From positions 1-64,000 of the forward strand of contig VFZX01000002.1 of the NCBI GenBank assembly GCA_016871015.1: a DNA stretch of 64,000 nt, in the 5' to 3' direction. The notes beneath the pieces were generated by a model, which saw only the letters and a list, made by a program, of their open reading frames with translations, made no database searches and was not told where the DNA came from. Numbering within the stretch: the stretch's first letter is position 1; the number at the start of each line of letters is the position of its first letter. Source of the stretch: Acidobacteriota bacterium. Its GTDB lineage: Bacteria; Acidobacteriota; Terriglobia; Bryobacterales; Bryobacteraceae. The position numbers and the translations under genes are program-made. Shown here piece after piece: positions 1-64,000 of the stretch.

Positions 1-383
1 AGCAGGTCGTTCGACTGGGTGAGCAGGTAGATGGTCACCACGTCCGCGCCGCTGATGTCGGCCTTGAGCAGATCGCCTTCAATCACCTGGGCACGGTTTT
101 CGAGCTTCAGGGTCCGGATCCGGTCCTGGGACGCTTTCACTTCCTTCGATGAGATCTCGATGCCGACGGCCTTGGCACCGAACTGCTGCGCCGCGGTGAT
201 CAATACCCGGCCATCACCTGATCCAAGGTCGTACACCGTCTCGCCCGCTTTGAGACGTGCCAGCTCGAGCATCTTCTGGACGACCGTCTGCGGCGAAGCG
301 ACGAACGGAGCCAGCCGGTTCACGGGCGGGGCCTGAGCCGCGAGCGGCAGAGCCAGTATCAATACCGAAACCAAGCGATTCAT
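1..383 (-). CDS. Secreted class I SAM-dependent methyltransferase, C-terminus beyond window
   Basis: The gene reads leftward from an ATG at 383 and runs off the left edge. The first 17 residues form a signal peptide (hydrophobic stretch ending in LAAQA). A Rossmann methyltransferase core follows, with the SAM-binding motif YDLGSGDGR at residues 51-59 and an acidic GIEIS strand about 20 residues later. This is the usual N-terminal half of a class I methyltransferase. Acidobacteria often carry exported members of this family with unknown substrates. The 3' half is missing from the window, so the substrate cannot be inferred. It lies 18 bases from the gene at 402..1601 on the same strand and may be co-transcribed with it. 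Confidence 0.75.
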   Translation of the reverse strand, partial: MNRLVSVLILALPLAAQAPPVNRLAPFVASPQTVVQKMLELARLKAGETVYDLGSGDGRVLITAAQQFGAKAVGIEISSKEVKASQDRIRTLKLENRAQVIEGDLLKADISGADVVTIYLLTQSNDL

Positions 384-401
384 CACAAGAACTACCCCCT
401 A

Positions 402-1601
402 CTAAGGAGAGACTGCCGCCACCTGTTTCCCGTTTCTCGTTTTTGAGATTTTGCCGACCATCTCCGACACCGAGAACCAGAGATCGCGCGGCCGGGTGAC
501 GCTGTACTCCAGTCCTTTGAGCGCCTTGACCGCGTTTCCGATCGCATCCCGCCAGGGCGTCGCGAACGGGTTGAGTACGTAGTTCAGATAAAACACCGGA
601 TAGTGCAACTCCGCCTTCTTCAATTCTTCGTCGGGCACGTTCTGCTCGAGCAGGGCCTTCGGTCCGGCGAAGATCACCGCGTCGGCGTTTACACTGCTGC
701 CGCACTCGTCGGCGATCAGCTTGGTGAGGAATTGAGTTGCTGAATTCTTCACCATCATGTTCTTCAGGTTCACGGTCCCGACGGCCACCCGGTCGAGCGA
801 CTTGCCGAGGGATGGAAAATCGATCCGGTCGACGGATTCCTGCCGGTGGAACACCTTCTGATCCGACATGTTGAAGGCCACCAGGCTGAACTTGCCGATC
901 CGCGGGTCGCGGGCCAAGGTCCGGAGCATCGAGACCAGCGCCGCGAGATCCGACGGGCGCAGCGATGACGCGGTGGGACGCTGGGGGGCGAAGTTCACGA
1001 TGAGCTTGACGTGAAGCAGGGATTCGCCTTCGCGCTGGACCGCGGGCTCAGGTTGGAATTGATCCGGATGCATGGCCTCGACCGCGTTCGGAGGCATGAC
1101 GAGCGCCATCTGGCGGTCCTTGTTCGGGAGCGACGCCTCGACATCCCAGGAATGGGCGCAGACGCGCTCAGCGCGGTCCCGCATGAGCCACTCGACCTTA
1201 TACTTGCCCTCGCCCAGGTCGACTCCGCCTTCGAGGTAGGCCTCGCCCTTGGCGTCCTCCTCGACGGACGGGACCCGGATCCGCTGTGTGAAGTAACGGA
1301 CCGTGTCCTTCTGGTTCTCCGGCGTGACACGGAACAGAATCGTGAGCAGGTTCTCGCTGCCAGACAGCTCGCGCAGCGGCACCGACACGTCGAACCCGGT
1401 GTGAAACCGCATGTCGAAACCGAGCACTGGCTTGTCCGGCGTCAGGTCGCAGGGGAGGTCCTGCCGTTTTTCCCCGGCTTCGAGAACGGCCAGATCGGTG
1501 CCGTTGAGCCTCGGCCCGCCGGGCCCCGAGTTCATCAAAATTTGCGCCCACGCCGACGATACGGCGAAACTGGCTGCGGCAGCTCTTCCACAGACCGGCA
1601 T
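402..1601 (-). CDS. Secreted protein of unknown function, possible degenerate VWA-like domain
   Basis: I chose the ATG at 1601 over a TTG at 1619 because it places a signal peptide (AAAASFAVSSAWA) at the N-terminus of a 399-residue product. The N-terminal half is beta-rich and mentions no known motif. The second half (after about residue 190) alternates strands and helices, with hydrophobic strands such as VKLIVNFAP, KFSLVAFNM and NADAVIFAG. This resembles the Rossmann-like core of the VWFA-related proteins common in Acidobacteria, but no MIDAS DxSxS motif is visible, so I do not assign that function. Its downstream neighbour is the exported methyltransferase 18 bases away. Confidence 0.6.
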   Translation of the reverse strand: MPVCGRAAAASFAVSSAWAQILMNSGPGGPRLNGTDLAVLEAGEKRQDLPCDLTPDKPVLGFDMRFHTGFDVSVPLRELSGSENLLTILFRVTPENQKDTVRYFTQRIRVPSVEEDAKGEAYLEGGVDLGEGKYKVEWLMRDRAERVCAHSWDVEASLPNKDRQMALVMPPNAVEAMHPDQFQPEPAVQREGESLLHVKLIVNFAPQRPTASSLRPSDLAALVSMLRTLARDPRIGKFSLVAFNMSDQKVFHRQESVDRIDFPSLGKSLDRVAVGTVNLKNMMVKNSATQFLTKLIADECGSSVNADAVIFAGPKALLEQNVPDEELKKAELHYPVFYLNYVLNPFATPWRDAIGNAVKALKGLEYSVTRPRDLWFSVSEMVGKISKTRNGKQVAAVSP

Positions 1602-1642
1602 GAGTGTATTATGACGCAACCTGGGGGGATGTCAACGGCCCA

Positions 1643-2428
1643 TTAGGCCCCGCTGGCGGTTCTTTGGCGCAAGGCGGCGATTTCGGCGCGCAGCGCGTTC
1701 CCGTAGAGCGCCGAATCGGCCTTCCAGGAAATCACGTTGTAGCCCATCTTGATCCAGGCGCCGGCCTGCTCGGCCGAGCCCGGCTGGATGCCCGCCAACT
1801 TGTGGTACTTGCGCGCCGTGTTGGCGACAAGTTCCAGCGCTTCAATCGCTTTCGGATTCGAGAACTGTCCGGGGATCCCCATGGATGTGGTGAGGTCGAA
1901 ATGCCCGACCCAGAGGATGTCCACTCCTGGCGTGGCGGCGATGTCCTCGAGGTTTTCCAGTCCCTTGGTGGACTCGATTTGGCAAATGACGGTCGAGTTG
2001 GCGTTGGCGAACTCGAAGTACTGGACCGGGTCGGGATTCTTGTAGTCGGTGTGCGCGCCGCCAATTCCCACGCCGCGTTTTCCCATGGGCGGGAACTTGA
2101 CTGAGTCGACGATCAGCTTGGCCTGCTGGCCGGATTCAACGTTGGCGCACATCACGCCGAGCGCGCCGCCATCCATCACGCGCGCCATGAAGTGGTACAG
2201 GCTCGACGGAACGCGGACGAATGGGGCAATGTCGGTCGCCTTGAACCAGGCCACCAGGTCGGCCACGCGCTCGGTGTCGAACTCGGAGTGCTCCATGTCG
2301 ATGAGCACGAAATCGAGGTCGGCCGTTTCGAGGATTTTGGCGATGCCCCGGGTGCCGAACTCCCATACCATATGGCCGACGGGGATGCGGCCCTCCTTGA
2401 CCACTCGGCGAAGCCGGTTGGGTTTCAT
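1643..2428 (-). CDS. HpcH/HpaI-family aldolase
   Basis: This 261-residue protein is a class II (metal-dependent) pyruvate aldolase of the HpaI/2-dehydro-3-deoxyglucarate aldolase family. These enzymes split 2-keto-3-deoxy acids into pyruvate or a related keto acid plus an aldehyde. Family hallmarks are LIDMEHSEFD near the N-terminus, the metal-ligand region CQIES and the second ligand region GHFDLTTSMG. The length is typical. An AAAGG-like Shine-Dalgarno lies before the ATG. The LarA-like gene ends 24 bases upstream on the same strand, so the two probably form an operon for acid-sugar or hydroxy-acid breakdown. The exact substrate cannot be read from sequence. Confidence 0.85.
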   Translation of the reverse strand: MKPNRLRRVVKEGRIPVGHMVWEFGTRGIAKILETADLDFVLIDMEHSEFDTERVADLVAWFKATDIAPFVRVPSSLYHFMARVMDGGALGVMCANVESGQQAKLIVDSVKFPPMGKRGVGIGGAHTDYKNPDPVQYFEFANANSTVICQIESTKGLENLEDIAATPGVDILWVGHFDLTTSMGIPGQFSNPKAIEALELVANTARKYHKLAGIQPGSAEQAGAWIKMGYNVISWKADSALYGNALRAEIAALRQRTASGA

Positions 2429-2452
2429 GTGTCTGCCTTTCTCGATGTGGAT

Positions 2453-3742
2453 TTAGTGGGTGAGGGCCCCGGCGGGGACGGCGCTTCCAAGCCAGTCTGG
2501 CAGGTCGCCGGATTCGTCGAATTCCAGGGCGAACGGCCCTTCGACGATCTCCAGCGCCGGGTTCGAATTGATCACTGGCAGGAGGTTCTCACTGAGCACG
2601 ACGTCGTTGAGCTCCATCGTATTCCGGATCCGGCCGATGGTCACATCCCGCATATTGAATTTGCCTACGGTGGGCATCAGCGCTTCCAGGCATTGCCGGT
2701 CGGTGGGGAAGTGGGCGGGAGTCCGGATGGCCGCACAGGTGGATGCGGTGAGGGCGTTGATGCGGGTGGGCACCCAGTCGATCTGGCGGAGCAGGTTGTC
2801 GTGGACCATGTCGGCCATGCCCAGTCCAACGCCGTTGCCGTAGGAGACGTCGGTGATGCCGCGCAGGTAGATCCGTTCGAACTGTGGGGTATCGGGCCAG
2901 CAGTTGAAGAGTCCGTTCGGGTTCCGGTTGACGACCTTGGTGTCCATGCCGGCGCCGCTGATGTTCTTGCCGATCTGGTCGATGATCAGGATGTCGAGGC
3001 TGGCCGGGACGTGTCCCTGCCAGCTCTTGACGAGAGCGAGCAGTTCTTCCTCGCGCTGCTCCATGCCCTCGACCGGGACCGCGGTGATCTGGCCGGTGTT
3101 GTGATTGGCATCTTCGAGGATCGCGATGCCACCGAGGATCTTACCGGACTTGAGCACCTGGCGGCCCACCTGGCGGATCACGTTCTCCAGGCCCAGCTTG
3201 TAGGCGTGGGTGTGGTAGCGCTGGGCGCCGGCGAATTTGCCGAGGCCGATGGCCATCATCTTAAAGAGTCCGCTCTCGATCTTCCCGGCGAAATCGGTGT
3301 GCCACTTGACGCGCCCGATCAGCATGACGCCGTCGGAATTGAACGCGTTCTGGTCCATGAACGCCTCGATCCCGGTGCCGGTCTTTCCCAGAGAGACGAC
3401 GTCGAGCGAGCTGATGACGGGACAGCCCATGGTCGCTTCGTGAATCCCGTAGTGGGCGAGCACATCGGCCTGTCCCTCGGCGGTGGCTGCTCCGTGGGAT
3501 CCCATGGCCGGGAAGATGAACGGGTGCATCCCCGCAGACTTCCAGTAGGCGGCCACGGCCTTGACGATCGTGGCGATGTTCAGGATCCCGCGGGATCCGA
3601 CGCCGATGGCCACGCTCGATCCGGGCCGCAACCGTTGTGCGAACCCGGCGCTTGAAAGTTCACGCTGGACAGTGCCGGGAATGTCAGCGACCCGGCGGTC
3701 GGGGAACGTCTGTTTGACGAGGTAAAGGCGGGAGTAGTCCAT
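2453..3742 (-). CDS. LarA-like (DUF2088) domain protein
   Basis: A 429-residue cytoplasmic protein with an N-terminal half resembling the DUF2088/LarA fold (AIGVGSRGI at about residue 46, then FPAMGSHGAAT). Similar proteins are annotated as nickel-dependent lactate-racemase homologues, but most distant members have no proven activity and I do not claim racemase function. The C-terminal half contains LIIDQIGKNISGAGMD and the conserved GITDVSYGNGVGLG. It is followed after 24 bases by an HpaI-type aldolase gene, which suggests a shared role in hydroxy- or keto-acid metabolism. It diverges from the flavin oxidoreductase gene at 3820 across a 77-base promoter region. Confidence 0.7.
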   Translation of the reverse strand: MDYSRLYLVKQTFPDRRVADIPGTVQRELSSAGFAQRLRPGSSVAIGVGSRGILNIATIVKAVAAYWKSAGMHPFIFPAMGSHGAATAEGQADVLAHYGIHEATMGCPVISSLDVVSLGKTGTGIEAFMDQNAFNSDGVMLIGRVKWHTDFAGKIESGLFKMMAIGLGKFAGAQRYHTHAYKLGLENVIRQVGRQVLKSGKILGGIAILEDANHNTGQITAVPVEGMEQREEELLALVKSWQGHVPASLDILIIDQIGKNISGAGMDTKVVNRNPNGLFNCWPDTPQFERIYLRGITDVSYGNGVGLGMADMVHDNLLRQIDWVPTRINALTASTCAAIRTPAHFPTDRQCLEALMPTVGKFNMRDVTIGRIRNTMELNDVVLSENLLPVINSNPALEIVEGPFALEFDESGDLPDWLGSAVPAGALTH

Positions 3743-3819
3743 CCTCAGGCAAGTATATCAAGCGGGATTTCGAAAATCTGGTTGAAACGGTTGGCGGATT
3801 CACGACACTTGGGGTTCGT

Positions 3820-5130
3820 ATGAGCGATGTGATCTTTGAGCCACTGGCTTTTCGCAATCTCACGGTCAAGAACCGCATCTTCCGGTCGAACATCTCGGGG
3901 CGGTTTGACAACTACGATGGGTCGGGGACGCAGACGCGGATCAACTGGGAGATGAAATTCGCCCGTGGCGGGGTTGGCGCGATCATCTCGTCGTTTGTGC
4001 CGGTCCAGATCCGCGGGCGGATTCTGATCAACTACGCGACGATCCACGAAGACTCCCGGATCCCGTTCTGGCGGGCGCTTGGCGAGGAGGTCCATTCGCA
4101 GGACTGCAAGTTCATCCTGCAGTTGAGCCACGGGGGACGGCAGCGCGACCTCGCCGGATTCGAGTATCCGAAGGGGCACAGCTCCACCGACAGGCCGGAA
4201 TCGCTGAACGGGTTTGAGTGCGACCGGATGAGCAAGGACGATATCGCCGAGACTGTGGCGGCGTTCGCTCAGGGTGCGCGGCGCGCCAAGGCCGCGGGGC
4301 TCGATGGAGTGGAGCTGCACTCGGCCAACGGGTACCTGTTCACGCAATTTCTGTCGTCAGCCATCAACGACCGTGACGACGAGTATGGCGGATCACTTCC
4401 GAACCGGGCCCGGTTCCTGATCGAGGTGATCCGGGCGATTCGAGCCGAGGTGGGTCCGGGCTTCCATCTGCAGATGAAGATCAGCGCGACCGAGTACAAC
4501 AACGCGCTCGCGCCTTGGGAGCCGGCTGGGAACTCAATCGAGGATTCGATGGAGGTCTGCAAGATGGCCGAGCAGGAGGGGGTGGATGCCATCCACGTGT
4601 CGGGCGGGTCGACGTTTCCGCATCCGAAGAACCCGCCGGGAGATTTCCCGATGGGCGAGTATGCCAAGTACTACGACGCGATGATATCGAGCGGCACCCG
4701 TGTGCTGCAGAACTACCTCCTGTTCCGCGAGGGGATCGGAGCGAAGCTGTTCCATTCGAGTTGGATCCGTGCGCGGGGCGACGTGATCGAGGGCATCAAT
4801 CTTCCGGACGCGCAGAAGATCAAGCAGGCGGTGTCGATTCCGGTGATCTGCACCGGCGGATTCCAGACGGCTTCGGTGATTCGCGGGGCGATCACCGGGG
4901 GCAAGTGCGACGCGGTGAGCATCGCACGGCCCTTGGTGGCGAACAATGACCTGGTTCAGCAGTTCGCTGCTGGAGCGGACCGTCCCGCCGTTCCATGCAC
5001 GTATTGCAACCGGTGTTTGCTCAACGTGCTCGAAAATCCGCTGGGCTGCTATGAGGAGAGCCGGTTCCCATCGCGCGACGAGATGATCCGGCAGATCCTC
5101 AGTGTGTATCAGCCTGCGCCTTTTGAGTGA
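3820..5130 (+). CDS. NADH:flavin oxidoreductase / old-yellow-enzyme family, with iron-sulfur cysteine cluster
   Basis: A 436-residue FMN TIM-barrel enzyme of the old-yellow-enzyme family. The N-terminal FMN loop (EPLAFRNLTVKNRIFRS), HGGRQ at about residue 106 and HSANGYLFTQFLS at about 167 are family hallmarks. Near the C-terminus, CTYCNRC (Cys393, 396, 399) plus a Cys about ten residues on matches the 4Fe-4S-binding pattern of 2,4-dienoyl-CoA-reductase-type members, although the usual C-terminal FAD/NAD domain is absent. It therefore probably needs a separate electron donor or uses NAD(P)H directly. Its last 32 bases overlap, tail to tail, the Solibacter-type gene on the other strand. Confidence 0.85.
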   Translation: MSDVIFEPLAFRNLTVKNRIFRSNISGRFDNYDGSGTQTRINWEMKFARGGVGAIISSFVPVQIRGRILINYATIHEDSRIPFWRALGEEVHSQDCKFILQLSHGGRQRDLAGFEYPKGHSSTDRPESLNGFECDRMSKDDIAETVAAFAQGARRAKAAGLDGVELHSANGYLFTQFLSSAINDRDDEYGGSLPNRARFLIEVIRAIRAEVGPGFHLQMKISATEYNNALAPWEPAGNSIEDSMEVCKMAEQEGVDAIHVSGGSTFPHPKNPPGDFPMGEYAKYYDAMISSGTRVLQNYLLFREGIGAKLFHSSWIRARGDVIEGINLPDAQKIKQAVSIPVICTGGFQTASVIRGAITGGKCDAVSIARPLVANNDLVQQFAAGADRPAVPCTYCNRCLLNVLENPLGCYEESRFPSRDEMIRQILSVYQPAPFE

Positions 5131-7561
5131 CGGGCACGATCACGGAATTGGATGCTGCGCCTTCGATCACGACCCGGGTCTTCAGTGCTCCTGAAGCCCC
5201 GTCAGGGACTTTGAATTTCACGCAGTCGATGCCAATGCGCCCGGCGAGTCCGCCGGCCCAGAGCGCGGCTGTGGCGGCATCTCCGGATTCGACCTGGACT
5301 TCGAATAGCAACGGGTAATCGGGCGCTGGGGGAAGAGCGAAGCCCTCGGGGTGGGCCATCTTGTACCGGCCGAACCCGGTGCCTTGGAGGGTGATGGTTT
5401 CGCCCGGCCTTGCGGGACTCTCCGCAGTGACGGGTGATCCGTCGGCATGGAAGGCCTGGCCGAAATCCTGGGAGTCGACGGCACGGGAGAACAGTCCTGG
5501 CGCCGAGGCGCTTACCTGGAAGGTCCCGGTCACGTCGGGGTGTCCAGCGCGGACGACGCGGATCTCATGTTCGCCGGGCTCGATGTCCCGCGGGAGCTGG
5601 GCGTGAATCCGCTGGGGTGATACGGATATCAGGGGCAGGATCCGGCCTCCGGCAAGCACGGAGGTGCGGGCAATCGCCTGCGCGAGGATCGGACCCTGTG
5701 GGCCGGCTTCGAAGTAGGGGGCCAGATCCGAGCCTTCGATGAATATGAGCGATCCTGGAGCGACCGGGCCGGCGACGTTTGGTGATGCCGCATTGCGGAT
5801 TCCCGCGGGGGGAATGAAGGGAATCTTGTCGAGCCGGGCGAGCAGCGACTTGGGCCGCGACATCTCAACCGTCGAGATCGTGCTGGTGCCGGCCAAGTCG
5901 AAGTCCCAACGCCGGAACCGGTGTCCCGGGGCCGGGGCAACGGTGACGAGGACGCTCGTGCCTGCGGCGTAGAAGCCATCCGGGGAGACCGGATCGATGG
6001 TGATCCGCGCGCCATCGGGCGGGTCACTCGCGGCCAGGAGCCGGTAGTGCGCGGCCTGGGAAAGCTGGAGAGTGGTCACCTCAGCCGTCAGTGCGATGTT
6101 CCGTGTGCGAGGGCCGCCGTCGCTCCAGGAGTCGAACACCAAACGGTGGTCGGCGGACACCGGTGTGATCTCGGGTGCCTCCAGTTGCACCTCAGCTCCG
6201 GCCGGACGGTTGACCCGGCACGGAGTCTGGCACGGCTCGCCGTCCACCAGGACATGGCCGCCAGTGCCGGTGGAGAGGATCACGAGCTGGTTCATCGGCT
6301 CGTATTCGGCGGTGAGATGGAAAGTGGTGTCCGGATTGTCCGGCAGGGTCACTTCCTGGGCGGCGGAGCCTCCATTGGACCAGCGCTTGAACTGGTACTT
6401 GCGCCCCTTCGGATCGGTCTGTTCGAGCGGCGCGGCCACCGAGTGGACGCTGCCGGGCAGGAAGACGAAGTAGTTTTCCGGCCAGTTGTCGCGGCCGTTA
6501 ATCCGGATCTTCAAGCCCGCCGGGCGGGTGCTGACACTCATCGTGACCCCGCGCTTGAACTCGCCAATGACCGTGTCGATGTTGGTGATATCGGTTCCGG
6601 CGATGTAGGCCGAATCCTGGCCGCCTCCGTTTGAAAACTTGTCGAAGACCCAGGCCCGGCCCGTCTTGTCGATTTGCGGCGAAATGCCACCGATGACATG
6701 GGTGGATCCGGGAACGAAATCGAACTCGCCGATGCAGGAGAGCGGGATGCTGAGGTGTGGAATCGGGAGCTGGTAGTTGTTTGACTCGCAGGGTTCGATT
6801 TCGGTGGTCCGGTGCTCCTGGCGGTCCACGCGGATCTTCAGCCCTGGAGGCGATGTCCGGAACTTGACGCGCTTCGCGGCGGCAAACCGGGCGTGCAGGA
6901 ATCCGCCCTGCTCAAGAATCACCCTCTTCACGAACGGATCCGGCTGGCTGGATGAGCTGTTGCCCCATCCGACAAACACAAAGCCGGGAAACGGATACGC
7001 GTTTAGGTTGAAGTCGGTGGACGAGGTCCAGAATGAGGCGTTGTTCCAGAAGCAGACGCCGTTCACCGTCACCACACCGACGCGGAGTTGATCTTGGGGC
7101 GCATTACCCGATGCCGAGCATACGGGCTGCGGCTGTCCGGGCGGAGTGACACGTCCGTCAAACATCACCAAGTCCACGAGGTGTTCCTTCGAGACGCTGC
7201 CGAGGTAGCGGTTCACGCGGGGATCCGCCGTTACAACCACTGCACTCGTCGACGACCCAGAGGCGGTTGCAAGGGTGGTGTTTTCCGACCAACTGCCGAA
7301 CGCAAACCTTGTGCGGCCGGCGCCGGTGTACTGGTTCCCATCTTCGTTGTTGACGTAGAACTCCAAGCTGTGCTTGCTTCCCGCGGGCCAAGTCAGGAGG
7401 ACCCGTCCCGTGTAGATCTGGCCGTCGACCCTGAACTTGGCGTCTTTATCGCTCATCTCAATGACGATCTGGCTGCCGGTGGGTGTCTGTGCGTGTGCGC
7501 TCGCTGGGATCCACAGCAGCAGACCGCCGAGTGCGAGTAGAATGAATGCGAACCGCTTCAT
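5099..7561 (-). CDS. Secreted multidomain protein with PEGA/InlB-like repeats and Solibacter C-terminal (TIGR03437) domain
   Basis: An 820-residue exported protein: signal peptide (residues 1-24, ending ASAHA), then a run of beta repeats of about 80-110 residues. Each repeat contains a PxGLKIRVDR/RPAGLKIRING/GHVLVDGEPC strand and an RFxxW(S/D) strand, like PEGA or InlB-B repeats. The last 230 residues begin IRNAASPNVAGPVAPG and IFIEGSDLAP, the signature opening of the TIGR03437 family that is greatly expanded in Candidatus Solibacter. They continue with an Ig-like fold containing TLQGTGFG. Probably a cell-surface or extracellular binding protein. The repeats have no catalytic motif. The 3' end overlaps the flavin oxidoreductase gene by 32 bases. 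Confidence 0.8.
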   Translation of the reverse strand: MKRFAFILLALGGLLLWIPASAHAQTPTGSQIVIEMSDKDAKFRVDGQIYTGRVLLTWPAGSKHSLEFYVNNEDGNQYTGAGRTRFAFGSWSENTTLATASGSSTSAVVVTADPRVNRYLGSVSKEHLVDLVMFDGRVTPPGQPQPVCSASGNAPQDQLRVGVVTVNGVCFWNNASFWTSSTDFNLNAYPFPGFVFVGWGNSSSSQPDPFVKRVILEQGGFLHARFAAAKRVKFRTSPPGLKIRVDRQEHRTTEIEPCESNNYQLPIPHLSIPLSCIGEFDFVPGSTHVIGGISPQIDKTGRAWVFDKFSNGGGQDSAYIAGTDITNIDTVIGEFKRGVTMSVSTRPAGLKIRINGRDNWPENYFVFLPGSVHSVAAPLEQTDPKGRKYQFKRWSNGGSAAQEVTLPDNPDTTFHLTAEYEPMNQLVILSTGTGGHVLVDGEPCQTPCRVNRPAGAEVQLEAPEITPVSADHRLVFDSWSDGGPRTRNIALTAEVTTLQLSQAAHYRLLAASDPPDGARITIDPVSPDGFYAAGTSVLVTVAPAPGHRFRRWDFDLAGTSTISTVEMSRPKSLLARLDKIPFIPPAGIRNAASPNVAGPVAPGSLIFIEGSDLAPYFEAGPQGPILAQAIARTSVLAGGRILPLISVSPQRIHAQLPRDIEPGEHEIRVVRAGHPDVTGTFQVSASAPGLFSRAVDSQDFGQAFHADGSPVTAESPARPGETITLQGTGFGRYKMAHPEGFALPPAPDYPLLFEVQVESGDAATAALWAGGLAGRIGIDCVKFKVPDGASGALKTRVVIEGAASNSVIVPVTQKAQADTH

Positions 7562-7610
7562 CGCACGTTAGATCGGCCCGATGGAGTATAACCTTTAGGT
7601 GGAGTGTCCC

Positions 7611-8864
7611 ATGACCACACGCCGTGACTGGCTGCGCCTGACCCTGGCCGGATTGGCCGCCAAGGAAATCGCCCTGCCGCCGCTTGCTTTCGCGCAAGAG
7701 AAGAGCGGCCTGAAAATCACTGGAGTCCGCCTGGTGCGGACGCGCCCGAACCGGCCGGTGCCGTCCTACAAGCCGTCGGAGGGCTCCTGGTCGACCGGTG
7801 GCGTCGAAGTCGCCAATCCGATGTCGATCTACCCAGAGTACAAGGCGATGCGCTCCTTGTTCATGAGCAGTGATCCGGCGATCGGCGGGTTCACGGTGGA
7901 AATCGACACGGACAAAGGAATCAAGGGGTACGGCTCCGGTGGACCGGCGGGTGGCGCGATCGTCACCGGGCATCTTGCCAAGCTGCTCGTGGGAAAGGAT
8001 CCCTTCGACATCGAGCGCAACTGGGACATTATGTGGCGCAGCACGATGTATTACGGCCGGATGGGCGCGGTGTGCAACGCGATCTCGGGCGCCGACCTCG
8101 CGCTTTGGGACATCGTCGGCAAGGCCACCAACCTGCCGGTCTACAAGCTGCTCGGCGGCGAGACCAAGCAGCGCATTCCATCCTACTGCACGGGGAACGA
8201 TATCGAGCAGCATATCGAGTACGGGTACAAGCGGTTGAAGCTGGCCATTCCGCATGGTCCGGCGGATGGCCGCGAGGGGCAGCGCAAGAACGTGGAGCTG
8301 GTGAAGCGGACGCGCGAGCTGCTTGGCCGCGACGGCGACATCATGCTTGATTGCTGGATGGCCTGGACCGAGCGGTATACGCTCGAAATGGCCGAGCTGC
8401 TGGAGCCTTACGGCGTCTATTGGATGGAGGAGGTGCTCCAGCCCCACGACTACGCCGGGTTCGGCCGGCTGCGGCAGCAGATCAAGAACATCAAGATCGT
8501 CACCGGGGAGCACGAGTACACCCGGTACGGCTTCCGGTATCTGCTCGAGCACAACGCCGCCGAGATCTGGCAGCCCGACATCCACTGGTGCGGCGGAATG
8601 ACGGAGCTGCGGCGGATCGGGGCGCTGGCCGCGGCCTACGACATTCCCGTGATTCCGCACGGGGGCGGAGGCCGCGACTCGGTTCACTGGATCCTGGCGG
8701 CGCACAATTCGCCTTGGGCGGAGATGTTCATGCCGGCTCCCGGCGGGCCGAAAGCTGTATACGACCGCTACACGGAAGACAACAACCTGACGAAGGGTCC
8801 GGAAGGGGTTTACACGAGACCGTCCGACAAGCCCGGCTTTGGTTGGGACTTTTCCGTGACCTAG
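7611..8864 (+). CDS. Mandelate racemase/muconate-lactonizing enzyme family, L-rhamnonate-dehydratase-like
   Basis: A 417-residue exported enolase-superfamily enzyme. The ATG at 7611 is preferred to a GTG at 7599 because AGGTGGAG sits 8 bases upstream. A twin-arginine-like leader (TTRRDWLRLTLAGLAA) is present, unusual for this mostly cytoplasmic family. The capping domain is followed by LDCWMAW (metal Asp), YWMEEVL (metal Glu), TGEHEYTRYGF, QPDIHWCGG and VIPHGG, all close to L-rhamnonate dehydratase, which forms 2-keto-3-deoxy-rhamnonate. The C-terminal KPGFGWDF also matches. It fits the HpaI-type aldolase 5 kb away as a keto-deoxy-sugar route, which is inference. It diverges from the gene at 5099..7561. 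Confidence 0.85.
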   Translation: MTTRRDWLRLTLAGLAAKEIALPPLAFAQEKSGLKITGVRLVRTRPNRPVPSYKPSEGSWSTGGVEVANPMSIYPEYKAMRSLFMSSDPAIGGFTVEIDTDKGIKGYGSGGPAGGAIVTGHLAKLLVGKDPFDIERNWDIMWRSTMYYGRMGAVCNAISGADLALWDIVGKATNLPVYKLLGGETKQRIPSYCTGNDIEQHIEYGYKRLKLAIPHGPADGREGQRKNVELVKRTRELLGRDGDIMLDCWMAWTERYTLEMAELLEPYGVYWMEEVLQPHDYAGFGRLRQQIKNIKIVTGEHEYTRYGFRYLLEHNAAEIWQPDIHWCGGMTELRRIGALAAAYDIPVIPHGGGGRDSVHWILAAHNSPWAEMFMPAPGGPKAVYDRYTEDNNLTKGPEGVYTRPSDKPGFGWDFSVT

Positions 8865-9036
8865 CAAGGAAAGCCTTCAAATCCAACACGTTAGAGCGAG
8901 TCAGATGCGATCCCGCTGGTGCGCCATCCAGTTCAGAATATTGCAATTGAACTGTGCTAAACTACCGTTTCCTGCAATCTTGTTGAATTCGTCAAGATTC
9001 CAATAGGACCATTCTGGGAGGGTCATTTTTGGACAC

Positions 9037-10842
9037 ATGAGCACGCAACCATTCAATCCACAACCGGCAGCGCCCGGACCGCTTGTACAGATCGGCGCAA
9101 CCGTCGACGATTCGATCGAGGCCCTCATTCAGGCACGGCTGGCCGAAGAGCGTAAGCGGCTGGAGCAGGAAGCGGGTGTCCCTCGCAAGGAAGTCCATCA
9201 TTTCAAGAAGCCGTCCGAGCGGTTCTTTTCAAAGAGCGAGCGTCCGCACACGACCCTGCTTTTTGGCGGCTTGACCTGGAAGCACGAGAAGCTGGTCCAC
9301 GGCGCGTTTGAGGCGTTGGGCTATCACGCCGAGTGCATTCCGACACCGGATGTTTCGGCGTTCCAGACGGGTAAGGAATTTGGCAACAACGGCCAGTGCA
9401 ACCCGACCTACTTCACGGTTGGGAACCTGGTCCAGTACCTCCAGCGCCTGGAGGAGCAGGGGATGTCGAAGCAGGAGATCATCGACCGGTACGTATTCCT
9501 CACGGCCGGCGCCTGCGGACCCTGCCGGTTCGGGATGTACGAAGCGGAGTACCGGCTGGCCCTGCGCAACTCCGGATTCGACGGATTCCGGGTGATGCTC
9601 TTCCAGCAGTCGGGCGGGCTGTCCCAGGGTGACCTGGAGTCGGGCCTGGAGATGAATCTGGATTTCTTCCTTGGGATTCTCAACGCGCTCAACTGCGGCG
9701 ATGTGGTGAACGAAGTCGCCTACACGATCCGTCCATATGAAATGGAGCCGGGCAAGACCGACCAGACGCTCGACGAGATCATGGACTTCATGCACGAGGT
9801 GTTCGTGCGCCGCAAGCCCTACCGGATCGAGGACAAGCTGGGCGATTTTCTCGGCAGCTTCGCCAACACGGCGGAGTACATCGGCAAGTTCGTCAATCAA
9901 CTGAGTTCAGACGATCTGACCGCGGCGCTCAACCGGTGCCGCGACCGCTACAACGAAGTCGAGATCGACCGGCTGCGGGTCAAGCCGATCGTCAAGATCA
10001 CGGGTGAGTTTTGGGCGCAGACCACGGAAGGCGACGGGAACTTCAATATGTTCAAGTTCCTGGAGCGCGAGGGCGCGCAGGTGCTGGTGGAGCCCGTTGG
10101 AACCTGGATCACCTACATGATCCACCAGGTGGTGCAGCGCTACAAGGACCACAAGGGTCTTGAAGAGGGCGCGGTGCTGCCTCCGGTGTGGCAAATCGGC
10201 AAGCGAGCCAAGATCGAGTGGACCTACCGCAACAAGGTCGCCAAGCTCAAGCTGGCCGAGGCGATCTTCAAGCGCGAATACCACAAGCTGGTGGAGGCGC
10301 TGGGGCCGCTGGGACATCATCTGGCGGATCAGTACGAGATGCAGCGCATTGGCCATCCCTACTACAATTCGCGCGCGGGCGGCGGCGAAGGTCACCTGGA
10401 AGTGGCCAAGAACATCTACTACACGAACAAGGACCTCGCGCACATGGTGCTGAGCGTGAAGCCGTTCGGATGCATGCCGTCGACGCAGTCCGATGGCGCG
10501 CAGGCGGCGGTGGTCTCGCATTTCAAAGACATCATCTACCTGCCGATCGAGACCTCCGGCGAGGGCGAGGTGAACGCGCATTCGCGGGTTCAGATGGCGC
10601 TGGGCGAGGCGAAGAACAAGGCTAAGCGGGAGTTCGCCGAAGTGCTGGAGCGGATCGGGATGACGATGGACGAGCTAAAGCAGTTCGTCGAGGATCATCC
10701 GGAGACCAAGCGGCCAATGTACGAGGTCCCGCACACCCAGGGAGTGATCGGGGTGGCGGCAAACTTCGCTTTGCATGTGGCGGAGCGGGCAAAGAAGGAA
10801 GGTTGGAAGCCGAGGGCGGTGACCGAGTTGGCGGTCCAGTAG
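9037..10842 (+). CDS. 2-hydroxyacyl-CoA dehydratase / DUF2229-type iron-sulfur protein
   Basis: A 601-residue cytoplasmic protein. Conserved cysteine contexts GNNGQCNPTYF, AGACGPCRFGMYE and KPFGCMPSTQSDG match the HgdB/DUF2229 branch related to 2-hydroxyglutaryl-CoA dehydratases and benzoyl-CoA reductases, where Cys residues hold a 4Fe-4S cluster. The classical system requires an ATPase activator (BcrA/BadF type); none is fused to or adjacent to this gene, so either the activator is elsewhere or this protein has a different role. The N-terminal 60 residues are polar and charged. The 172 bases upstream are AT-richer than their surroundings and probably hold the promoter, but I see no clean -35/-10 pair. 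Confidence 0.7.
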   Translation: MSTQPFNPQPAAPGPLVQIGATVDDSIEALIQARLAEERKRLEQEAGVPRKEVHHFKKPSERFFSKSERPHTTLLFGGLTWKHEKLVHGAFEALGYHAECIPTPDVSAFQTGKEFGNNGQCNPTYFTVGNLVQYLQRLEEQGMSKQEIIDRYVFLTAGACGPCRFGMYEAEYRLALRNSGFDGFRVMLFQQSGGLSQGDLESGLEMNLDFFLGILNALNCGDVVNEVAYTIRPYEMEPGKTDQTLDEIMDFMHEVFVRRKPYRIEDKLGDFLGSFANTAEYIGKFVNQLSSDDLTAALNRCRDRYNEVEIDRLRVKPIVKITGEFWAQTTEGDGNFNMFKFLEREGAQVLVEPVGTWITYMIHQVVQRYKDHKGLEEGAVLPPVWQIGKRAKIEWTYRNKVAKLKLAEAIFKREYHKLVEALGPLGHHLADQYEMQRIGHPYYNSRAGGGEGHLEVAKNIYYTNKDLAHMVLSVKPFGCMPSTQSDGAQAAVVSHFKDIIYLPIETSGEGEVNAHSRVQMALGEAKNKAKREFAEVLERIGMTMDELKQFVEDHPETKRPMYEVPHTQGVIGVAANFALHVAERAKKEGWKPRAVTELAVQ

Positions 10843-10864
10843 AAGTTGGGCCGCCTCAGGCGGT

Positions 10865-12712
10865 CTATTCGGCGGCCTTCCAGTTCTCGTCAAACAACCC
10901 GGCATGGACCACGGCTCCAGACCGGTCCAGCACTGCGTAATCCCCGAGCCGTGGAAACAGCAATGCGTTGGTGCCGCGGAACTCGACCTCGCCGAACGTG
11001 TGCCCCGAGTTCAGGACTACGTACCGGTCCGGCGCTTCCGGGTTCGGGCAGATCATGACCAAGATGTGGCTGGCGGCGTCGAAGCTGCGCGCTCCCACCT
11101 GGATCTTTGACTTGTCCCAGCGGACCGGCAGTTTCGCCGCGATCCTGCCGAGCACCCGGTTGGACGACGGATCGCCGAACAGCACCAGGTGGCGCGCGGC
11201 GGCCTGCTCGCGCGTGACAGCGGTGTCGCGCACGGTAGGCACGTCGCCCCGCAGCCACTTGGGGTAATCCGCGGCGAACTGCCGCATCCGGTCGACCGCG
11301 GCTTGCGGAGCCTGGCCCGACGGCTCGACTACTGCGAACGCGGACAGGAAGGCATCGTCGATGGGACCCTGTAATCCATGCCGTTTTCCGCGCACCGGTC
11401 CGCGTGCAGGCACCCACTTTCCGCCGCGCCTCTCGAACGAGGATCCTTTCACGGTCTGGCCGTCGAGCTCGGCCGAATCGACGCCCTCAACGGTCAGGCG
11501 CGCCACGTTCTTCGTTGACAGCGTGGCGGTGCGTCCGGACCGCTTGCCGGCGACCTCGGTCCGCTCGTAGTGGCGGTCCAGTGCATCGACAGTGATCCAG
11601 AAGCAGCGGTTGTACCGCGTTGTGTAGGTGACGAAAGAGATCTTGTCCGGAATCTGGCGTCCAGCCGGGACCAGCCGGTCAATGAAGGCATCGGATTGCT
11701 TCTTGCTGTCGGGATGCCAACGGTGCTCGGTGTCCGGTCCGATTAGAAACAGCGTGCGGAGATTGGTCAGATTCTCCTGACCGAGGCGCTCGCGGATGTT
11801 CTCCGAGGCGCGGAGCTGGGGATCCTTGTCGCCGCCGTATCCCACTGCCGGGACATTGACCGCGTTGTGCGCGTATTCCACGGCGTCGTAGATGCGCAGG
11901 GGCCGTTCGGCGTATGGCGGGAGATTGGTCTGCTTCGCGTACGTCTTGGTTTCCGTGAAGCCGGCGCCGGCTTCGATGGCGAGCCAGCGGTCGGGGTAGT
12001 GGAGTCCGATATGCCAAGTCCCGGCGCCGCCCATGGAGAAGCCGCGGAGAACCGTGCGGTCGCCGTCCACCTTGTAGCGGCTTCTCACGGATTCGATTGC
12101 TTCGAACACGTCGGTCTCGCCGGACCACCGGTAGGCGTTATTGGTGCGTCCAAAGACGTGGAGCTCGATGCGGTCAGAGGGGATGGCATCGGGTTTGATT
12201 GATTCCTGCTGAGCGAGGAAGCTCACCTCCGAGAGAGTTGCGCCGCGCCCGTGCAGAACCACGTCGAGCCGCACCGGCTTCGATCCGTCGTATCCAGCCG
12301 GGACCGACACTCCGTAGGGTTGGAGGCTGCCATCGACGGCGGACCGGTAGGCGCGTCCGGCGCGTCCGGTCTGCTTGGCCCACGGTGAGCGGCCTGCTTC
12401 GAGATCAGCGGCGCGGGCGAGTCCACGGTCGAGCACGGTGTTGGCGTGGGTGACGTAGGTCTTGTTGTAGAACTCCTCCGGGTAGCGGAGCAGCCAGTCG
12501 ATGGCCTTTTGATAGACCTCGACGTCGGCGAGCAGCGCGGCATCGGCGCGGGCGGCGCGGAGTTTTGAGACGCGGCCTTCAAGCGCGGTCCGTTTGGTCC
12601 GGATCGTGTTGAGCTCGGTGTCGGTTGGCTTGTAGGCCGGAGGGTTCGGGCGGGGAGCCTGGCAGAGAAGAGATGCGGTGACCGCGAGCGGGAGAGCGAG
12701 GCGAAGGGTCAT
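10865..12712 (-). CDS. Secreted alpha/beta-hydrolase (prolyl-oligopeptidase/esterase type)
   Basis: A 615-residue exported hydrolase. Signal peptide in the first 19 residues (ALPLAVTASLLCQA), an alpha-helical region to about residue 100, then an alpha/beta-hydrolase core. The nucleophile elbow is RGFSMGGAGTW (GxSxG), the oxyanion loop is probably VVLHGRGA, and TEHRWHP carries a likely catalytic His. The C-terminal 200 residues form an extra domain ending in FGEVEFRGTNALLFPRLGDY, seen in acidobacterial and planctomycetal prolyl-oligopeptidase-like proteins. Substrate is unknown; peptidase or carbohydrate esterase are both possible. It lies tail to tail with the dehydratase gene and head to head with the tRNA. 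Confidence 0.75.
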   Translation of the reverse strand: MTLRLALPLAVTASLLCQAPRPNPPAYKPTDTELNTIRTKRTALEGRVSKLRAARADAALLADVEVYQKAIDWLLRYPEEFYNKTYVTHANTVLDRGLARAADLEAGRSPWAKQTGRAGRAYRSAVDGSLQPYGVSVPAGYDGSKPVRLDVVLHGRGATLSEVSFLAQQESIKPDAIPSDRIELHVFGRTNNAYRWSGETDVFEAIESVRSRYKVDGDRTVLRGFSMGGAGTWHIGLHYPDRWLAIEAGAGFTETKTYAKQTNLPPYAERPLRIYDAVEYAHNAVNVPAVGYGGDKDPQLRASENIRERLGQENLTNLRTLFLIGPDTEHRWHPDSKKQSDAFIDRLVPAGRQIPDKISFVTYTTRYNRCFWITVDALDRHYERTEVAGKRSGRTATLSTKNVARLTVEGVDSAELDGQTVKGSSFERRGGKWVPARGPVRGKRHGLQGPIDDAFLSAFAVVEPSGQAPQAAVDRMRQFAADYPKWLRGDVPTVRDTAVTREQAAARHLVLFGDPSSNRVLGRIAAKLPVRWDKSKIQVGARSFDAASHILVMICPNPEAPDRYVVLNSGHTFGEVEFRGTNALLFPRLGDYAVLDRSGAVVHAGLFDENWKAAE

Positions 12713-12734
12713 GGTGGTGGAGGTGAACTCGTAT

Positions 12735-12740
12735 TATAAT
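12735..12740 (+). promoter_or_regulatory. -10 box for tRNA-Glu
   Basis: TATAAT, a perfect consensus -10 hexamer, ends 11 bases before the mature 5' end of the tRNA. No convincing TTGACA-like -35 is present 16-18 bases further upstream, where the start of the divergent esterase gene lies. Confidence 0.55.
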
Positions 12741-12751
12741 GAAAGGTGTCT

Positions 12752-12826
12752 GGCGCTATCGTCTAAGGGTTAGGACGAAGCCCTCTCAAGGCTTAAATAC
12801 GGGTTCGAATCCCGTTAGCGCTACCA
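12752..12826 (+). tRNA. tRNA-Glu (anticodon CTC)
   Basis: Folds as a complete cloverleaf. The acceptor strands GGCGCTA and TAGCGCT pair with a G-U at the top; the anticodon stem is AAGCC/GGCTT around a seven-base loop CTCTCAA whose middle triplet is CTC; the T arm is ACGGG-TTCGAAT-CCCGT. The discriminator A and the CCA tail are genome-encoded. The 75-nt length is normal. No duplicated 3' end was noticed elsewhere in the window, so it does not look like an integration site here. Confidence 0.97.
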
Positions 12827-12979
12827 TGTTTTCATAGGCCGGCAAGGTCGCGCGCCGTTGTGGTCCAGGACCGGCCCGCCGCACGTGCTACTGGCTGTAC
12901 GGCTCTTGGTCCCAGCAGGGCTCCGCCCGTCGCCAGACAAGATCAAGCGGTAACAGGCCCATCTTGATCGTCCCCGCGT

Positions 12980-13330
12980 TCAACCCGCCCTCCGCAGCAC
13001 ATCCTCCACAGCCTCCGGATGCTTCGCGATGACTGCCAGCAACACGCGGGTGGGCGCATCCGGCCGCGACCTGCCCTGCTCCCAGTTGCGCAGCGTGGCC
13101 GGCGGGAGGCCGAACTTTGTGGCAAACTCTGACTGGCTCAGCCCCATCTTTGTCCGCACCTCGCGCACATCGACGTCCGGAATTTGAACAAGAGTCACGC
13201 GGCAGTTGCTGCTCTCTCCGTGCGTCCACGCTATCGCCTCGTTCAGGCCCTGAATGATGCTCTCACCCACCGTCTGGCGCTTTCGGGCAACCGCCTTCTT
13301 CGCCGGTTTGGTTGTCTTCCTTGCAGCCAT
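12980..13330 (-). CDS. HTH (XRE/HigA-like) antitoxin-type regulator, orphan
   Basis: A 116-residue protein with a Lys/Arg/Ala-rich N-terminus followed by a Cro/C1-type helix-turn-helix (residues about 57-105: VREVRTKMGLSQSEFATKFG, then PATLRNWEQGRSRP). This arrangement matches HigA/MqsA-type antitoxins that also act as repressors. A strong Shine-Dalgarno (AGGGAGGT on the minus strand) precedes the ATG. No toxin gene is adjacent: the 153 bases downstream toward the tRNA hold no plausible ORF, and the 67 bases upstream none either. It may be a solitary regulator or the survivor of a lost toxin-antitoxin pair. Confidence 0.75.
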   Translation of the reverse strand: MAARKTTKPAKKAVARKRQTVGESIIQGLNEAIAWTHGESSNCRVTLVQIPDVDVREVRTKMGLSQSEFATKFGLPPATLRNWEQGRSRPDAPTRVLLAVIAKHPEAVEDVLRRAG

Positions 13331-13397
13331 TTTCGGACCTCCCTACATGAGATCTAGCTAGTTGGAGGCTACGCGCCCTTCAGAAATGGCGCTCTGA

Positions 13398-14651
13398 TCA
13401 TATCTCGATGGTCGAGATGTCAACCGGCGACCGTTTGCCCTCGACCACCACGATGCCGGACTCGGTCACGTGATAGGCGTCCCGGTCGGCCACCGGGTCA
13501 AAGCCGATCACTGCGTCCTCAGGAATCCGCGCGTTCTTGTCGAGGATCGCCCGCCTGATCCGGGCGTGACGGCCGATATCGCAGCCGTCGAACACGACGC
13601 TGTCCTCCACGACAGCTCCGGTGTGGATACGGACATTCCGTCCGATCACGCAGTTCCGGGCCAGTCCCCCTGACAGGATGGACCCGGCGCAGACGATCGA
13701 GTCGATCGCCTGTCCGCGCCGCCCCTCGTCGTCGAAGGTGAACTTGGCGGGCGGCTCGTCGTATTCCGACGACTGGAGTTTCCACTTGCGGTTGTAGAGA
13801 TTGAGCGATGGAGTCACGGACCGCAGGTCCATGTTCGCCTCGTAGTAGGCGTCGATCGTGCCGACGTCGCGCCAGTAGGCAGGCGCGTTCGGGGAGTCGC
13901 CCGGGATCCGGTTAGTCTGGAAGTCGTAGGCGTAGAGAGCCGAGCGGCCTACCATCGACGGCAGAATGTCACGCCCGAAGTCGTGTGTCGAGTGTGGGTT
14001 CTCAATATCGGCGTAGAGCTCGCTCAACAGCGCACGCGTCGAAAAAATGTAGTTGCCCATCGAGGCAAGCACCATGCCGGGATTGCCGGGCATGGACGGC
14101 GCGTTCGGGTTCTTCTCATGGAACCCGATGATGGCGTTGTTCTCGTCGGTCTCGATCACGCCGAACTCGCGGGCCTGGTCTCTTGGCACGGGGATCGCGG
14201 CAACCGTGGCTTCGGCGCGGTTCCTCTCATGGAATTCGATCATGTCGCGGATGTTCATCCGGTAGATGTGATCGGCGCCAAAAATGCAGACCAAGTGCGG
14301 GTCGGACTGCTCGATGAGGTTGATGTTCTGATGAATGGCGTCGGCCGTTCCCCGGTACCAGGTCTCGTCGGTGGACCGCATCTGTGCGGGCACCGGAATG
14401 ACGAACTGGTTCTTGAGCACGCCGGTGAACTCCCACCCGTCGCGCAGGTGCTGGAGCAGCGATTGGCTCTTGAACTGGATCAGCACGTAGACCGAGTAGA
14501 TCCCCGAGTTCACCAGGTTTGAAAGGACGAAATCAATAATCCGGTACTGCCCGCCGAAAGGAACGGCCGGCTTGGCCCGCTCCCGGGTGAGTGGATACAG
14601 CCTGGTGCCTTTGCCGCCGGCTAGCACGAACGCGAGGACTCGCAATTGCAT
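13398..14651 (-). CDS. glgC: Glucose-1-phosphate adenylyltransferase (ADP-glucose pyrophosphorylase)
   Basis: Makes ADP-glucose from glucose-1-phosphate and ATP for glycogen synthesis. The start at 14651 gives a 417-residue product of normal GlgC length; an extended reading to 14711 would run into the divergent gene's start. The N-terminus has the pyrophosphorylase signature FVLAGGKGTRLYPLT and FGGQYRIIDFVLSN; YRGTADAIHQN and IFGADHIYRM follow. The last 120 residues show a left-handed beta-helix pattern (CVIGRNVRIHTGAVVEDSVV). It is monocistronic here, with 62 bases to the divergent secreted gene. Confidence 0.95.
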   Translation of the reverse strand: MQLRVLAFVLAGGKGTRLYPLTRERAKPAVPFGGQYRIIDFVLSNLVNSGIYSVYVLIQFKSQSLLQHLRDGWEFTGVLKNQFVIPVPAQMRSTDETWYRGTADAIHQNINLIEQSDPHLVCIFGADHIYRMNIRDMIEFHERNRAEATVAAIPVPRDQAREFGVIETDENNAIIGFHEKNPNAPSMPGNPGMVLASMGNYIFSTRALLSELYADIENPHSTHDFGRDILPSMVGRSALYAYDFQTNRIPGDSPNAPAYWRDVGTIDAYYEANMDLRSVTPSLNLYNRKWKLQSSEYDEPPAKFTFDDEGRRGQAIDSIVCAGSILSGGLARNCVIGRNVRIHTGAVVEDSVVFDGCDIGRHARIRRAILDKNARIPEDAVIGFDPVADRDAYHVTESGIVVVEGKRSPVDISTIEI

Positions 14652-14713
14652 GGTTCTACCATTCTCTCTGGGAACCACGAGGTTGATCAAGCGAATTTGG
14701 TACGATCTCACCC

Positions 14714-17653
14714 ATGAAGCTCAGACTCTGCCTAGGCGGCGCTCTCCTTTCGGCGGGATTGCTCGGGGAGGATACCGGCGTCCGGCTCGTCCTCGGCTAT
14801 GGTGACGCTCTCCAAACCGCGTGGGATGGCTCGGTGTCGGCCAAGGGCGCCCGGATTAAGGAAGTGGGGCCGTGGCGTTTCGAAGCCCCGGACGCCATCG
14901 ACGGGACTTCGTGGAAGGCGCAGATCCATCAGATCCGCCTGTTCGGAGCCGCGAACCGGGGCGTTGCTCCGCCGCCCGTGGCCAATGGCGTGATTGTTCA
15001 ATTGACGGACGCGGGCCGTGACGCCGTGCTCGATGTCCGCACCGCGCAGGGCGCTTTCAGTGTCAGCCTGGCGCAGATCCCTTATGGAAAAATGGTGCAC
15101 TTCCTGAACGGACGCGCTTCGGCGGACCGGGTCCCGGCTGCCTCCGCGGTCACCACGTCGCCCGAGGAGCAGGACTATCCTGCCGCGGCGGTGGGGGCGA
15201 ATGGCGATGTCTGGGCTGCGTGGATGGAATTCAAGCACCACCCGGAGCATAACCGGCTGCGGTCCCCGCTGAAATCTGCTCCGGCCAAGTTCGACGAATT
15301 CACAACGAAGCCGCCCGGGGACCAGATCTTCGCCGCCCGCTACTCCAACGGACAATGGCAGCAGCCGGTCGCGGTCACGCCGCCGGGAGGAGATCTCTAC
15401 CGCCCGGCGATCGCCGTGGACGGACAAGGTAGGGCGTGGGTGTTCTGGTCCGCCAACCAGGGGGGCAACTTCGACCTTTATGGGCGTGCCATGGACGGCA
15501 ACGGCGCGGCGGTCCGGTTGAGCAGCGCTCCGGGGTCCGACGTTTTCCCGGCGGCTGCGACGGATTCATCCGGGCGCGTCTGGGTTGCCTGGCAGGGATG
15601 GAGGAATGGCAAGGCGGCCATTTTCGCCGCTACGCAAAACGGAAATGGATTTGGAGCCGCGCAGACCGTGTCGTCGGCGGCGGGGAACGAGTGGAATCCG
15701 GCCATTGCGGCCGACTCCAAAGGACGCGTGACCGTCGCGTATGAATCATACCGGAATGGCAACTACGACATTTTCCTGCGGACGGCAACGAACGGAAGTT
15801 GGGCCGCCGAGCAGCCTGGAGCCGTGACGGCGCGCTACGAAGCCTATCCGTCAATCGCTTATGAGCCCGGTGGCCGGCTGTGGCTCGCCCATGAGGAAGG
15901 CTCCGCGCGGTGGGGCAAGGATTTCGGCGCCGACGAGTCGAGCGGCGTCGCTCTGTATCAGGGCCGCGCGATCCGGGTCCGCGGCTGGGACCCCGACGGG
16001 CGCGCGGTGGAGCCCGTGGCGGACCTCGGCGCGGCGCTGCCTGGAGCCGCCGCCCAACGCACCGACTCGAATGGGCGCCAGTCCGATGCCGCCGAGTACT
16101 TCTCGGCCCGCCCGGAGGCGTGGAAGAACCGGGATCCGGCCCGCCCGACAGCAAACTTCATCGCGCCCCGAAACACTTCTCCCCGCCTGACGGTCGACGC
16201 TTCGGGCCGGTTATGGCTTGCCGCCCGCAGCCCCCATCCAATCTCCTGGAGTCCGATCGGCACGGTGTGGAGCGAATACGTCGTGTCGTATGACGGATCA
16301 CAGTGGACAGGACCGGTGTTCCTCAGCCACTCGGACAACCTGCTCGACAACCGGCCTGCGCTGATTTCTCCGGCGCGTGGCGACCTGATGGTGCTGAGTT
16401 CAACCGACCACCGCCGGCAGCCGCTCGGGGCCCGATTCCGCGCCCGCGCTCTCACCGCCATCGACGACCCGTATCAGAACGACGTTGTGACGAACGTGCT
16501 CCGTCTCGGGCCGGGCAGTGGCAAACTGGAAGTGAAGACCGCGGCGGGGCCGGGCGCCTCCGGAACCGATCCGCTTGACAGGCAGGAGGAGACGCTGGTC
16601 GCCGCCATGAGGAAGGCCCGTGTGGGCGGCAACCTCCATGTCGTGCGCGGCGAGTTTCACCGTCACAGCGAGGTATCCGGTGACGGCGGCAACGACGGAA
16701 CGCTGCTCGAACAGTGGCGGTACGCGCTCGATGCCGCCAATATGGACTGGGTTGGCTGCTGTGACCACGACAACGGCGGCGGCCGTGAATACACCTGGTG
16801 GATCACGCAGAAGCTCACCGACGTCTTCTACACTCCCGGCAAATTTGTCCCGATGTTCAGCTACGAGCGCAGCGTGCCGTATCCGGAGGGCCACCGCAAC
16901 GTCGTGTTCGCGCAGCGTGGAATCCGTACGCTCCCCCGTCTTCCCCGCACGGAGGAAGCTCCCGTCCAGAAGGCTCCCGATACGCTGATGCTGTACCGGT
17001 ACCTGAAGCAATTCAATGGGATTGCCGCCATGCACACCTCCGGCACCAACATGGGAACCGACTGGCGCGACAACGATCCGCTGGTCGAACCTGTGGTCGA
17101 GATCTACCAGGGCGACCGCCAGAACTACGAAATGCCCGGCGCTCCGCGTACAAATTCAGAGAATGACTCGATCGGCGGATGGCGTCCAAAGGGCTTCGTG
17201 AATCTCGCGCTCGAAATGGGGTACAAGCTGTCGTTCCAGGCAAGCTCGGACCACATCTCGACGCACATGAGCTATTGCAACGTCCTTGCATCCTCGCTCA
17301 CGCGCGAGGCGGTGCTCGAAGGATTTCAGAAGCGCCACGTGTATGGCGCCACAGACAACATCCTGGCCGATTTCCGTTCCGGCAACCATATCATGGGCGA
17401 CGCGTTTTCGTCGGCGCGTCCGCCGGAGTTCCGGGTCAAGCTCACTGGCTCAGCGCCGTTCGCGAAAGTGTGGATGGTGAAGGACAACCAGTACGTCTAC
17501 ACAGCCGAGCCGGGAAGCGTCAATGTCGACTTCACCTGGCGTGACGCCTCGCCGGTCGCGGGCAAGCAAAGCTACTACTACGTTCGGGGGCTCCAACAGG
17601 ACGGCGAAGTTGTCTGGGTGTCGCCGATGTGGATCACGTATACGGGCAAATAG
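14714..17653 (+). CDS. Secreted beta-propeller plus PHP-like (DUF3604-type) protein
   Basis: A 979-residue exported protein. After a signal peptide (LCLGGALLSAGLL), residues about 140-560 contain repeated blades with the pattern DxxGRxWVAW (for example VDGQGRAWVFW, TDSSGRVWVAW and ADSKGRVTVAY), a beta-propeller. From about residue 640 a metal-binding PHP-like domain begins with GEFHRHSEVSGDGGND and WVGCCDHDNGGG, continuing through AAMHTSG and SFQASSDHIST, i.e. His/Asp clusters placed as in PHP phosphoesterases and DUF3604 proteins. Probably a metal-dependent hydrolase with a carbohydrate- or protein-binding propeller; the substrate is unknown. Confidence 0.7.
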   Translation: MKLRLCLGGALLSAGLLGEDTGVRLVLGYGDALQTAWDGSVSAKGARIKEVGPWRFEAPDAIDGTSWKAQIHQIRLFGAANRGVAPPPVANGVIVQLTDAGRDAVLDVRTAQGAFSVSLAQIPYGKMVHFLNGRASADRVPAASAVTTSPEEQDYPAAAVGANGDVWAAWMEFKHHPEHNRLRSPLKSAPAKFDEFTTKPPGDQIFAARYSNGQWQQPVAVTPPGGDLYRPAIAVDGQGRAWVFWSANQGGNFDLYGRAMDGNGAAVRLSSAPGSDVFPAAATDSSGRVWVAWQGWRNGKAAIFAATQNGNGFGAAQTVSSAAGNEWNPAIAADSKGRVTVAYESYRNGNYDIFLRTATNGSWAAEQPGAVTARYEAYPSIAYEPGGRLWLAHEEGSARWGKDFGADESSGVALYQGRAIRVRGWDPDGRAVEPVADLGAALPGAAAQRTDSNGRQSDAAEYFSARPEAWKNRDPARPTANFIAPRNTSPRLTVDASGRLWLAARSPHPISWSPIGTVWSEYVVSYDGSQWTGPVFLSHSDNLLDNRPALISPARGDLMVLSSTDHRRQPLGARFRARALTAIDDPYQNDVVTNVLRLGPGSGKLEVKTAAGPGASGTDPLDRQEETLVAAMRKARVGGNLHVVRGEFHRHSEVSGDGGNDGTLLEQWRYALDAANMDWVGCCDHDNGGGREYTWWITQKLTDVFYTPGKFVPMFSYERSVPYPEGHRNVVFAQRGIRTLPRLPRTEEAPVQKAPDTLMLYRYLKQFNGIAAMHTSGTNMGTDWRDNDPLVEPVVEIYQGDRQNYEMPGAPRTNSENDSIGGWRPKGFVNLALEMGYKLSFQASSDHISTHMSYCNVLASSLTREAVLEGFQKRHVYGATDNILADFRSGNHIMGDAFSSARPPEFRVKLTGSAPFAKVWMVKDNQYVYTAEPGSVNVDFTWRDASPVAGKQSYYYVRGLQQDGEVVWVSPMWITYTGK

Positions 17654-17671
17654 GACTTCCGGCACGCTCGT

Positions 17672-17703
17672 CCAGTACCTGGGTTACGGAACCTGGTACC
17701 AGG
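17672..17703. promoter_or_regulatory. Pair of palindromes, possible operator or terminator
   Basis: The 137-base gap between the propeller-PHP gene and the next secreted gene contains CCAGTACCTGG (17672-17682) and, nine bases later, the perfect 12-bp palindrome CCTGGTACCAGG (17692-17703), followed by GGACTTTTGTGACTTTT. This could be a double operator for the downstream gene or, because of the following T-rich tract, a weak terminator for the upstream gene. Function is unproven. Confidence 0.3.
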
Positions 17704-17790
17704 GACTTTTGTGACTTTTCGGCGCTGTGCCGGACGCCTGTTGGGGCTCTAATCTGGTCGTGCAAGTAAAGCCAACAGGAGCACAACACA

Positions 17791-18588
17791 GTGACCAGAT
17801 CCACCACCCAACGATTCGCGGGACTCGCCGCCTGCCTCGTTATCGGGCTCGCGCCCGCCAGCGCCCAGACCATCTTCTCGAACGCCTTCTTGAAGGGCTC
17901 CTACACGATTGAAGAGCGTCCGGTGCGCGCCAACAACTTCTCCGAGACGGCGCTCGCGCTGATCGATGCGGATGGAGAAGGCAAGATCACCGGCAGCGGC
18001 TACGTCCGCGTCAACGGCCGTGCGCTGGTGCCCACTGTCATTACCGGGTCCTACGTGGTGAACGGGGACGGATCCGGCCTGCTGCAGATCAATCACGCGG
18101 CGACCGCGGGCGATGCCGGATCGGGAGCGTTCACTCACAACTACCGGCTCTCGATGGCGCGGCTGGACGCTCACCTTGTACGCGTGGATCCTGGCATCTT
18201 CAACACGGCATCGTTGCGCGGACTTCTGCCAGCCTCTCCGGGCTTCTCGTTCAACAACGTGCGGGGCGACTACACGCTGTGCGAGGCGGGCGTGTTTGGA
18301 TTCGGCCAAGTGTACAACTGGATCGGGAAGCTGAACCTCGACGACCGGGGTGTGGTGCGCGGCGGCATGGTCTACCAGAGCTTCGGCATCCAGCATCAGA
18401 TCGTGTCCGTCAACGGCACCTATACGGTCAATCCGAACGGCACCGGGACCATCACGTTCGCTCACCTCGAAGCCGGGTTGCTCGTGACCTCGCGATTCTT
18501 CTTCGTGATCGCTCCGGGTGAGCGGATGCAGATTGTCCGCATCGACAATGGCGCGCAAACCAACGCCGCGATAGACCGCCAACAGTAG
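17791..18588 (+). CDS. Secreted protein of unknown function with internal duplication
   Basis: Translation starts at a GTG with AGGAGC upstream. The 265-residue product has a signal peptide (LAACLVIGLAPASA). The mature part is two copies of a roughly 110-residue beta-rich unit. The first contains LKGSYTIEE, LALIDADGEGKITGSGYV and GSYVVNGDGSGLLQI; the second contains VRGDYTLCE, GKLNLDDRGVVRGGMVY and GTYTVNPNGTGTITF. The pattern (GxYxx ... DGxGxIxGG ... GxYxVNxxGTG) is seen in small exported acidobacterial proteins of lipocalin-like or beta-barrel character, but I do not recognise a named family. It stands alone 20 bases before dsbD. Confidence 0.65.
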   Translation: MTRSTTQRFAGLAACLVIGLAPASAQTIFSNAFLKGSYTIEERPVRANNFSETALALIDADGEGKITGSGYVRVNGRALVPTVITGSYVVNGDGSGLLQINHAATAGDAGSGAFTHNYRLSMARLDAHLVRVDPGIFNTASLRGLLPASPGFSFNNVRGDYTLCEAGVFGFGQVYNWIGKLNLDDRGVVRGGMVYQSFGIQHQIVSVNGTYTVNPNGTGTITFAHLEAGLLVTSRFFFVIAPGERMQIVRIDNGAQTNAAIDRQQ

Positions 18589-18608
18589 AGGGTACACTGG
18601 GAGCTTAG

Positions 18609-20465
18609 ATGCTCCGGACCCTGACGATTCTTTTCGCCCCAGCCGTTCTTCTGGGTCAGGCTCAACCTAGAGATCCAGTGAAATGGACTCTCGAAGTGGA
18701 GCCCGCTTCCGCCGCGCCCGGTTCGAAGGTGCTTGCCAAGTTCAAGGCCACCATCGAACCGGGTTGGCATTTGTACTCGACCACAACGCCAGCGGGGCCC
18801 ATCCCCACCAAGATCGGGCTGGCAGAGAATCCACACGCCAAGGCAGCGGCGATCCACCAGCCCACTCCCGAGAAGCGGCACGACCCGAATTTTCAGAACA
18901 CGCAGGAGAGCTACGAGCATCAGGCGGTGTTCCTGATCGAAGCCGATGTCTCGGCCTCCGCTCCGGCGGGCGTGCTGGAGCTGACGGCTGAAGCCCGCTA
19001 CCAGGCCTGCAGCGACCGCGAGTGTCTCCGGCTGCGCCGCAAGACTGCCTCCGCGAAGATCACGCTTGATCCCGGCGTGAGAACGCTGCCAGTCACGATC
19101 CCCTCTGGTTACGAACCCGCGCGCACGGGGGAATCCAAAACGAGCGCGGCGTCAAAACCGCCCGCCCAGTTCGGTGGTGCGAAGGAACCGCTCGGAAGCT
19201 TCCTGCTGCTCGCCTTCGGATTCGGCCTCGCGGCTGTCTTCACTCCCTGTGTGTTCCCGATGATCCCGATGACGGTGTCCTACTTCCTCCAGCGCGAAAG
19301 CCGGCACGCATTGCACGGCGGGGTCTTCGCGCTCGGGATGATCGTGCTCTTCACCGGGCTGGGACTGCTGATCACGGCGGCCGCCGGACCCTTCGGCGTC
19401 GTGCAACTGGGATCCAGCCCCTGGGTGAACGGGTTCATCGCACTCGTGTTCTTCGCGTTTGGAATGAGCATGCTCGGCGCGTTTGAGCTTACGCTCCCTA
19501 CGGGACTGCTCACCCGCATGCACGAGGCATCCGGACGCGGCGGCGTGCTGGGATCGCTGCTCATGGGGCTAACCTTCTCGCTGACCTCGTTCGCCTGTGT
19601 CGGACCTTTCGTCGGTCCGCTGCTGGCGGCATCGGTGCAGGGCGAAAAGGCGCGGCCGATGGCCGGAATGGCCGTGTTCGCCGCGGGCCTTGCTCTGCCG
19701 TTCTTCCTGCTGTCCCTGTTCCCGTCGTTCCTCAAGAAGATGCCCCGCAGCGGCGGCTGGCTGCCGCGCGTCAAGGTCGTGATGGGGTGGGTGATCCTGG
19801 CGGCGATGCTGTACTACGTCTCCAACGTCGACCGCGTGACGCACCTCGGGCTGCTGAGCCGGGAGAAGTTCCTGGCCCTCTGGATTGCGCTGTTCGCAAT
19901 GCCGGGACTCTACCTGCTTGGCCTGCTGCGTATGGACGGAATCCGCACCGAGGAACATGTGGGGCCGTGGCGGGCCGTGTGCGGAGTGGCCTTCCTTGCG
20001 TTTTCGCTGTCCCTGATCCCCGGCATGTCGGGATCGAGCCTCGGTGAGCTGGAGCCCTACGTGCCAGCCGCGGAGAACACGGCCGGAGGCGGCGGTGAAC
20101 GGGCGGGCCTGGAGTGGCTCAAAGATGATTTCCCAGGCGCGCTCGCGAAGGCCAAGAGCGAGGGCAAGCCGCTGTTCGCCAGCTTCACGGGATACGCTTG
20201 CACGAATTGCAAATGGATGAAGCGGAATATGTTCACCAAGCCCGAGGTTTCGGCTGCGCTCAAGGAGATGGTCCTGGTGGAGCTCTACACCGACGGCACA
20301 GACACGGCATCAGAACAGAACCAGAAACTTCAGGAGGGGCGGTTCCAGACCGTGTCAATCCCGCATTACGTGATCCTTGATGGGAATGACCAGGTGAAGG
20401 CGAGTCTCGTCGGGCTCGAGCGGGACACGGCGAAATTCCTTGAATTTCTGAGGTCCGGCAAGTGA
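18609..20465 (+). CDS. dsbD: Thiol:disulfide interchange protein DsbD
   Basis: Carries electrons from cytoplasmic thioredoxin across the inner membrane to exported thiol proteins. 618 residues with the canonical three modules: signal peptide plus periplasmic alpha domain (CSDREC at about residue 136-141), an eight-helix membrane domain from about residue 195 with the two redox cysteines in FTPCVFPMIPM and FACVGPFVGPLL, and a C-terminal thioredoxin-like domain with YACTNCKWMK (Cys531, Cys534). The length is normal. Its TGA overlaps the GTG of the next gene by four bases, so the peptidase is translationally coupled, although a functional link is not obvious. Confidence 0.92.
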   Translation: MLRTLTILFAPAVLLGQAQPRDPVKWTLEVEPASAAPGSKVLAKFKATIEPGWHLYSTTTPAGPIPTKIGLAENPHAKAAAIHQPTPEKRHDPNFQNTQESYEHQAVFLIEADVSASAPAGVLELTAEARYQACSDRECLRLRRKTASAKITLDPGVRTLPVTIPSGYEPARTGESKTSAASKPPAQFGGAKEPLGSFLLLAFGFGLAAVFTPCVFPMIPMTVSYFLQRESRHALHGGVFALGMIVLFTGLGLLITAAAGPFGVVQLGSSPWVNGFIALVFFAFGMSMLGAFELTLPTGLLTRMHEASGRGGVLGSLLMGLTFSLTSFACVGPFVGPLLAASVQGEKARPMAGMAVFAAGLALPFFLLSLFPSFLKKMPRSGGWLPRVKVVMGWVILAAMLYYVSNVDRVTHLGLLSREKFLALWIALFAMPGLYLLGLLRMDGIRTEEHVGPWRAVCGVAFLAFSLSLIPGMSGSSLGELEPYVPAAENTAGGGGERAGLEWLKDDFPGALAKAKSEGKPLFASFTGYACTNCKWMKRNMFTKPEVSAALKEMVLVELYTDGTDTASEQNQKLQEGRFQTVSIPHYVILDGNDQVKASLVGLERDTAKFLEFLRSGK

Positions 20466-22534
20466 GGGCGCTCTGGCTCGCACTCGCCGCAGCGGCTCTA
20501 CCGGCGCAGCAGAAGCTCCCTCCCGTCCGTGGATTCCCCCCGGAGCTGTTGGCGCAGCAGCGGCAGCTCGAGGACAAGGCACGCGCGATTCCCGATGGCG
20601 GCCGGGCCCGCGCCTACATGAAGAAGATGGCGGCGGTTCCCCACCACGCCGGATCGCCGGGGTCGAAGGCCGTCGCTGAATACGCGCTGGGACTATTCAA
20701 GCAATGGGGATTCGACGCACGCATCGAAGAGTTCGAGGCGCTGCTTCCGTTTCCCACCGCGCGCGTGGTCGAGATGACGGCTCCGGTCCAGTTCCGCGCG
20801 AAGTTGAGCGAGCCCGTAATGGCCGAGGATCCGGACTCGGGCGATGCCGGCCAGCTCCCGCTGTACAACGCCTATTCGGCGTCGGGTGATGTCAGTGGAC
20901 CGCTCCTCTACGTTAACTATGGGATCCCCGCCGATTATGCGCGCCTGGAACAGATGGGCATCGCCGCCAAGGGCAAGATCGTCATTGCGCGCTACGGGAA
21001 GAGCTGGCGCGGAACCAAGGCCAAGACCGCATACGAGCAGGGCGCGCTTGCCTGCATCATCTACTCGGATCCGCGCGACGACGGTTTCTGGCAGGGCGAC
21101 GTGTTTCCCGAGGGCCCCTTCCGGCCCTCCGCCTCCGCGCAGCGTGGCAGTGTCATGGACATGCCGCTCTATGTGGGCGATCCGCTGTCCCCGGGCTGGG
21201 CGTCGGTGAAGGGATCGCGGCGGATTGACCGCGCGGAAGCCGCCACGCTGATGAAAATCCCCGTGCTCCCGCTCTCTTACGCCGACGCCCAGCCGCTGCT
21301 GGAGCGCCTGGGCGGACCAGTGGCTCCGGAGGATTGGCGTGGCGCGCTGCCGGTCACCTATCATGTGGGCCCGGGCGATGCGGTGGTCCGCGTGAAGACG
21401 GATTTCGACTGGACGAGCAAGCCGGTGTACAATGTCGTCGCCACGCTTACCGGATCCACGCAGCCGGAGGAGTGGGTGATTTACGGCAACCATCACGACG
21501 CCTGGGTGAACGGAGCCGCGGACCCGGTGAGCGGCGCGGTGGCGCTGCTTGAAACCGCCCGCGCCGCGGCCGAGCTGCACCGCACCGGATGGCGGCCGCG
21601 GCGGACCCTCAAGTTCGCGCTGTGGGATGCCGAGGAGTTCGGCCTCATCGGATCGACGGAGTGGGCCGAGCAACACGCCGTGGAGCTGGCGTCGAAGACG
21701 GTCGCCTATTTGAACTCGGACATGAACACCCATGGCGGACTGTCGACGGGCGGTTCGCCGCTGCTCGAAGAATTTCTGCGCCAGGTGATGCGCGACGTGC
21801 GCGATCCATCGACCGCGGAGACTCTGCTCGCGGTGCGGGAAAAGGATCGCAAGCTTCGCGTGAGTCCTCCTGGAGCCGGTTCGGACTACGTGGCTTTCCT
21901 GCACCACCTGGGGATTCCGGTCCTCAACCTGGGCTTCAACGCGCCAGGCAGCCAGGGCACCTACCACTCGATCTACGATTCCTACGCCTGGTTCACCAAG
22001 CATATGGACCGTGATTTCCGCTACTCACGCGGATTCGCGCAGTTGATGGCGACCGCCGTCCTGCGGCTGTCGGAAGCCGTGATCCTGCCCCATGACCTGA
22101 GTTCGCTGCACCGGTCGCTGGCCGCATATGCGGAGGAACTCAAGAAGGCGCATCCGAAGCTCAACCTGAGTCCGGTGACGGCGCGGATCGACGATTTGAA
22201 GGACCGCTCCCGGCAGTTCGCGGAAGCCTACGAACAGGCGTTGCCTAAGGCCGCCGGATCGCCTCAGTTGAGAGCGCTAAATCAGAAACTCACGGCAACG
22301 GAGCGGATGCTTACCCGCGCCGCCGGGCTCCCGGGACGCCCTTGGTACAAGCACCAGATCTACGCTCCGGGCATGTACACCGGCTACAGCGCGCACACTT
22401 TTCCCGGTATGCGGGAGGCTGCGGACCAGGGCCGGATGACCGAGGCCCGGGAACAGATTCAGGTGCTTGCCGATACGCTGCGCAGTTTCAATGAGCACGC
22501 CGATCAGGTGATCACCCTACTGAATCAGATCTGA
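20462..22534 (+). CDS. Secreted M28-family peptidase of PSMA/glutamate carboxypeptidase II type
   Basis: 690 residues, starting at a GTG inside the dsbD stop. Signal-like N-terminus (ALWLALAAAALPAQ), then a PA domain (about residues 120-280), the M28 zinc peptidase core and a C-terminal TFR-dimerisation-like domain. Zinc ligands are visible in order: GNHHDAW (His), NGAADPVSG (Asp), WDAEEFGLIGS (Glu pair), YLNSDMNT (Asp) and GTYHSIYDSY (His). All five match glutamate carboxypeptidase II. It probably trims C-terminal residues from exported peptides. Confidence 0.88.
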   Translation: MRALWLALAAAALPAQQKLPPVRGFPPELLAQQRQLEDKARAIPDGGRARAYMKKMAAVPHHAGSPGSKAVAEYALGLFKQWGFDARIEEFEALLPFPTARVVEMTAPVQFRAKLSEPVMAEDPDSGDAGQLPLYNAYSASGDVSGPLLYVNYGIPADYARLEQMGIAAKGKIVIARYGKSWRGTKAKTAYEQGALACIIYSDPRDDGFWQGDVFPEGPFRPSASAQRGSVMDMPLYVGDPLSPGWASVKGSRRIDRAEAATLMKIPVLPLSYADAQPLLERLGGPVAPEDWRGALPVTYHVGPGDAVVRVKTDFDWTSKPVYNVVATLTGSTQPEEWVIYGNHHDAWVNGAADPVSGAVALLETARAAAELHRTGWRPRRTLKFALWDAEEFGLIGSTEWAEQHAVELASKTVAYLNSDMNTHGGLSTGGSPLLEEFLRQVMRDVRDPSTAETLLAVREKDRKLRVSPPGAGSDYVAFLHHLGIPVLNLGFNAPGSQGTYHSIYDSYAWFTKHMDRDFRYSRGFAQLMATAVLRLSEAVILPHDLSSLHRSLAAYAEELKKAHPKLNLSPVTARIDDLKDRSRQFAEAYEQALPKAAGSPQLRALNQKLTATERMLTRAAGLPGRPWYKHQIYAPGMYTGYSAHTFPGMREAADQGRMTEAREQIQVLADTLRSFNEHADQVITLLNQI

Positions 22535-22576
22535 TTTTTCTGCAACAATCAGACGCAGAGCTGTGTTGATCCACTC

Positions 22577-23089
22577 ATGAGACTCCTGATTACGACCATC
22601 CTTCTGGCGGCTACCGCGTCCGCCAATGTACGCGTCAATTTGAACCTGGGCGTTGGGCACCCCATCCGGCGCAGCAGAACCGTTGTTGTCCGGCGCACTC
22701 CGGTTGTCGTGGCGCCTTCCGCCCGCGTCGTCTACGCCGCGCCTGTGGCCTGGACCCGTGCGGTGGTCGCGCGTCCGCCGTCCAACCGGCTCGTGTGGGA
22801 AGACAGCGAGGTGATCCAGCGCAACGAGGACTGGGTGGACAGCCACTTCAGCGTCAAGAACAGCGGCGACGCGCTGATACTGAATGTGGACGGCCGCGCG
22901 CAAGTCGATTTTGCGGAGGTACACTTCGGCAACGGCCAGGTCCAGGTGGTCGACTTCAACGAGTCGCTGCTGCAAACGGGAACCTACCGGCTGATGGATT
23001 TCGGCGACGGACGGCGCGTGGATCATGTGCGGGTGGTGGCGCGGGCGCGGACTCCGCGGGCCAAGCTCACCGTGGTCATGAAGAAATAG
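22577..23089 (+). CDS. Small secreted protein of unknown function
   Basis: 170 residues. Signal peptide (LLITTILLAATASA), a basic Arg/Val-rich segment with RRSRTVVVRRTPVVV, then a beta-rich C-terminal half with WEDSEVIQRNEDWVD, INVxG-like NVDGRAQVDFAEVHFGNG and VVARARTPRAKLTVVMKK. No family recognised. The conserved-looking C-terminal pattern (hydrophobic strand, FGNGQVQVVDF, then VDHVRVVARA) resembles small periplasmic proteins with a single beta-sandwich. It is followed by a gene fragment at 23093. Confidence 0.5.
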   Translation: MRLLITTILLAATASANVRVNLNLGVGHPIRRSRTVVVRRTPVVVAPSARVVYAAPVAWTRAVVARPPSNRLVWEDSEVIQRNEDWVDSHFSVKNSGDALILNVDGRAQVDFAEVHFGNGQVQVVDFNESLLQTGTYRLMDFGDGRRVDHVRVVARARTPRAKLTVVMKK

Positions 23090-23092
23090 CAG

Positions 23093-23185
23093 TGCGGTTT
23101 TTCGAGGGAAACTGGCGAGGCACGTCCAAGGGCCAGCCCGGCAACGGTACGGTCGAGCGGGCGTACAGCTTCGTGTTGAGGGGCA
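23093..23185 (+). pseudogene. N-terminal remnant of a DUF1579-like/heme-binding lipocalin-like gene
   Basis: In the gap between two genes, a reading frame starting GTG at 23093 gives VRFFEGNWRGTSKGQPGNG, then TVERAYSFVLRG, a run that resembles the opening of small lipocalin-like DUF1579 proteins (WxGxGKGQPGxxTVEREYxFVL). After about 31 residues the similarity stops and the frame enters the next gene. It looks like a decayed or truncated gene. The family match is from memory of the motif, not from a search. Confidence 0.4.
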
Positions 23186-23251
23186 CAGTTCGCGGTGTAC
23201 TCGGAGACTGCCCTGAAGCGCAGGTAGGCCCTACGATATACTCGCCAGAGA

Positions 23252-24298
23252 ATGGCGAAGAACTACAAGGTTGGAATCGTGGGACTCGGCTGGGTGGCCG
23301 GAGCCCATATCGAAACATTCAAGCACGTGGCGGGCGCGGAGGTGGTGGCGGTTTGTTCCCGCCGCAAGCTGCACGAAAGGGACCTTGAAAAGCGGTTCGG
23401 GATCCCCATCAGGGCCTACTCCGACTACTCGAAGATGCTCAAGGACAAGAGCATTGATGTGATCGACATCTGCACGCCGCATCCGCTGCATCCGGAGCAG
23501 GCGATCGCCGCCGCGCGCGCGGGCAAGCATCTCGTCATCGAGAAGCCGATCGCAATTGATTGGGACAGCGCGGTGGCGATGCGGAGCGCGATCCACAAGG
23601 CGGGCGTCAAGGCGTGCGTCTGTTTCGAGGTGCGGTTCAGCCGGCAGGCGATGGCAGTCCGGGCGGCGATCGACAAGGGGCTGCTCGGGACGGTCCACTA
23701 CGGCGAGATCGACTACTACCACGGCATCGGGCCGTGGTACGGACAGTATGAGTGGAACATCAAGTCGGCTTTCGGCGGATCATCGCTGCTCACCGCGGGC
23801 TGCCACGCGTTGGACCTGCTGCTGCACTACATGCCCGGTGAAGTGGCCGAGGTCACCAGCTATCAGAGCAAATCGGAGAGCGCCTACTTCCAGCGGTACG
23901 AGTACAACACGTCGTCGGTGACGATCCTGCGGTATGCGGACGGACGCATCGGCAAGGTGGCCTCGGTCATCGATTGTCTCCAGCCCTACTACTTCCACCA
24001 GCATCTGGTCGGCAGCCTGGGTTCGGTGCTCGACGACAAGTTCACCAGCTATGCGTGGAACGGCATGGCCAAGGACCGCTGGTCGCACCTGGGCGTCCCC
24101 GTGGTTGACTCGGGCGATGTGAGCGACCACCCGTATCAGCCGCAGTTCCAGGCCTTTATCGATTCGCTACGCCTGGGCCAGACGATGCCGCACACCGATT
24201 TCGACAGCGCTTTTGAGAGCCACCGTGCCGTGTTCGCGGCCGACCGCAGCGCGGCGGAGGGGCGGCCAGTCAAGCTGACGGAACTGGCCACCGCCTGA
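23252..24298 (+). CDS. Gfo/Idh/MocA-family NAD(P)-dependent oxidoreductase
   Basis: 348 residues. The Rossmann nucleotide-binding motif is [17 protein letters not shown] at the N-terminus, the second strand ends VVAVCSRR, and the conserved EKP of the family occurs in [10 protein letters not shown] at about residue 97. The C-terminal alpha/beta domain contains [19 protein letters not shown], with the catalytic-type Asp/His pair typical of sugar or inositol dehydrogenases. No Tat leader, so cytoplasmic. It probably oxidises a sugar or cyclitol; the exact substrate cannot be told. The exosortase gene starts only 8 bases downstream. Confidence 0.88.
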
Positions 24299-24305
24299 CG
24301 CCGGA

Positions 24306-25505
24306 ATGGAGCGAATGCGCCTGCTTGGGCTTGGGGCGCTGATCACGGCCGAGCTCGCGCTGGTGACACTCAGCGCTGATGGGGCCAACCTGCCACAGGG
24401 CGCTGGCGGGCTGATCGGGCTGCTCGACGACTGGGGCGCCTGGATCGCGCGGTGGATTGTGGCGTCCGGAGCGCTGTTCGGCGCGATCGCCTATTTCCGG
24501 CCGGGAACGATCGCCGTGACTGGTGACTGGACTCCGCCCAGCGGCCCATGGCTTGCGATCCATGTGGCCTGCGCGACGGCGTTCTGGCTGTTGTCACGCA
24601 GCCTGTACAGCCAGGCCGCGAGTACAGGACTGCTGATGGCCTGGATCTCAACAGGAGCAGGCACGGTGGCAACAGCAGCCGCGGCACTGATCCCACGCAC
24701 CGCCATCGGACCTTTGCTTCGCGGGGCGGCGCCGGCGATGCTGGCGAGCGCCCTGGCGGGGGCCGCGGCTTGCTGGCTCGGCGCGTTCTCACAGCGGCTG
24801 TGGCGGCCCGCGGCGGGAGCGACGTTCGTGATCGTGAAGGGACTCCTCGGAGTCCTTGTGGGTGACGTCGTTGTCGAGCCTTGGCGGAACCGTGTAGGTA
24901 CGCAGCGGTTTGGCGTCCTGATCGCGGAGGAATGTTCGGGGCTTGAAGGCATCGCGCTGTTCCTCGCTTTTGCCGTTTGCTGGCTGGTGCTGTTCCGGGA
25001 TGAGCTGCGGATCGGGCGGGCGCTGGCGGTACTTCCGCTCGGGGTGGTGGCGGTTTATCTGGCGAACTCAGTGCGAATCACGCTTCTTGTCCTGATCGGC
25101 CACGCCGGCTACAGGCAAGTTGCGGTGCAGGGATTCCATTCGCAAGCAGGCTGGATCGGATTCAGCCTCATCGCATTCGGTGTGCTCGCAGCAGCCCGGC
25201 GGTGGAGTTGGCTCTCGAAGCTCCCGCCAGCCAGCGCCAGCCAGCGCCGCCGAGTATCACAATCCAGCGGCGCCTTACCTGGTTCCGTTCCTCGCGGTCA
25301 TTGCGGCCGGAATGATTTCCGGAGCGCTGTCCGGCGGGTTCGAGTGGTTCTACGGCCTTCGTGTCGTTGCGGGCGGCGTGGCGCTTTGGATGTTCCGGTA
25401 CCAGTACAAGAACATCGATTGGTCCTGGAGCTGGCTAGCGCCAGCCGCCGGAGCCGCGGTATACGCCATCTGGGTCGCGCCGGACTGGCTGGCTGGGCGT
25501 GGTGA
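24306..25505 (+). CDS. Exosortase E half of a frameshifted exosortase E/CAAX-protease gene
   Basis: An integral membrane transpeptidase-like enzyme that should recognise and cleave C-terminal sorting signals. Multiple hydrophobic helices span the reading frame. The exosortase catalytic triad is intact: Cys210 in AEECSGLEGIALF, Arg257 in LANSVRITLL and His278 in QGFHSQAGWIGF. Homologous sequence continues to about nucleotide 25225; beyond that the frame runs through a 10-bp duplication and becomes unrelated sequence, ending at 25505. Known exosortase E proteins are fused to a C-terminal CAAX-type protease, and exactly that domain follows in another frame. The VPEID-CTERM substrate gene lies just downstream. 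As sequenced, this half could still fold as an exosortase without its protease partner. Confidence 0.8.
   Translation: MERMRLLGLGALITAELALVTLSADGANLPQGAGGLIGLLDDWGAWIARWIVASGALFGAIAYFRPGTIAVTGDWTPPSGPWLAIHVACATAFWLLSRSLYSQAASTGLLMAWISTGAGTVATAAAALIPRTAIGPLLRGAAPAMLASALAGAAACWLGAFSQRLWRPAAGATFVIVKGLLGVLVGDVVVEPWRNRVGTQRFGVLIAEECSGLEGIALFLAFAVCWLVLFRDELRIGRALAVLPLGVVAVYLANSVRITLLVLIGHAGYRQVAVQGFHSQAGWIGFSLIAFGVLAAARRWSWLSKLPPASASQRRRVSQSSGALPGSVPRGHCGRNDFRSAVRRVRVVLRPSCRCGRRGALDVPVPVQEHRLVLELASASRRSRGIRHLGRAGLAGWAW
25226..25248 (+). repeat. 10-bp tandem duplication that breaks the exosortase E/protease reading frame
   Basis: GCCAGCCAGC occurs twice in direct succession (25226-25235 and 25236-25245), followed by a partial third copy GCC. 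Deleting one unit joins the upstream frame to the downstream frame: the product would read SKLPPASAAEYHNPAAPYL straight into the protease domain. The duplication is therefore the likely cause of the frameshift. Confidence 0.85.
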
Positions 25506-25887
25506 AGAGAAAATGCCCGGGGGTCTTGCCCAGGCGCCGGAATGGCCGAGGTGGGGCTGGATCGCGCTCCGTGCGATAGGCGGTACCGTAGTCATTCCTC
25601 TTGTTGAGGAATTGGCCTTTCGCGGTTATCTCTACCGGCGGTTCGTACGGGGAGAATTCGACAATGTCCCATGGACCTTTTTCCGCTGGACAGCGTTGGC
25701 CGGTTCATCGGTGCTCTTCGGTCTGATGCACGGCGACCGCTGGATTGCTGCCTCCATCGCGGGTGCGGCCTATGCCGGACTGGTGGTTTGGCGGGGACGG
25801 CTCGGCGACGGCGTGGCCGCGCACGCGGCAACCAATTTTCTGCTTGCGCTCACCGCGGTACTTGGGCAGCAGTGGTACTGGTGGTAG
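25246..25887 (+). CDS. CAAX/CPBP-type membrane protease half of the frameshifted exosortase E fusion
   Basis: About 213 residues of open frame downstream of the 10-bp duplication, with no convincing own start codon or ribosome binding site at its beginning; an internal ATG near 25310 would remove the first membrane helix. It has several membrane helices and all three CPBP/CAAX protease motifs: EELAFRGYLYRR (EExxxR), LFGLMHGDRW (FxxxH-like) and HAATNFLLAL (HxxxN). In intact relatives this domain is the C-terminal part of the exosortase E/protease polypeptide of the VPEID-CTERM system. Whether it is translated here depends on frameshifting, reinitiation or loss of the duplication. Confidence 0.75.
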   Translation, partial: AAEYHNPAAPYLVPFLAVIAAGMISGALSGGFEWFYGLRVVAGGVALWMFRYQYKNIDWSWSWLAPAAGAAVYAIWVAPDWLAGRGEEKMPGGLAQAPEWPRWGWIALRAIGGTVVIPLVEELAFRGYLYRRFVRGEFDNVPWTFFRWTALAGSSVLFGLMHGDRWIAASIAGAAYAGLVVWRGRLGDGVAAHAATNFLLALTAVLGQQWYWW

Positions 25888-25969
25888 CTGGACCACCCCT
25901 TGTAAAGCGTCTGACAAGAGTGATACGCTCGGGTGAAATCGGCGGACAATTCGCTGATACCACAATTAT

Positions 25970-25978
25970 TTGGGAGGA
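25970..25978 (+). promoter_or_regulatory. Strong ribosome binding site of the VPEID-CTERM gene
   Basis: The purine-rich stretch containing GGGAGGAGA ends about six bases before the ATG at 25985. It is among the strongest Shine-Dalgarno sequences in the window and supports the reality of this very short gene. Confidence 0.7.
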
Positions 25979-25984
25979 GATCAA

Positions 25985-26149
25985 ATGAAGTTTGCTGGCT
26001 TGATGATGGTTTTGTTCGCGGTTGCGGCTCCGATGTTGGCGAGCACCCGGGCCCCGGTGGTGCCCGAGATCAACGCGGCCACGGGAGCAGCGGCGATTGC
26101 TCTGGTTTCAGGGGGAATGATGGTGCTGCGCAGCCGACGGAGGAAGTAG
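25985..26149 (+). CDS. VPEID-CTERM small protein, predicted exosortase E substrate
   Basis: A 54-residue protein that is almost entirely signals. It has an N-terminal signal peptide (KFAGLMMVLFAVAAPMLAS), the sorting motif VVPEIN at residues 25-30, a hydrophobic helix AAAIALVSGGMMVL and a basic tail RSRRRK. This is the VPEID-CTERM architecture (TIGR04161 type), with Asn instead of Asp in the last motif position. Cleavage would leave a mature peptide of about ten residues. It starts 97 bases after the exosortase E/protease region and has its own strong ribosome binding site, so it is probably the dedicated substrate. Its stop codon is directly adjacent to the convergent hydroxylase gene. Confidence 0.8.
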   Translation: MKFAGLMMVLFAVAAPMLASTRAPVVPEINAATGAAAIALVSGGMMVLRSRRRK

Positions 26150-26150
26150 G

Positions 26151-26945
26151 CTACCGTTTTTCAGGGGGCTGGAAGGGTTCCGCGAACAGGAACCAGATCC
26201 GGGTGGCCTGTTCCGGGCTGGCTTCTTCCAGTCCCACGTCGGACACTGGCCCGGACGCCGGTTCCGGTCCGTAGGTTCCGAAGAGCCGGTCCCACCAGAC
26301 GAAGGTTTGGCCGAGGTTCTTGCCCTGATCCTGTTCCCGGATCGAGTGATGCAGCCGGTGGAGGCCGGGAGTGATAAGGATCCGGCCCAGCAATGCGCTG
26401 GCGCGGGCGGGCAATCTGGCGTTGGCGTGCGCGAAGAAGTTGAGCAGCGTCGTGTGCAGCTCGGCGGCGGCCACTGCGGCGGGAGGAGGGGCCAAGACCA
26501 GGATGGCCGCGACATAAATCGCGCTTGTGAGGATCACCTCAAGAGGATGGAAGCGTACCGCCGTCGAGACGTCGAAATCGGGGTCGGAGTGATGAACCGA
26601 GTGAAGCCGCCAGAGAAAGCCGACCCGGTGGTACAGCCGGTGAGTCCCGTAGTGGACCAGATCCAGCAAGAGGATCGCCGCGGCCCACTGCGCCGCGGTT
26701 GGGAGGTTTCGCAGGAGTCCCCAACCGGGCGCAGCCAGCGCGGCGGCCAGCGGAGTGATCCGCAACACGAACGATTCGAGCACTCCGCTCAAGACCAGCA
26801 GAACCAGGTGGATACCCCACCGCTTCGGAGTGGACACCTTGGGATCGCGCAAAGGACTGACGGTCTCCCACACGGCGATCGCGAGGAACGCCGCGGCAAA
26901 AGCGATCCACTGGACCGTGCCCGCGTTTTGCACCAAGTAGTCCAC
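26151..26945 (-). CDS. Sterol desaturase/fatty acid hydroxylase-family membrane enzyme
   Basis: 264 residues, multi-pass membrane di-iron hydroxylase. The eight-histidine signature is present as HYGTHRLYHR, LHSVHHSDPD (HxxHH), LHTTLLNFFAHANAR and HRLHHSIREQ (HxxHH). Members hydroxylate or desaturate lipids such as fatty acids, carotenoids, sterols or alkylglycerols. The start is a GTG at 26945; the GGAG overlapping it makes the exact start uncertain. It is placed between the VPEID-CTERM gene and the PEP-CTERM pair, so a role in modifying the envelope lipids of that system is possible but unproven. Confidence 0.85.
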   Translation of the reverse strand: MDYLVQNAGTVQWIAFAAAFLAIAVWETVSPLRDPKVSTPKRWGIHLVLLVLSGVLESFVLRITPLAAALAAPGWGLLRNLPTAAQWAAAILLLDLVHYGTHRLYHRVGFLWRLHSVHHSDPDFDVSTAVRFHPLEVILTSAIYVAAILVLAPPPAAVAAAELHTTLLNFFAHANARLPARASALLGRILITPGLHRLHHSIREQDQGKNLGQTFVWWDRLFGTYGPEPASGPVSDVGLEEASPEQATRIWFLFAEPFQPPEKR

Positions 26946-26978
26946 TCCATGATCTTATCGCTGGCCGTACAATGAAGC

Positions 26979-27884
26979 ATGATGAACCGGCGTGATTTTC
27001 TCGGATCAATTGCGGTGGCTCCCGCCGTGGCCCAGTCCAGCCGGCTGATCATCGACACGCACCTGGAGGTCTGGACGCTCGATCCCAAGTTCCCGTTCAA
27101 CCACCCCGAGCGCGGCAAGGACTTGAAGGTCTCCATGCCTGCTCCCATCGAAAACCAGGTGGAGCAGATGAAGGACTTCGGCCTCAAGTACGCCGTGCTG
27201 ATCAATCCGCGTTATTTCGGCTGGGACAACTCCTACATCAGCTATTCGTTGCACAAGTACCCGAAGCTGTTCGTGGCGCATGGACTGGTCAATCCGCTGG
27301 ACCCGAAGGTCCACGAGCGCCTTCGCTATTGGGTCAAAGAGCATGGGTTTCAGGGGATGCGGTTCAGTCCGATCTACCACCCGAAGGCCACCTGGCTCAA
27401 TTCCAAGGATCAGTACAAGCTGTGGAAGGAAGCTGAGAAGCTCCGCGCGGTGTTCAACTTCTACATCCTGCCGCACCAGATGCCGATGCTCGAAGACATG
27501 GCCGGGCGCTTCCCTGGTGTGAAGATCGTCGTCGATCACGCGGGCAAGCCGGATCTCAAGTCGCCGGATCCGTGGCCGGAGTTCAAGAAGATGTTCCGGC
27601 TGAAAAAATTCCCGCAGGTCTGGATTAGCAATTCAGAGCCCTACGAGATGTCGGAGATCAAGAAGTATCCCTACGAGGACACGCTGCCGTTCTACAAGGC
27701 GATCTACGAGGAGTTCGGTGGAAAACAGTTGGTGTGGGGGACCGGATATCCGCGGCCACGCTGGGAACTCCCGATGGACAAAGAGCTCGAATTCGTCGAC
27801 AAGTATTGCAGCTTCTATTCGGCCGCCGACCGCGAACTCCTGTTGGGGAAAAACGCGCTGCGCATCTGGCGCTTCCCAGCCTAG
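26979..27884 (+). CDS. Exported amidohydrolase-2-family (TIM-barrel) hydrolase
   Basis: 301 residues with a twin-arginine-like leader (MNRRDFLGSIAVAPAVAQ). The metal site starts at LIIDTHLEVWTLD, where the usual HxH is replaced by DTHLE, continues with FQGMRFSP and has KIVVDHAGKP; TGYPRPRW holds the final acidic-region equivalent. These are hallmarks of PF04909 amidohydrolases such as aminocarboxymuconate decarboxylase and 2-pyrone-4,6-dicarboxylate hydrolase relatives. Because the first HxH is altered to THL, metal binding may be weakened. Substrate unknown. It diverges from the fatty acid hydroxylase across 33 bases. Confidence 0.75.
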   Translation: MMNRRDFLGSIAVAPAVAQSSRLIIDTHLEVWTLDPKFPFNHPERGKDLKVSMPAPIENQVEQMKDFGLKYAVLINPRYFGWDNSYISYSLHKYPKLFVAHGLVNPLDPKVHERLRYWVKEHGFQGMRFSPIYHPKATWLNSKDQYKLWKEAEKLRAVFNFYILPHQMPMLEDMAGRFPGVKIVVDHAGKPDLKSPDPWPEFKKMFRLKKFPQVWISNSEPYEMSEIKKYPYEDTLPFYKAIYEEFGGKQLVWGTGYPRPRWELPMDKELEFVDKYCSFYSAADRELLLGKNALRIWRFPA

Positions 27885-27894
27885 GCACTTCACC

Positions 27895-27948
27895 CAGGAC
27901 TCCCGCCTCCGCGTACTAGGAGCCCTCCACCCTAGTACAGGACTCCCG
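27895..27948. promoter_or_regulatory. Inverted repeat flanked by 11-bp direct repeats upstream of the PEP-CTERM pair
   Basis: GTACTAGG (27913-27920) and its perfect complement CCTAGTAC (27931-27938) form an 8-bp stem with a 10-base loop. The structure is bracketed by the direct repeat CAGGACTCCCG at 27895-27905 and 27938-27948. No T-tract follows, so it is not a classic terminator. Its position 40 bases before the first PEP-CTERM start makes an operator or leader structure plausible. Confidence 0.4.
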
Positions 27949-27988
27949 ACCGATTCTACGGCGAGGATAGCACTGGCATAAAGAGAGT

Positions 27989-29443
27989 GTGCAGATCGCT
28001 GAACTTCTCAAAAACCGGGGCGTGTTGGCTGGAATCGGTGTGCTCGCCTTTGCGGCGGGAGTGTTCTGGGTTGATGAACGGCCGCTGGCAGCGAGGAAGA
28101 AGACCCGGCCGCTGATTCCGGTCTCCAGTGGGGAAAAGGCGGGCGAACGGCCCGTGTACCCCTATTCCGTGGTCCCTGGAGGCGTTTACAGCGGCAAGGA
28201 GGCCAAGGAGGCGGCCAAGAAGGACCCGGTAGTCAAGAAGCACTACACAGAGCAAGGCGTGGATGTCGACAGTCTCGAGGCGACCAAGCTCAAGTCGGCC
28301 AAGAAGGGATATGTGTCATACCGGGTCGGTGACCGCATCTATTGGACCAAGAAGAAGGTCGATCTTGCGCCAGGCGAGCTGGTGCTGACCGATGGGAACG
28401 AAAAGATCCGCGGCCGCTGCGGCAACATGATTTCGGATAAGCCGAAATCGCCGGTGTCCCCGATCGAGCCGCCGGAAAAGGACATGAACACGCCAGCCGA
28501 GAAATTCACGCCTCCGGCGGGGGCAGCGTCGATCTTCCCCCTGCAGGGGGAAATGCCGGTGCTCGCTGAGGTCAAGGAAGCGCCGGCCAACTGGTGGCAG
28601 GAGGGATCCTCGAACGGCGGGAACAACAACCATGCGGGGGGATCCGGATCGGGCTTCAACGGCGGCGGGTCCGCAGTCGGCGGGTTCGGCGGCGGCGGTG
28701 GTGTTGGTGGTGGAGGTGGAGGCGGAGGCGGAGGCGCCGGGAGTGGAGGCGCCGGAAGTGGAGGCGGCGGTGCCGGTGCCGGTTTCCTCGCTGATTCGTC
28801 TTCAGCGGGTGCAGGCGCGGGAGAACAGCAAGGCGCGGGCGCCGGCGGCGGTGGCACCGGAACGCTGCCCGCATCCATGGCGGGGATCACCAATGTCGGC
28901 ATCAATGGTACCGGGTACAACCAAGTACTGCCGGGCGGTTCAGGCAGCTCCGTGGTGCCCATCGGCAACGGCCGGATCGGACAAGATAGCGTTCAGGTCC
29001 GCAGTGCAAGCCTGGTCTCGTGGGGAAATGACAGTGGGGTCTCGTTTTCCAACGGAGGAGCGGGCTCGGGCGGGGGCGGAACCCTCAAGCCGGATGGACT
29101 TGTGACGAATCTTGCGGACGGAGGCGGGAGCAACCTTCCGTCGCACCCGTTCAGCAAGGACAAGAATCCCACGGCACAGGGGACTCCCGCCACCCTCATT
29201 TCCACGGTCGCGCACAACCGGTCCGGAACGGATGGCACGGGCTCAAGCACTCGCGGGCAAGGCACCGCTACTCCTCCCGCCGAAGTGAAGATCACGCAGC
29301 GGCGGGATAATCCCCGGCCCGAGGCGCTGATGGACGGCGATGGAGCCGTGAACCGGGTGGCGCAGACGCCGGAGCCGGCCACGTTTGCCTTGGTCGGAGT
29401 GGCTTTACTTGCCCTAGGACTGCGAAAACGCGGATTCCGCTAA
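27989..29443 (+). CDS. PEP-CTERM protein with YSV-PGG domain and glycine-rich linker (paralogue 1)
   Basis: 484 residues, GTG start. N-terminal membrane anchor/signal (GVLAGIGVLAFAAGVFWV); a conserved domain from about residue 50 to 150 with VYPYSVVPGGVYSG, DPVVKKHY, YVSYRVGDRIYWTKKKV and NEKIRGRCGN; then a low-complexity Gly/Ser/Ala-rich region of roughly 250 residues. It ends in a textbook PEP-CTERM signal: TPEPATFALVG, a hydrophobic helix and the basic tail RKRGFR. PEP-CTERM signals are processed by exosortases in the envelope. The N-terminal domain is shared with the next gene, so the two are tandem paralogues 47 bases apart. Function unknown; an exported, Gly-rich surface or matrix protein is a fair guess. 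Confidence 0.8.
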   Translation: MQIAELLKNRGVLAGIGVLAFAAGVFWVDERPLAARKKTRPLIPVSSGEKAGERPVYPYSVVPGGVYSGKEAKEAAKKDPVVKKHYTEQGVDVDSLEATKLKSAKKGYVSYRVGDRIYWTKKKVDLAPGELVLTDGNEKIRGRCGNMISDKPKSPVSPIEPPEKDMNTPAEKFTPPAGAASIFPLQGEMPVLAEVKEAPANWWQEGSSNGGNNNHAGGSGSGFNGGGSAVGGFGGGGGVGGGGGGGGGGAGSGGAGSGGGGAGAGFLADSSSAGAGAGEQQGAGAGGGGTGTLPASMAGITNVGINGTGYNQVLPGGSGSSVVPIGNGRIGQDSVQVRSASLVSWGNDSGVSFSNGGAGSGGGGTLKPDGLVTNLADGGGSNLPSHPFSKDKNPTAQGTPATLISTVAHNRSGTDGTGSSTRGQGTATPPAEVKITQRRDNPRPEALMDGDGAVNRVAQTPEPATFALVGVALLALGLRKRGFR

Positions 29444-29490
29444 CGGGCTCCCACGCGAGGCCGATGAGTCCGGCAGGAGCCGGATTGAAA

Positions 29491-30732
29491 ATGAATCGGC
29501 GGATCGTGATTGGAGCGGCGCTGATAGCGGCGCTCGGAATCCTGGTGCTCAGAAAGGCAGGCCGCGAGGCCGGGCACAATGAGAGCGCCATGAGGGTAAG
29601 GGCAGAGAAGGTGCGGAACGTTGCACCGCGGCGCCCGGTGTATCCCTACTCGGTGATCCCCGGCGGTTCCTTCAGCAGTGCCGAGACGCAGGACTGGGTG
29701 GACTCCGATCCTGTTGTCCGGGATCACTACAGCGGGATCCGCACCAAGGATCTGCGCACGGCGGTTGTTCCCGCCAGCCGGCCGGTCTACGTCTCCTACC
29801 GAAAGGGCGAGCGTGTGTTCTGGACGGCGAAGAAGGTAACACTGGCAGCCGGGGAAACGGTCTTGAGCGATGGCAACGAACAGATCCGGGCCCGGTGCGG
29901 GAACCGGATCTCGGCGCGTCCCATGTCGCCGGTCGCCTTTGACGAGCCCGGGGAGCAGGTTCTGAATGAGCCGCTGCCCACGCTCGCCGTGAACCTCGAC
30001 TGGGGACGCAGCGGCGGATTTGGATGGACAGGTCCTGTGCCCGAGCCACTGGACCGCGGCGGGCCGGGGTCTGGAACCGGATTCATTGGATCCGGTGGCG
30101 GCGGCCCGGCCGGTTCCGGCGGCGGCGGTGGGCTCGTGGTGATGGGAGGAGTTCCCGGCATCCCATTGGGGAGTGCCGGGGGCGGGGGCGCTACAGGCGG
30201 AGGAGCTGGCGGCGCCCCCATCAGTCCTGGCGGCGGCAGCCAGACAGGAGGCCAGGGGCAGGGTCCAGGCGGAGGCAGTGGAACGAACCCAGGATCCGGT
30301 GGCGGTGGCGCAACAGGCGGTGGCGGAACGGATCCGGGAGGAGGCGGAAGCAGTCCCGGCGGGGGTGGCGGGCAGGGACAGGGGGGACAAGGCGGTCAGG
30401 GCGGTCAGGGCGGTCAGGGCGGACAGGGTGGTGGCTCCACCGGAAGCTCCGGCGGCGGCGGAACAGGTACCGGCAACGGAGGTGGCAGCAGTACAACGGC
30501 GACAGTCACCATTCCGGGCACTTCACGTCCAGCGCTGCTCCCAGAGGGACCAGAGACGTTGACTGGCGCGGGAGGAACCGGCAACGGCGGCGGCGGCGGC
30601 ACTCAGATGTCGACGATTCCCTACACTGGCTCGAACGACAACCGCCCGCCTCAACCCACTCCGGAACCGGGCACACTCTTGCTGGTGGGTGCGGGACTCG
30701 CCGCGCTCGGCTGGTTCAAACGGAAACGGTGA
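29491..30732 (+). CDS. PEP-CTERM protein with YSV-PGG domain and glycine-rich linker (paralogue 2)
   Basis: 413 residues from the ATG at 29491, which has AGGAG upstream and places the hydrophobic leader (IVIGAALIAALGILVL) at the N-terminus; an in-frame ATG at 29464 is an alternative. The conserved domain repeats that of the neighbour: VYPYSVIPGGSFSS, DPVVRDHYSG, YVSYRKGERVFWTAKKV and NEQIRARCGN. The linker is Gly/Ser/Gln-rich with short tandem repeats (GGQ triplets). The C-terminus is a PEP-CTERM signal, TPEPGTLLLVG, then AGLAALGWFKRKR. It sits two bases from the convergent FAH-family gene. Confidence 0.8.
   Translation: MNRRIVIGAALIAALGILVLRKAGREAGHNESAMRVRAEKVRNVAPRRPVYPYSVIPGGSFSSAETQDWVDSDPVVRDHYSGIRTKDLRTAVVPASRPVYVSYRKGERVFWTAKKVTLAAGETVLSDGNEQIRARCGNRISARPMSPVAFDEPGEQVLNEPLPTLAVNLDWGRSGGFGWTGPVPEPLDRGGPGSGTGFIGSGGGGPAGSGGGGGLVVMGGVPGIPLGSAGGGGATGGGAGGAPISPGGGSQTGGQGQGPGGGSGTNPGSGGGGATGGGGTDPGGGGSSPGGGGGQGQGGQGGQGGQGGQGGQGGGSTGSSGGGGTGTGNGGGSSTTATVTIPGTSRPALLPEGPETLTGAGGTGNGGGGGTQMSTIPYTGSNDNRPPQPTPEPGTLLLVGAGLAALGWFKRKR
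30391..30426 (+). repeat. 9-bp minisatellite in the glycine-rich linker
   Basis: GGCGGTCAG is repeated three times exactly (30391-30417), with a fourth copy GGCGGACAG, encoding GGQ units of the linker. Being a multiple of three, copy changes would alter linker length without breaking the frame. Confidence 0.7.
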
Positions 30733-30733
30733 C

Positions 30734-31567
30734 TTACGCTTCGGCGACGCAGGGGTTGGACAGCTCGCCCAGGCCTTGCACCTGGACCACCATCGTGTCG
30801 CCCGGCTTCAGCCAGCGGCCGCGGGCCATGCCCACACCCGAGGGAGTCCCGGTCGAGACCACATCGCCGGTCTCGAGCGTGAACACACTCGATAAATGTG
30901 AGATCAGCTTCGGGATATCGAAGATGAGGTTCTTCGTGTTCGACTTCTGCAACACTTCTCCGCCGATCGAAAGCTGGATGTCGAGATTGTGCGGATCGGC
31001 GATCTCGTCCGCCGTGGCCAGGTACGGGCCCATCGGGCAGAACGTGTCGAACGTCTTTCCCATCACCCACTGGGTGGTCGCCAACTGGATGTCCCGTGCG
31101 CTGACGTCGTTCAGGTTCATGTAGCCAGCCACGTGATCGCGCCAGTTCTCCGCGGCGATGTGGCGGCCGCCTTTGCCGATCACGAAGGCGAACTCAGCTT
31201 CATAGTCCGGCTTGACGGAGATCTTGGGCAGCACCACGGTGTCACCCGGTCCGATCACCGCGGTCGGGAACTTGCAGAACACGGTCGGAGTCTCGGGGAT
31301 CGCCATGTTGGTCTCGATCGCGTGGTCGCGGTAGTTCAAGCCGATGCAGATGATCTTGGGCGGTTTGGGGACCGGCGCCAGCACCTTCACGGAAGAAACG
31401 CCGTAGCTGGGCGAGGTCACGGCCGAGGCCTTCGCCAATGCCGCCGCGCCGCCCGCCAACACGTCGATTACGCTGCCGAATTCTCCGGCCAGACTGATCA
31501 CCTGGCTGCCCTGGAGGTAGCCAGGCTCAGCGGCCTGTCCAGGCCGTTGGAAGGTTACGAGCTTCAT
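30734..31567 (-). CDS. Fumarylacetoacetate hydrolase family protein
   Basis: 277 residues. The C-terminal FAH fold carries the metal-binding acidic residues in DYEAEFAFVIGK (ExE) and LNDVSARDIQ (Asp), and the typical ICIGLNYRDHAIET and STGTPSGVG. Family members cleave C-C bonds of acylpyruvates or act as hydratases/isomerases in aromatic and sugar-acid breakdown. The 70-residue N-terminal domain is also typical. It starts 6 bases after the rpmB stop and may be transcribed with it, which is a chance arrangement rather than a pathway link. Confidence 0.88.
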   Translation of the reverse strand: MKLVTFQRPGQAAEPGYLQGSQVISLAGEFGSVIDVLAGGAAALAKASAVTSPSYGVSSVKVLAPVPKPPKIICIGLNYRDHAIETNMAIPETPTVFCKFPTAVIGPGDTVVLPKISVKPDYEAEFAFVIGKGGRHIAAENWRDHVAGYMNLNDVSARDIQLATTQWVMGKTFDTFCPMGPYLATADEIADPHNLDIQLSIGGEVLQKSNTKNLIFDIPKLISHLSSVFTLETGDVVSTGTPSGVGMARGRWLKPGDTMVVQVQGLGELSNPCVAEA

Positions 31568-31573
31568 GTGGGA

Positions 31574-31765
31574 TCAGGCGGCCTTCTGGATCTTGTTCCC
31601 GCGGATGCATGCGGTGCAAACGCGGATCCGCTTGGCGGCCCCGTTGACGAGGGCGCGGACGGACTGGAGGTTCACATTGAAACGGCGCTTGGTGACGTTG
31701 TGCGCGTGGCTGATCCGGCTGCCGTACAGCGGCTTTTTACCGCAAACTGAACAAACTTGTGCCAT
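31574..31765 (-). CDS. rpmB: 50S ribosomal protein L28
   Basis: 63 residues. Starts at the ATG at 31765, giving [20 protein letters not shown] and [13 protein letters not shown], the L28 signature; the C-terminal [10 protein letters not shown] supplies the second zinc-type CxxC (the first is CSVC). Zinc-binding L28 of this length is common in bacteria. The upstream 74 bases to the divergent thioesterase gene hold the promoter. Confidence 0.95.
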
Positions 31766-31838
31766 GGGGACTCCGTGGGCAGAACGCCCAAACCCGTAGG
31801 ATAACACTGGCGCGGCCCAGCGGGCAATTTGTATCCTT

Positions 31839-32393
31839 GTGGGGGTGGACGCTCCGACTTCTGGCCGGCCGGTACGCGAATCGGCCTCCATCTACACGCA
31901 ACTGACGCAGCCCAACGACGCCAACCCGCTGGGGACACTGTTCGGCGGAATCCTGATGCAATGGGTGGACCTGGCCGCCTCACTCGCCGCTGCGCGCCAC
32001 GCGCGCTGCTATGTGGTCACCGCGTCGATTGACTCGATGACATTCTTGCTCCCCATCCGGATCGGACAGGTGGTGGTGCTGCGCTCGGCGGTGAACCGGG
32101 TGTTCCGGACATCAATGGAGGTTGGCGTCAAAGTCTTCGTCGAGGATTTGGCCACTAGCGCCAACAAGCATGTCTCCTCGGCCTATTTGACGTTCGTTGC
32201 GCTGGACAATGATCGCAAAAGGGTCGAGATTCCACCCGTGGTTCCGGAAACGGAAGACGAGAAGCGGCGCTACCAGCAAGCTGGCGAGCGGCGGCAATAC
32301 CGGCTGGACATGCGCGAGCGGGTGCTGGCGCGCGACCGCGCCGAAGGTGCGGGCCAGGCGCGGCTCAGCTCTCGGACTTGTACATGTACTTGA
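31839..32393 (+). CDS. Acyl-CoA thioesterase, hotdog fold (YciA/BFIT type)
   Basis: 184 residues; GTG start at 31839 or 31845 (no good ribosome binding site distinguishes them). The single hotdog domain contains [20 protein letters not shown], the conserved loop and active-site Asp of the acyl-CoA thioesterase family, and [10 protein letters not shown] in the last strand. It likely hydrolyses medium or long acyl-CoAs. A basic C-terminal extension ([19 protein letters not shown]) is typical of YciA/cytosolic thioesterases. The last 29 bases overlap the 3' end of hfq. Confidence 0.9.
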
Positions 32394-32685
32394 TGGCCGG
32401 CTTGTAAAGCATCATGGGTGTTCCCCCATCCGCCACAACCTTCAAGCACGCCTTGTCGTACCACTCGATCACGCCACTGACCTGCTCGCCGTCCCGGAGA
32501 ACGATCACCATTGGTGTCTTGAACTGGATCTGCTTGGCGTAATAGAAATTCTCAGCGTTGGTGCTCTCGGGCGGTGAACTTTTCTTTGCCATCGGCGGGC
32601 CCTGTGGCGCCGAGTGCTTCCGGGGATCGGGTCTCTCCTTGGACCCGTAGATGGGTCGAATCAACTTCCTGTTGGCTGCCTCCAC
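32365..32685 (-). CDS. hfq: RNA chaperone Hfq, divergent acidobacterial type
   Basis: 106 residues from a GTG at 32685 with AAGGAGAG six bases upstream; an internal ATG at 32592 would lose the Arg/Pro-rich N-terminal 31 residues. The Sm fold is visible as NFYYAKQIQFKTPMVIVLRD, GEQVSGVIEWYDKACLKVV and [11 protein letters not shown], the last in place of the canonical YKHAI. The His of YKHA is Pro here. The N-terminal extension with ANRKLIRP is characteristic of acidobacterial homologues in my recollection. It binds small RNAs and mRNAs. Convergent with the thioesterase gene; 70 bases after the biosynthetic operon. Confidence 0.8.
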   Translation of the reverse strand: MEAANRKLIRPIYGSKERPDPRKHSAPQGPPMAKKSSPPESTNAENFYYAKQIQFKTPMVIVLRDGEQVSGVIEWYDKACLKVVADGGTPMMLYKPAIKYMYKSES

Positions 32686-32755
32686 ACGGCTCTCCTTCGA
32701 TGCCTGACCGGCCTTTTTTTTGCTCTTCTTTCATGCATACCACAGCAGTCGCTGC

Positions 32756-33532
32756 TCAAGCAAGCCTGTAGAGACGTTCCGGGGCGCGCCGGTAGAGTTG
32801 TGTGGCGTGGTCAAGCCCGTCGAACAGAGCGGGTGTCTGGCTTCGGTACTCGCCGATCGCCGCGATCGCACGGCGGGTTTCGGCTTCCGTTGGCAACAAT
32901 TCCGACTCGAGCGCCGGCGGACCCGGGGGAGGAAACGGCAAGACACCCAACCATCGCCGCATCACGGATTCGCGGTCCGCGGAGCCGAGCCAGGTGCGGA
33001 CGTAGGCGGCGTCGAAGTAGCGGTTCCAAAAACCTGGCGGCAGCGGATTGGGCGGGTTTCCGAGCACCTGAGCCACTTGCTCGGGAATGAACGAATAGGG
33101 CCGGTCTTCGTACCACCACAGCAGATCCGGCGGGACCGACGCCAACGCCGCATCGCGCACCAGCCGGTGATCCACGTGATTTCCTACGGCCAGAGGAGCG
33201 AGCACTCGCGCCGGACCCAACGCGCCCACAGTGTCCGCAAGCTCTGCCGCCACCGCGGCCTTCGCCGTGGTGTACTCGCACCCCGTCGAAAACAGGATTC
33301 CCTCAAAGCTTCGATACTCCTCCGACCGGAATGGAGCGTCCGTAAATCCAAGATGGAGCACCCTGGCTCCGAGAGTGTCCGCGGCACGGTGGTCCTCTTC
33401 GCGCCGCAGCTGGTGGACGGGGCCCTCGCTGAACACTGTCGCGATGACCGCGCGTGAGCGCTGGATTGACACCGGACACGACAGCACCGCGTCATCCAGA
33501 TGCGGCGACAGGAACAGCGTCAGGTCTCCCAC
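32756..33532 (-). CDS. PIG-L/LmbE-family deacetylase
   Basis: 258 residues, starting at a GTG (33532) that precedes the ROK-like gene's stop by 10 bases, so the genes overlap by 13. Zinc-binding motifs of N-acetylglucosaminyl deacetylases are clear: SPHLDDAVLSC at residues 9-19 (PHxDD) and GNHVDHRLVRDA (HxDH). Related enzymes deacetylate GlcNAc-inositol, GlcNAc-malate or aminoglycoside intermediates. As the last gene of a glycosyltransferase-rich operon, it probably removes an acetyl group from an N-acetyl-sugar added by one of the two glycosyltransferases. Confidence 0.85.
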   Translation of the reverse strand: MGDLTLFLSPHLDDAVLSCPVSIQRSRAVIATVFSEGPVHQLRREEDHRAADTLGARVLHLGFTDAPFRSEEYRSFEGILFSTGCEYTTAKAAVAAELADTVGALGPARVLAPLAVGNHVDHRLVRDAALASVPPDLLWWYEDRPYSFIPEQVAQVLGNPPNPLPPGFWNRYFDAAYVRTWLGSADRESVMRRWLGVLPFPPPGPPALESELLPTEAETRRAIAAIGEYRSQTPALFDGLDHATQLYRRAPERLYRLA

Positions 33533-34293
33533 AACGCCCCTCCCACGCCGAATCCGAGAGTCAGCACCAGCGTCTTGCGCTTTGCCGCCGGACAAAGGCC
33601 TCGCGCCGTCAACACGGCATCGTTGACAACGGCCCAGGGCACATCGAACAGGCCTCGGAACACGTGCTCCACGGGTCCCCACAGGCCCGGATAGGTCGAG
33701 GATCGCGCGCCGCCTTCATGGTCGAGAGCCACGGGGAGTCCCAGAACGATTCCGTCCGCGCCACCGGTCTCCGCCAGGCCGCGGCGCAATAGATCCCGCA
33801 GCCGTTCGCGGCCCAGTTCCGCGGTGAGAGCATGCGGACCGTAAGGCAACAAGGCTTCGTCGCGGGGAATCCGGACCCTTGCGCTCCCGGCGATCACTTT
33901 CAATCCGGTCTGCCCCAAGTCCAGCGCGGCCCCGCGGTGCCATCCAAGTTCGCTCAAGATCTCGCGCGCTCCGGCGGCCGCGGCGAACGGATCCGGAGTC
34001 CCGGTGTCTACGGTGAACGGCAGTCCGGCGCGGTTCATCGCTTCCACCAGATGCGGATGTCCCGCATCGCCGCCTGCAAAGCAGACCCGGTCGAATCCCG
34101 CGGCGCGATGAAGCTGCGCATTGTCCGCCGGATCGGGTGCCCGCGCGTGGCCTGAATGGAGCTGGACCAGAAACTCGCGCATGGCGGTGAAGTACTCGCG
34201 TTTCGAATGGCGCAGGCTGAACAGCGTAGCCGGTCCACGGAGCCCATGCCACAACTCGATTCCGCGGAGTCCTGGCCGCTGATACACGATCAA
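33520..34293 (-). CDS. Actin-fold/ROK-like protein (putative sugar kinase or pantothenate-kinase-like)
   Basis: 257 residues from a TTG at 34293 whose last bases overlap the glycosyltransferase TGA. The C-terminal 150 residues have the ASKHA phosphate-binding pattern: LDLGQTGLKVI (DxGxTxxK), IVLGLPVALDHEGG, AVVNDAVLTARG and LVLTLGFGVGGALW. This matches ROK and related sugar kinases. The first 100 residues (HGLRGPATLFSLRHSKREYF and so on) do not look like a normal ROK HTH or kinase lobe, so the family membership is approximate. In this operon it could phosphorylate a hexosamine. Confidence 0.55.
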   Translation of the reverse strand: MIVYQRPGLRGIELWHGLRGPATLFSLRHSKREYFTAMREFLVQLHSGHARAPDPADNAQLHRAAGFDRVCFAGGDAGHPHLVEAMNRAGLPFTVDTGTPDPFAAAAGAREILSELGWHRGAALDLGQTGLKVIAGSARVRIPRDEALLPYGPHALTAELGRERLRDLLRRGLAETGGADGIVLGLPVALDHEGGARSSTYPGLWGPVEHVFRGLFDVPWAVVNDAVLTARGLCPAAKRKTLVLTLGFGVGGALWET

Positions 34294-35243
34294 CGGACTG
34301 GCTCCTTGGTCTCGGCGACCGGCCGCCAGGTTGGGCACGGCGCCGATGAGAAGCGGCTGTAATAGATCCTTTGCGCGGCGTACGCCGCTTTGCACAGCAG
34401 CAATCCGGCCTGGAACACCGCATAGTAGAACTTCTCGCGCAACGGCGCCGCGGCGAGCAGGCTCCGGTCGAGCCGCCGCCGACCCCATTGCTCGTGAGCT
34501 GGCCGGGTTTCGGGAAAGTAGCAGTGGAGCCTCTCGATTTCGAGCACCATCCGCTGGTATTTGCGGAACATTCCGGTTAACGTTTCCGGAGGCCGGTACC
34601 GGATTCCTTCCGGCACACAGAGGATCGACTCTGGGCCGCTCCGCGCCAGCGCCACGCGCGACAGGTAGATGTCGTCGCAGCGGATGCCAGCCTTGAGGTT
34701 GAGGAATCCGTTATCGAGAGCTGGATCCCAATTGAGATCTTCGACCTTCGGAATGTTCCAGTGGCGGATGGCGAAGAACTGTCCGTTCAGGTAGTGCCGC
34801 CGGGTCTGATACCCCTCGCGGAGGTTGTACAGGTACAACGCCCGGGCCAGCAATCCGCGCCGCAGCGGCTCAACCGGATACTTCTCCGCGTAAGCGATGA
34901 CGAGCCGCGAATCGCCAAGCATCGCACGCGTCACAGCGGCAACGGTCCCGGAGCCGGCGAGGATGTCGGCATCGGAGAAGATCACAAACGGCGCGCGTCC
35001 GGCGAAGGCTTCCGCGAAGGCGCGCTGGGCTTCGACCAGTCCGCCGGTGGTGTGCCACACCGTGAGTCCCGGGATGCTGGCGGCGAGCTGTGGCGTCTCG
35101 TCCGTGTTGTCGTTCAGCAGCAAGTGAAGCTGATAGCGGCATCCGGTTTCCGATTCGGCCCGCGCGATTGATGCCTTCAGTGACTCGATCAGCGCCAGGA
35201 TATTGCGCGCCTCGTTGCGGGCAGTGATTCCGATCGGGATCAT
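34290..35243 (-). CDS. Family 2 glycosyltransferase
   Basis: 317 residues. The GT-A fold is recognised from PIGITARNEARNILALIESL at the N-terminus, LLLNDNTDETP and the metal-binding DxD-type FVIFSDADILAG; a second acidic motif is GIRCDDIYLSRVAL. The C-terminal 70 residues are basic and aromatic and may contact the membrane or acceptor. The ATG overlaps the upstream stop by four bases (ATGA) and the downstream gene starts within this gene's stop, so it is translationally coupled to both. Donor and acceptor are unknown. Confidence 0.85.
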   Translation of the reverse strand: MIPIGITARNEARNILALIESLKASIARAESETGCRYQLHLLLNDNTDETPQLAASIPGLTVWHTTGGLVEAQRAFAEAFAGRAPFVIFSDADILAGSGTVAAVTRAMLGDSRLVIAYAEKYPVEPLRRGLLARALYLYNLREGYQTRRHYLNGQFFAIRHWNIPKVEDLNWDPALDNGFLNLKAGIRCDDIYLSRVALARSGPESILCVPEGIRYRPPETLTGMFRKYQRMVLEIERLHCYFPETRPAHEQWGRRRLDRSLLAAAPLREKFYYAVFQAGLLLCKAAYAAQRIYYSRFSSAPCPTWRPVAETKEPVR

Positions 35244-36394
35244 CGCATCTCCGTGATCAGCCGCGCCGCCTCGCGCGCACCGTCCCGCTGATAGGACTTG
35301 GTGATGGGGGCGAGCCGCTGCTGAAGTCCGGCGTCGGAAAGCAGGAAGCCGAGATGCTCCGCGATCCGGTCTGCAGAGGCGTGCCTCAGGTCGTCCACAC
35401 GTCCGATTCCGGCCCGTTCAACGAACCACGCCTGATGAAACTGGTCATTGCACATCGGCGACACGAGCATCGGCACTCCACAGGCGATCGCCTCCATGAC
35501 GGAGTTCGCGCCGCCGTGGGTGATGAAGGCGTGTGCATTGCGCAGAAGGCGCATCTGCGGAGCGTACCGGTAGACGTGGCAGTCTTCCCAATCCGCGCCG
35601 ATGCCGAGGCTGCCCGCCGAGATCGCAAGCCAAGCGCCCAAGCGCCGGCAAGCCTGGTGGATCCTGGCAAACAGCTCCGGCCAGTGGTAAATCTGGCTGC
35701 CAAACGAAGCGTACACGAGGTGGCGCGTGTGGACTGGCAGAATTTCCACTTCGTCACCGCGCGCGTCCCTTGGAATCGAAGGACCCACCAGGTTCACGTC
35801 CGCGGGTGCGGGTCCGGTGAACTCCTCCGTCGTAAAGGCGACGTTCAAGAACGGCGAGAGCACATCGCAGCCGGAGAAGCGCGGATCGAGCCCGTGGCTT
35901 TGGAACAACACACGCCGCGCAGGATCGAGCCGGCGGGTGGTGTGCAGAAGCGCGCTACCGGTCTCCGGCCGCAGCACCGGATTGAGCGAGTTCGACACCG
36001 AGGCCCAGGGCAGGCACGCCTGGTGCGCGGCGATCGCCGCCGCGTAGTAGAGCGGATCAATCACCACCGCATCCGCGCGTTCCTGTGCCAGCCAATTGCG
36101 GATCAGCGGGACATCCCCGTCAACTCCGCCAAGCAGCAGTTCCTCGATCCAGACGTCAAGGCGCGCCGGATCCTGGATCAGCTCGACCAGCTCGCGCCCG
36201 TGCGTGACGCGGCCGCCGCCGTGCTGGCGGATGAGCGCGGAGTGGAACGTGAGTCCTGCACGTGTGACCTGTTGGCTGATGTCTCCGGGCGCCGCGATCA
36301 CCACATCGTGGCCGCCATCACGCAGGTGCTGCGCGGGACCGATGTAGGGGTTCACATGGCCCTTTTCCGGAATCAGAACAAAGGCGATCTTCAC
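35240..36394 (-). CDS. UDP-glycosyltransferase/macrolide-glycosyltransferase-type GT1 enzyme
   Basis: 384 residues with a GT-B fold. The N-terminal motif IPEKGHVNPYIGPAQHL matches the acceptor-side loop of macrolide and UGT glycosyltransferases; the donor-binding motif is HGGANSVMEAIACGVPM followed by SPMCNDQFHQAWF near residue 285. Such enzymes add sugars to small hydrophobic molecules, not to polymers. That makes a glycosylated small product the likely output of the operon. Four-base overlaps couple it to its neighbours on both sides. Confidence 0.85.
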   Translation of the reverse strand: MKIAFVLIPEKGHVNPYIGPAQHLRDGGHDVVIAAPGDISQQVTRAGLTFHSALIRQHGGGRVTHGRELVELIQDPARLDVWIEELLLGGVDGDVPLIRNWLAQERADAVVIDPLYYAAAIAAHQACLPWASVSNSLNPVLRPETGSALLHTTRRLDPARRVLFQSHGLDPRFSGCDVLSPFLNVAFTTEEFTGPAPADVNLVGPSIPRDARGDEVEILPVHTRHLVYASFGSQIYHWPELFARIHQACRRLGAWLAISAGSLGIGADWEDCHVYRYAPQMRLLRNAHAFITHGGANSVMEAIACGVPMLVSPMCNDQFHQAWFVERAGIGRVDDLRHASADRIAEHLGFLLSDAGLQQRLAPITKSYQRDGAREAARLITEMR

Positions 36395-38100
36395 CGGCCG
36401 AACCTCTCAAACCAGGTGAGCAGGGCCAGGATGCGGAAGCGGAGTCCCGTGTCGCGGTCCGATGCCGGAGGCGTGGCCGCCATCGCGGCGGCCGCGTCAC
36501 AGTCGGCATAAGGTTGGATCCAGTCCGAGGACCGGTTCCATGCCGCCACGAACATCCCCTGGATCACCGCGCCCGCCGCCAGATTCTTCGTCAGCGCCGA
36601 TTTGGGGCGCCAGGCGAATTCGGAGCCGGTGAATCCTTCCGCCGCGGCACGGAGATGCGCTTTCTCGATTCCATTCCGGTAGGCAGCCGATGGAGGCGTC
36701 AACCGGGCGAGATCCAGCAGATCCGTGTCGCCGAATGGGACACGCCCTTCCACTCCATGTGCCATCAAGTGAATGTCTCCGTTGTGGAGGAGCCGCGGGA
36801 GCCAGAACCGCACTACGAGCGCTGACATCGCCAGGCGTTGGCATTCGAGTCCGCTCCAGGAATGGCCCATCGATTCCGCCAGGCGCTCATAGGATTCACC
36901 GAAGTCTGGCAGGCCAGGGCGTAGCTGGATGGCGCCGAAGTACTCGATCATCTTGCGCGGTGGACCGATCCGGGCCGGATCCAGCAGGAACGAGTATCCG
37001 AAGTGGGTCTCGTCAGCGGCGTCGCCCACCAGCACCGCCTTCGCCTCGCGTCCTGCCGCTTGGGCCAGCAGGTTCTGCGAGACTTCCTGCTCCCATGCGG
37101 AGATGAGGTCGTTGGTTTGGAGCGTCCGGGCCAGCGCTTCCCCGTAATCACCAGCCGCGCAGTGTACGATCCGGTGGTCGAGTCCAATTCGCGAGGCGGC
37201 GCGCTTGGCCCAAGGCACGTCGTCGCTCTTGACGATTAGGGATTGTGTGTACTCGGCGCGATCCTGGTTTTCGTACTCGATGGTCCAGGCGCGGACCGGC
37301 GCGGAGGAGTGGCGTTGTGCGGCTGCGGCTACGAGCGTCGAGTCCACGCCGCCACTGAGAAACACACCCGGCGGCTGGTCGGCCACGAGGGCGCGTTGAA
37401 CCGCGCAGTCGAGGGCATTGGCAAGCGGGGGAGCTTCGGCGGCTGGCGTGAACCGGAAACTGAAGTATTCATGTGGCGAGGAGCAAGCGCCATCAATTTC
37501 GAGGTAGTGTCCGGCGCGTAGCCGTTGCAGCCCGTCGAATGGAATCCGCTCAACGGAACTGAAGTAGGGCGCGGTGAGGTGTTCCGCGATCGCGTCCGCG
37601 TTGGGGCGGAAGCCGACGGCCCCGGACTCGACCAATGCCCCTGCTTCGGAGGCGAACCAGAAGCGCCTCCGGTCAAAGCTGTACAGGAACGGCTTGATGG
37701 CGAGCCGGTCACAGGCTGCGAGTCCGCGCTGTTCCTGGTTGTCCCAGAAGAACAGCGAGAACATCCCGTTGAACTGGCTCAGCGCCGCCGGTCCGCGCCC
37801 GATCAACGCGTGCAGCACGGCTTCGGTGTCGGTGATGGCGCTGTTGCGAAGATCCCGGAAATTGTAGACCGCGCCGTTGTAGACAAGGACGTAGCGCCCG
37901 CAGGGGGACGGCATCGGCAGCGGATGCGGGCGGGCGCCGATTACCGCGAGCCGCGTCTGGACCAGAGCGCATCGCGTGTCCGTGTACGTTCCCTCACCGT
38001 CGGGTCCGCGGTGGCGCAGCAGCGCGGGCAGGCGGGACACAGCGGCGTGATCCGCGCTGGTGAGTCCGCTGAACCGGACTACGCCCGCGATTCCGCACAC
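36391..38100 (-). CDS. Asparagine-synthetase-like amidotransferase with glutaminase domain
   Basis: 569 residues starting at a GTG at 38100, so that residue 2 is the catalytic Cys (CGIAGVVRF); a longer upstream reading would bury it. The N-terminal Ntn glutaminase has RHRGPDGEGTY and YNGAVYNFRDL. The synthetase domain has the PP-loop LSGGVDSTLV at about residue 250, WTIEYENQDR and KAVLVGDAADETHFGY (GDGADE-like). Such enzymes activate a carboxylate with ATP and transfer ammonia; related ones build lactams or isopeptides in natural products. It overlaps the 3' end of the glutaminase-less paralogue by 22 bases. Confidence 0.85.
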   Translation of the reverse strand: MCGIAGVVRFSGLTSADHAAVSRLPALLRHRGPDGEGTYTDTRCALVQTRLAVIGARPHPLPMPSPCGRYVLVYNGAVYNFRDLRNSAITDTEAVLHALIGRGPAALSQFNGMFSLFFWDNQEQRGLAACDRLAIKPFLYSFDRRRFWFASEAGALVESGAVGFRPNADAIAEHLTAPYFSSVERIPFDGLQRLRAGHYLEIDGACSSPHEYFSFRFTPAAEAPPLANALDCAVQRALVADQPPGVFLSGGVDSTLVAAAAQRHSSAPVRAWTIEYENQDRAEYTQSLIVKSDDVPWAKRAASRIGLDHRIVHCAAGDYGEALARTLQTNDLISAWEQEVSQNLLAQAAGREAKAVLVGDAADETHFGYSFLLDPARIGPPRKMIEYFGAIQLRPGLPDFGESYERLAESMGHSWSGLECQRLAMSALVVRFWLPRLLHNGDIHLMAHGVEGRVPFGDTDLLDLARLTPPSAAYRNGIEKAHLRAAAEGFTGSEFAWRPKSALTKNLAAGAVIQGMFVAAWNRSSDWIQPYADCDAAAAMAATPPASDRDTGLRFRILALLTWFERFGR

Positions 38101-38963
38101 AGCGTGCGCGCCTCCAGGTGGGCTTCGAGCAGGCGGAACGAGTGTTCGAGGCAGCCGGGGACGTCCGGGAACATCGTGGAGCGCTTGGGGACCGCGGGAA
38201 CGCCGAGCGCCAGCGCCAGTGCACGGACGCGCGACTTGTCCGGGTCCCGTGTGGGAAAGCAGGCTTGAACCGCGGGATCGAGGAAGGGCGCGTTCACACG
38301 GACTCCTTGGGAGCGGAACGCACTGAGAGTGAGCGGCAACAGGTCGCACTCCTGATCGTGGCGGGCCACTTGGTCGGCGCCGTCGCCTGTGATGACCTCC
38401 GTGATTCCCTGCTTGATGAAAGCCCGGGCGAGCAGGAGTTTCGAGACCGGGTGGAGGTTGTAAACCGGAAACTGAACCGCGGCGGTGAAGTCCGGCAGAG
38501 CGTCAGGAAAGTCCCTGTACGAGGCATCCGTGCATTCGACGGGGACGCCGAGCGCGCGGCCCATCCGCCGCGCCTGATCGTATTCGCAGTATCCGGCGAT
38601 TCCGGTGCGCAGCGTCCAGGCGTGTACCCGGACACCAGCGCGAAGCAGCATCGCGGCGAGCAGCCAGCAATCGATGCCTCCACTGACGGCCACATGGGCC
38701 TCGTGCGGCCGTCCCAGGGTGCGGAGCAAGCATTCCCCGATCCCGCCGTTGCCCGCTGCTGGCACGGGGCGCACGGGACCGGGACCGGACGCGATTCCCG
38801 CGAACGGCGTCAGGTCTCCAATGCCTTTGCCGCGGGGATACCGGGCGAAGAACCCGGAGCACTTCTCCCGCTCGGGGTCCGTGCACCAGGAGTACACCTC
38901 CGCAAGATCCTCACTCGCACGCCCGTCGCTTCTGCGTACGAAGGTGCACCCCCACTCGATCAT
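38079..38963 (-). CDS. Asparagine-synthase-like ATP-pyrophosphatase lacking the glutaminase domain
   Basis: 294 residues. A PP-loop AVSGGIDCWLLAAML at residues 92-106 has Cys-Trp in place of the usual Ser; TGDGADQVARHDQECDLLPL is the Asn-synthase GDGADE motif with Gln for Glu. The N-terminal 90 residues contain no nucleophilic Cys2 glutaminase signature. It therefore cannot use glutamine directly; it may act on free ammonia, on another amine, or as a partner or subunit of the complete enzyme next to it. The ATG overlaps the radical SAM stop by four bases. This pairing of complete and truncated Asn-synthetase genes is unusual. Confidence 0.7.
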   Translation of the reverse strand: MIEWGCTFVRRSDGRASEDLAEVYSWCTDPEREKCSGFFARYPRGKGIGDLTPFAGIASGPGPVRPVPAAGNGGIGECLLRTLGRPHEAHVAVSGGIDCWLLAAMLLRAGVRVHAWTLRTGIAGYCEYDQARRMGRALGVPVECTDASYRDFPDALPDFTAAVQFPVYNLHPVSKLLLARAFIKQGITEVITGDGADQVARHDQECDLLPLTLSAFRSQGVRVNAPFLDPAVQACFPTRDPDKSRVRALALALGVPAVPKRSTMFPDVPGCLEHSFRLLEAHLEARTLCAESRA

Positions 38964-39784
38964 TGCACCGCGGCCGCAAGCGTGACCAGGCGTTCGCGCT
39001 TGGCGGCCACCTCTCGCGGATGCAACTGGCGCTGCGTCTCAAGCGGCGCGTCCCCGCCCTGGCACAAGTAGCAGGAGCGAAGCGGCTCCGTGCCGCGGAG
39101 ATGAGCCTGGATACGGAGCGCGAGCGATCCGGTGTCCTCATCATGGACCTCGACGCCGTCTTCGCAAAACCACTCCGGCACGGGTGCGAACTTCTGGACA
39201 TACTGCGGACGCGTGCAGCAATAGAAGCGGCCGTCCTTGATACTGTTACAGCGGTGGCGGATCCAGCAGGAGTTGAACACGCCGCGCGCTTCCTCGTGGG
39301 TGGCGAGCCGGTCGCGGTCCAGGCAGGTGAACTTGTCCTGCACCTTCCAGCTCACCTGGATCCCGCGTCGGGCCGCTTCGCGCGACATGTAGCGGATCAG
39401 CGGCTTGGGCACCGCGGGCTCAGGGTAGAGCGATACGGCAAGCATTTGGATGGAGTCCCACGAGCGCGGCGTCATCCGCTCGATCAGCAGTCCGTTGGTG
39501 GTGAGTTAGATGCGGGGGGCTACATCGAGCGATTTCGCGATCACCAGGAGCCGCTCGAGCTCCGGGTGGAGCAGCGGCTCGCCTCCAACAATCTTGAGAA
39601 ATTCCGGTGCCACGACGCGGCGGACAGCGCGCAGGTCGCGCTCGAAGCCGGCGGGGTCCGCCAGCCACTTCTTCAAAACCGGGGAAAACGAACAGCAGTG
39701 ATCGCAGCGGAGGTTGCAGTGATCAGCGATGTGATACTCGAGCGCCCGGGTCCGGACCTTGCCATCGATGATCGGGTAGGTCAT
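38960..39784 (-). pseudogene. Radical SAM protein interrupted by an in-frame TAA
   Basis: Read through the stop, this is a 274-codon radical SAM enzyme starting at the ATG at 39784. Cys23, Cys27 and Cys30 in DHCNLRCDHC bind the 4Fe-4S cluster and SAM; IVGGEPLLHPELERLL follows. A TAA at 39506-39508 replaces the residue before LTTNGLLIER, the next conserved strand, with no frame change. The C-terminal part has more cysteines (FNSCWIRHRCN, FYCCTRPQ, RSCYLCQGG) that suggest an auxiliary cluster (SPASM/Twitch-like). It is truncated as sequenced, unless the stop is read through or is an error. Its stop overlaps the downstream start (ATGA). Confidence 0.8.
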
Positions 39785-40679
39785 CCACCCCCACGATAGC
39801 AGACCTCCGGCGGCACCACTCGGCGCGCGGATGTCCGGGCGATGTGTGACGCTCCCACTCTTGAGCCGCGCGGCGGAAGGCCTCGCGGGCGGCGGCCAAG
39901 TTGCCCAGCATCTGTTCGGCTTCGGCGAGCTTTTCCCAGTACGGCATTGGCTCCGGATCGATTTGCCGCCGCGATTGCTCTTCGAACACAATCTTGCCGC
40001 GGAATCCTTTCACGGCCTCCTCCGCGTCTCCTTGGTAGAGGAGCCACTCGTCGTTGCCCATGGCCTCCGGCACCTCGCCGTCAGGGATTGAGCCTTCCGG
40101 CTCACGCGCGATCGCCGCGCGCTGGATCGCGGTGGCACGCGCCATGGCCATCTGCGCGTCCGCACGGCCACCGTTGCGCCAGTGGGCCCGCGCAAGTTGC
40201 GTCACCGCCGGGACCAGGCCGATCTCGTCCGGTTCAGCCGCCTGTTCGAACGACTGAATGGCCCGTTGAAACAGCGCGATCGACTCCGGGTAGTTCTCCC
40301 GCGCCATCGCGACCCCGCCCAGCCGCTCGTAAAGCTCGCCCACGGCGAGCGGATCCGGCCCTCAAGGCGAGGCGTTGTGGCGTTGCAGCAGATCGAACAG
40401 GAGCGCGGCTGAACGGTCCAGATTTCCCATGCGGAACGCGACCGTAGCCATTGCATCGCGGGCCATCCGCTGCTGGGTATTGGCCACGGTTCCCCGGTGG
40501 CGGGAGGCGTCTTGGTCCGCCATTTCGAACAACCGCAAGGCTTCGGCAAGGTTGCCTTTGGCCGCCGCATCAGCCCCGGCCCCGAACATCCGTGCCCACT
40601 GGCGTACCCGGAGGATCTTCAGCACGATCCAGGCCCCCGCCACCGCGGCGCACCCAAGTAGTACGGAACCCCAGCTCAT
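39723..40679 (-). pseudogene. Membrane-anchored TPR protein interrupted by an in-frame TGA
   Basis: The ATG at 40679 overlaps the upstream gene's stop. The first 25 residues form a membrane anchor (VLLGCAAVAGAWIVLKIL); helical TPR-like repeats follow, such as GNLAEALRLFEMA, GNLDRSAALLFDLLQR and NYPESIALFQRAIQSFEQA, and LAAAREAFRRAAQEW. A TGA at 40362-40364 interrupts the product after LQRHNASP, but the frame resumes at once with GPDPLAVGELYERLG and a normal repeat. The complete version would be about 317 residues. The 3' end extends 62 bases into the radical SAM gene in a different frame. Confidence 0.7.
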
Positions 40680-41053
40680 CGCAGCGCCTCCCGGACCTCA
40701 GCGGCTCTCTGCCGCCCATCATCGTCGAGCACGGCGCCCAGGTTGCTCAACGTCAGGGCAAGTTCCCCGGTATCCTCGCCATCCAACTCGCGGCGAAGGT
40801 CCACGGCGCGGAGTGCCCGTCGGTAGTGGATCTCGCCGAGCGTGTACTTGGACACCGCGGTGTCCAGGTGATTCTCACCCTTTTTCTTGCGGAGGCGGCG
40901 GAGCACGCGCTCGAGGAGGGGAAGGGCCTTGTTGCGGCGTGACAACGCCATGTACCACTGGATCCTGCCAGTGAGGTAGCGGTCGTAGTAGCGTGCCCGC
41001 AGAAGGAGGAAGACGAGGCATGCTCCGGCAACGAGTGCACCGAGGATTGGCAC
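40676..41053 (-). CDS. Small membrane-anchored TPR-like protein, first gene of the operon
   Basis: 125 residues. N-terminal membrane helix (ILGALVAGACLVFLLL), then helical TPR-like units: RIQWYMALSRRNKALPLLER, SKYTLGEIHYRRALRAVDL and ELALTLSNLGAVLDDDG. It overlaps the next gene by four bases (ATGA) and its ATG at 41053 is separated by only 42 bases from the divergent Uma2 gene. Probably a scaffold or interaction partner of the second TPR protein. Function unknown. Confidence 0.6.
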   Translation of the reverse strand: MPILGALVAGACLVFLLLRARYYDRYLTGRIQWYMALSRRNKALPLLERVLRRLRKKKGENHLDTAVSKYTLGEIHYRRALRAVDLRRELDGEDTGELALTLSNLGAVLDDDGRQRAAEVREALR

Positions 41054-41095
41054 ATCCGTGTATCGGATTCCGGAGGGGTATACGATAGAGGCAGC

Positions 41096-41680
41096 ATGGC
41101 TCTCACCGATGTGATGCCGCTGGTGCTACGGTTCCCACCGGGCCTTATGATGTCACCGGACGAGTTTTTCGAGTTCTCGGCCGCGAATCGAGACGTCAAA
41201 ATGGAGTTGACCTCGCGGGGAGAAGTGGTGATCGTGCCAGCAGCCTTCGAGAGTTCACGGGCGGGCCTGCGGATCGGCGCGCAAGTTCTGGCCTGGGCGG
41301 ATGTGCATGGAGGCGAGGCGCTCGGCGCGGACATGGGATTTACGCTCCCCAACGGCGCTGTCCGGTCTCCGGATGCAGCCTGGGTGGCGCCCCACCGGGT
41401 GGCCGGGCTGACTGCGGATGAGCGGCGGCGCTTCCTGCGCTTCGCACCCGATTTCGTAGCCGAGGTGCGGTCCGCATTCGACCGGCTAGCGGCCCAGCAA
41501 GACAAGATGCAGGAGTACATGGAGCAGGGCACGCAGCTTGGCCTCCTTCTGGATCCGGAGACCCGCAACGTGTACGTCTACCGGCCCGGCCGGGAGATGG
41601 AAGTGCTTCATGATCCGGAGTCCGTACCGGCAGACCCGGTGCTGCCCGGCCTCAAGCTCATTCTCCGCAAGGTGTGGTAG
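41096..41680 (+). CDS. Uma2-family (PF05685) endonuclease-like protein
   Basis: 194 residues. The restriction-endonuclease-like fold is recognised by KMELTSRGEVVIVPA near the N-terminus, RSPDAAWVAP (PDxxW) and FAPDFVAEVRSAFDRLAAQQ, where the D...ExxS pattern is the usual DxEVxS catalytic triad of the family. The members are abundant in cyanobacteria and acidobacteria, often in mobile or toxin-like contexts, but their role is unproven. It diverges from the TPR operon and ends 12 bases before the isomerase gene. Confidence 0.85.
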   Translation: MALTDVMPLVLRFPPGLMMSPDEFFEFSAANRDVKMELTSRGEVVIVPAAFESSRAGLRIGAQVLAWADVHGGEALGADMGFTLPNGAVRSPDAAWVAPHRVAGLTADERRRFLRFAPDFVAEVRSAFDRLAAQQDKMQEYMEQGTQLGLLLDPETRNVYVYRPGREMEVLHDPESVPADPVLPGLKLILRKVW

Positions 41681-41692
41681 AGTGAAAGGCTT

Positions 41693-42667
41693 ATGCGTGT
41701 CGGAGTCTTCACAGCCCTCCTCGGCCAGATGCCGCTTCCGAGTGTCCTGGCCAAGCTGAAATCGCTGGGAATCTCGACCGTCGAACTGGGCACCGGAAAC
41801 TATCCGACCGATCCGCACTGCAAGCTGTCGATGCTCAGCGACAAGGGCGCTCTGAAGGCGTTCCGCGATACGATCGGCGAGGCGGGATTCACCATCAGCG
41901 CCTTGAGCTGCCACGGTGAGCCGCTCCATCCCGATGAGCGGATCCGGACAGCGAACCAGGAGACCAACCAGAAGTCCATCCTGCTTGCCGAGAAGCTGGG
42001 CGTTCCGGTGGTGATCGACTTCTCCGGCTGCCCCGGCGACAATGAGACGTCGCGCTGCCCCAACTGGATCACCTCACCGTGGCCGCCTCACTACCAGGAC
42101 ACGCTGAAGTGGCAGTGGGAAAAGAAGGTCCTGCCGTTTTGGAAGAAGCGGGCCAAGTTCGCCGCGGACCACGGGGTCAAGATCGCAATCGAAATGCATC
42201 CCGGATTTGTGGTGTACAACCCGGAGACGATGCTGCGTCTGCGGTCAGAGTGCGGACCATCGATCGGCTGCAACTACGATCCGAGCCACATGTTCTGGCA
42301 GGGAATCGATCCTATTGAGGCGATCCGGATCCTGGGCGATTCGATCTTCCATGTCCACGCAAAGGACACCGAGATCTACAGCGCGAATTTGCCGAAGTCC
42401 GGTGTGTTGGACATGAAGCTCTATACCGACACCATGGGCCGCGCGTGGAATTTCCGCACCTGCGGCTACGGCCATGGCGAGGAGTGGTGGAAGAAGTTCG
42501 TGTCGACGCTACGCATTTGCGGCTACGACTACGTCCTATCGATCGAGCACGAGGACCTGCTGATGTCGCCCGAGGAAGGCCTCACCAAGGCGGCGTCGCT
42601 GCTCAATTCGCTGGTGATTCGCGAGGAGACCAGCAAGCCCTGGTGGGTTGATAACACCAGCGCGTAG
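41693..42667 (+). CDS. Sugar phosphate isomerase/epimerase (AP-endonuclease-2-type TIM barrel)
   Basis: 324 residues, cytoplasmic. The TIM-barrel metal ligands are visible as IAIEMHPGFVVY (Glu), CNYDPSHMFWQ (Asp/His), HVHAKDTEIY (His) and LSIEHEDLLM (Glu). STVELGTGNYPTDPH at the N-terminus and LSCHGEPLHPD are also conserved. The family isomerises keto-sugars or inositols (IolE/IolI, tagatose epimerase). Just downstream lies a decayed second copy of its C-terminal 30 codons. Confidence 0.9.
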   Translation: MRVGVFTALLGQMPLPSVLAKLKSLGISTVELGTGNYPTDPHCKLSMLSDKGALKAFRDTIGEAGFTISALSCHGEPLHPDERIRTANQETNQKSILLAEKLGVPVVIDFSGCPGDNETSRCPNWITSPWPPHYQDTLKWQWEKKVLPFWKKRAKFAADHGVKIAIEMHPGFVVYNPETMLRLRSECGPSIGCNYDPSHMFWQGIDPIEAIRILGDSIFHVHAKDTEIYSANLPKSGVLDMKLYTDTMGRAWNFRTCGYGHGEEWWKKFVSTLRICGYDYVLSIEHEDLLMSPEEGLTKAASLLNSLVIREETSKPWWVDNTSA

Positions 42668-42709
42668 CGCAGGCTCTTCGCAATTCCCTCACGTTCTCCG
42701 TGGGGTTCA

Positions 42710-42790
42710 AACATCGACACGACGACCTGCTGATGCCGCCCGAGGAGGGCCTCACCAAATCCCCGTCGCCTGAATTCGCTGCCCTGGGCC
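42710..42790 (+). pseudogene. Degenerate partial duplicate of the isomerase gene's 3' end
   Basis: Bases 42721-42759 (GACCTGCTGATGCCGCC and on) differ from 42551-42589 of the isomerase gene at only four of 39 positions. The corresponding peptide, HDDLLMPPEEGLTK, mirrors HEDLLMSPEEGLTK. The fragment lies in a different frame from the gene and cannot be part of it. Similarity fades upstream of about 42710 and past 42765. It is a leftover of a tandem gene copy or a local duplication, located in the promoter region of the TonB receptor. Confidence 0.7.
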
Positions 42791-42831
42791 TGAATTGCAC
42801 GCCAGTGTGCGCGCCGTGCTAAACTCAGCGG

Positions 42832-44937
42832 TTGTTGCAACTGGTTTGCATTTTCGTCCTCACCAGCGCGCTGGCCGCGCAGCCGCCTGCGGTCTATACC
42901 GAAGTGACGGTTTCGGCAACGCGCATCACTGGCACCCCGGAACAGTTGGAGCGTGTGCCCGGATCGGTTGAGCTGCTCGACCAGGAGACGCTGACACGCG
43001 CCCGGGTCCTGACGGTGGAGGAGGCGCTACGCAAGGTGACCGGGGTCCACGCCCGGTCCGAGGAAGGCATGGGGCTTCGGCCAAACATCGGGATCCGGGG
43101 CTTGAGTCCAACGCGGTCGAGCCGGGTCCTGCTGCTGGAGGACGGCGCTCCGCTCTCCTATGCTCCCTACGGCGACAACGCGTCGTACTACCATCCGCCA
43201 ATTGACCGGTTCGACAATGTGGAGATCCTGAAGGGGTCCGGGCAGATCCTGCACGGACCCATGACTACGGGGGGCGTGATCAACTATGTGACGCCAGCGC
43301 CGCCGCAACAGCGCGGAGGCTGGCTGGGCCTCACGGGCGGCAATCGCGGCTACTTGAACGGACATCTCCAGTACGGCGGAACCTGGCGCAAGACCGGGCT
43401 GCTGGTCGACGCTCTCCGCAAGGAAGGCGATCTGGCGCGCGAGAACACTGCGACCGGGTTGAACGACGTCAACGTGAAGTCGCTGTCACCGATCGGCGGG
43501 CGGCAGACGCTGTCGCTGAAAGCCAACTACTACACCGAAGAGTCCAACCTGACCTACAGCGGCCTGCGGGAGGACGAGTACGCCGCCAACCCGCGGGGCA
43601 ATCCGTTCCGCAACGACTTCTTCTACGCCGAGCGCTTTGGAGCATCGGCGATCCACACGCTGCTGATCGATCCGGGCACGGTGGCATCGGCGCAGTTCTA
43701 CTCCGCGCGGTTCGTGCGCGACTGGTGGCGGCAGTCGAGCAATTCAGCACAGCGGCCGAATGATCCGCGCTGCGGCGGCATGGCGAATTTGCATCTCACT
43801 TGCGGCAACGAGGGCCGCTTGAGACGGTACGACACCTGGGGCGTCGCGCCCAAGCTGCGGCTGACGCGGCCCGGTCCGGGGGTCCGGCATGAGATCGACT
43901 TGGGATTCCGGTATCATGCCGAGGACCAGAACCGGGTTCAGGAGAACGGCGCGTTCCCCACGGCCCGGGCCGGCGTCCGCGTCGAGGACAACCGCCGCGA
44001 GGCCAGCGCCCTGTCGGGTTACGTGCAGGACCGCCTCCACTTCGGGCGCCTCGTCGTCACGCCTGGCCTGCGGATCGAGCGCGTGCGGTACCGGCGGGCG
44101 AACTGGCTCAACAACGCCCGCGGAAGCACCACGCTGCTTCAGCCCATTCCGGGTGTTTCGCTGGCGGTTCATCCGAAACCCGGCGTGACTGTGTTCGCCG
44201 GAATCCATCGGGGATTCGCGCCGCCGCGGGTGGAGGACGTGATCAGCAACGCGACTGGAGCCAGCATCGAGCTCGACGCCGAGCTGAGCTGGAACGCTGA
44301 GGCGGGCATCCGCTGGCGGGCTCCCGGCGCCGTCGCGTTCGAGGCCACCTGGTTCCGGCTGGATTTCTCCAACCAGATCATCCCGGCCAGCGTCGCTGGC
44401 GGGCTGGGCGCAACACTCACCAACGCGGGCCGGACATTGAGCCAGGGCGCTGAGATCTCCGCCCGGTATGACTGGCGGAACGCCTTCGGGAGCGGACACA
44501 GCTTCTATCTGCGCGAGGCGTGGACCTGGCTCCCCACGGCCCGGTTCGAGGGCCGCCGGTTCAGCACGCTGCCAGGGTTCACGCAAACGCCCATCACTGG
44601 CAACCGGCTTCCGTACGCGCCGGGCCACCTGGCCAACCTGCAAATGGGTTACAGCCACCGGCGAGGCATCAATGCCTCCGCGGAGGGTGTGTACACGGGC
44701 TTGCAGTTCGGCGACGACATGAACCTGCGGACCACAAGTCCGGATGGCCAGCGTGGGCCCATTCCGGGGAACATGCTTTGGAACGCAGCGGTGAACTATC
44801 CGGTGGAGTCCTGGCGGGCAGAATTCTTCGTCACCGCGAAGAATCTGTTTGACCGCACGGTGATCGCAGACCGGTCACGGGGGCTGCTGCCGGGGATTCC
44901 GCGGCTGATTCAGGCAGGAGTCCGGTTTCGCCTGTAG
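42832..44937 (+). CDS. TonB-dependent outer membrane receptor
   Basis: 701 residues. Short signal (LVCIFVLTSALAAQ), plug domain from about residue 20 with VTVSATRI, QLERVPGSVELLDQETL, RPNIGIRGLSPTRSSRVLLL and LKGSGQILHGPMTTGGVINY, then a 22-strand beta barrel ending in the typical C-terminal hydrophobic LIQAGVRFRL. It probably imports an iron complex; no specific ligand can be named. The start is a TTG at 42832 (another at 42835), close behind TAAACT (42820-42825), so the transcript may be leaderless; an upstream alternative start was not found in frame. Confidence 0.88.
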   Translation: MLQLVCIFVLTSALAAQPPAVYTEVTVSATRITGTPEQLERVPGSVELLDQETLTRARVLTVEEALRKVTGVHARSEEGMGLRPNIGIRGLSPTRSSRVLLLEDGAPLSYAPYGDNASYYHPPIDRFDNVEILKGSGQILHGPMTTGGVINYVTPAPPQQRGGWLGLTGGNRGYLNGHLQYGGTWRKTGLLVDALRKEGDLARENTATGLNDVNVKSLSPIGGRQTLSLKANYYTEESNLTYSGLREDEYAANPRGNPFRNDFFYAERFGASAIHTLLIDPGTVASAQFYSARFVRDWWRQSSNSAQRPNDPRCGGMANLHLTCGNEGRLRRYDTWGVAPKLRLTRPGPGVRHEIDLGFRYHAEDQNRVQENGAFPTARAGVRVEDNRREASALSGYVQDRLHFGRLVVTPGLRIERVRYRRANWLNNARGSTTLLQPIPGVSLAVHPKPGVTVFAGIHRGFAPPRVEDVISNATGASIELDAELSWNAEAGIRWRAPGAVAFEATWFRLDFSNQIIPASVAGGLGATLTNAGRTLSQGAEISARYDWRNAFGSGHSFYLREAWTWLPTARFEGRRFSTLPGFTQTPITGNRLPYAPGHLANLQMGYSHRRGINASAEGVYTGLQFGDDMNLRTTSPDGQRGPIPGNMLWNAAVNYPVESWRAEFFVTAKNLFDRTVIADRSRGLLPGIPRLIQAGVRFRL

Positions 44938-44941
44938 GCCG

Positions 44942-45151
44942 TCACCGGAACAGCCGCAGCACAACCGTCAGCAGGACGCTGATCACGATGCAGGTAACCA
45001 CGGGGAAGTAGAACGAGCCGTTCCTGGTGTGAATGGCGATGTCGCCCGGAAGCCCTCCCAGCCGGAATGGCAGCTTGCCGCCCGCCGCCACGAGGATCCC
45101 GAGCGCGACCAGGGCCAGCCCGGTATAGATGAGAATCCGCGCCAGCGACAC
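44942..45151 (-). CDS. DUF2905-family small membrane protein
   Basis: 69 residues with two membrane helices (ARILIYTGLALVALGILVA and YFPVVTCIVISVLLTVVL) separated by GGKLPFRLGGLPGDIAIHTR, the signature loop of the DUF2905 family. Role unknown. It begins two bases after the upstream xylose-isomerase-like gene's stop and is therefore probably co-transcribed with it. It ends 4 bases from the convergent TonB gene. Confidence 0.85.
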   Translation of the reverse strand: MSLARILIYTGLALVALGILVAAGGKLPFRLGGLPGDIAIHTRNGSFYFPVVTCIVISVLLTVVLRLFR

Positions 45152-45153
45152 AG

Positions 45154-46389
45154 CTACACCGAATAGGTTCGGCCGCGGTGCGCGCCCACCAGAATCTGGA
45201 AGAGCCGGTGCCCGATGAGCTCATGCAAGTTCAGCAGTTCGCGATTGGCCTCGACAATCGACTTGGGGTCGCGAGGGTCGCCGCCGCCGCCAGCACGCAA
45301 CGCGTCGTAGGCCTGCGAAATTACCGGATCGGAAGCGACTTCGCCCGCCATCTCCCAAAGAGTGATGAAACGGTCGACGGCGGTCGGGAAGCTGACCGCA
45401 AACACGCCCCAGTTGGAAGTGGTCCGGGGAGGCTTGTAGTCCAGATTGAATGGACCCTCGTAGTTGTGGTTGCGCAACAGGACCAGAACGTTCAGCCAGT
45501 CCAGCGGATTGACCAGGCCCACGCCGATATCCACATCGTGCTTGAGCGGATAGCCGTCGTTGATGTCAAAGTGGAACAGCTTTCCGCACAGCAGAACGCG
45601 AGCCAGCGCCGCACGCACCGCCGCGCCCCACATCAGCTCGTGCAGGTACTCCGGATTGAGCCCCACCATGTCCGGATGCTTTAGCAGGCCTGAACTGATG
45701 AACGCGATCATTGCGTCCGATGTCGGCAGCAAGATCTGGGCGGCGGGCTCGAAGGGCTTGGCCTCGAGGCAGTGCTTCAGAGTGGGCCGGCCCTTTTCCT
45801 TAGCCGCGGCGATATCGGCTTCGCACGCCGCGTTCAGCCCCTCGGCGAACCACTTGAGCGTGTTCGTTTCTTCCACCGCGCCCTGCACCTGGTAGCCCAG
45901 AGATCCGGGCCAGTAAACACAATACTGCGCACCGAGTTCGTGCCCGATGCGGACCGTGTTGGCCAGACGCCAGCGGGCATATTCGCGGACTTCCGGCGCT
46001 TCGGCGGCGGGTGAGGCGGCGAACACCGCGTGATGGAACGTTTCGGTTGTCACCATCGAGCACTGGAGCCCGTGCTTCTTGAGCGCCTTCTTGATGCCCG
46101 CGGTGATCTCGTCCTGCCGGTCCGTGCCCAAGGCATCGGCCGGATAGACGTCCGTGTCATGCGTTGCCCAATGGCCGATCCCGATCTTTGAATACTCGCG
46201 GATCACATCCTCATAACCGATGGGCGACCGCGTCGGCGCATGAAATAATGCGTGTCCCTCGTAGGCCGCGGCCCATTGGGGTCCGGTGAGGAAGTACTTG
46301 CGGCGCTGCTTCGGCGAGTAGGCGCCGCCGCAGGCCTTGATGAGGCGCGAAACGAGCGCGGGTTGCTTGGCGGCAGGGATCGGCTTCAT
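45154..46389 (-). CDS. Xylose isomerase-family sugar isomerase
   Basis: 411 residues from the ATG at 46389, 33 bases from the divergent cupin gene. Matches the actinobacterial (class I) xylose isomerase layout: active-site GHWATHDTDVYP (His-Asp pair), YCVYWPGSLGYQ, CLEAKPFEPAAQILLPT (metal Glu-Lys-Pro), GLNPEYLHELM (Glu-x-x-His) and LFHFDINDGYPLKHDVDIG with the metal-binding Asp residues, then FNLDYKPPRT. Interconverts aldose and ketose sugars, probably xylose or a relative. Several residues differ from classic XylA, so the substrate may not be xylose. Confidence 0.85.
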   Translation of the reverse strand: MKPIPAAKQPALVSRLIKACGGAYSPKQRRKYFLTGPQWAAAYEGHALFHAPTRSPIGYEDVIREYSKIGIGHWATHDTDVYPADALGTDRQDEITAGIKKALKKHGLQCSMVTTETFHHAVFAASPAAEAPEVREYARWRLANTVRIGHELGAQYCVYWPGSLGYQVQGAVEETNTLKWFAEGLNAACEADIAAAKEKGRPTLKHCLEAKPFEPAAQILLPTSDAMIAFISSGLLKHPDMVGLNPEYLHELMWGAAVRAALARVLLCGKLFHFDINDGYPLKHDVDIGVGLVNPLDWLNVLVLLRNHNYEGPFNLDYKPPRTTSNWGVFAVSFPTAVDRFITLWEMAGEVASDPVISQAYDALRAGGGGDPRDPKSIVEANRELLNLHELIGHRLFQILVGAHRGRTYSV

Positions 46390-46421
46390 GGTGCGGAGAA
46401 CCTTTAGTCTACACTGATCCC

Positions 46422-47105
46422 ATGACCTTGCGTTTCGCCGCCACGTTCGCACTGCTGAGCCTCCTGAACGCGCAGCAGAGGCCCGCTTCGCCCGCCAAGT
46501 CCCACAACGTCATGATCGACAACGCCTACGTCCGCGTCGTCCGCGCGATGAACGTTCCTGGGCAGAAGAGCCGGATGCACAAGCACGACATCAACCGCGT
46601 GATGGTGCATCTGGACGCGGGTACGATGCGGCTGGCTCACGAGGGTGGCAAGGTGGACGACATCGTATTCAAGCCCGGAGACGTCCGGTGGGATCCCGCC
46701 GGTGGCCTCCACACCAGCGAGAATATCGGCGGGACGCAGTACCACATCATCGAAATCGAGCTGAAGCAGCCCGGCGCGGGAACGCCTGTCGCCTGGCCCG
46801 GGCTCGACCCCGTCAAAACAGACCCGGCGCATCACAAGATCGAGTTCGAAAACGACCAGGTCCGCGTCATTCGCCAGCGCGTCGGCGTGAAGGAGACATC
46901 CGCCATGCACGAACACGTGCTGCCGCGGGTCACGGTCTACTTGAGCGAGCAGAAGGCGTACACGGCGGTGGCACGGAACCGTGGCAGCGCGTTCTTCAAC
47001 GAAGCTGGCAAGGTCTCCTGGGGCGAGCGCGCGCGGCACAGCGAGCGCAACACGGGGACGGAGCCGTTCGAGGTGATCCTGGTCGAGATCAAGCCCGTAC
47101 GCTGA
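46422..47105 (+). CDS. Secreted bicupin-domain protein
   Basis: 227 residues: a signal-like N-terminus (FAATFALLSLLNAQ) followed by two cupin barrels, seen as MHKHDINRVMVHLDAG with PGDVRWDPAGG, and MHEHVLPRVTVYLSEQ with a second glycine-rich turn. The His-x-His motifs of both domains are present. These small exported cupins bind metals or sugars; many belong to sugar-acid degradation loci. Its 3' end overlaps the DUF5995 gene by 17 bases. Confidence 0.8.
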   Translation: MTLRFAATFALLSLLNAQQRPASPAKSHNVMIDNAYVRVVRAMNVPGQKSRMHKHDINRVMVHLDAGTMRLAHEGGKVDDIVFKPGDVRWDPAGGLHTSENIGGTQYHIIEIELKQPGAGTPVAWPGLDPVKTDPAHHKIEFENDQVRVIRQRVGVKETSAMHEHVLPRVTVYLSEQKAYTAVARNRGSAFFNEAGKVSWGERARHSERNTGTEPFEVILVEIKPVR

Positions 47106-47823
47106 TCGAGTCGATCTGCTGTAGCGCGCGCCGCAGCGCTGGATTGAACCGTGTCGGCAGGAGCACGAGGCGCGCGAAAAGCCCGGCGGCCATATCGATC
47201 GCGGCACGCCGTGCCAGCCTCCCGATGTCCGACCGCGCGTCCGTTAGGCCTTCGGCGGCCCGCCAAGCCTCCTCGCGCGCCTTGGTCACCGAGAAGTTCG
47301 CGACGTTCTCGTCGAACCTCCCCGCCGCCAGGTCGAACGCGCGCAGCACCGGCGCGTAGCGGGCCTCGACGCTTTCCTGGAGCTTGTCCGTTGCCGCGCG
47401 GAGCACTTCGTTGACCGCGGTGTGGTCGGCGTGGCGCATCTCGCGGTCCGGTTCGATTCCCACCTCGAACAACGCCAATGGCAAGTCGTGATTCACGTGG
47501 GCGTTCACACCGAGAATCAAGTCCTGCAGGACGGTCGAGGTCCGGTCCGTGTTGGCCTGAAAGGCGATTCGCCAGGCCTTGGGAACTCCACCCTGATCTC
47601 CGCGGTCCCATGCATCCAGGGCGTCTTTGTAGAGCCGGGCAAAGGCGGCCAGGTAGCGCTCCGTCCAGGCATTGTCCTGGAAGAATCCCTCGCGGATCTT
47701 GGCGGCGACGGCGAGAGTGATCTGGAGGTATGCGGATGCGAACACTCCGCGGCGGTCCTTGGCGGCGAGGAACCGCTGCTCCAGCACCGTCATGAACGCG
47801 ACCACATCTTGCGCGGAGTTCAC
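47089..47823 (-). CDS. DUF5995-family protein
   Basis: 244 residues starting at a GTG (47823) that lies inside the PQQ-dehydrogenase stop (GTGA overlap). Alpha-helical; conserved patterns are GVFASAYLQITLAVAAKI, WTERYLAAFARLYKDALDAW and GVNAHVNHDLPLAL, with a metal-like His cluster and RHADHTAVNEVL. This matches the DUF5995 family, whose function is unknown. The tight coupling to the dehydrogenase gene may be only organisational. Confidence 0.75.
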   Translation of the reverse strand: MNSAQDVVAFMTVLEQRFLAAKDRRGVFASAYLQITLAVAAKIREGFFQDNAWTERYLAAFARLYKDALDAWDRGDQGGVPKAWRIAFQANTDRTSTVLQDLILGVNAHVNHDLPLALFEVGIEPDREMRHADHTAVNEVLRAATDKLQESVEARYAPVLRAFDLAAGRFDENVANFSVTKAREEAWRAAEGLTDARSDIGRLARRAAIDMAAGLFARLVLLPTRFNPALRRALQQIDSISVRA

Positions 47824-49388
47824 TCGAACAATCCAAAAGTAACGACGTTCGATCCGTTGATGACCGTGACGTACTGCTTGCCGTCCATCAGATAGCTGAC
47901 CGGCTGGGTGCTGATCGGCTGGCCGGTGTTGAAGTGCCAGAGGTCCTTGCCCGTGCGGGCGTTTAACGCCGTGAGGAACCCCTGGTCGTCGCCCGCAAAG
48001 ATCAATCCGCCCGCGGTCGACAGCAGGCCTGCTCCGTAGCGGCGTGAGTTGAGCTGCTTGTACTCCCACATCAGCTTGCCGGTGGTGAGATCGAGGGCGC
48101 GGACGTACATCTGCCAGGGCTCTTCCGGACTCTCAATGTACCCCGTGCCCATGAACGGAAATCCCCCCGGACGAAACGTGTCGCTCGACTTGGTATTGAT
48201 CCCGCAGCCCTCCTGCGCCACCATGTAGAACCAGCCTGTGTCCGGACTGTAGGCTGGCGACATCCAGTTCGTTGCACCCGACGTGGCAGGGCAAGTCTTG
48301 GTGCCTTGGAAGCTCGGAATTACTTTTTCGTTCCGGATCGGACGGCCCTTGGCGGTGAGTCCGGTCGCCCAATTCAGGTTCTTGATGAACGGCGTGCCAT
48401 GGAGGAACTCGCCGGTCACACGGTCGAGCACGTAATAGTATCCGTTGCGATTGGCCTGCACCAGCAGCTTTCGCGGCTTGCCCTTGAACGGCGCGTCGAC
48501 GAGCACGGGAATCTCGACCGCGTCCCAGTCGTGCACGTCCCAAGGCGTGAATTGGAAATACCATTTCAGCTTGCCGGTGTTGCCATCGAGCGCCACCATG
48601 CACTCGGTGTAGAGGTTGTCGCCCTTGCGGACATCGCCGTCGAAGTCCGGCGCGGGATTCCCGATGCCCCAATAGATCAGGTTGAGCTCGGGATCATAGG
48701 AGCCAGTGAGCCACGTGTCCCCACCGCCATGCTTCCACGAGTCGCCCGCCCAGGTCTCGTTGCCGGGCTCACCGGGTTTCGGGATCGCATGCCAGCGCCA
48801 AAGCCTCTCACCAGTGTTGGCGTCGTACGCATCCAGGAATCCATTGAGCCCGTGATCCCCGGGTGCGATGCCAATGATCACCTTGTCCTTGATCACGAGG
48901 GGCGCCACCGGCGACCAGTAGCCTTCGGACGCCTCGGCGATCTTCGACTCCCACAACAGACTCCCGGTCCGCGCGTCGAGCGCGATCAGATGCGCGTCCG
49001 GCGTGCCCATGTAGACGCGGTTCCCGTACACCCCTACGCCGCGGTTGGGACCCTTCGCCAACGCGGGCTGCCGGTGATAGTCCCAGATCAGACGTCCGGT
49101 CCGGGCGTCGAGCGCGTAGACTTCATTCGGGTGCGACACGTACATCACGCCGCCCGTCACGATCGGAACGGACTCCATACGGCGCGCGCCGGCGATGTTG
49201 TACATCCACTTCGGCACCAGCTTGCTCACATTGGCCGTGTTGACCAGCTTGAGCGTGCTGTGCCGCTGGGAATGATACTGGCCGCTGTAGTGGAGCCAGT
49301 CCTTGGGATCCGCCTTCAACAGATCCTGGTAGGTCACCTGCGCGAGCGCAGGCACGGCGAAAAGAACCGGCAGCAGCCGCATGGTCAC
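47820..49388 (-). CDS. PQQ-dependent quinoprotein dehydrogenase (alcohol/glucose type)
   Basis: 522 residues, exported (signal LPVLFAVPALA). An eight-bladed W-type propeller with recurrent ALDARTGRLIWDY-like blades, GIGNPAPDFDGDVR and the active-site region FTPWDVHDWDAVEIP. The Asp two places after the catalytic Asp, which marks lanthanide enzymes, is Val here, so calcium dependence is more likely. The vicinal Cys-Cys of methanol dehydrogenase is absent. The ATG overlaps the upstream cytochrome gene by 4 bases, so the two are an electron-transfer pair. Substrate: alcohols or aldoses, not determinable. Confidence 0.85.
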   Translation of the reverse strand: MTMRLLPVLFAVPALAQVTYQDLLKADPKDWLHYSGQYHSQRHSTLKLVNTANVSKLVPKWMYNIAGARRMESVPIVTGGVMYVSHPNEVYALDARTGRLIWDYHRQPALAKGPNRGVGVYGNRVYMGTPDAHLIALDARTGSLLWESKIAEASEGYWSPVAPLVIKDKVIIGIAPGDHGLNGFLDAYDANTGERLWRWHAIPKPGEPGNETWAGDSWKHGGGDTWLTGSYDPELNLIYWGIGNPAPDFDGDVRKGDNLYTECMVALDGNTGKLKWYFQFTPWDVHDWDAVEIPVLVDAPFKGKPRKLLVQANRNGYYYVLDRVTGEFLHGTPFIKNLNWATGLTAKGRPIRNEKVIPSFQGTKTCPATSGATNWMSPAYSPDTGWFYMVAQEGCGINTKSSDTFRPGGFPFMGTGYIESPEEPWQMYVRALDLTTGKLMWEYKQLNSRRYGAGLLSTAGGLIFAGDDQGFLTALNARTGKDLWHFNTGQPISTQPVSYLMDGKQYVTVINGSNVVTFGLFE

Positions 49389-50806
49389 CTCCGGCTCCCG
49401 CCCTGGCGGCTGAGGAACGCCAACAGGTCCTGCAGCTCGGCCGCGCTCAAGCTCTTATCAAACGTGCCCGGCATGAGGGACTCCTGTTCGTATTGAATGT
49501 CGCGGATCATTTCACGCGTGAGCAGGTGCAGCTTGTTGTCCATGCCCAGAACCTGGACCGAGAAGTTGTTGTGATTCTTCAGGACGCCATGGATCCGCTC
49601 ACCCTTGTTGGTGACGACGCGCACGGGCTGGAATCCGCGCGGAGCCACCGGCTTGGGCTCGGTCAGCGCGGACCGGAGCACCTGGAGGCTGCGCTCGGCG
49701 CCGATGTTTGAAAGGTCGCCGCCGATCAGTCCTCCACGGCCCCGGATCGAGTGGCAGTCGAGACACTTGCCCTTGGCCATGAACACTTGCTCGCCACGTG
49801 CCAGGTCGCCGGCCACTTCCACCTGGATGGCGGTGGCCCGCAGCGAGCGGATGAATGCAATCACCCGGCGGAGGTCGCCTTCGGGCAGCGGCATGGCGGG
49901 CATCAGAGTGCCTTTGATGCCGTTCTTGATCGCGTCGTAGAGTTCCTCATTGGTCTGGCGCAAGTAGCGGCGTGTGGCGCCAAGCGCCGGAGCGCGGTCC
50001 CCTGCCTCGCCGTTTAAGCCGTGGCACTGCGTGCAGGACTTGTTGTAGATGGCGCGGCCCGCCTCAGCTTCTCCGCTGTCGAACCCGGAGGCGGTGCGGT
50101 GCGAGAAGCGCACGTTGCCGAACGCGTCCGGAGAATGGAATCCGCTGAGCGGCGGCGAGATCGGCGACCAGGAGCTCGCTTGCGGGTTCGTCTTGCCGCC
50201 GATGCGATTCAGGTTTAGCCGCCAGTGGTCGCCATCCCGCGGCGGCATGTTGGCGGCGTCGCGCTTGAAGTTCATTAAGGGGATGGCGAGCTCGACGACC
50301 CAATGATCATCGTCCTCGCTCTCATCCTTCTTGTCCAGGCCGAAATAGGTGGTGCGGTAACGGACTCCGTCCGGCTCCCAGGTCGGCGGTCCGGTCCACC
50401 AGTCCGTGCGGCAGCGGTTGAGCATCGTGCCGATCGCGTTGATCTCGAAGGTGTAGTAGTTCTTCACCTTGGCCGGATTCGGTCCAATGAAAATCTCGAC
50501 ACAGTCGTCGCGCGACACCGGGCCATGCCGCTTCTTCTCATACGCCGAGATGTGACGGTCCTTACAGTGCCACGAGACGTACAGATTCTCGTCGTCCCAG
50601 AGCATCTTGGCGATTGTCTGTTCCTTGTCGCCCGTCTTGAACCAGTTGAAGACGAAGTCGCCCACGGGAGGGGCGTTGCGCCAGGCGGCCTCGTCGAGCG
50701 TACCATCGATCACGATCCGCGAGGGTGCGCGGTAGATCGTGTAGTCCTTCAGTGGCTGGGCGAAGGCGGCGGCTGCCGTGGTGAGCAGGAAGAGCAGGAT
50801 TCGCAT
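49385..50806 (-). CDS. Exported CBM9-like domain fused to two c-type cytochrome domains
   Basis: 473 residues. Signal peptide, then a CBM9/DOMON-like beta-sandwich (residues about 25-235: IDGTLDEAAWRNAPP, WDDENLYVSWHCKD, WVVELAIPLMNF), and two haem-binding domains with CTQCH at 258-262 and CLDCH at 348-352, followed by a third small domain (VVTNKGERIHGVLKNHNNF). It lies directly upstream of the PQQ dehydrogenase with overlapping stop/start codons, so it is very likely its electron acceptor. The sugar-binding module may target the dehydrogenase to substrate. Such CBM9-cytochrome fusions are uncommon. Confidence 0.8.
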   Translation of the reverse strand: MRILLFLLTTAAAAFAQPLKDYTIYRAPSRIVIDGTLDEAAWRNAPPVGDFVFNWFKTGDKEQTIAKMLWDDENLYVSWHCKDRHISAYEKKRHGPVSRDDCVEIFIGPNPAKVKNYYTFEINAIGTMLNRCRTDWWTGPPTWEPDGVRYRTTYFGLDKKDESEDDDHWVVELAIPLMNFKRDAANMPPRDGDHWRLNLNRIGGKTNPQASSWSPISPPLSGFHSPDAFGNVRFSHRTASGFDSGEAEAGRAIYNKSCTQCHGLNGEAGDRAPALGATRRYLRQTNEELYDAIKNGIKGTLMPAMPLPEGDLRRVIAFIRSLRATAIQVEVAGDLARGEQVFMAKGKCLDCHSIRGRGGLIGGDLSNIGAERSLQVLRSALTEPKPVAPRGFQPVRVVTNKGERIHGVLKNHNNFSVQVLGMDNKLHLLTREMIRDIQYEQESLMPGTFDKSLSAAELQDLLAFLSRQGGSRR

Positions 50807-50884
50807 CGCGGGAATTCCAGCGTATCACTGTCGGGGACGTGTAACGCTTGCCGGCGGAAGCGCACATAAACACGGGAGGCGCAA

Positions 50885-53800
50885 ATGCCATTACTTCCGC
50901 CGCGGGTCGTGGGCCCGCTCTCAGAATGCAGCGGCCGTGTCCGCGTTCAAGGACAGTTGACCGGCTCAACCGTCAAGGTGTTCGCGGGCGCGAACGTGGT
51001 TGCCCAGGGAGTCGCATCGTGGTCCGACCAGACATTCGCGTTGACCACGCCGCTGGCCCCGGGCGACATGGTGACGGCGACACAGACCGTCGGCGTGGAG
51101 ACCAGCATCAACTCGCCGGAAGCGGTGGAGGTGCAGGCCAAGCCGCCCGCGGTGGGTCCGGTGGCGTTCGTGTCGAACCTGAACGAATGCGGTGAATGCG
51201 TCTATCTGGAAGGATTGGTACCGGGCGCCAAAGTCGAAGTGCGCAACGGCGCCGGGCCCGTGCTGGGATCCGGTGAAAGCTACGATGGCGTGGCCCGCGT
51301 GGGTCTCAGTCCGCAGCTCACGGGTGGAATGAATGTCCGGGCGCAACAGAACGCCTGTGGAATGGCGGGCGTGGATACCGCGGGCCCGCCGGTGGAGGGC
51401 ACGCGAGAGCGGAAGCTGAACGCACCGACCGTTCAATCGCCGCTGCGCGAGTGCCAGCGGACCGTCACTGTGTCCGACGTGGTGCACGGGGCCACCGTGA
51501 CCTTGATGCGGAGCGGCGGTCCGAATCTCCAGGCTTGCTTCGATCTCGGCTCGCTGTACTTCACCGTCAATCCGCCGCTCGCGCTGGGAGAGACGGTCAC
51601 CGCGCAGCAGGCTTTTCCCAAGTGTGGCCCGAAGAGTCCGGACGCCACGCCGGTCGTGGTCCAGGACAACACGCCCGTTCCGCCTGCCAACGTGAAGCCT
51701 CCTCTGTGCAAGGGCAGCACAACCGTTACTGTCACCGGACTCATCCAGGGCGCCCGCGTCCGGATCCGTGAGAACGGCGTTGACATCGGTGAAGCGGAGT
51801 CGCCTGTCGATGGCGAGTACGGATTCCTGGTGCCACCGCTCGGCGCCGGTTCGGTGATCAGCGCGATTCAAGAGTTGTGCGGAGAGTGGAGCGGTCCGGG
51901 TACGGCGGTGACAGTGGATCCCGCGCCTGTGTCGCTGCCGAAACCGAAAGTCGCCGATCCGCTGTTTGAGTGCAGCGCTGTGGTGCGCGTTTTGAATCTG
52001 ATGCCGGGCACGCGTGTGTACGTGTACTCCGCGATGCTGAATGGCCCGATCGGAGAAAAACAGGTGTTCGCGGCGGAGGAGGATGTGAGCGTCGCACCGC
52101 TGTTGATCAAGGGCGACAAGATCCACGCGATTCAGAAGGGTTGCGGCCTGGTGAGCAGCAAGTCGGCGAGCGTGGAAGTGAAGGCCGCCGAGGAGCTGCG
52201 CCCGCCTACGGTCGCCTCGCCGCTCTACTCGTGCGACACGGTGGTGCGCGTGGTGGATGTCACGCCGGGCGCGCGCGTCGACGTCTACGTGAACGGCGTG
52301 TTCCGCGGCACGGAGAAGACCGGTACAACCACCGCGCTGGTGCCGATCAGCGGCTCGCTTCAGGTGGGCGACCAGGTGACCGCGCGGCAGCGGCTGTGCG
52401 ACTTCATTTCGAAGCCCAGCAAGCCCGTCCGGGTCGAGGAGTTCTGCGGACGGTGGCGGCGTGTCGGAGGCGACAATGCGGCGGAGATCCTGGCCGTGCA
52501 CGCGGCGCTGCTGCGCACGGGCAAGATCGTCTACTTTGGCGGCGACCAGCACACCTCCTCTCTCAACGTGAGCGGCGACGTGGATCACACCCGCGTCTAT
52601 GACTGCAAGACCGGTGCGATCACTACGGTCACCGGACTTCCCGGCAACGCCGACCTGTTTTGCGCGGGCCACGCGCTGCTCGAGGACGGGCGCCTGCTGG
52701 CCGCGGGCGGGACGCGGAATTGGGGCGGCGGCGGCATCCATCCGCCGGGCCACTTCATTGGACTCCGCGATGCCTATATCTTCGATCCGGCGACGGAGAC
52801 ATGGTCCGCTACCGGGAAGCTGGTGACACAGCGGCCGGAAGAGGTCGCCGAGGGGACGAATATCGAACGGACGGGCGGCAAGTGGTATCCGACGCTCGTG
52901 GTGCTGCCGGATGGGCGCGTGCTCGCGCTCTCCGGGCATCCGGAAGTCGAGGATTCACGGCACAACAATAACTCGCTGGAACTCTACAGTCCCGCCACCG
53001 GAGTGTGGACGATCGTGCCTCCATCGGACTACGACAACATCGATTCCGATCCGGCGCGGCGCTACGAGTATCCGCGCCTGCATGTGCTGCCGGACCGGTC
53101 GGTCATTTCGACGTCAGTCATGGCGGACGGAACGCTCGAGAAATGGCATCCCTACGACGACGCGACCAATTGGGAGTTCGTCGCCAATCCGGCTCCTTCG
53201 GCGATGTATCAGAACGCCTTCGCGCAGGACACGACGTCGGTACTGCTGCCGCTCAAGCCAACCGACAAGTACCGCGCCCGGGTCCTGGTGGCGGGCGACT
53301 CGATGCCGTTTGTGCTCGACACCACGAATCCGGCAGCGGGCTGGACCGCGGTTCCACGGAACATGGTGGACTACCCGGCGGTGGGCGACGTGAACCCGCG
53401 GCGCGAGAATCTGGATGCGGTGATTCTGCCGACGGGTGAGGTGTTCATCGAAGGCGGAGTGAAGAATTTCAACGACGACAACACCGCGGTGAAGCGCGGC
53501 GAGATGTTCAATCCGGAGACCAACACGTGGAAAGTGCTGCCAGAAGCCGAGCGTGCGCGCCAGTACCACAGCACCGCGCTGCTGATGCCGGACGGCGCCG
53601 TGTGGGTGGCGGGGTCGAACTTCAATTCGGGCACGGGACTCGCCAACCGCGAGCTGCGCATCGAAGTGTTCGAGCCGTGGTACTTCTGCGGACGCCGGCC
53701 GGTGCTCACAGACGCGTCAAAACAGGTGAGCGTGGGACAGAGCTTCGACATCCGGACACCGGACGCGGCCTCGATCCGGCGCGTCGTGATTGTCCGGTGC

Positions 53801-54244
53801 GGGTCTGTGACGCACAACTTCAATTCCGATCAGCGCCACATTGAGCTGGTGTTCAAGCATGACGGCGGCGAGATTCTGATGGCCACGGTGCCCTCGAATC
53901 CCGCGGTGGCGATTCCCGGCTACTACCTGGTGTTCGTGATCGACGGCACGGGACGGCCGAGCGAGGGCAAGTTCATCCAGGTCCGGCGGGCGCGCCGCAG
54001 GTTCTTCGCGGACTTCCACGCCGGCTTCGTCAACACGGTGCTGCAGCGCATGGCCGGGGGATCATCGCCGACCGAAGATGAGGTGCGCACGCTCCGTTCG
54101 ATCTTCGAGAAACCAGCGCCAGGGAGGCGCAGGCTTCCGCCCACCGATACACCGACGCACGGCGAGCATGTCGACCCCAGCGATCCGGCGCATGGACCTG
54201 GTGGTCATGGAGGCGGAGGGCACGGAGGCGGCCACGATCACTGA
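50885..54244 (+). CDS. Copper-radical oxidase (galactose/glyoxal-oxidase-like) with six N-terminal repeats and a His-rich tail
   Basis: 1119 residues with a GGGAGG ribosome binding site and no signal peptide. Residues 8-510 are six repeats of about 80 residues, each opening PLxEC and carrying VxVxxLxPGAxVxV (for example NLMPGTRVYVY, DVTPGARVDVY). From residue 519 a kelch-type galactose-oxidase domain begins. Active-site candidates are in the right order and spacing: Cys593 (FCAGHA), Tyr668 (KWYPT), Tyr894-His895 (ARQYHSTA) and His977 (VTHNF). Enzymes of this type oxidise alcohols or aldehydes to give hydrogen peroxide. The last 30 residues are Gly/His-rich (GHGGGGHGGGHDH), possibly copper-binding. 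The lack of a signal is odd for a usually exported enzyme. Confidence 0.85.
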   Translation: MPLLPPRVVGPLSECSGRVRVQGQLTGSTVKVFAGANVVAQGVASWSDQTFALTTPLAPGDMVTATQTVGVETSINSPEAVEVQAKPPAVGPVAFVSNLNECGECVYLEGLVPGAKVEVRNGAGPVLGSGESYDGVARVGLSPQLTGGMNVRAQQNACGMAGVDTAGPPVEGTRERKLNAPTVQSPLRECQRTVTVSDVVHGATVTLMRSGGPNLQACFDLGSLYFTVNPPLALGETVTAQQAFPKCGPKSPDATPVVVQDNTPVPPANVKPPLCKGSTTVTVTGLIQGARVRIRENGVDIGEAESPVDGEYGFLVPPLGAGSVISAIQELCGEWSGPGTAVTVDPAPVSLPKPKVADPLFECSAVVRVLNLMPGTRVYVYSAMLNGPIGEKQVFAAEEDVSVAPLLIKGDKIHAIQKGCGLVSSKSASVEVKAAEELRPPTVASPLYSCDTVVRVVDVTPGARVDVYVNGVFRGTEKTGTTTALVPISGSLQVGDQVTARQRLCDFISKPSKPVRVEEFCGRWRRVGGDNAAEILAVHAALLRTGKIVYFGGDQHTSSLNVSGDVDHTRVYDCKTGAITTVTGLPGNADLFCAGHALLEDGRLLAAGGTRNWGGGGIHPPGHFIGLRDAYIFDPATETWSATGKLVTQRPEEVAEGTNIERTGGKWYPTLVVLPDGRVLALSGHPEVEDSRHNNNSLELYSPATGVWTIVPPSDYDNIDSDPARRYEYPRLHVLPDRSVISTSVMADGTLEKWHPYDDATNWEFVANPAPSAMYQNAFAQDTTSVLLPLKPTDKYRARVLVAGDSMPFVLDTTNPAAGWTAVPRNMVDYPAVGDVNPRRENLDAVILPTGEVFIEGGVKNFNDDNTAVKRGEMFNPETNTWKVLPEAERARQYHSTALLMPDGAVWVAGSNFNSGTGLANRELRIEVFEPWYFCGRRPVLTDASKQVSVGQSFDIRTPDAASIRRVVIVRCGSVTHNFNSDQRHIELVFKHDGGEILMATVPSNPAVAIPGYYLVFVIDGTGRPSEGKFIQVRRARRRFFADFHAGFVNTVLQRMAGGSSPTEDEVRTLRSIFEKPAPGRRRLPPTDTPTHGEHVDPSDPAHGPGGHGGGGHGGGHDH

Positions 54245-55935
54245 GGAGGCACTTGCCACTCAATGAGAATCGCAGAAACCGGCCGGTCGCCGCTCCGCAA
54301 CTGAATCCGCTGCGGGGCGTCTCCGGCCGGCTGGGCGGCCACCTGGACTTCGCGGGCCCGCGCAGCGTCCTGCACAAACGTGGCGTCCATCCATCCGGTC
54401 TGCGCACTGCGGGCCTCGGCGCCACGGCCGGGGCTGGCGGTGTAGATGGATAATCCGCCGCTGGTGATCTCGGCGGGGTAGGCGGCTACGCGCGCGGCGA
54501 CTGACGGCAACACGGCGTTAACGGTGCCGATTGAGGCCCGCCGTCCGTCGATCGAAAGCACGGTGTTTGGCGGCAGGTATCCGGTCCAGATCATGCGGCC
54601 CGAGCGCGGACCGCTGTACCGCGGCGGTTCCGGTTTGGGAGGCGGAGGCAAGGTCACGGGTTCTGGTGGCGGCTCAGGCTTCACCGCGGCCACAGCGGCA
54701 GGCTTCGGGGGCTCCGGGGCCGCAGGAGCGGGTGGCTCCGGCTTCGGCTCCGCCTTAGCGGCAGGCGTGTTCCTCAGGTTGATGATCCTTTGCAGCTCCT
54801 CCAGACGGGTCCGGCGTGTTTCGTTTGCCGTTGTGACCCGGCGCAGTGCTTCCTGCAACTTGAGGAGTTCGGCTTGGGGTTGCGCCGCGCTTGGAGTCCG
54901 CGCGAGGGTGGCGGGGAGGGCCGCATCCGGCTTTTCCCTGGGGGCGATAAAGCGCATGGACTCGCGCGCGGCACCGCGGCCTTCGTCGCCGGTGCGCAGG
55001 ATGATCCGGACCTCGTCAGTGGTGCGAATAACGGTCCAGCTTCCCGCTGCGCGCACTGCTGGTGTGAGCGGGAGCACGGACCTCCGTTCGCCGTCCAGAA
55101 TATCGAGGCGCGCCGGGCCGGACTGAAACACTGGCGAAGCGGGGTTCCAACTGACGTTGAGAAACCCGTCCTTTTCGGTGGCGCGCAGTCCGGCGCTGAC
55201 ATGGCGCGATTGCGGCTCCTCGACGACGGGCTTGCGTCCCCAATACCATCCGGCCCAACCGGCGCCGAACGCCGTCAGCACAACCGGGACCGACCAAAGC
55301 CAGATCGCCCGGCTGCGGCCGCGAGCCGGCGGAAAACTGAATAATTCGGCGGGCGGCGGAGGGGGCGGGTCCTCCAGGAGATCATCCTCCACTCGAGCGG
55401 CGAGAGGCACCAGCTCAAACTCCCGCATGCTGTGGTCAGTCTGCGGGTTGCCCTTGGCGGGGCGGAAGAAGAATCCAGCCCGTGTAGGACCTTCCGCCTG
55501 CGGCTTCAAGACGAGAGCGACTTGCCAGCGGAACGGAAATTGGCGGTTCCACAGGTCCACCGCTCCCGGACTCATGGCGATGTCGCCGGCGGTGCGCGAA
55601 TGGTACCAGCCCACCGGGACTAGCTTCCTGAGTTCGGTGTCGGAGTTGGAAGTTTGCAGCATGTGCTGCAGGATGGTCTCGTCCTCCTCGGTGAGAGTGA
55701 AGTCTTCCGAGCGCGCCCTCTTGGGCACGGGACGGTAGGCGGTGATCCGTACTTCTTCGTCGTCGGCGCTGCCAAACAGGATTCCCCCGACGGAATCCGC
55801 GCCACGGCCGCGGGTGAAGGCGAGATTGGCGTCCTCCACGATGCGATCCATCAACAGGCGGGCGTAAGCAACCAAGGGTGTGCGGCCCGGCACATGCCAG
55901 GTGTCAAACTCAAGCTGCCGTTCCGGTTGCGCCAT
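54238..55935 (-). CDS. Membrane protein with degenerate JAMM/Mov34 domain and proline-rich region
   Basis: 565 residues. Residues about 20-170 resemble the JAMM fold: VGGILFGS, ITAYRPVPK, and VGWYHSRTAGDIAMS where active JAMM proteases have HSHP, so the second zinc His is Arg and the zinc site is probably lost. A proline-rich segment (PPPPPPAELFSFPP), one membrane helix (VPVVLTAFGAGWAGWYWG at about 210), a beta-sandwich, a coiled stretch and a Pro/Ala-rich linker (PPAPAAPEPPKP) follow, ending in a PEGA-like domain (YLPPNTVLSIDGRR) and C-terminal beta-rich part. Domain order places JAMM in the cytoplasm and the rest outside. Function unknown; a pseudoenzyme sensor is a possibility. Confidence 0.55.
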   Translation of the reverse strand: MAQPERQLEFDTWHVPGRTPLVAYARLLMDRIVEDANLAFTRGRGADSVGGILFGSADDEEVRITAYRPVPKRARSEDFTLTEEDETILQHMLQTSNSDTELRKLVPVGWYHSRTAGDIAMSPGAVDLWNRQFPFRWQVALVLKPQAEGPTRAGFFFRPAKGNPQTDHSMREFELVPLAARVEDDLLEDPPPPPPAELFSFPPARGRSRAIWLWSVPVVLTAFGAGWAGWYWGRKPVVEEPQSRHVSAGLRATEKDGFLNVSWNPASPVFQSGPARLDILDGERRSVLPLTPAVRAAGSWTVIRTTDEVRIILRTGDEGRGAARESMRFIAPREKPDAALPATLARTPSAAQPQAELLKLQEALRRVTTANETRRTRLEELQRIINLRNTPAAKAEPKPEPPAPAAPEPPKPAAVAAVKPEPPPEPVTLPPPPKPEPPRYSGPRSGRMIWTGYLPPNTVLSIDGRRASIGTVNAVLPSVAARVAAYPAEITSGGLSIYTASPGRGAEARSAQTGWMDATFVQDAARAREVQVAAQPAGDAPQRIQLRSGDRPVSAILIEWQVPPQ

Positions 55936-57350
55936 GATAGGCTAATGGACTCTACGATCATAGGGCAATCGATCGCGGCGTTTCAACCGTTACACTAAAC
56001 AAATATGCGTTGGCTCGTTGGGTTTACGGCGTGCGTGTGCGCGGCTCAGACCCTGCCGCTGGACTGGCAGGCGGCGGTGAATCAGGTCTCGGCGGATTCG
56101 CTGAAGGGACACGTCTCGTTCCTCGCCTCCGATCTGCTGGAGGGCCGCATGACGCCGTCGCGCGGACTGGATCTGGCCGCCGAATATCTCGCATCGCAAT
56201 TCCGGCGGTATGGGCTGGAGGCGGCGGGCAACCGGGGCTACTTCCACGAGACGGCGTGGAAGGTCCACGTGCCGGACCTGTCGGGCTTCGCGATGGAGCT
56301 CGTAATCGATGGCAAGCCGTATCCGATTCCAGCCGGCGAGGTGACGGTGATCAGCCCCCGCGGATTTCAATACTCGTCGGAACCGGTGGTGACCGGCACC
56401 GGCGACATCGCGGGCAAGGTGGTGTTCGCGCGGGGACCCGCCGCGGCACAGCGCCGGACAGCCGCGCTGGCCATCATCCCGGATCCCAACGGTAGGGCGT
56501 ACAGCATGCTCAGCGGCGCCCGCCCGTTTCAGAACAAGCCTGACGCCAGCCGTGCGCCCGTGATCCTGGTGCATTCCAATACCCTGCCTGAGAAGGCTGA
56601 GGAGATCAAACTCACGCTGCGGCTGGCAGAACCCCGCGAGCAGCCCATGGTGATGCGGAACGTGGCCGCGATCGTCCGCGGATCGGATCCGGACCTCAGC
56701 CGCTCCTACATCGTCGCCGCCGCGCACTACGACCACATCGGACGCCTGCGCCATTCAGGCCGCGGGGACCGGCTTTTCAACGGCGCCAACGACGACGCGA
56801 GCGGCACAGCGGCACTGCTCGAGATCGCCGAGAGGATCGCCCGGATGCCGCAGAAGCCCGCCCGAAGTATTCTGTTTCTGGCGACATCGGGAGAAGAGCA
56901 GGGCTTGCTCGGTACGCGGGCCTTCTTGAGCCAGCCGCCGGTTCCGCTCGAGTCGATCGCCGCCAACGTCTGTTTCGAAGTCCTCGGGCGGACGGACATG
57001 GATGGCGGCCTCCACGAGGGCAAGCTCACGGTGACCGGAATCGATTTCACGAGCATGGGCCAGGTCTTCATTGATTCGGGCAAGGCTACTGGAATCGAAG
57101 TCTACAAGCACCCGCAGAATGAGGCCTTCTACAACCGCAGCGACAACATTGCTTTCGCGCAGCGGGGCATCCCGGCGCACACCGTGTCCAACGCGTTCAT
57201 TTACCCCGACTATCACGGGGTCCGCGATGAATGGGACCGGCTGAACTACCCCAACATGGCCCGCCTCATCCGCACCATCACCGCGGCGCTGCTGCAAATC
57301 GCGAATGACCGGGAAGCGCCGCGCTGGGCCGAGATCCCGGCCACCAGCCG

Positions 57351-59021
<1,671 letters not shown>

Positions 59022-59040
59022 TCATTCGATAATAGATTGA

Positions 59041-60390
59041 GTGATTCAGACCGGCCAACGCCTGGAGGCGCAAGACCTTCTCCCCGCGATCCAAAGGCTC
59101 TGGGACGTTTCGGCGCCAAAGATCCGATCCATTGAAGCCGGATATGTTCCGGCGAACGGGACTCCGGTGTTCACCGTGCGTGGACGCTACACCGCCCGCG
59201 GCTGGACGGAATGGACCCAGGGCTTCCAGTTCGGCTCGGCAATTTTGCAGTTCGACGCCACCGGTGAGCGTGAGTTCCTGGAGTCGGGCAGGCGCAGCAC
59301 CGTGGAGCTGATGGCGCCGCACGTGTCGCATATCGGTGTCCATGATCACGGCTTCAACAACGTGAGCACCTACGGGAATCTGTGGCGGCTGATGCGCGAG
59401 GGCAGGCTCGAAGGCTGCCAGGCGGAGCGCGACTTCTACGAGATCGCGCTCAAGTGCAGTGCCGCGGTACAGGCCGCGCGCTGGACCCGCATCAATGGCG
59501 GCGGATTCATCTATTCGTTCAACGGGCCGCACTCCCTGTTCGTCGACACTATGCGTTCGCTGCGGTCGCTTTCGGTGGGCCACCAGTTGGGCCACGCGTT
59601 GATGGAGGAGAACGACCGGCGCGTTTCCCTGCTCCACCGGTTGATCCAGCACGCGCGGGCCACCGCTGTCCATGGCATCTGGTACGGCGAGGGCAAGGGC
59701 ACCTACGACGTCCGGGGCCGGACGGCTCACGAGAGCATCTTCAACACGAACGACGGAAACTACCGGTGTCCCAGCACGCAGCAGGGATACTCGCCACACA
59801 GCACCTGGACCCGGGGACTGGCCTGGGCCATGTGTGGATTCGCAGAGCAGTTGGAGTTCTTCCGCACGGTTCCACATTCTGATTTTGAAGCCGAGGGAGG
59901 CCGCCAGGAAGTAGAGCGGCTGTTCCGCCGCGCGGCCGAGGCCACCTGCGATTTCTATATCGCCAACACTCCCGTGGATGGAGTCCCCTATTGGGACACC
60001 GGAGCGCCGGGTCTGAGCCGGATGGGCGATTACCTCGACCGTCCCGCGGATCCGTTCAACGACTGGGAGCCTGTAGACAGTTCCGCCGCCGCGATCGCCG
60101 CGCAAGGACTTCTGCGGCTCGGGCGTTATCTCGGCAACACGCAATATTGGCGCGCGGGACTCACGGTGCTGGGCACCCTGTTGGAAGAGCCTTACCTGAG
60201 CAGTGATCCGGAGCATCAGGGTCTGCTGCTGCATTCGGTCTACCACCGTCCGAACGGATGGGACCATGTCCCGGAGGGCCGCAAGGTCCCTTGTGGCGAG
60301 TCGTGCATGTGGGGCGACTATCACTTGCGCGAAGCCGCCCTGTACGTTCAGCGCGTCGCCAATGGCGATCCCTACTTGACGTTTTTCTGA
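59041..60390 (+). CDS. Glycoside hydrolase family 88-type glucuronyl hydrolase
   Basis: 449 residues, GTG start, no export signal, so probably cytoplasmic. The (alpha/alpha)6 barrel and catalytic pattern of unsaturated glucuronyl hydrolases are visible: [12 protein letters not shown]-like [29 protein letters not shown] with the catalytic Asp, [28 protein letters not shown] and [18 protein letters not shown], and [12 protein letters not shown]. It would remove unsaturated uronic acids left by polysaccharide lyases. Tail-to-tail overlap of 19 bases with glnS. Confidence 0.88.
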
Positions 60391-62090
60391 GCCTTCTCGA
60401 TTTTGGCCCAGGCGTCCTTGAGCGTGACGGTCCGGTTGAACACTGGCCGGTCCGCCGTGGAATCCTTGTCGACACAGAAGTAGCCGACGCGCTCGAACTG
60501 GAACAGGCTTCCGGGCGCGGCGCCTTGGACGCTGGGCTCGACTTTCGCCGTGCGCACCTGGAGAGATTCCGGATTGAGTGACGCGGTGAAGTCCTGGTCC
60601 GGATTCTCCTCGCCCGTTTCCCGGAACAGACCCTCGTAGATGCGGGCTTCCACGTCGATCGCGTGGGCGGCCGACACCCAGTGCATGGTCGACTTCACCT
60701 TGCGCCCGTCCGGCGCGTTTCCACCGCGTGTCGCGGGATCGTAGGTGCAGTGGATCTCCTGGACCTCACCCGCCGCGTCCTTGACGACACCCGTGCAGGT
60801 GACGAAATAGGCGTAGCGCAGCCGGACCTCGCGGCCTGGTGAGAGGCGGAAATACTGCTTCGGCGGATCCTCGCGGAAGTCCTCCCGCTCGATGTAGAGG
60901 ACCTTGGAAAAGGGCACCTTGCGCGTGCCCGCCGACGGATCCTCAGGGTTGTTCACCGCCTCCATTTCTTCGGTCAGATCATCCGGATAGTTGGTGATCA
61001 CCACCTTCAACGGATCAACGACGCCCATCACGCGGGCCGCACACAGGTTGAGGTCCTCGCGGATGGAATGTTCGAGCAGTGAGAACTCGATCATGCCGTT
61101 AGTCTTCGACACGCCGATGCGGCTGCAGAACAGGCGGATCCCTTCGGGCGTGTAGCCGCGGCGCCGCATGCCGGAAAGGGTCGGCATCCGTGGATCGTCC
61201 CAGCCGCTCACGAATCCTTCCTGGACCAGCCGGAGCAGCTTGCGCTTGCTCAGCATCGTGTTGGTGAGGTTCAGGCGGTCGAACTCGATCTGCTGGGGAT
61301 GATGGATTCCGAGGTTCTCGACATACCAGTCGTAGAGCGGCCGGTGGTCCTCAAATTCGAGCGTGCAGATGGAATGGGTGATGCCCTCGATTGAGTCGCA
61401 CTCCCCGTGTGCGAAGTCATACATCGGATAGATGCACCACTTGTTACCCGTGCGGTGGTGTTCAGCACGCAGAATGCGGTACATCACCGGGTCGCGCATG
61501 TTGAAGTTCGGCGACGCCATGTCGATCCTGGTGCGCAGGGTCCGCGATCCGTCAGGGAACTCGCCGGCGCGCATGCGCTCGAACAAGTCAAGGTTCTCTT
61601 CGACGTTCCGGTCGCGGTATGGGCTGTCCTTGCCCGCAGTGGTGGGGGTGCCACGATGCTCGCGGATCTGGTCCGCGGTGAGGTCACAGACGTAGGCTTG
61701 GCCCTGCTTGATCAACTGGACGGCCCACTCGTAGAGCTGGTCAAAGTAATCGGAGGCGTAAAAGAGGCGGTCCTCCCAGTCGAACCCGAGCCAGCGGACA
61801 TCCTCGATGATCGATTCGACGTATTCGACTTCCTCTTTCGATGGATTGGTGTCGTCGAAACGCAGGTTGCACTTGCCACCGAACTCCCGCGCCAGTCCGA
61901 AGTTCAGGCAGATCGACTTGGCGTGGCCGATATGCAGATATCCGTTGGGCTCCGGGGGGAACCGTGTATGGACCCGTCCGCCGAACTTGCCGGTGCTGTT
62001 GTCGTCAAGGATGATGTCGCGAATGAAGTTGGAAGGCCGCGGCGCTTCAGTCTCCGCCGCGCCCGTAGCCGGCGAGGGCTCTGTGGACAT
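60372..62090 (-). CDS. glnS: Glutamine--tRNA ligase
   Basis: Charges tRNA-Gln. 572 residues from the ATG at 62090 with CTGGAG just upstream; a longer reading to 62153 adds an unconserved leader. Class I motifs are clear: [14 protein letters not shown] (HIGH) and VSKTNG-like region plus [13 protein letters not shown] (KMSKS equivalent MLSKRK). [10 protein letters not shown] and [20 protein letters not shown] are GlnRS-type anticodon/acceptor motifs. The presence of GlnRS, rather than only the GatCAB route, is seen in some acidobacteria. Convergent with the GH88 gene. Confidence 0.95.
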
Positions 62091-62207
62091 GAACTCCAGT
62101 ATAGCGGCGACATGAAATTCCCGGCGCTCCGGATCCGTGCTGACGCTGTGCAACCGCGAGAATACGCGTTAAGATGGATCCCATCTCCAGCTCGAACGGG
62201 GGAACCG

Positions 62208-63287
62208 ATGGATCCGATTGTCAACGCCGTCCTGGGAGGCGGGTTCTTGCTGCTTGCTTTCGCAAGCACATTCCTGATGTTTCACTTGTGGGGCTATCCC
62301 TACGATCACGAAACGCACGTGTCCTCGGCGCCCGCGGGTCTGATGCGGGTGCACCGGCTCATCGGCTACGCCTATTTGGCCATATACGTGTTCCTGATGG
62401 CCCAGATGCTGCCCCGCCTGTGGGTCTATCAGATCGAATTTCCGGCGCGGACCGTGGCGCACCTGTCGCTTGGCATGGCGATCGGGGTGATCCTGATCGT
62501 GAAGGTCGCGATCGTCCGGTTCTTCAAGCACCTGGAATCGGCGACCGTGCCGTTCCTGGGGATCCTGCTGCTGATCTCGACCACGCTGCTGATGGGCTTG
62601 TCGCTGCCCTTCACGCTCCACGAGGAGTACCTGATGCGGACGGCATTTGGCGGCCAGTCGATCCTCGAAAAGGAGAGCCTGGACCGGGTGCGCAAGCACC
62701 TGGAGACCGCCGGGCTGACGCAACAGCTTACCCGGAACGCGCTCGCCACGCCGCGAGGGCTTCGCCACGGACGCTCGGTTCTGTCGAGGAAGTGTGTCCT
62801 GTGCCACGATCTGCGCACGATCCTGGCCCGGCCGCACACACCCGAAGCCTGGCGCCAGATTGTCGAACGTATGGCGGACCGGTCGGCGTTGTTTGAGCCG
62901 ATCCCGAACGAGGAGCAGTGGGCCGTAACGGCGTACTTGATCGCGATCTCGCCGGATCTGCAGAGTTCCGTCAAACGCCTCCGCGCCGAGGAGATCAAGG
63001 CAGAAAAGGCGCAGGAGGCGGTTCGCAAGCCTCCCGTGTCCCGCGCGGCGCCGGTCAAGGCCGCCGCGGCCCAGGCTCCCGCCGTGCCGGCAGTGGACCC
63101 GGAAGCGGACCGCCGGATCTATGAAGCCAAGTGCGCCCTCTGCCATCCGTTGTCGATTGTCGAAAAGGCGCGGCCCACATCCGAAGAAGACGCGCGGGCG
63201 GTGGTCGCGCGGATGGTGAAGAACGGCATGCGGCTCCCGGAGCCGGAGATCGAAGCCGTGGTCCGGCACTTGACGCCGAAAAAGTAG
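62208..63287 (+). CDS. Membrane-anchored dihaem c-type cytochrome protein
   Basis: 359 residues from an ATG with GGGGGA upstream. The first 140 residues hold four membrane helices (GGFLLLAFASTFLMFHLW, RLIGYAYLAIYVFLMAQML, LGMAIGVILIVKVAIV and FLGILLLISTTLLMGL) with His-rich loops (YPYDHETH, RVHRL). Two haem sites follow: CVLCH at 196-200 and CALCH at 309-313, linked by a long charged and proline/alanine-rich segment. The membrane part resembles a cytochrome b561/DUF420-like module. Probably passes electrons between quinol and periplasmic acceptors. Diverges from glnS. Confidence 0.75.
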   Translation: MDPIVNAVLGGGFLLLAFASTFLMFHLWGYPYDHETHVSSAPAGLMRVHRLIGYAYLAIYVFLMAQMLPRLWVYQIEFPARTVAHLSLGMAIGVILIVKVAIVRFFKHLESATVPFLGILLLISTTLLMGLSLPFTLHEEYLMRTAFGGQSILEKESLDRVRKHLETAGLTQQLTRNALATPRGLRHGRSVLSRKCVLCHDLRTILARPHTPEAWRQIVERMADRSALFEPIPNEEQWAVTAYLIAISPDLQSSVKRLRAEEIKAEKAQEAVRKPPVSRAAPVKAAAAQAPAVPAVDPEADRRIYEAKCALCHPLSIVEKARPTSEEDARAVVARMVKNGMRLPEPEIEAVVRHLTPKK

Positions 63288-63290
63288 CCG

Positions 63291-64000
63291 CTAGGCGAGA
63301 ATCTCTTTGACGATGTTCCCGTGGACGTCGGTCAGCCGGAAGTCCCGCCCGGCGTACCGGTAGGTCAGCTTGGTATGATCGAATCCCAGCCGGTCCAGGA
63401 TCGTCGCGTGGAGATCGTGGACATGGGTCCGTTTCTCCACAGCCTTGAACCCGAAATCATCAGTGGCGCCGTGCACGGTTCCGCCCTTGATACCGCCGCC
63501 CGCGAGCAGCGCCGTCCATCCGTGGACATTGTGGTCGCGCCCGTTGCCGAGCTTTTCCAGCCCCGAGTTCTGGATCATTGGCGTCCGGCCGAACTCGCCG
63601 CTGATGAGGATCAGCGTCTCATCAAACAGCCCGCGCGACTTGAGATCGTCCACCAACGCCGCGACAGGAGCGTCGGTGTTCCGCGCCAGCTTGGCGTGGA
63701 CCCGGATGTCGTCGTGGTTGTCCCACGGCTGGCCGTTGCCCCAGAATACCTGGACCATCCGGACGCCGCGCTCGATCAACCGCAACGAGAGCAGGCACCC
63801 GCGGCCAAAATCGGAATCGCCATACCGCGCGCGGACATGTTCGGGCTCTTTGCGGATGTCGAACGCGTCGGTGGCTTCGGCCTGCAGCCGGAACGCCGCT
63901 TCCATCGACTGAACCGCCGCTTCGAGACCCGGCTGATGCCCGCCCGCGCGGTTCAGGTATCCCTGGTTCAACCGCGCCAGCAGGGCGAGCTGCTTGCGCT
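63291..64000 (-). CDS. DUF1501 (sulfatase-like) protein, 5' end beyond window
   Basis: The C-terminal 236 residues or so of a DUF1501 protein, whose gene starts beyond the right edge. The visible part includes GCLLSLRLIERGVRMVQVFW, PWDNHDDIRVHAKL, LISGEFGRTP (the conserved S/GEFGRTP of alkaline-phosphatase-superfamily metal proteins), GRDHNVHGWTALLAGGGI and a C-terminal VHDLHATILDRLGFDH. DUF1501 proteins are exported and greatly expanded in Planctomycetes and Acidobacteria, usually paired with DUF1800/1553 genes that would lie outside this window. Convergent with the dihaem gene, with only three bases between stops. Confidence 0.9.
   Translation of the reverse strand, partial: RKQLALLARLNQGYLNRAGGHQPGLEAAVQSMEAAFRLQAEATDAFDIRKEPEHVRARYGDSDFGRGCLLSLRLIERGVRMVQVFWGNGQPWDNHDDIRVHAKLARNTDAPVAALVDDLKSRGLFDETLILISGEFGRTPMIQNSGLEKLGNGRDHNVHGWTALLAGGGIKGGTVHGATDDFGFKAVEKRTHVHDLHATILDRLGFDHTKLTYRYAGRDFRLTDVHGNIVKEILA

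Follow-up and report, generated by a model that had tools for sequence, protein, structure and literature searches.

Within a 64,000-nucleotide stretch of a contig from an Acidobacteriota bacterium (hereafter the window), the two domains of an exosortase E/CAAX-protease fusion (XrtE) are encoded in different reading frames. This raises the question of whether the locus has been broken by mutation, is switched reversibly between two states, produces two functional proteins, or is intact in the organism and merely misassembled.

Domain composition of the locus

The features of the locus are collected in Table 1. A single 516-position model, TIGR04162, matches both parts, with positions 111-312 aligning to the first frame (98.3 bits) and positions 321-513 to the second (114.6 bits). 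Proteins of this family combine both domains in one polypeptide scoring above 150 bits, whereas here the domains occupy two frames and neither half reaches the 150-bit family cut-off; the locus is a TIGR04162 member by descent, but not as an intact protein. With the exosortase E/protease of the VPEID-CTERM system, which this model describes, it shares both domains, the catalytic residues, the order of the domains and the position of the linker, and a candidate VPEID-CTERM-type substrate adjoins it; it differs in that a 10-bp duplication places the domains in different frames.

Table 1. Coordinates of features at the XrtE locus in the window
Feature	Position	Strand	Basis or context
Exosortase E half, 310 residues, triad C210/R257/H278	24306..25235	+	TIGR04162 98 bits, TIGR04178 62 bits, PF09721
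Perfect 10-bp tandem duplication, 2.4 copies of CGCCAGCCAG	25225..25248	+	Frame junction, inter-domain linker
Out-of-frame Arg-rich tail, 89 residues, read past the junction in the exosortase frame	25236..25505	+	ORF list
CAAX-protease (CPBP/Rce1-like) half, second frame	25249..25887	+	PF02517 and TIGR03008 above cut-off; TIGR04162 positions 321-513
Small putative VPEID-CTERM-type substrate, 54 aa, intact	25985..26149	+	Best TIGR04161 match, sub-cut-off

The exosortase frame extends from an ATG at 24306 to a TGA stop at 25505, and the residues of the Cys/Arg/His triad characteristic of TIGR04162 are invariant in an alignment of 14 sequences. Beyond the junction, the tail read in this frame has a strongly negative codon score. 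The CAAX half is matched by Rce1-like and CAAX-protease models (PF02517, 54.5 bits; TIGR03008, 131 bits), retains the glutamic-protease motifs EELAFR, FGLMHG and HAATN intact, and has a positive codon score in the second frame only, which is open from upstream of the repeat to 25887.

The product of the putative substrate gene, which sits about 100 bp downstream of the broken fusion, comprises a signal peptide, the motif VPEIN, a hydrophobic helix and the sequence RSRRRK. It is the best TIGR04161 hit, although at 23.1 bits it falls below the cut-off of 33, and the only good match in the genome. A motif scan of the best 80 XrtE loci identified a VPEID-CTERM-type gene at 53 of them. Further downstream in the window are two adjoining, very Gly-rich PEP-CTERM proteins (27989-29443 and 29464-30732), the second of which contains an in-frame array of perfect 9-bp repeats at 30391; another full-length exosortase of a different type is encoded on contig C186 (L039). 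The XrtE system is real and little studied, and a search of the literature on exosortase E returned nothing relevant. The myxosortase MrtX (PMC11980579), a CPBP protease responsible for the sorting of MYXO-CTERM proteins, likewise pairs a CAAX/CPBP-family intramembrane protease with a C-terminal sorting tag, but it is a stand-alone protease that has no exosortase domain and recognizes a different tag.

A tandem duplication at the frame junction

The sequence at the junction reads CGCCAGCCAG CGCCAGCCAG CGCC, with a period of 10 and 100% matching; equivalently, GCCAGCCAGC is present twice, at 25226-25235 and 25236-25245. Under a third-order Markov null, the number of tandem repeats expected to be perfect, out of frame and at least 24 bp long is only about 0.01 per 64 kb. 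Across 864 kb of the source genome, no other perfect repeat with a period indivisible by 3 is as long; the remaining perfect repeats of at least 24 bp have periods of 9, 12 or 24. A codon-usage scan that was blind to the repeat placed the maximum-likelihood frame switch at 25246, with all positions from 25224 to 25252 lying within 2 log units of it, such that the switch point coincides with the duplication. These results bear out an earlier note on this DNA, which had proposed that a 10-bp duplication splits the fusion, that the triad and the CAAX motifs lie in different frames, and that these frames meet at the repeat. Its further claim that removing one copy restores a single continuous reading, KLPPASAAEYHNP, is arithmetically right.

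The duplication might nevertheless be an assembly or consensus error, with the organism itself carrying a single unit and an unbroken fusion. With 720 contigs the assembly is fragmented, nearly all relatives are intact, and the codon scan of the 864 kb detected about 14 other candidate frame switches, some of them surely false, which leaves room for assembly indels. On the other hand, ordinary short reads and most assembly k-mers are longer than a perfect repeat of 24 bp, which makes an assembly error less likely, and read errors do not typically take the form of a clean 10-bp duplication. Moreover, on inspection none of the four further perfect repeats of at least 20 bp that are out of frame in the 864 kb marks a broken gene: three lie in frames that are unbroken by codon score, and the fourth (L170 16810) lies in an ORF without interruption. 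We hence regard an artefact as unlikely, albeit the least improbable of the alternatives to a genuine lesion.

The 15 candidate same-strand frame switches in the 864 kb, XrtE included, comprise among others one at about 39874 on the minus strand of the window, L166 1804 and L184 13213. A second 10-bp out-of-frame repeat, at L170 16810, appeared as a frameshift by codon score, but was rejected as a lesion because the surrounding ORF, 16196-16915, is uninterrupted.

The fused form in relatives

A TIGR04162 match above the cut-off was found in 46 of 237 genomes of the bacterial family, and each of the 48 complete family copies retrieved is one single ORF. In a second, overlapping collection consisting of the best 80 loci in public genomes, from Acidobacteriota, Planctomycetota, Gammaproteobacteria and others, both domains occur in one ORF at 77. 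Two of the remaining loci are cut off by a contig end, and in the third (L148) the exosortase frame gives no CAAX match. A naturally split orthologue was thus not found among the best 80 loci and the 48 family copies, which tells against the possibility, raised earlier as one that would undo the proposal, that the orthologues are two separate genes with the same boundary. Since the relatives are fused in one ORF, the single-ORF fusion is, judged by these sequences, the ancestral state and the break the derived one.

The closest fused copy found is that of Bryobacter sp. Bin_55_1 (L069, JALHNI010000061.1), with about 50% amino acid identity and a similar small substrate gene downstream; it differs from the locus in the window in being a single ORF of 516 aa with no duplication in its linker. 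Its AlphaFold model (516 aa, mean pLDDT 90.7) shows the linker as a loop that joins helices 266-295 and 316-336; within this loop, residues 301-310 form the lowest-confidence block of the protein (pLDDT 70). A fold search of this model against the PDB returned no significant match. Measured between two fixed points, the linker spans 36-61 aa in the relatives, and it would measure 38 aa in the window with one unit.

The source genome encodes no second copy of the gene. Neither a full XrtE match nor an orthologue was found in the two congeners, G001 and G002, where a different gene follows the shared upstream oxidoreductase; because of this absence, the system looks dispensable. Elsewhere in the family, L067 1481-2559 (G178:C29) is a decaying XrtE pseudogene with an N-terminal truncation, a frameshift and a shortened C-terminus, upstream of which the VPEID-CTERM gene remains intact, and an in-frame TAA at about 2028-2030 interrupts the exosortase half of L063 (G090:C36). 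The lesions in these two broken copies are unrelated to the 10-bp duplication.

Expression of the CAAX half

If the duplication is real, the split gene could still be functional, with two proteins being made, namely a tailed exosortase and a separately started CAAX protease, or with the fusion being produced at a low level by +1 ribosomal frameshifting. The retention of all motifs and of similar constraint in both halves would accord with such a fission, as would the stand-alone CAAX-protease homologues encoded elsewhere in the source genome. However, the exosortase frame overruns the junction by about 257 bp, leaving no stop-start coupling between the two frames. The mechanical ORF containing the CAAX half (25120-25887) opens with a TTG that lacks a clear ribosome-binding site; the only other in-frame start upstream of this half, a GTG at 25180, likewise has no clear Shine-Dalgarno sequence, and initiation at ATG 25312 would cost the protease most of its first helix. 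Given these starts and the overrunning exosortase frame, the CAAX half appears on inspection to have no plausible start of its own. A slippery site could not be recognized either, and the relatives covered here offer no precedent for a split. Functional fission is therefore improbable, and less likely than even an assembly artefact.

Reversible switch or ordinary mutation

The earlier note also entertained a phase-variable switch, in which gain and loss of the 10-bp unit would toggle between the fused enzyme and the exosortase alone, separating sorting from proteolysis. Several properties of the locus are those that such a switch would have: the copies are perfect, their 10-bp unit does not divide into whole codons and the repeat lies out of frame inside an ORF, while the gene acts on surface proteins, a usual target of phase variation. 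In these respects it resembles simple-repeat contingency loci, in which a surface-related gene likewise carries tandem units whose length is indivisible by 3, but here there are two units only and they are not conserved, the duplication of 25225-25248 being absent from all aligned relatives. Nor is there an obvious start from which the second half could be made alone.

The linkers of the relatives point in both directions. Tandem repeats are somewhat commoner in them than elsewhere in the gene (4 of 88 versus 16 of 1339; Fisher p = 0.03), but the perfect repeats with a period of at least 7 found in these four linkers are all different, none is conserved, and the longest, with a unit of 15 bp, is in frame. 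The latter, 2.6 copies encoding DGTLV in the linker of L024 (G200:C100), suggests that the XrtE linker evolves by tandem duplication.

Short tandem duplications inside an ORF have also been described elsewhere. Duplications within pneumococcal capsule genes are cited as giving rise to high-frequency phase variation (Waite et al., 2001, 2003, by their titles as listed in PMC4022640). Conversely, in the lrp gene of Xenorhabdus spontaneous tandem duplications, which at 26-116 bp are longer than the 10 bp seen here, belong to a group of plain mutations that were not seen to revert genetically (PMC6786866). Our literature search for phase variation of exosortases found nothing relevant. Taking the two units, their lack of conservation in the aligned relatives and the missing start of the CAAX half into account, we abandon the switch as an explanation to be preferred and consider it highly improbable, on a par with functional fission. 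If it were true, it would be the first phase-variable exosortase, as far as the literature searched shows.

Origin, age and consequences of the lesion

The explanation that we favor as probable is that a normal exosortase E/CAAX-protease fusion acquired, in the recent past, a single 10-bp tandem duplication of an ordinary kind within its length-tolerant linker. Inspection of the sequence shows the 10-bp unit to be bounded by 4-bp direct repeats (CGCC...CGCC), and flanking direct repeats are the usual footprint of slipped-strand mispairing; hence, the unit may well have been duplicated by such mispairing during replication. The resulting +10 shift would cause ribosomes to leave the CAAX frame, and the product would be at most a complete exosortase domain followed by a meaningless 89-residue tail, with little or no CAAX protease being made. 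The paired enzyme XrtE would thus probably be knocked out or half-active. Loss of one unit could mechanistically revert the frame, of which there is no sign of use.

Relative to the closest orthologue, the approximate dN/dS is about 0.28 for the exosortase half and about 0.27 for the CAAX half, with dS near saturation; because of this saturation and the amino acid identity of only about 50%, weakly relaxed constraint on the CAAX half would escape such a measure. Within that resolution, both halves look constrained. The conservation of catalytic motifs in both, their similar dN/dS and the intact substrate gene suggest that the lesion is probably young; it may also be fixed. The alternative that the earlier note had placed beside the switch, namely a fresh inactivating mutation, is accordingly the one that gains support, with intact relatives all being one ORF and both halves appearing to be under constraint.

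Implications for the XrtE system

As a plain mutation, the duplication would provide a clean natural example of a fused sorting enzyme in the course of being lost, and would suggest that this lineage can do without the XrtE system. In the literature searched we found no paper on an XrtE exosortase half working without its CAAX half. Should the allele persist, it would offer a naturally occurring test of this possibility.

Follow-up and report, generated by a model that had tools for sequence, protein, structure and literature searches.

Two adjacent genes in the window (the whole 64,000-nucleotide stretch that was analyzed, from the genome of a soil bacterium of the Acidobacteriota) encode PEP-CTERM proteins carrying a genuinely undescribed, widely conserved domain within an otherwise known kind of protein. 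We consider it probable that both are N-terminally anchored envelope proteins whose tails are processed by an EpsH-type exosortase with its gene on a different contig (C186), and that the exosortase E (XrtE) near the pair is a separate system for a small VPEID-like protein. The two open reading frames (ORFs) lie on the same strand with 20 bp between them (Table 1). Each combines a hydrophobic N-terminal segment, as identified by a crude rule, with the shared domain of ∼105 residues, a linker rich in glycine (29% in protein 1 and 47% in protein 2), and a PEP-CTERM tail. An internal ATG at 29491 may give protein 2 a more usual signal-anchor start, and its linker contains tandem repeats of 9 and 18 bp at 30376-30432. 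A full-length comparison of the two proteins missed the domain; the domains were therefore aligned alone, and 61/119 residues were identical (51% identity; E of 1e-43 in a single comparison). An earlier, sequence-only reading had described tandem PEP-CTERM paralogues with a common N-terminal domain and Gly-rich linkers, and had proposed that the domain is an undescribed family; the coordinates proved exact, and both descriptions hold.

Table 1. Features of the tandem pair and of the neighboring exosortase E locus, in window positions
Feature	Position	Strand	Details
XrtE half	24306..25235	+	TIGR04162 profile positions 111-312
CPBP protease half of exosortase E/protease	25120..25887	+	TIGR04162 profile positions 321-513, different frame
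10-bp direct repeat, 2.4 copies	25225..25248	+	XrtE and protease frames part here
54-aa VPEID-like protein	25985..26149	+	VPEIN, hydrophobic stretch, RSRRRK
PEP-CTERM protein 1	27989..29443	+	GTG start, 484 aa
Shared domain, protein 1	28148..28471	+	
Gly-rich linker, protein 1	28472..29365	+	low-complexity sequence
PEP-CTERM signal, protein 1	29366..29431	+	
PEP-CTERM protein 2	29464..30732	+	ATG start, 422 aa
Shared domain, protein 2	29632..29949	+	
Gly-rich linker, protein 2	29950..30657	+	
PEP-CTERM signal, protein 2	30658..30729	+	

Both tails possess the PEP motif, transmembrane stretch, and basic cluster that define PEP-CTERM proteins at the C terminus. Their scores against Pfam PF07589 were 24.7 bits (protein 1) and 28.4 bits (protein 2), above the cut-off of 20.7. 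Against TIGR02595, with a cut-off of 16, protein 2 scored 21; protein 1 fell just below on the whole protein (15.8) and above in a six-frame search (21.1). In total, 13 tails in the same genome exceed the TIGR02595 cut-off, which is the usual many-to-one pattern. Recognisable domains are seldom common to PEP-CTERM proteins, according to passages of PMC1569441.

Judged by sequence, the shared domain is an undescribed family that is conserved well outside the species. Its sole Pfam match was at chance level (E of 0.22), and none of the 15 members searched had a match at 0.1; nothing credible was found in NCBIfam, where the best match (E of 0.01) was unrelated and no curated cut-off was exceeded. 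A sequence search of the PDB returned no relative. Using a 15-row profile, the domain was detected in 63/200 genomes and 23/75 genera of the order and in 9/396 genomes of the phylum. All six named relatives are MAGs of acidobacteria, of which two carry the label Bryobacterales, and in the own genome the pair accounts for exactly the two copies present. Eleven alignment positions are identical in 65/65 domain copies, including the R, R, C, and N of RxRCxN, the GG after the YPYSVxP stretch, and the S and R of VSYR. The open-access literature, a scope outside which most subscription journals fall, yielded no paper that pairs an exosortase with Bryobacter or Solibacter, none that combines PEP-CTERM, Acidobacteria, and exosortase, and no mention of VPEID-CTERM or exosortase E.

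Two AlphaFold2 models were built from 8-row alignments, one headed by each paralogue (pLDDT 88.0 and 83.9; pTM 0.81 and 0.77), and agree in predicting a pair of helices ahead of about seven short strands. Foldseek found no match in the PDB at an E of 0.001 or better for either model, and VIA-align found none at a Z of 2 or more among the 999 and 998 chains compared with the two models. A fold match among viral models (best E of 3e-3, TM of 0.33) was not credible. The absence of a fold match for these predicted structures does not prove a new fold. Conserved across several Acidobacteriota families, confidently modeled, and lacking a fold match in the PDB, the domain is well suited to a new domain entry and to structure determination.

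The adjacency of the two genes and the simple repeats in their linkers would also be expected if the pair had arisen by recent tandem duplication and had no function other than the expansion of low-complexity sequence. We regard this explanation as extremely improbable, given the 11 invariant positions and the finding that protein 1 resembles copies from other genomes (71% and 68%) more closely than it does protein 2 (51%). In the domain tree, protein 1 clusters with the L027 and L028 copies (SH-aLRT 97 and 82) and protein 2 lies on a long unresolved branch, so the two genes did not arise by a fresh duplication.

The architecture of the pair recurs in its relatives. The pair and its two nearest relatives have Gly-rich linkers; most other copies have Pro-rich ones. 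In most copies the N terminus resembles a transmembrane segment, and in roughly one-fourth it resembles a lipobox, as judged by a crude rule and by eye; the rule alone gave 14 lipobox, 47 transmembrane, and 4 neither, counts that by eye miss several lipoboxes and wrongly include L098. Some form of N-terminal signal peptide is expected in PEP-CTERM proteins according to passages of PMC3237569. A PE[PTSA] tail terminates 58/60 copies having a complete C terminus. The tail rule initially scored 10/65 copies as being without the PEP motif: three were misses of the rule (L153, L158, and L165), five run off a contig end (L032, L109, L115, L117, and L121), and two (L118 and L163) reach a stop without the motif.

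It is unlikely that the tails go uncut, leaving the proteins as uncleaved hairpins anchored at both ends with a vestigial PEP motif. Consistent with that possibility, many copies have an N-terminal anchor that looks uncleaved, extra residues follow the basic cluster of the tail in L029 and L031, PET, PES, or PEA replaces PEP in a few copies, and 5/63 domain-bearing genomes of the order sample have no match of EpsH strength. The tripartite tail, however, is retained in nearly all complete copies across several families, which argues for selection. Among those five genomes, three (G465, G567, and G586) gave no exosortase match at 1e-5, and the other two (G453 and G506) have an XrtE-type exosortase only; four are fragmented drafts, and G453 is assembled in 3 contigs.

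The processing of the tails by an EpsH-type exosortase, which we favor, calls for such an enzyme in the own genome, and one is present. The genome has two PF09721 loci, the XrtE in the window and a full-length EpsH-type exosortase at C186:9737-10486, which scores 229.9 bits against PF09721 and 197 against TIGR02602 (cut-off 105.55). The latter falls below the cut-off of exosortase A (TIGR03109; 181.8 versus 208 bits) and of any other named subtype; because it exceeds only that of the general family, it is named EpsH-type only. The assembly consists of 720 contigs, and the membership of C186 rests on it. The sequence-only reading had taken the VPEID-type enzyme to be the only exosortase, which is true of the window and false of the genome, and had offered two alternatives: that exosortase E serves both signals or that another exosortase is encoded elsewhere. 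The second is borne out by C186, and the first finds no support in this genome, where XrtE has a VPEID-like partner of its own. That reading had also named two findings that would together count against it, a dedicated exosortase elsewhere and a domain confined to the species; a classical exosortase was found, and the domain extends to 63/200 genomes of the order. As a separate observation, a gene for FliW (PF02623) adjoins the EpsH-type exosortase gene in the own genome (L041:9539-11028), and FliW-like ORFs, identified by eye only, lie near EpsH in G419 and G432 (L197 and L200).

XrtE itself is encoded in an unusual form in the window. The two halves of TIGR04162 are in different frames and score 98.3 and 114.6 bits, against a curated cut-off of 150 for one fused protein; the fused exosortase E/protease of G139 exceeds that cut-off (197.9 bits), and in relatives the XrtE and protease parts share one stop-to-stop frame of 552 to 583 residues. 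The frame break at the direct repeat may be genuine, or it may reflect a variable repeat or an error of assembly. A 54-aa ORF that begins 98 bp after the protease ORF is the best VPEID-CTERM match of the genome (23.1 to 23.9 bits against TIGR04161; next best, 13.3 bits) and is called only VPEID-like because it does not reach the cut-off of 33. A small protein with a [VA]PEI[DNS] tail adjoins XrtE in 5/5 loci examined (the window, G139, G453, G497, and G506), upstream of XrtE in four and downstream in the window. In passages of Haft and Varghese 2011 (PMC3237569), such adjacency marks a dedicated single-target system, and the 54-aa protein is probably the dedicated partner of XrtE.

A dual recognition in which exosortase E processes both the VPEID-like partner and the PEP-CTERM pair is suggested by the position of XrtE, about 2 kb from the pair. 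We judge it distinctly unlikely in view of the EpsH-type exosortase of the same genome, the broken frame of the XrtE gene, and the distribution of XrtE, which occurs in 1/9 domain-bearing genomes of the phylum sample (only G000) and is absent from the other eight. Since an EpsH-type exosortase is encoded on another contig, no dual-duty enzyme is needed in the own genome, and the idea may still apply only to G453 and its relatives. Linkage of the domain to exosortases is not conserved: at 54 other domain loci (900 kb in all), no exosortase was found near the domain gene, and in G459 a single contig carries both the domain gene and EpsH, with about 26 kb between them. The proximity of XrtE to the pair is best read as chance. 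At one of the 54 loci (L156 in G560), the gene for a stand-alone CPBP protease, a relative of the exosortase E protease half, lies on the minus strand just upstream of and divergent from the domain gene.

The co-occurrence of the domain with exosortases was assessed by P values that overstate the evidence, the sampled genomes being related and not independent: in the phylum sample, 9/9 domain-bearing genomes have a full-length EpsH-type match versus 103/297 with any PF09721 match (Fisher P of 6e-5), and in the order, an exosortase match is present in 60/63 domain-bearing versus 111/137 other genomes (P of 0.005, or 0.025 at EpsH strength). Within the order, where exosortases are common, the co-occurrence is accordingly weak. 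A line of 225 bits for "strong" exosortases was set after the table had been viewed (43/297 by eye; P of 1e-8) and was kept out of the verdict. All six named domain-bearing MAGs (6/6) have a full-length exosortase. Exosortase E/protease was found in 2/297 phylum-sample genomes, G139 and, in split form, G000; the genomes of family f28 that appear in the TIGR04162 search match its protease half only.

A genome with exosortase E alone would support dual recognition, and there is one serious candidate, G453. This assembly (3 contigs, 100% complete by label) encodes an intact XrtE with its small partner, no other exosortase at an E up to 1, a domain protein with an intact, good PEP-CTERM tail, and, in the 1.2 Mb sampled, four further PEP-CTERM proteins scoring from 31.1 to 19.6 bits (best shuffled tail, 12.4). 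G506 resembles it, although the assembly is fragmented. Two close relatives, G497 and G548, cluster with G453 in the domain tree, and their EpsH copies are 48 to 56% similar to the genus orthologue and 51.6% to each other; they are thus not orthologous to it, the EpsH proteins of G419, G463, and G575, of the same genus, having 66 to 79% mutual similarity. In genus g220, to which G453, G497, and G548 belong, EpsH has seemingly been lost or swapped for a nonorthologous copy in an XrtE-carrying subclade, XrtE itself being shown in G453 and G497 only.

Either XrtE took over in the G453 subclade, or EpsH relocated to an accessory replicon that is missing from the G453 assembly. The EpsH gene of G497 is on a second contig of 55 kb and ordinary composition, which means that the G453 assembly may have omitted its counterpart. 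The composition of the EpsH-bearing contigs of G497 and G548, with one stretch per contig compared, did not differ beyond the spread among G453 windows. That exosortase E, once the ancestral EpsH was lost, took over ordinary PEP-CTERM sorting in this subclade, the domain family included, and so reads both VPEID and PEP is a long shot. The genus around G453 is a natural test case for the reading of two signals by a single exosortase.

For the pair in the window, the reading that we favor assigns the tails to the C186 enzyme. Sec would export both proteins, and an N-terminal membrane anchor, or a lipobox in some relatives, would hold each of them. Next would come the small domain, which is mostly beta, then a long and disordered linker, rich in Gly or Pro, that spaces the anchored domain from the processed end, and finally the PEP-CTERM tail. 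The EpsH-type exosortase would cut this tail and hand the protein on, just as it would do with the remaining PEP-CTERM proteins of the genome, and exosortase E/protease would serve the adjacent VPEID-like protein as a separate, dedicated system. Passages of PMC12188702 on published PEP-CTERM systems describe an exosortase mutant in which the cell surface and the matrix are no longer held together; by analogy, the pair likely helps to attach matrix or envelope material.

The pair shares with the PEP-CTERM/EpsH system the tripartite tail, N-terminal export segment, low-complexity body, EpsH-type exosortase, and many targets per genome, but its N terminus looks less like a simple cleaved signal peptide than like a permanent anchor or lipobox, and its body bears an undescribed domain. 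The neighboring locus resembles the exosortase E/protease and VPEID-CTERM system (TIGR04162/TIGR04161) in having an exosortase, CPBP-fused in relatives, beside a small VPEID-like protein; it differs in the gene split between frames and in a small partner below the curated cut-off. Protein 1 also has a weak tail-and-linker match (29 bits) to PepA, the flocculation-associated PEP-CTERM protein (NF033554), but this is far below the cut-off of 80 and outside the shared domain.

A function could not be drawn from gene neighbors, as synteny is at genus level only and no neighbor is common to all loci. In genera g220 and g221, a response regulator gene and a VCBS/ASPIC-like gene adjoin the domain gene, and in g218 an MsrQ-like gene does so; the VCBS/ASPIC-like and MsrQ-like labels come from reading the sequences, with no family search. 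In family f28, a CAP-domain gene adjoins the domain gene in 6/6 loci (L033, L035, L036, L037, L038, and L039). It is divergent from the domain gene in each, its products have a common C terminus ending in an FL[VI]LTL stretch, and a PF00188 match was shown in L037 and L038.

Follow-up and report, generated by a model that had tools for sequence, protein, structure and literature searches.

The window, by which we mean the whole 64,000-nt stretch analysed (contig VFZX01000002.1 of the Acidobacteriota assembly GCA_016871015.1, positions 1 to 64,000), carries nine frames on its minus strand between positions 32756 and 41053, all present in the order that a first-pass annotation had given them. 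The predominantly four-base overlaps described there were also found, with neighboring frames sharing exactly 4 nt at five of the eight junctions; the remaining overlaps are 62 nt (TPR2/rSAM), 22 nt (AsnS/AsnB) and 13 nt (ROK-like/PIG-L). For AsnB, ROK-like and PIG-L, the true starts (38100, 34293 and 33532, respectively) are internal to the longest open reading frames. The features are as follows:

40676..41053, minus strand: TPR1, outside the conserved cassette; shorter than its relative in genome G015
39723..40679, minus strand: TPR2, outside the conserved cassette; TGA at codon 106 (40362-40364)
38960..39784, minus strand: rSAM, a twitch radical SAM enzyme (SpeY/HygY-like); ATG start, TAA at codon 93 (39506-39508)
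38079..38963, minus strand: AsnS, a stand-alone Asn-synthetase-type ATP-pyrophosphatase ligase without glutaminase; Pfam Asn_synthase E=3.3e-10
36391..38100, minus strand: AsnB-like glutamine-dependent amidotransferase; GTG start that leaves Cys at position 2
35240..36394, minus strand: GT1 glycosyltransferase (UGT/MGT type); GTG start, UDPGT and MGT profiles
34290..35243, minus strand: GT2 glycosyltransferase with DAD motif; Pfam Glycos_transf_2
33520..34293, minus strand: ROK-like protein; TTG start, assigned by AlphaFold, Foldseek and hhalign
32756..33532, minus strand: PIG-L family de-N-acetylase; GTG start, Pfam PIG-L E=3e-11

Pfam and NCBIfam profiles agree with the families originally proposed (TPR, Radical_SAM, two Asn_synthase proteins, UDPGT/MGT, GT2 and PIG-L), and a glutaminase domain is found only on the longer of the two Asn-synthetase-like ligases. 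Scans for promoters and terminators returned nothing informative.

Conservation of gene order in relatives, fixed beforehand as the check on the operon reading and run in silico, was found in ten other loci, identified by searches with rSAM and by whole-genome searches. Nine of these loci come from acidobacterial MAGs and one from a Bdellovibrionales MAG; gene order and similar overlaps persist in them even where protein identity falls to about 30-46%, and the sharing of the seven-gene order across loci is far beyond chance. No TPR genes turned up in the related loci, and a TPR pair homologous to the one here, likewise broken, is located elsewhere without the cassette. The real unit is therefore seven genes at 32756-39784: rSAM, AsnS, AsnB, GT1, GT2, ROK-like and PIG-L. 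The nine-gene description thus stands for frames, strand, order, overlaps and families, but two of its frames are interrupted and the TPR pair does not belong to the pathway.

The members come from acidobacteria of the Bryobacterales/Solibacteraceae type, one Granulicella-labelled MAG and the Bdellovibrionales MAG, a distant relative among the predatory bacteria. Loci L017, L018, L019, L020, L021, L023, L024, L025 and L027 carry all six core genes in full, and PIG-L is missing from four of the ten loci (L017, L019, L024 and L027). AsnS and AsnB of L016 reach into assembly gaps, its AsnS also having a repeat insert; L022 stops within GT1; and L028, from a proteobacterial MAG, contains the first four genes. 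Junction overlaps mostly resemble those of the source copy, the large rSAM/AsnS overlaps computed for L019, L020, L021 and L024 being artefacts of misplaced AsnS starts. The gene trees broadly agree, and all six single-gene trees recover the groups (L018, L020, L021, L023) and (L019, L024, L027) and pair L016 with L017; because these acidobacterial groupings recur in every tree, the set is taken to be inherited as a whole. GT2 is 59-63% identical among acidobacterial cassettes. Strong matches to the ROK-like protein occurred in 10 of 400 genomes searched, from three genera, with the source genome and one remnant counted. An initial scan of genome contigs with AsnS gave no match, and no second member was detected among 141 genomes from the order of the Bdellovibrionales MAG.

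We also examined the interruptions of the source copy. The TAA in rSAM and the TGA in TPR2 both lie within otherwise open, coding-biased frames, and in a codon-usage scan of the window both rank with a small number of stops that have strongly coding sequence of the same frame on either side; certain other high-ranking stops in that scan resemble ordinary gene-to-gene junctions. In relatives, codon 93 of rSAM encodes Gln, or another residue in the two most distant members, and is never a stop. The TAA reflects either recent inactivation or an assembly error and, if real, would block the pathway in the source genome at the rSAM step; an intact pathway here is not supported. Whether the source copy is a recently inactivated relic from which no product is made, a reading compatible with any view of the chemistry, is to our minds an evenly balanced question. 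In its favor, the TAA stands where intact relatives carry Gln, catalytic motifs show changes specific to the source copy in both AsnS (SGGIDC) and AsnB (NGA for NGE), the cassette is absent from both congeneric genomes, and a decayed cassette remnant lies behind a dnaE-like gene in another genome (L026). However, six of the seven genes are open, a single base-call error could account for the TAA, and the P-loop Ser is replaced in L024 too (SGGLDA). Furthermore, the window branch of the concatenated tree is in effect no longer than its sister paths (0.42 versus 0.40 and 0.415), which indicates that protein change has not accelerated.

The rSAM protein has the features of twitch radical SAM enzymes of the SpeY/HygY type. 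Intact members keep the CX3CX2C motif (CNLRCDHC, residues 23-30) and the auxiliary cysteines (CX9-15GX4C, here CX11GX4C at 173-190, and CX2C at 238-241). An hmmsearch with the rSAM profile matched PDB 7wzv over its full length (profile positions 2-258, E=6.8e-41), an entry whose title, obtained via Foldseek from a low-confidence AlphaFold query (pLDDT 63.7), is 'Twitch Radical SAM Dehydrogenase SpeY'. When plasmids were searched by tblastn with rSAM, one match was found, a Streptomyces radical SAM protein with 29% identity over 92%. Its neighbors include APH(7'')-Ia, DegT aminotransferases, epimerases and aminosugar genes, and the region has the look of a hygromycin-B-type cluster. C179 does not vary among the cassette rSAMs checked, aligns with Cys183 of this HygY-like protein and corresponds to Ser in SpeY; the key cysteine of HygY is likewise residue 183. 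Based on this pattern, we favor an epimerase over a dehydrogenase, and rSAM is most likely a sugar or cyclitol epimerase. In NeoN, Cys249 is the H-atom donor (PMC10991966), and a title in the reference list of that paper associates mutation of a single HygY cysteine with dehydrogenase activity. Unlike the SpeY/HygY-type enzymes, to which it is about 25-29% identical, the cassette rSAM is not encoded in an aminoglycoside cluster. A viperin identity was rejected (NF038283, 44.9 bits against a cut-off of 180), as was a role in anti-phage defence, the only pVip match being local and within the rSAM core.

The two ligases differ in architecture. AsnS has a Pfam Asn_synthase domain, with SGGxD and GDxAD motifs, and no GATase; its P-loop is SGGxDS in most relatives. 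AsnB combines GATase_6/7 and Asn_synthase domains, exceeds the cut-off of the broad TIGR01536 family (273.2 versus 267.1 bits; the L017 protein scores 333.7) and has as its best PDB match the hydroxyamidotransferase 7ylz (E=1.6e-31). MoeH5 of moenomycin biosynthesis is related to Asn-synthetase. As in the cassette, the amidation enzyme gene of that system overlaps a glycosyltransferase gene, and we draw on it as an analogy only; unlike the moenomycin system, the cassette has no prenyl or phosphoglycerate genes. MoeH5 is an amidotransferase that amidates a sugar-antibiotic core (PMC8778134).

The combination of these enzymes raised an alternative, in which rSAM would modify a precursor peptide, an Asn-synthetase-like enzyme would close a macrolactam and the glycosyltransferases would glycosylate the resulting RiPP. 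Both radical SAM enzymes and Asn-synthetase-like cyclases are known from RiPP clusters. We nevertheless consider this reading highly improbable, because the overlapping genes include no RRE, protease or precursor frame, no short frame in the flanks is common to different lineages, and rSAM is nearer to sugar-acting SpeY/HygY-type enzymes than to sactipeptide maturases. AsnB also scores far below the lasso peptide cyclase cut-off (NF033535, 91.6 versus 525 bits), in line with the earlier opinion that a lasso peptide is unlikely. A lactam core, which had been suggested together with an amide, is possible and has no specific indication.

The remaining enzymes point to glycosylation and deacetylation. 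GT1 contains the motif HGGANSVMEA...DQ, has among its PDB relatives kcn28, oleandomycin glycosyltransferases, YjiC, GtfA/B and the CalG enzymes, and is nearest to macrolide-type glycosyltransferases, while GT2 contains FSDADI and had no match in the PDB. PIG-L scores above the Pfam cut-off (44.3 versus 28.2 bits) with intact metal motifs (SPHLDD and GNHVDH). Its best PDB match is the pseudoaglycone deacetylase Dbv21, which together with teicoplanin Orf2 is its nearest relative. In those systems, too, a PIG-L deacetylase is encoded together with a GT1 transferase; however, the similarity is remote and the conserved cassette has no NRPS aglycone genes.

The protein originally described as actin-fold and kinase-like has no Pfam match, but its AlphaFold model (pLDDT 90.4, pTM 0.88) resembles ROK kinases, which are the best Foldseek matches. 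In hhalign comparisons with 240-aa ROK proteins, only residues 120-256 of the C-terminal half align (E=3.4e-11), and its GLEIWHG resembles, by eye, their NLELGHH. With the ROK ManNAc kinases and glucokinases 3lm2, 6jdb and 2aa4 it shares DLGQTxLK, NDA and GFGxG motifs and the fold of the C-terminal half, whereas its chain ends just past the phosphate-2 hairpin and the remaining domain precedes. Strands and helices in the model run from the remainder of domain II through domain I and end with strands 1 and 2 of domain II, an order that fits a circular permutation, and the protein appears to have a circularly permuted ROK sugar-kinase fold. This proposal draws on the AlphaFold topology, since Pfam gave no ROK match in native or domain-swapped order, the domain-swapped profile matched PDB kinases weakly (E 0.3), and profile comparison of the N-terminal half and domain II gave no significant match. 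A ROK kinase with a permuted chain, if confirmed, would be structurally interesting.

Taken together, the cassette is real and conserved; its genes, motifs and interruptions are seen directly in the sequences, whereas its chemistry is inferred. Our best reading of the product is an amino-sugar glycoside that carries amide bonds and has been epimerised and de-N-acetylated, and we put the chance that the seven genes form an orphan biosynthetic cassette for such a small molecule at about half. GT1 and GT2, judged by family, would assemble a small glycoside from nucleotide sugars, and PIG-L, judged by its nearest relatives and metal motifs, would remove the acetyl group of GlcNAc to leave a free amine, like Dbv21/Orf2-type enzymes acting on glycopeptides. 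From its alignment with the HygY-like protein and SpeY, rSAM is predicted to invert a single carbon of a sugar or cyclitol, with the 5'-deoxyadenosyl radical abstracting a hydrogen, Cys179 returning one on the other face and the auxiliary cluster (Cys173, 190, 238 and 241) handling the electron. AsnB may activate a carboxylate with ATP and amidate it with glutamine-derived ammonia, the glutaminase-free AsnS may activate a carboxylate and join it to an amine, and the ROK-like protein might phosphorylate or bind a sugar.

We favor this glycoside-amide pathway because gene order and overlapping translation are kept in three acidobacterial groups and the Bdellovibrionales MAG, because rSAM matches SpeY and the hygromycin-like protein and has C179 at the Cys183 position, and because PIG-L and GT1 are nearest to Dbv21/Orf2 and to macrolide-type enzymes, respectively. 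MoeH5 is a precedent for an amidotransferase that acts on the core of a sugar antibiotic, and the L028 set is flanked by APH-type kinases and by FkbM and CmcI-type methyltransferases. The notion of a biosynthetic unit whose genes are translationally coupled and encode amide-forming and amino-sugar enzymes is supported. Against the pathway, no transporter, regulator or self-resistance gene is conserved alongside the cassette, which sets it apart from typical antibiotic clusters, and the set includes no enzyme that makes a sugar acid or aglycone. Four loci lack PIG-L, the rSAM model is of low confidence and the HygY-type function is alignment-based.

The missing exporter and resistance genes would also fit a cassette whose enzymes modify a glycan or glycolipid of the cell envelope instead of making a free small molecule, with the glycosyltransferases extending a lipid-linked or surface glycan, PIG-L deacetylating it, AsnB amidating a uronic acid and rSAM epimerising a residue. 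Enzymes of the AsnB and GT2 types are found in surface-glycan loci too, and an exosortase (24306-25505) and PEP-CTERM proteins (27989-30732) lie a few kb away in the window. However, AsnB is not the XrtA/PEP-CTERM amidotransferase, scoring below that cut-off (TIGR03108, 179.3 versus 816.9 bits), the set has no polymerase or flippase, and no exosortase was recognised by eye in the frames flanking L014 and L015. We regard the envelope role as unlikely.

The cassette could represent a new class of compact pathway, which would make an epimerised amino-sugar amide by means of paired Asn-synthetase-type ligases and a circularly permuted ROK kinase, without an aglycone assembly line or exporter; we advance this tentatively and with some doubt. 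A literature search covering mainly openly available papers found no relevant description of the gene combination. Acidobacteria are abundant in soil, and their small molecules are poorly known. The seven-gene block, kept across genera and in a single distant phylum, is compact enough for expression as a whole, and intact versions are public. Its specific predictions are that Cys179 mediates HygY-type epimerisation, that GlcNAc is deacetylated and that amidation takes place in two different steps.

A shorter variant occurs at two further loci (L072 and L073), which encode an rSAM that also has C179, an Asn_synthase protein without an intact glutaminase and GT1, with PIG-L in L072; this variant adjoins an L-lysine 6-transaminase.

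An exosortase (EpsH) gene (window 24306-25505) lies a few kb away from the seven-gene cassette, as do the genes for two glycine-rich PEP-CTERM proteins (27989-30732). Downstream of the PIG-L deacetylase gene, on the same strand, we found a gene encoding a small Hfq-related protein (32365-32592). Elsewhere in the window, a large protein (54238-55935) contains a JAB/MPN domain.

A TPR gene pair homologous to that of the window was observed in locus L081 (genome G015, contig 62), where it is not next to any cassette and its second gene is likewise fragmented. At L072 and L073, whose hosts represent two genera of another acidobacterial family, the shorter cassette variant is adjoined by a class III aminotransferase gene, which in L072 encodes an L-lysine 6-transaminase. 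Relatives of the radical SAM enzyme with approximately 22-37% identity are carried by contigs that IMG/VR lists as viral (L085-L094). In locus L014 (genome G068), the glutaminase-free Asn-synthetase-type ligase gene contains repeat-like inserts of the ACAGGCGAATCGCCTGTC type, and the GT1 and ROK-like genes feature additional in-frame stretches that resemble related inserts.
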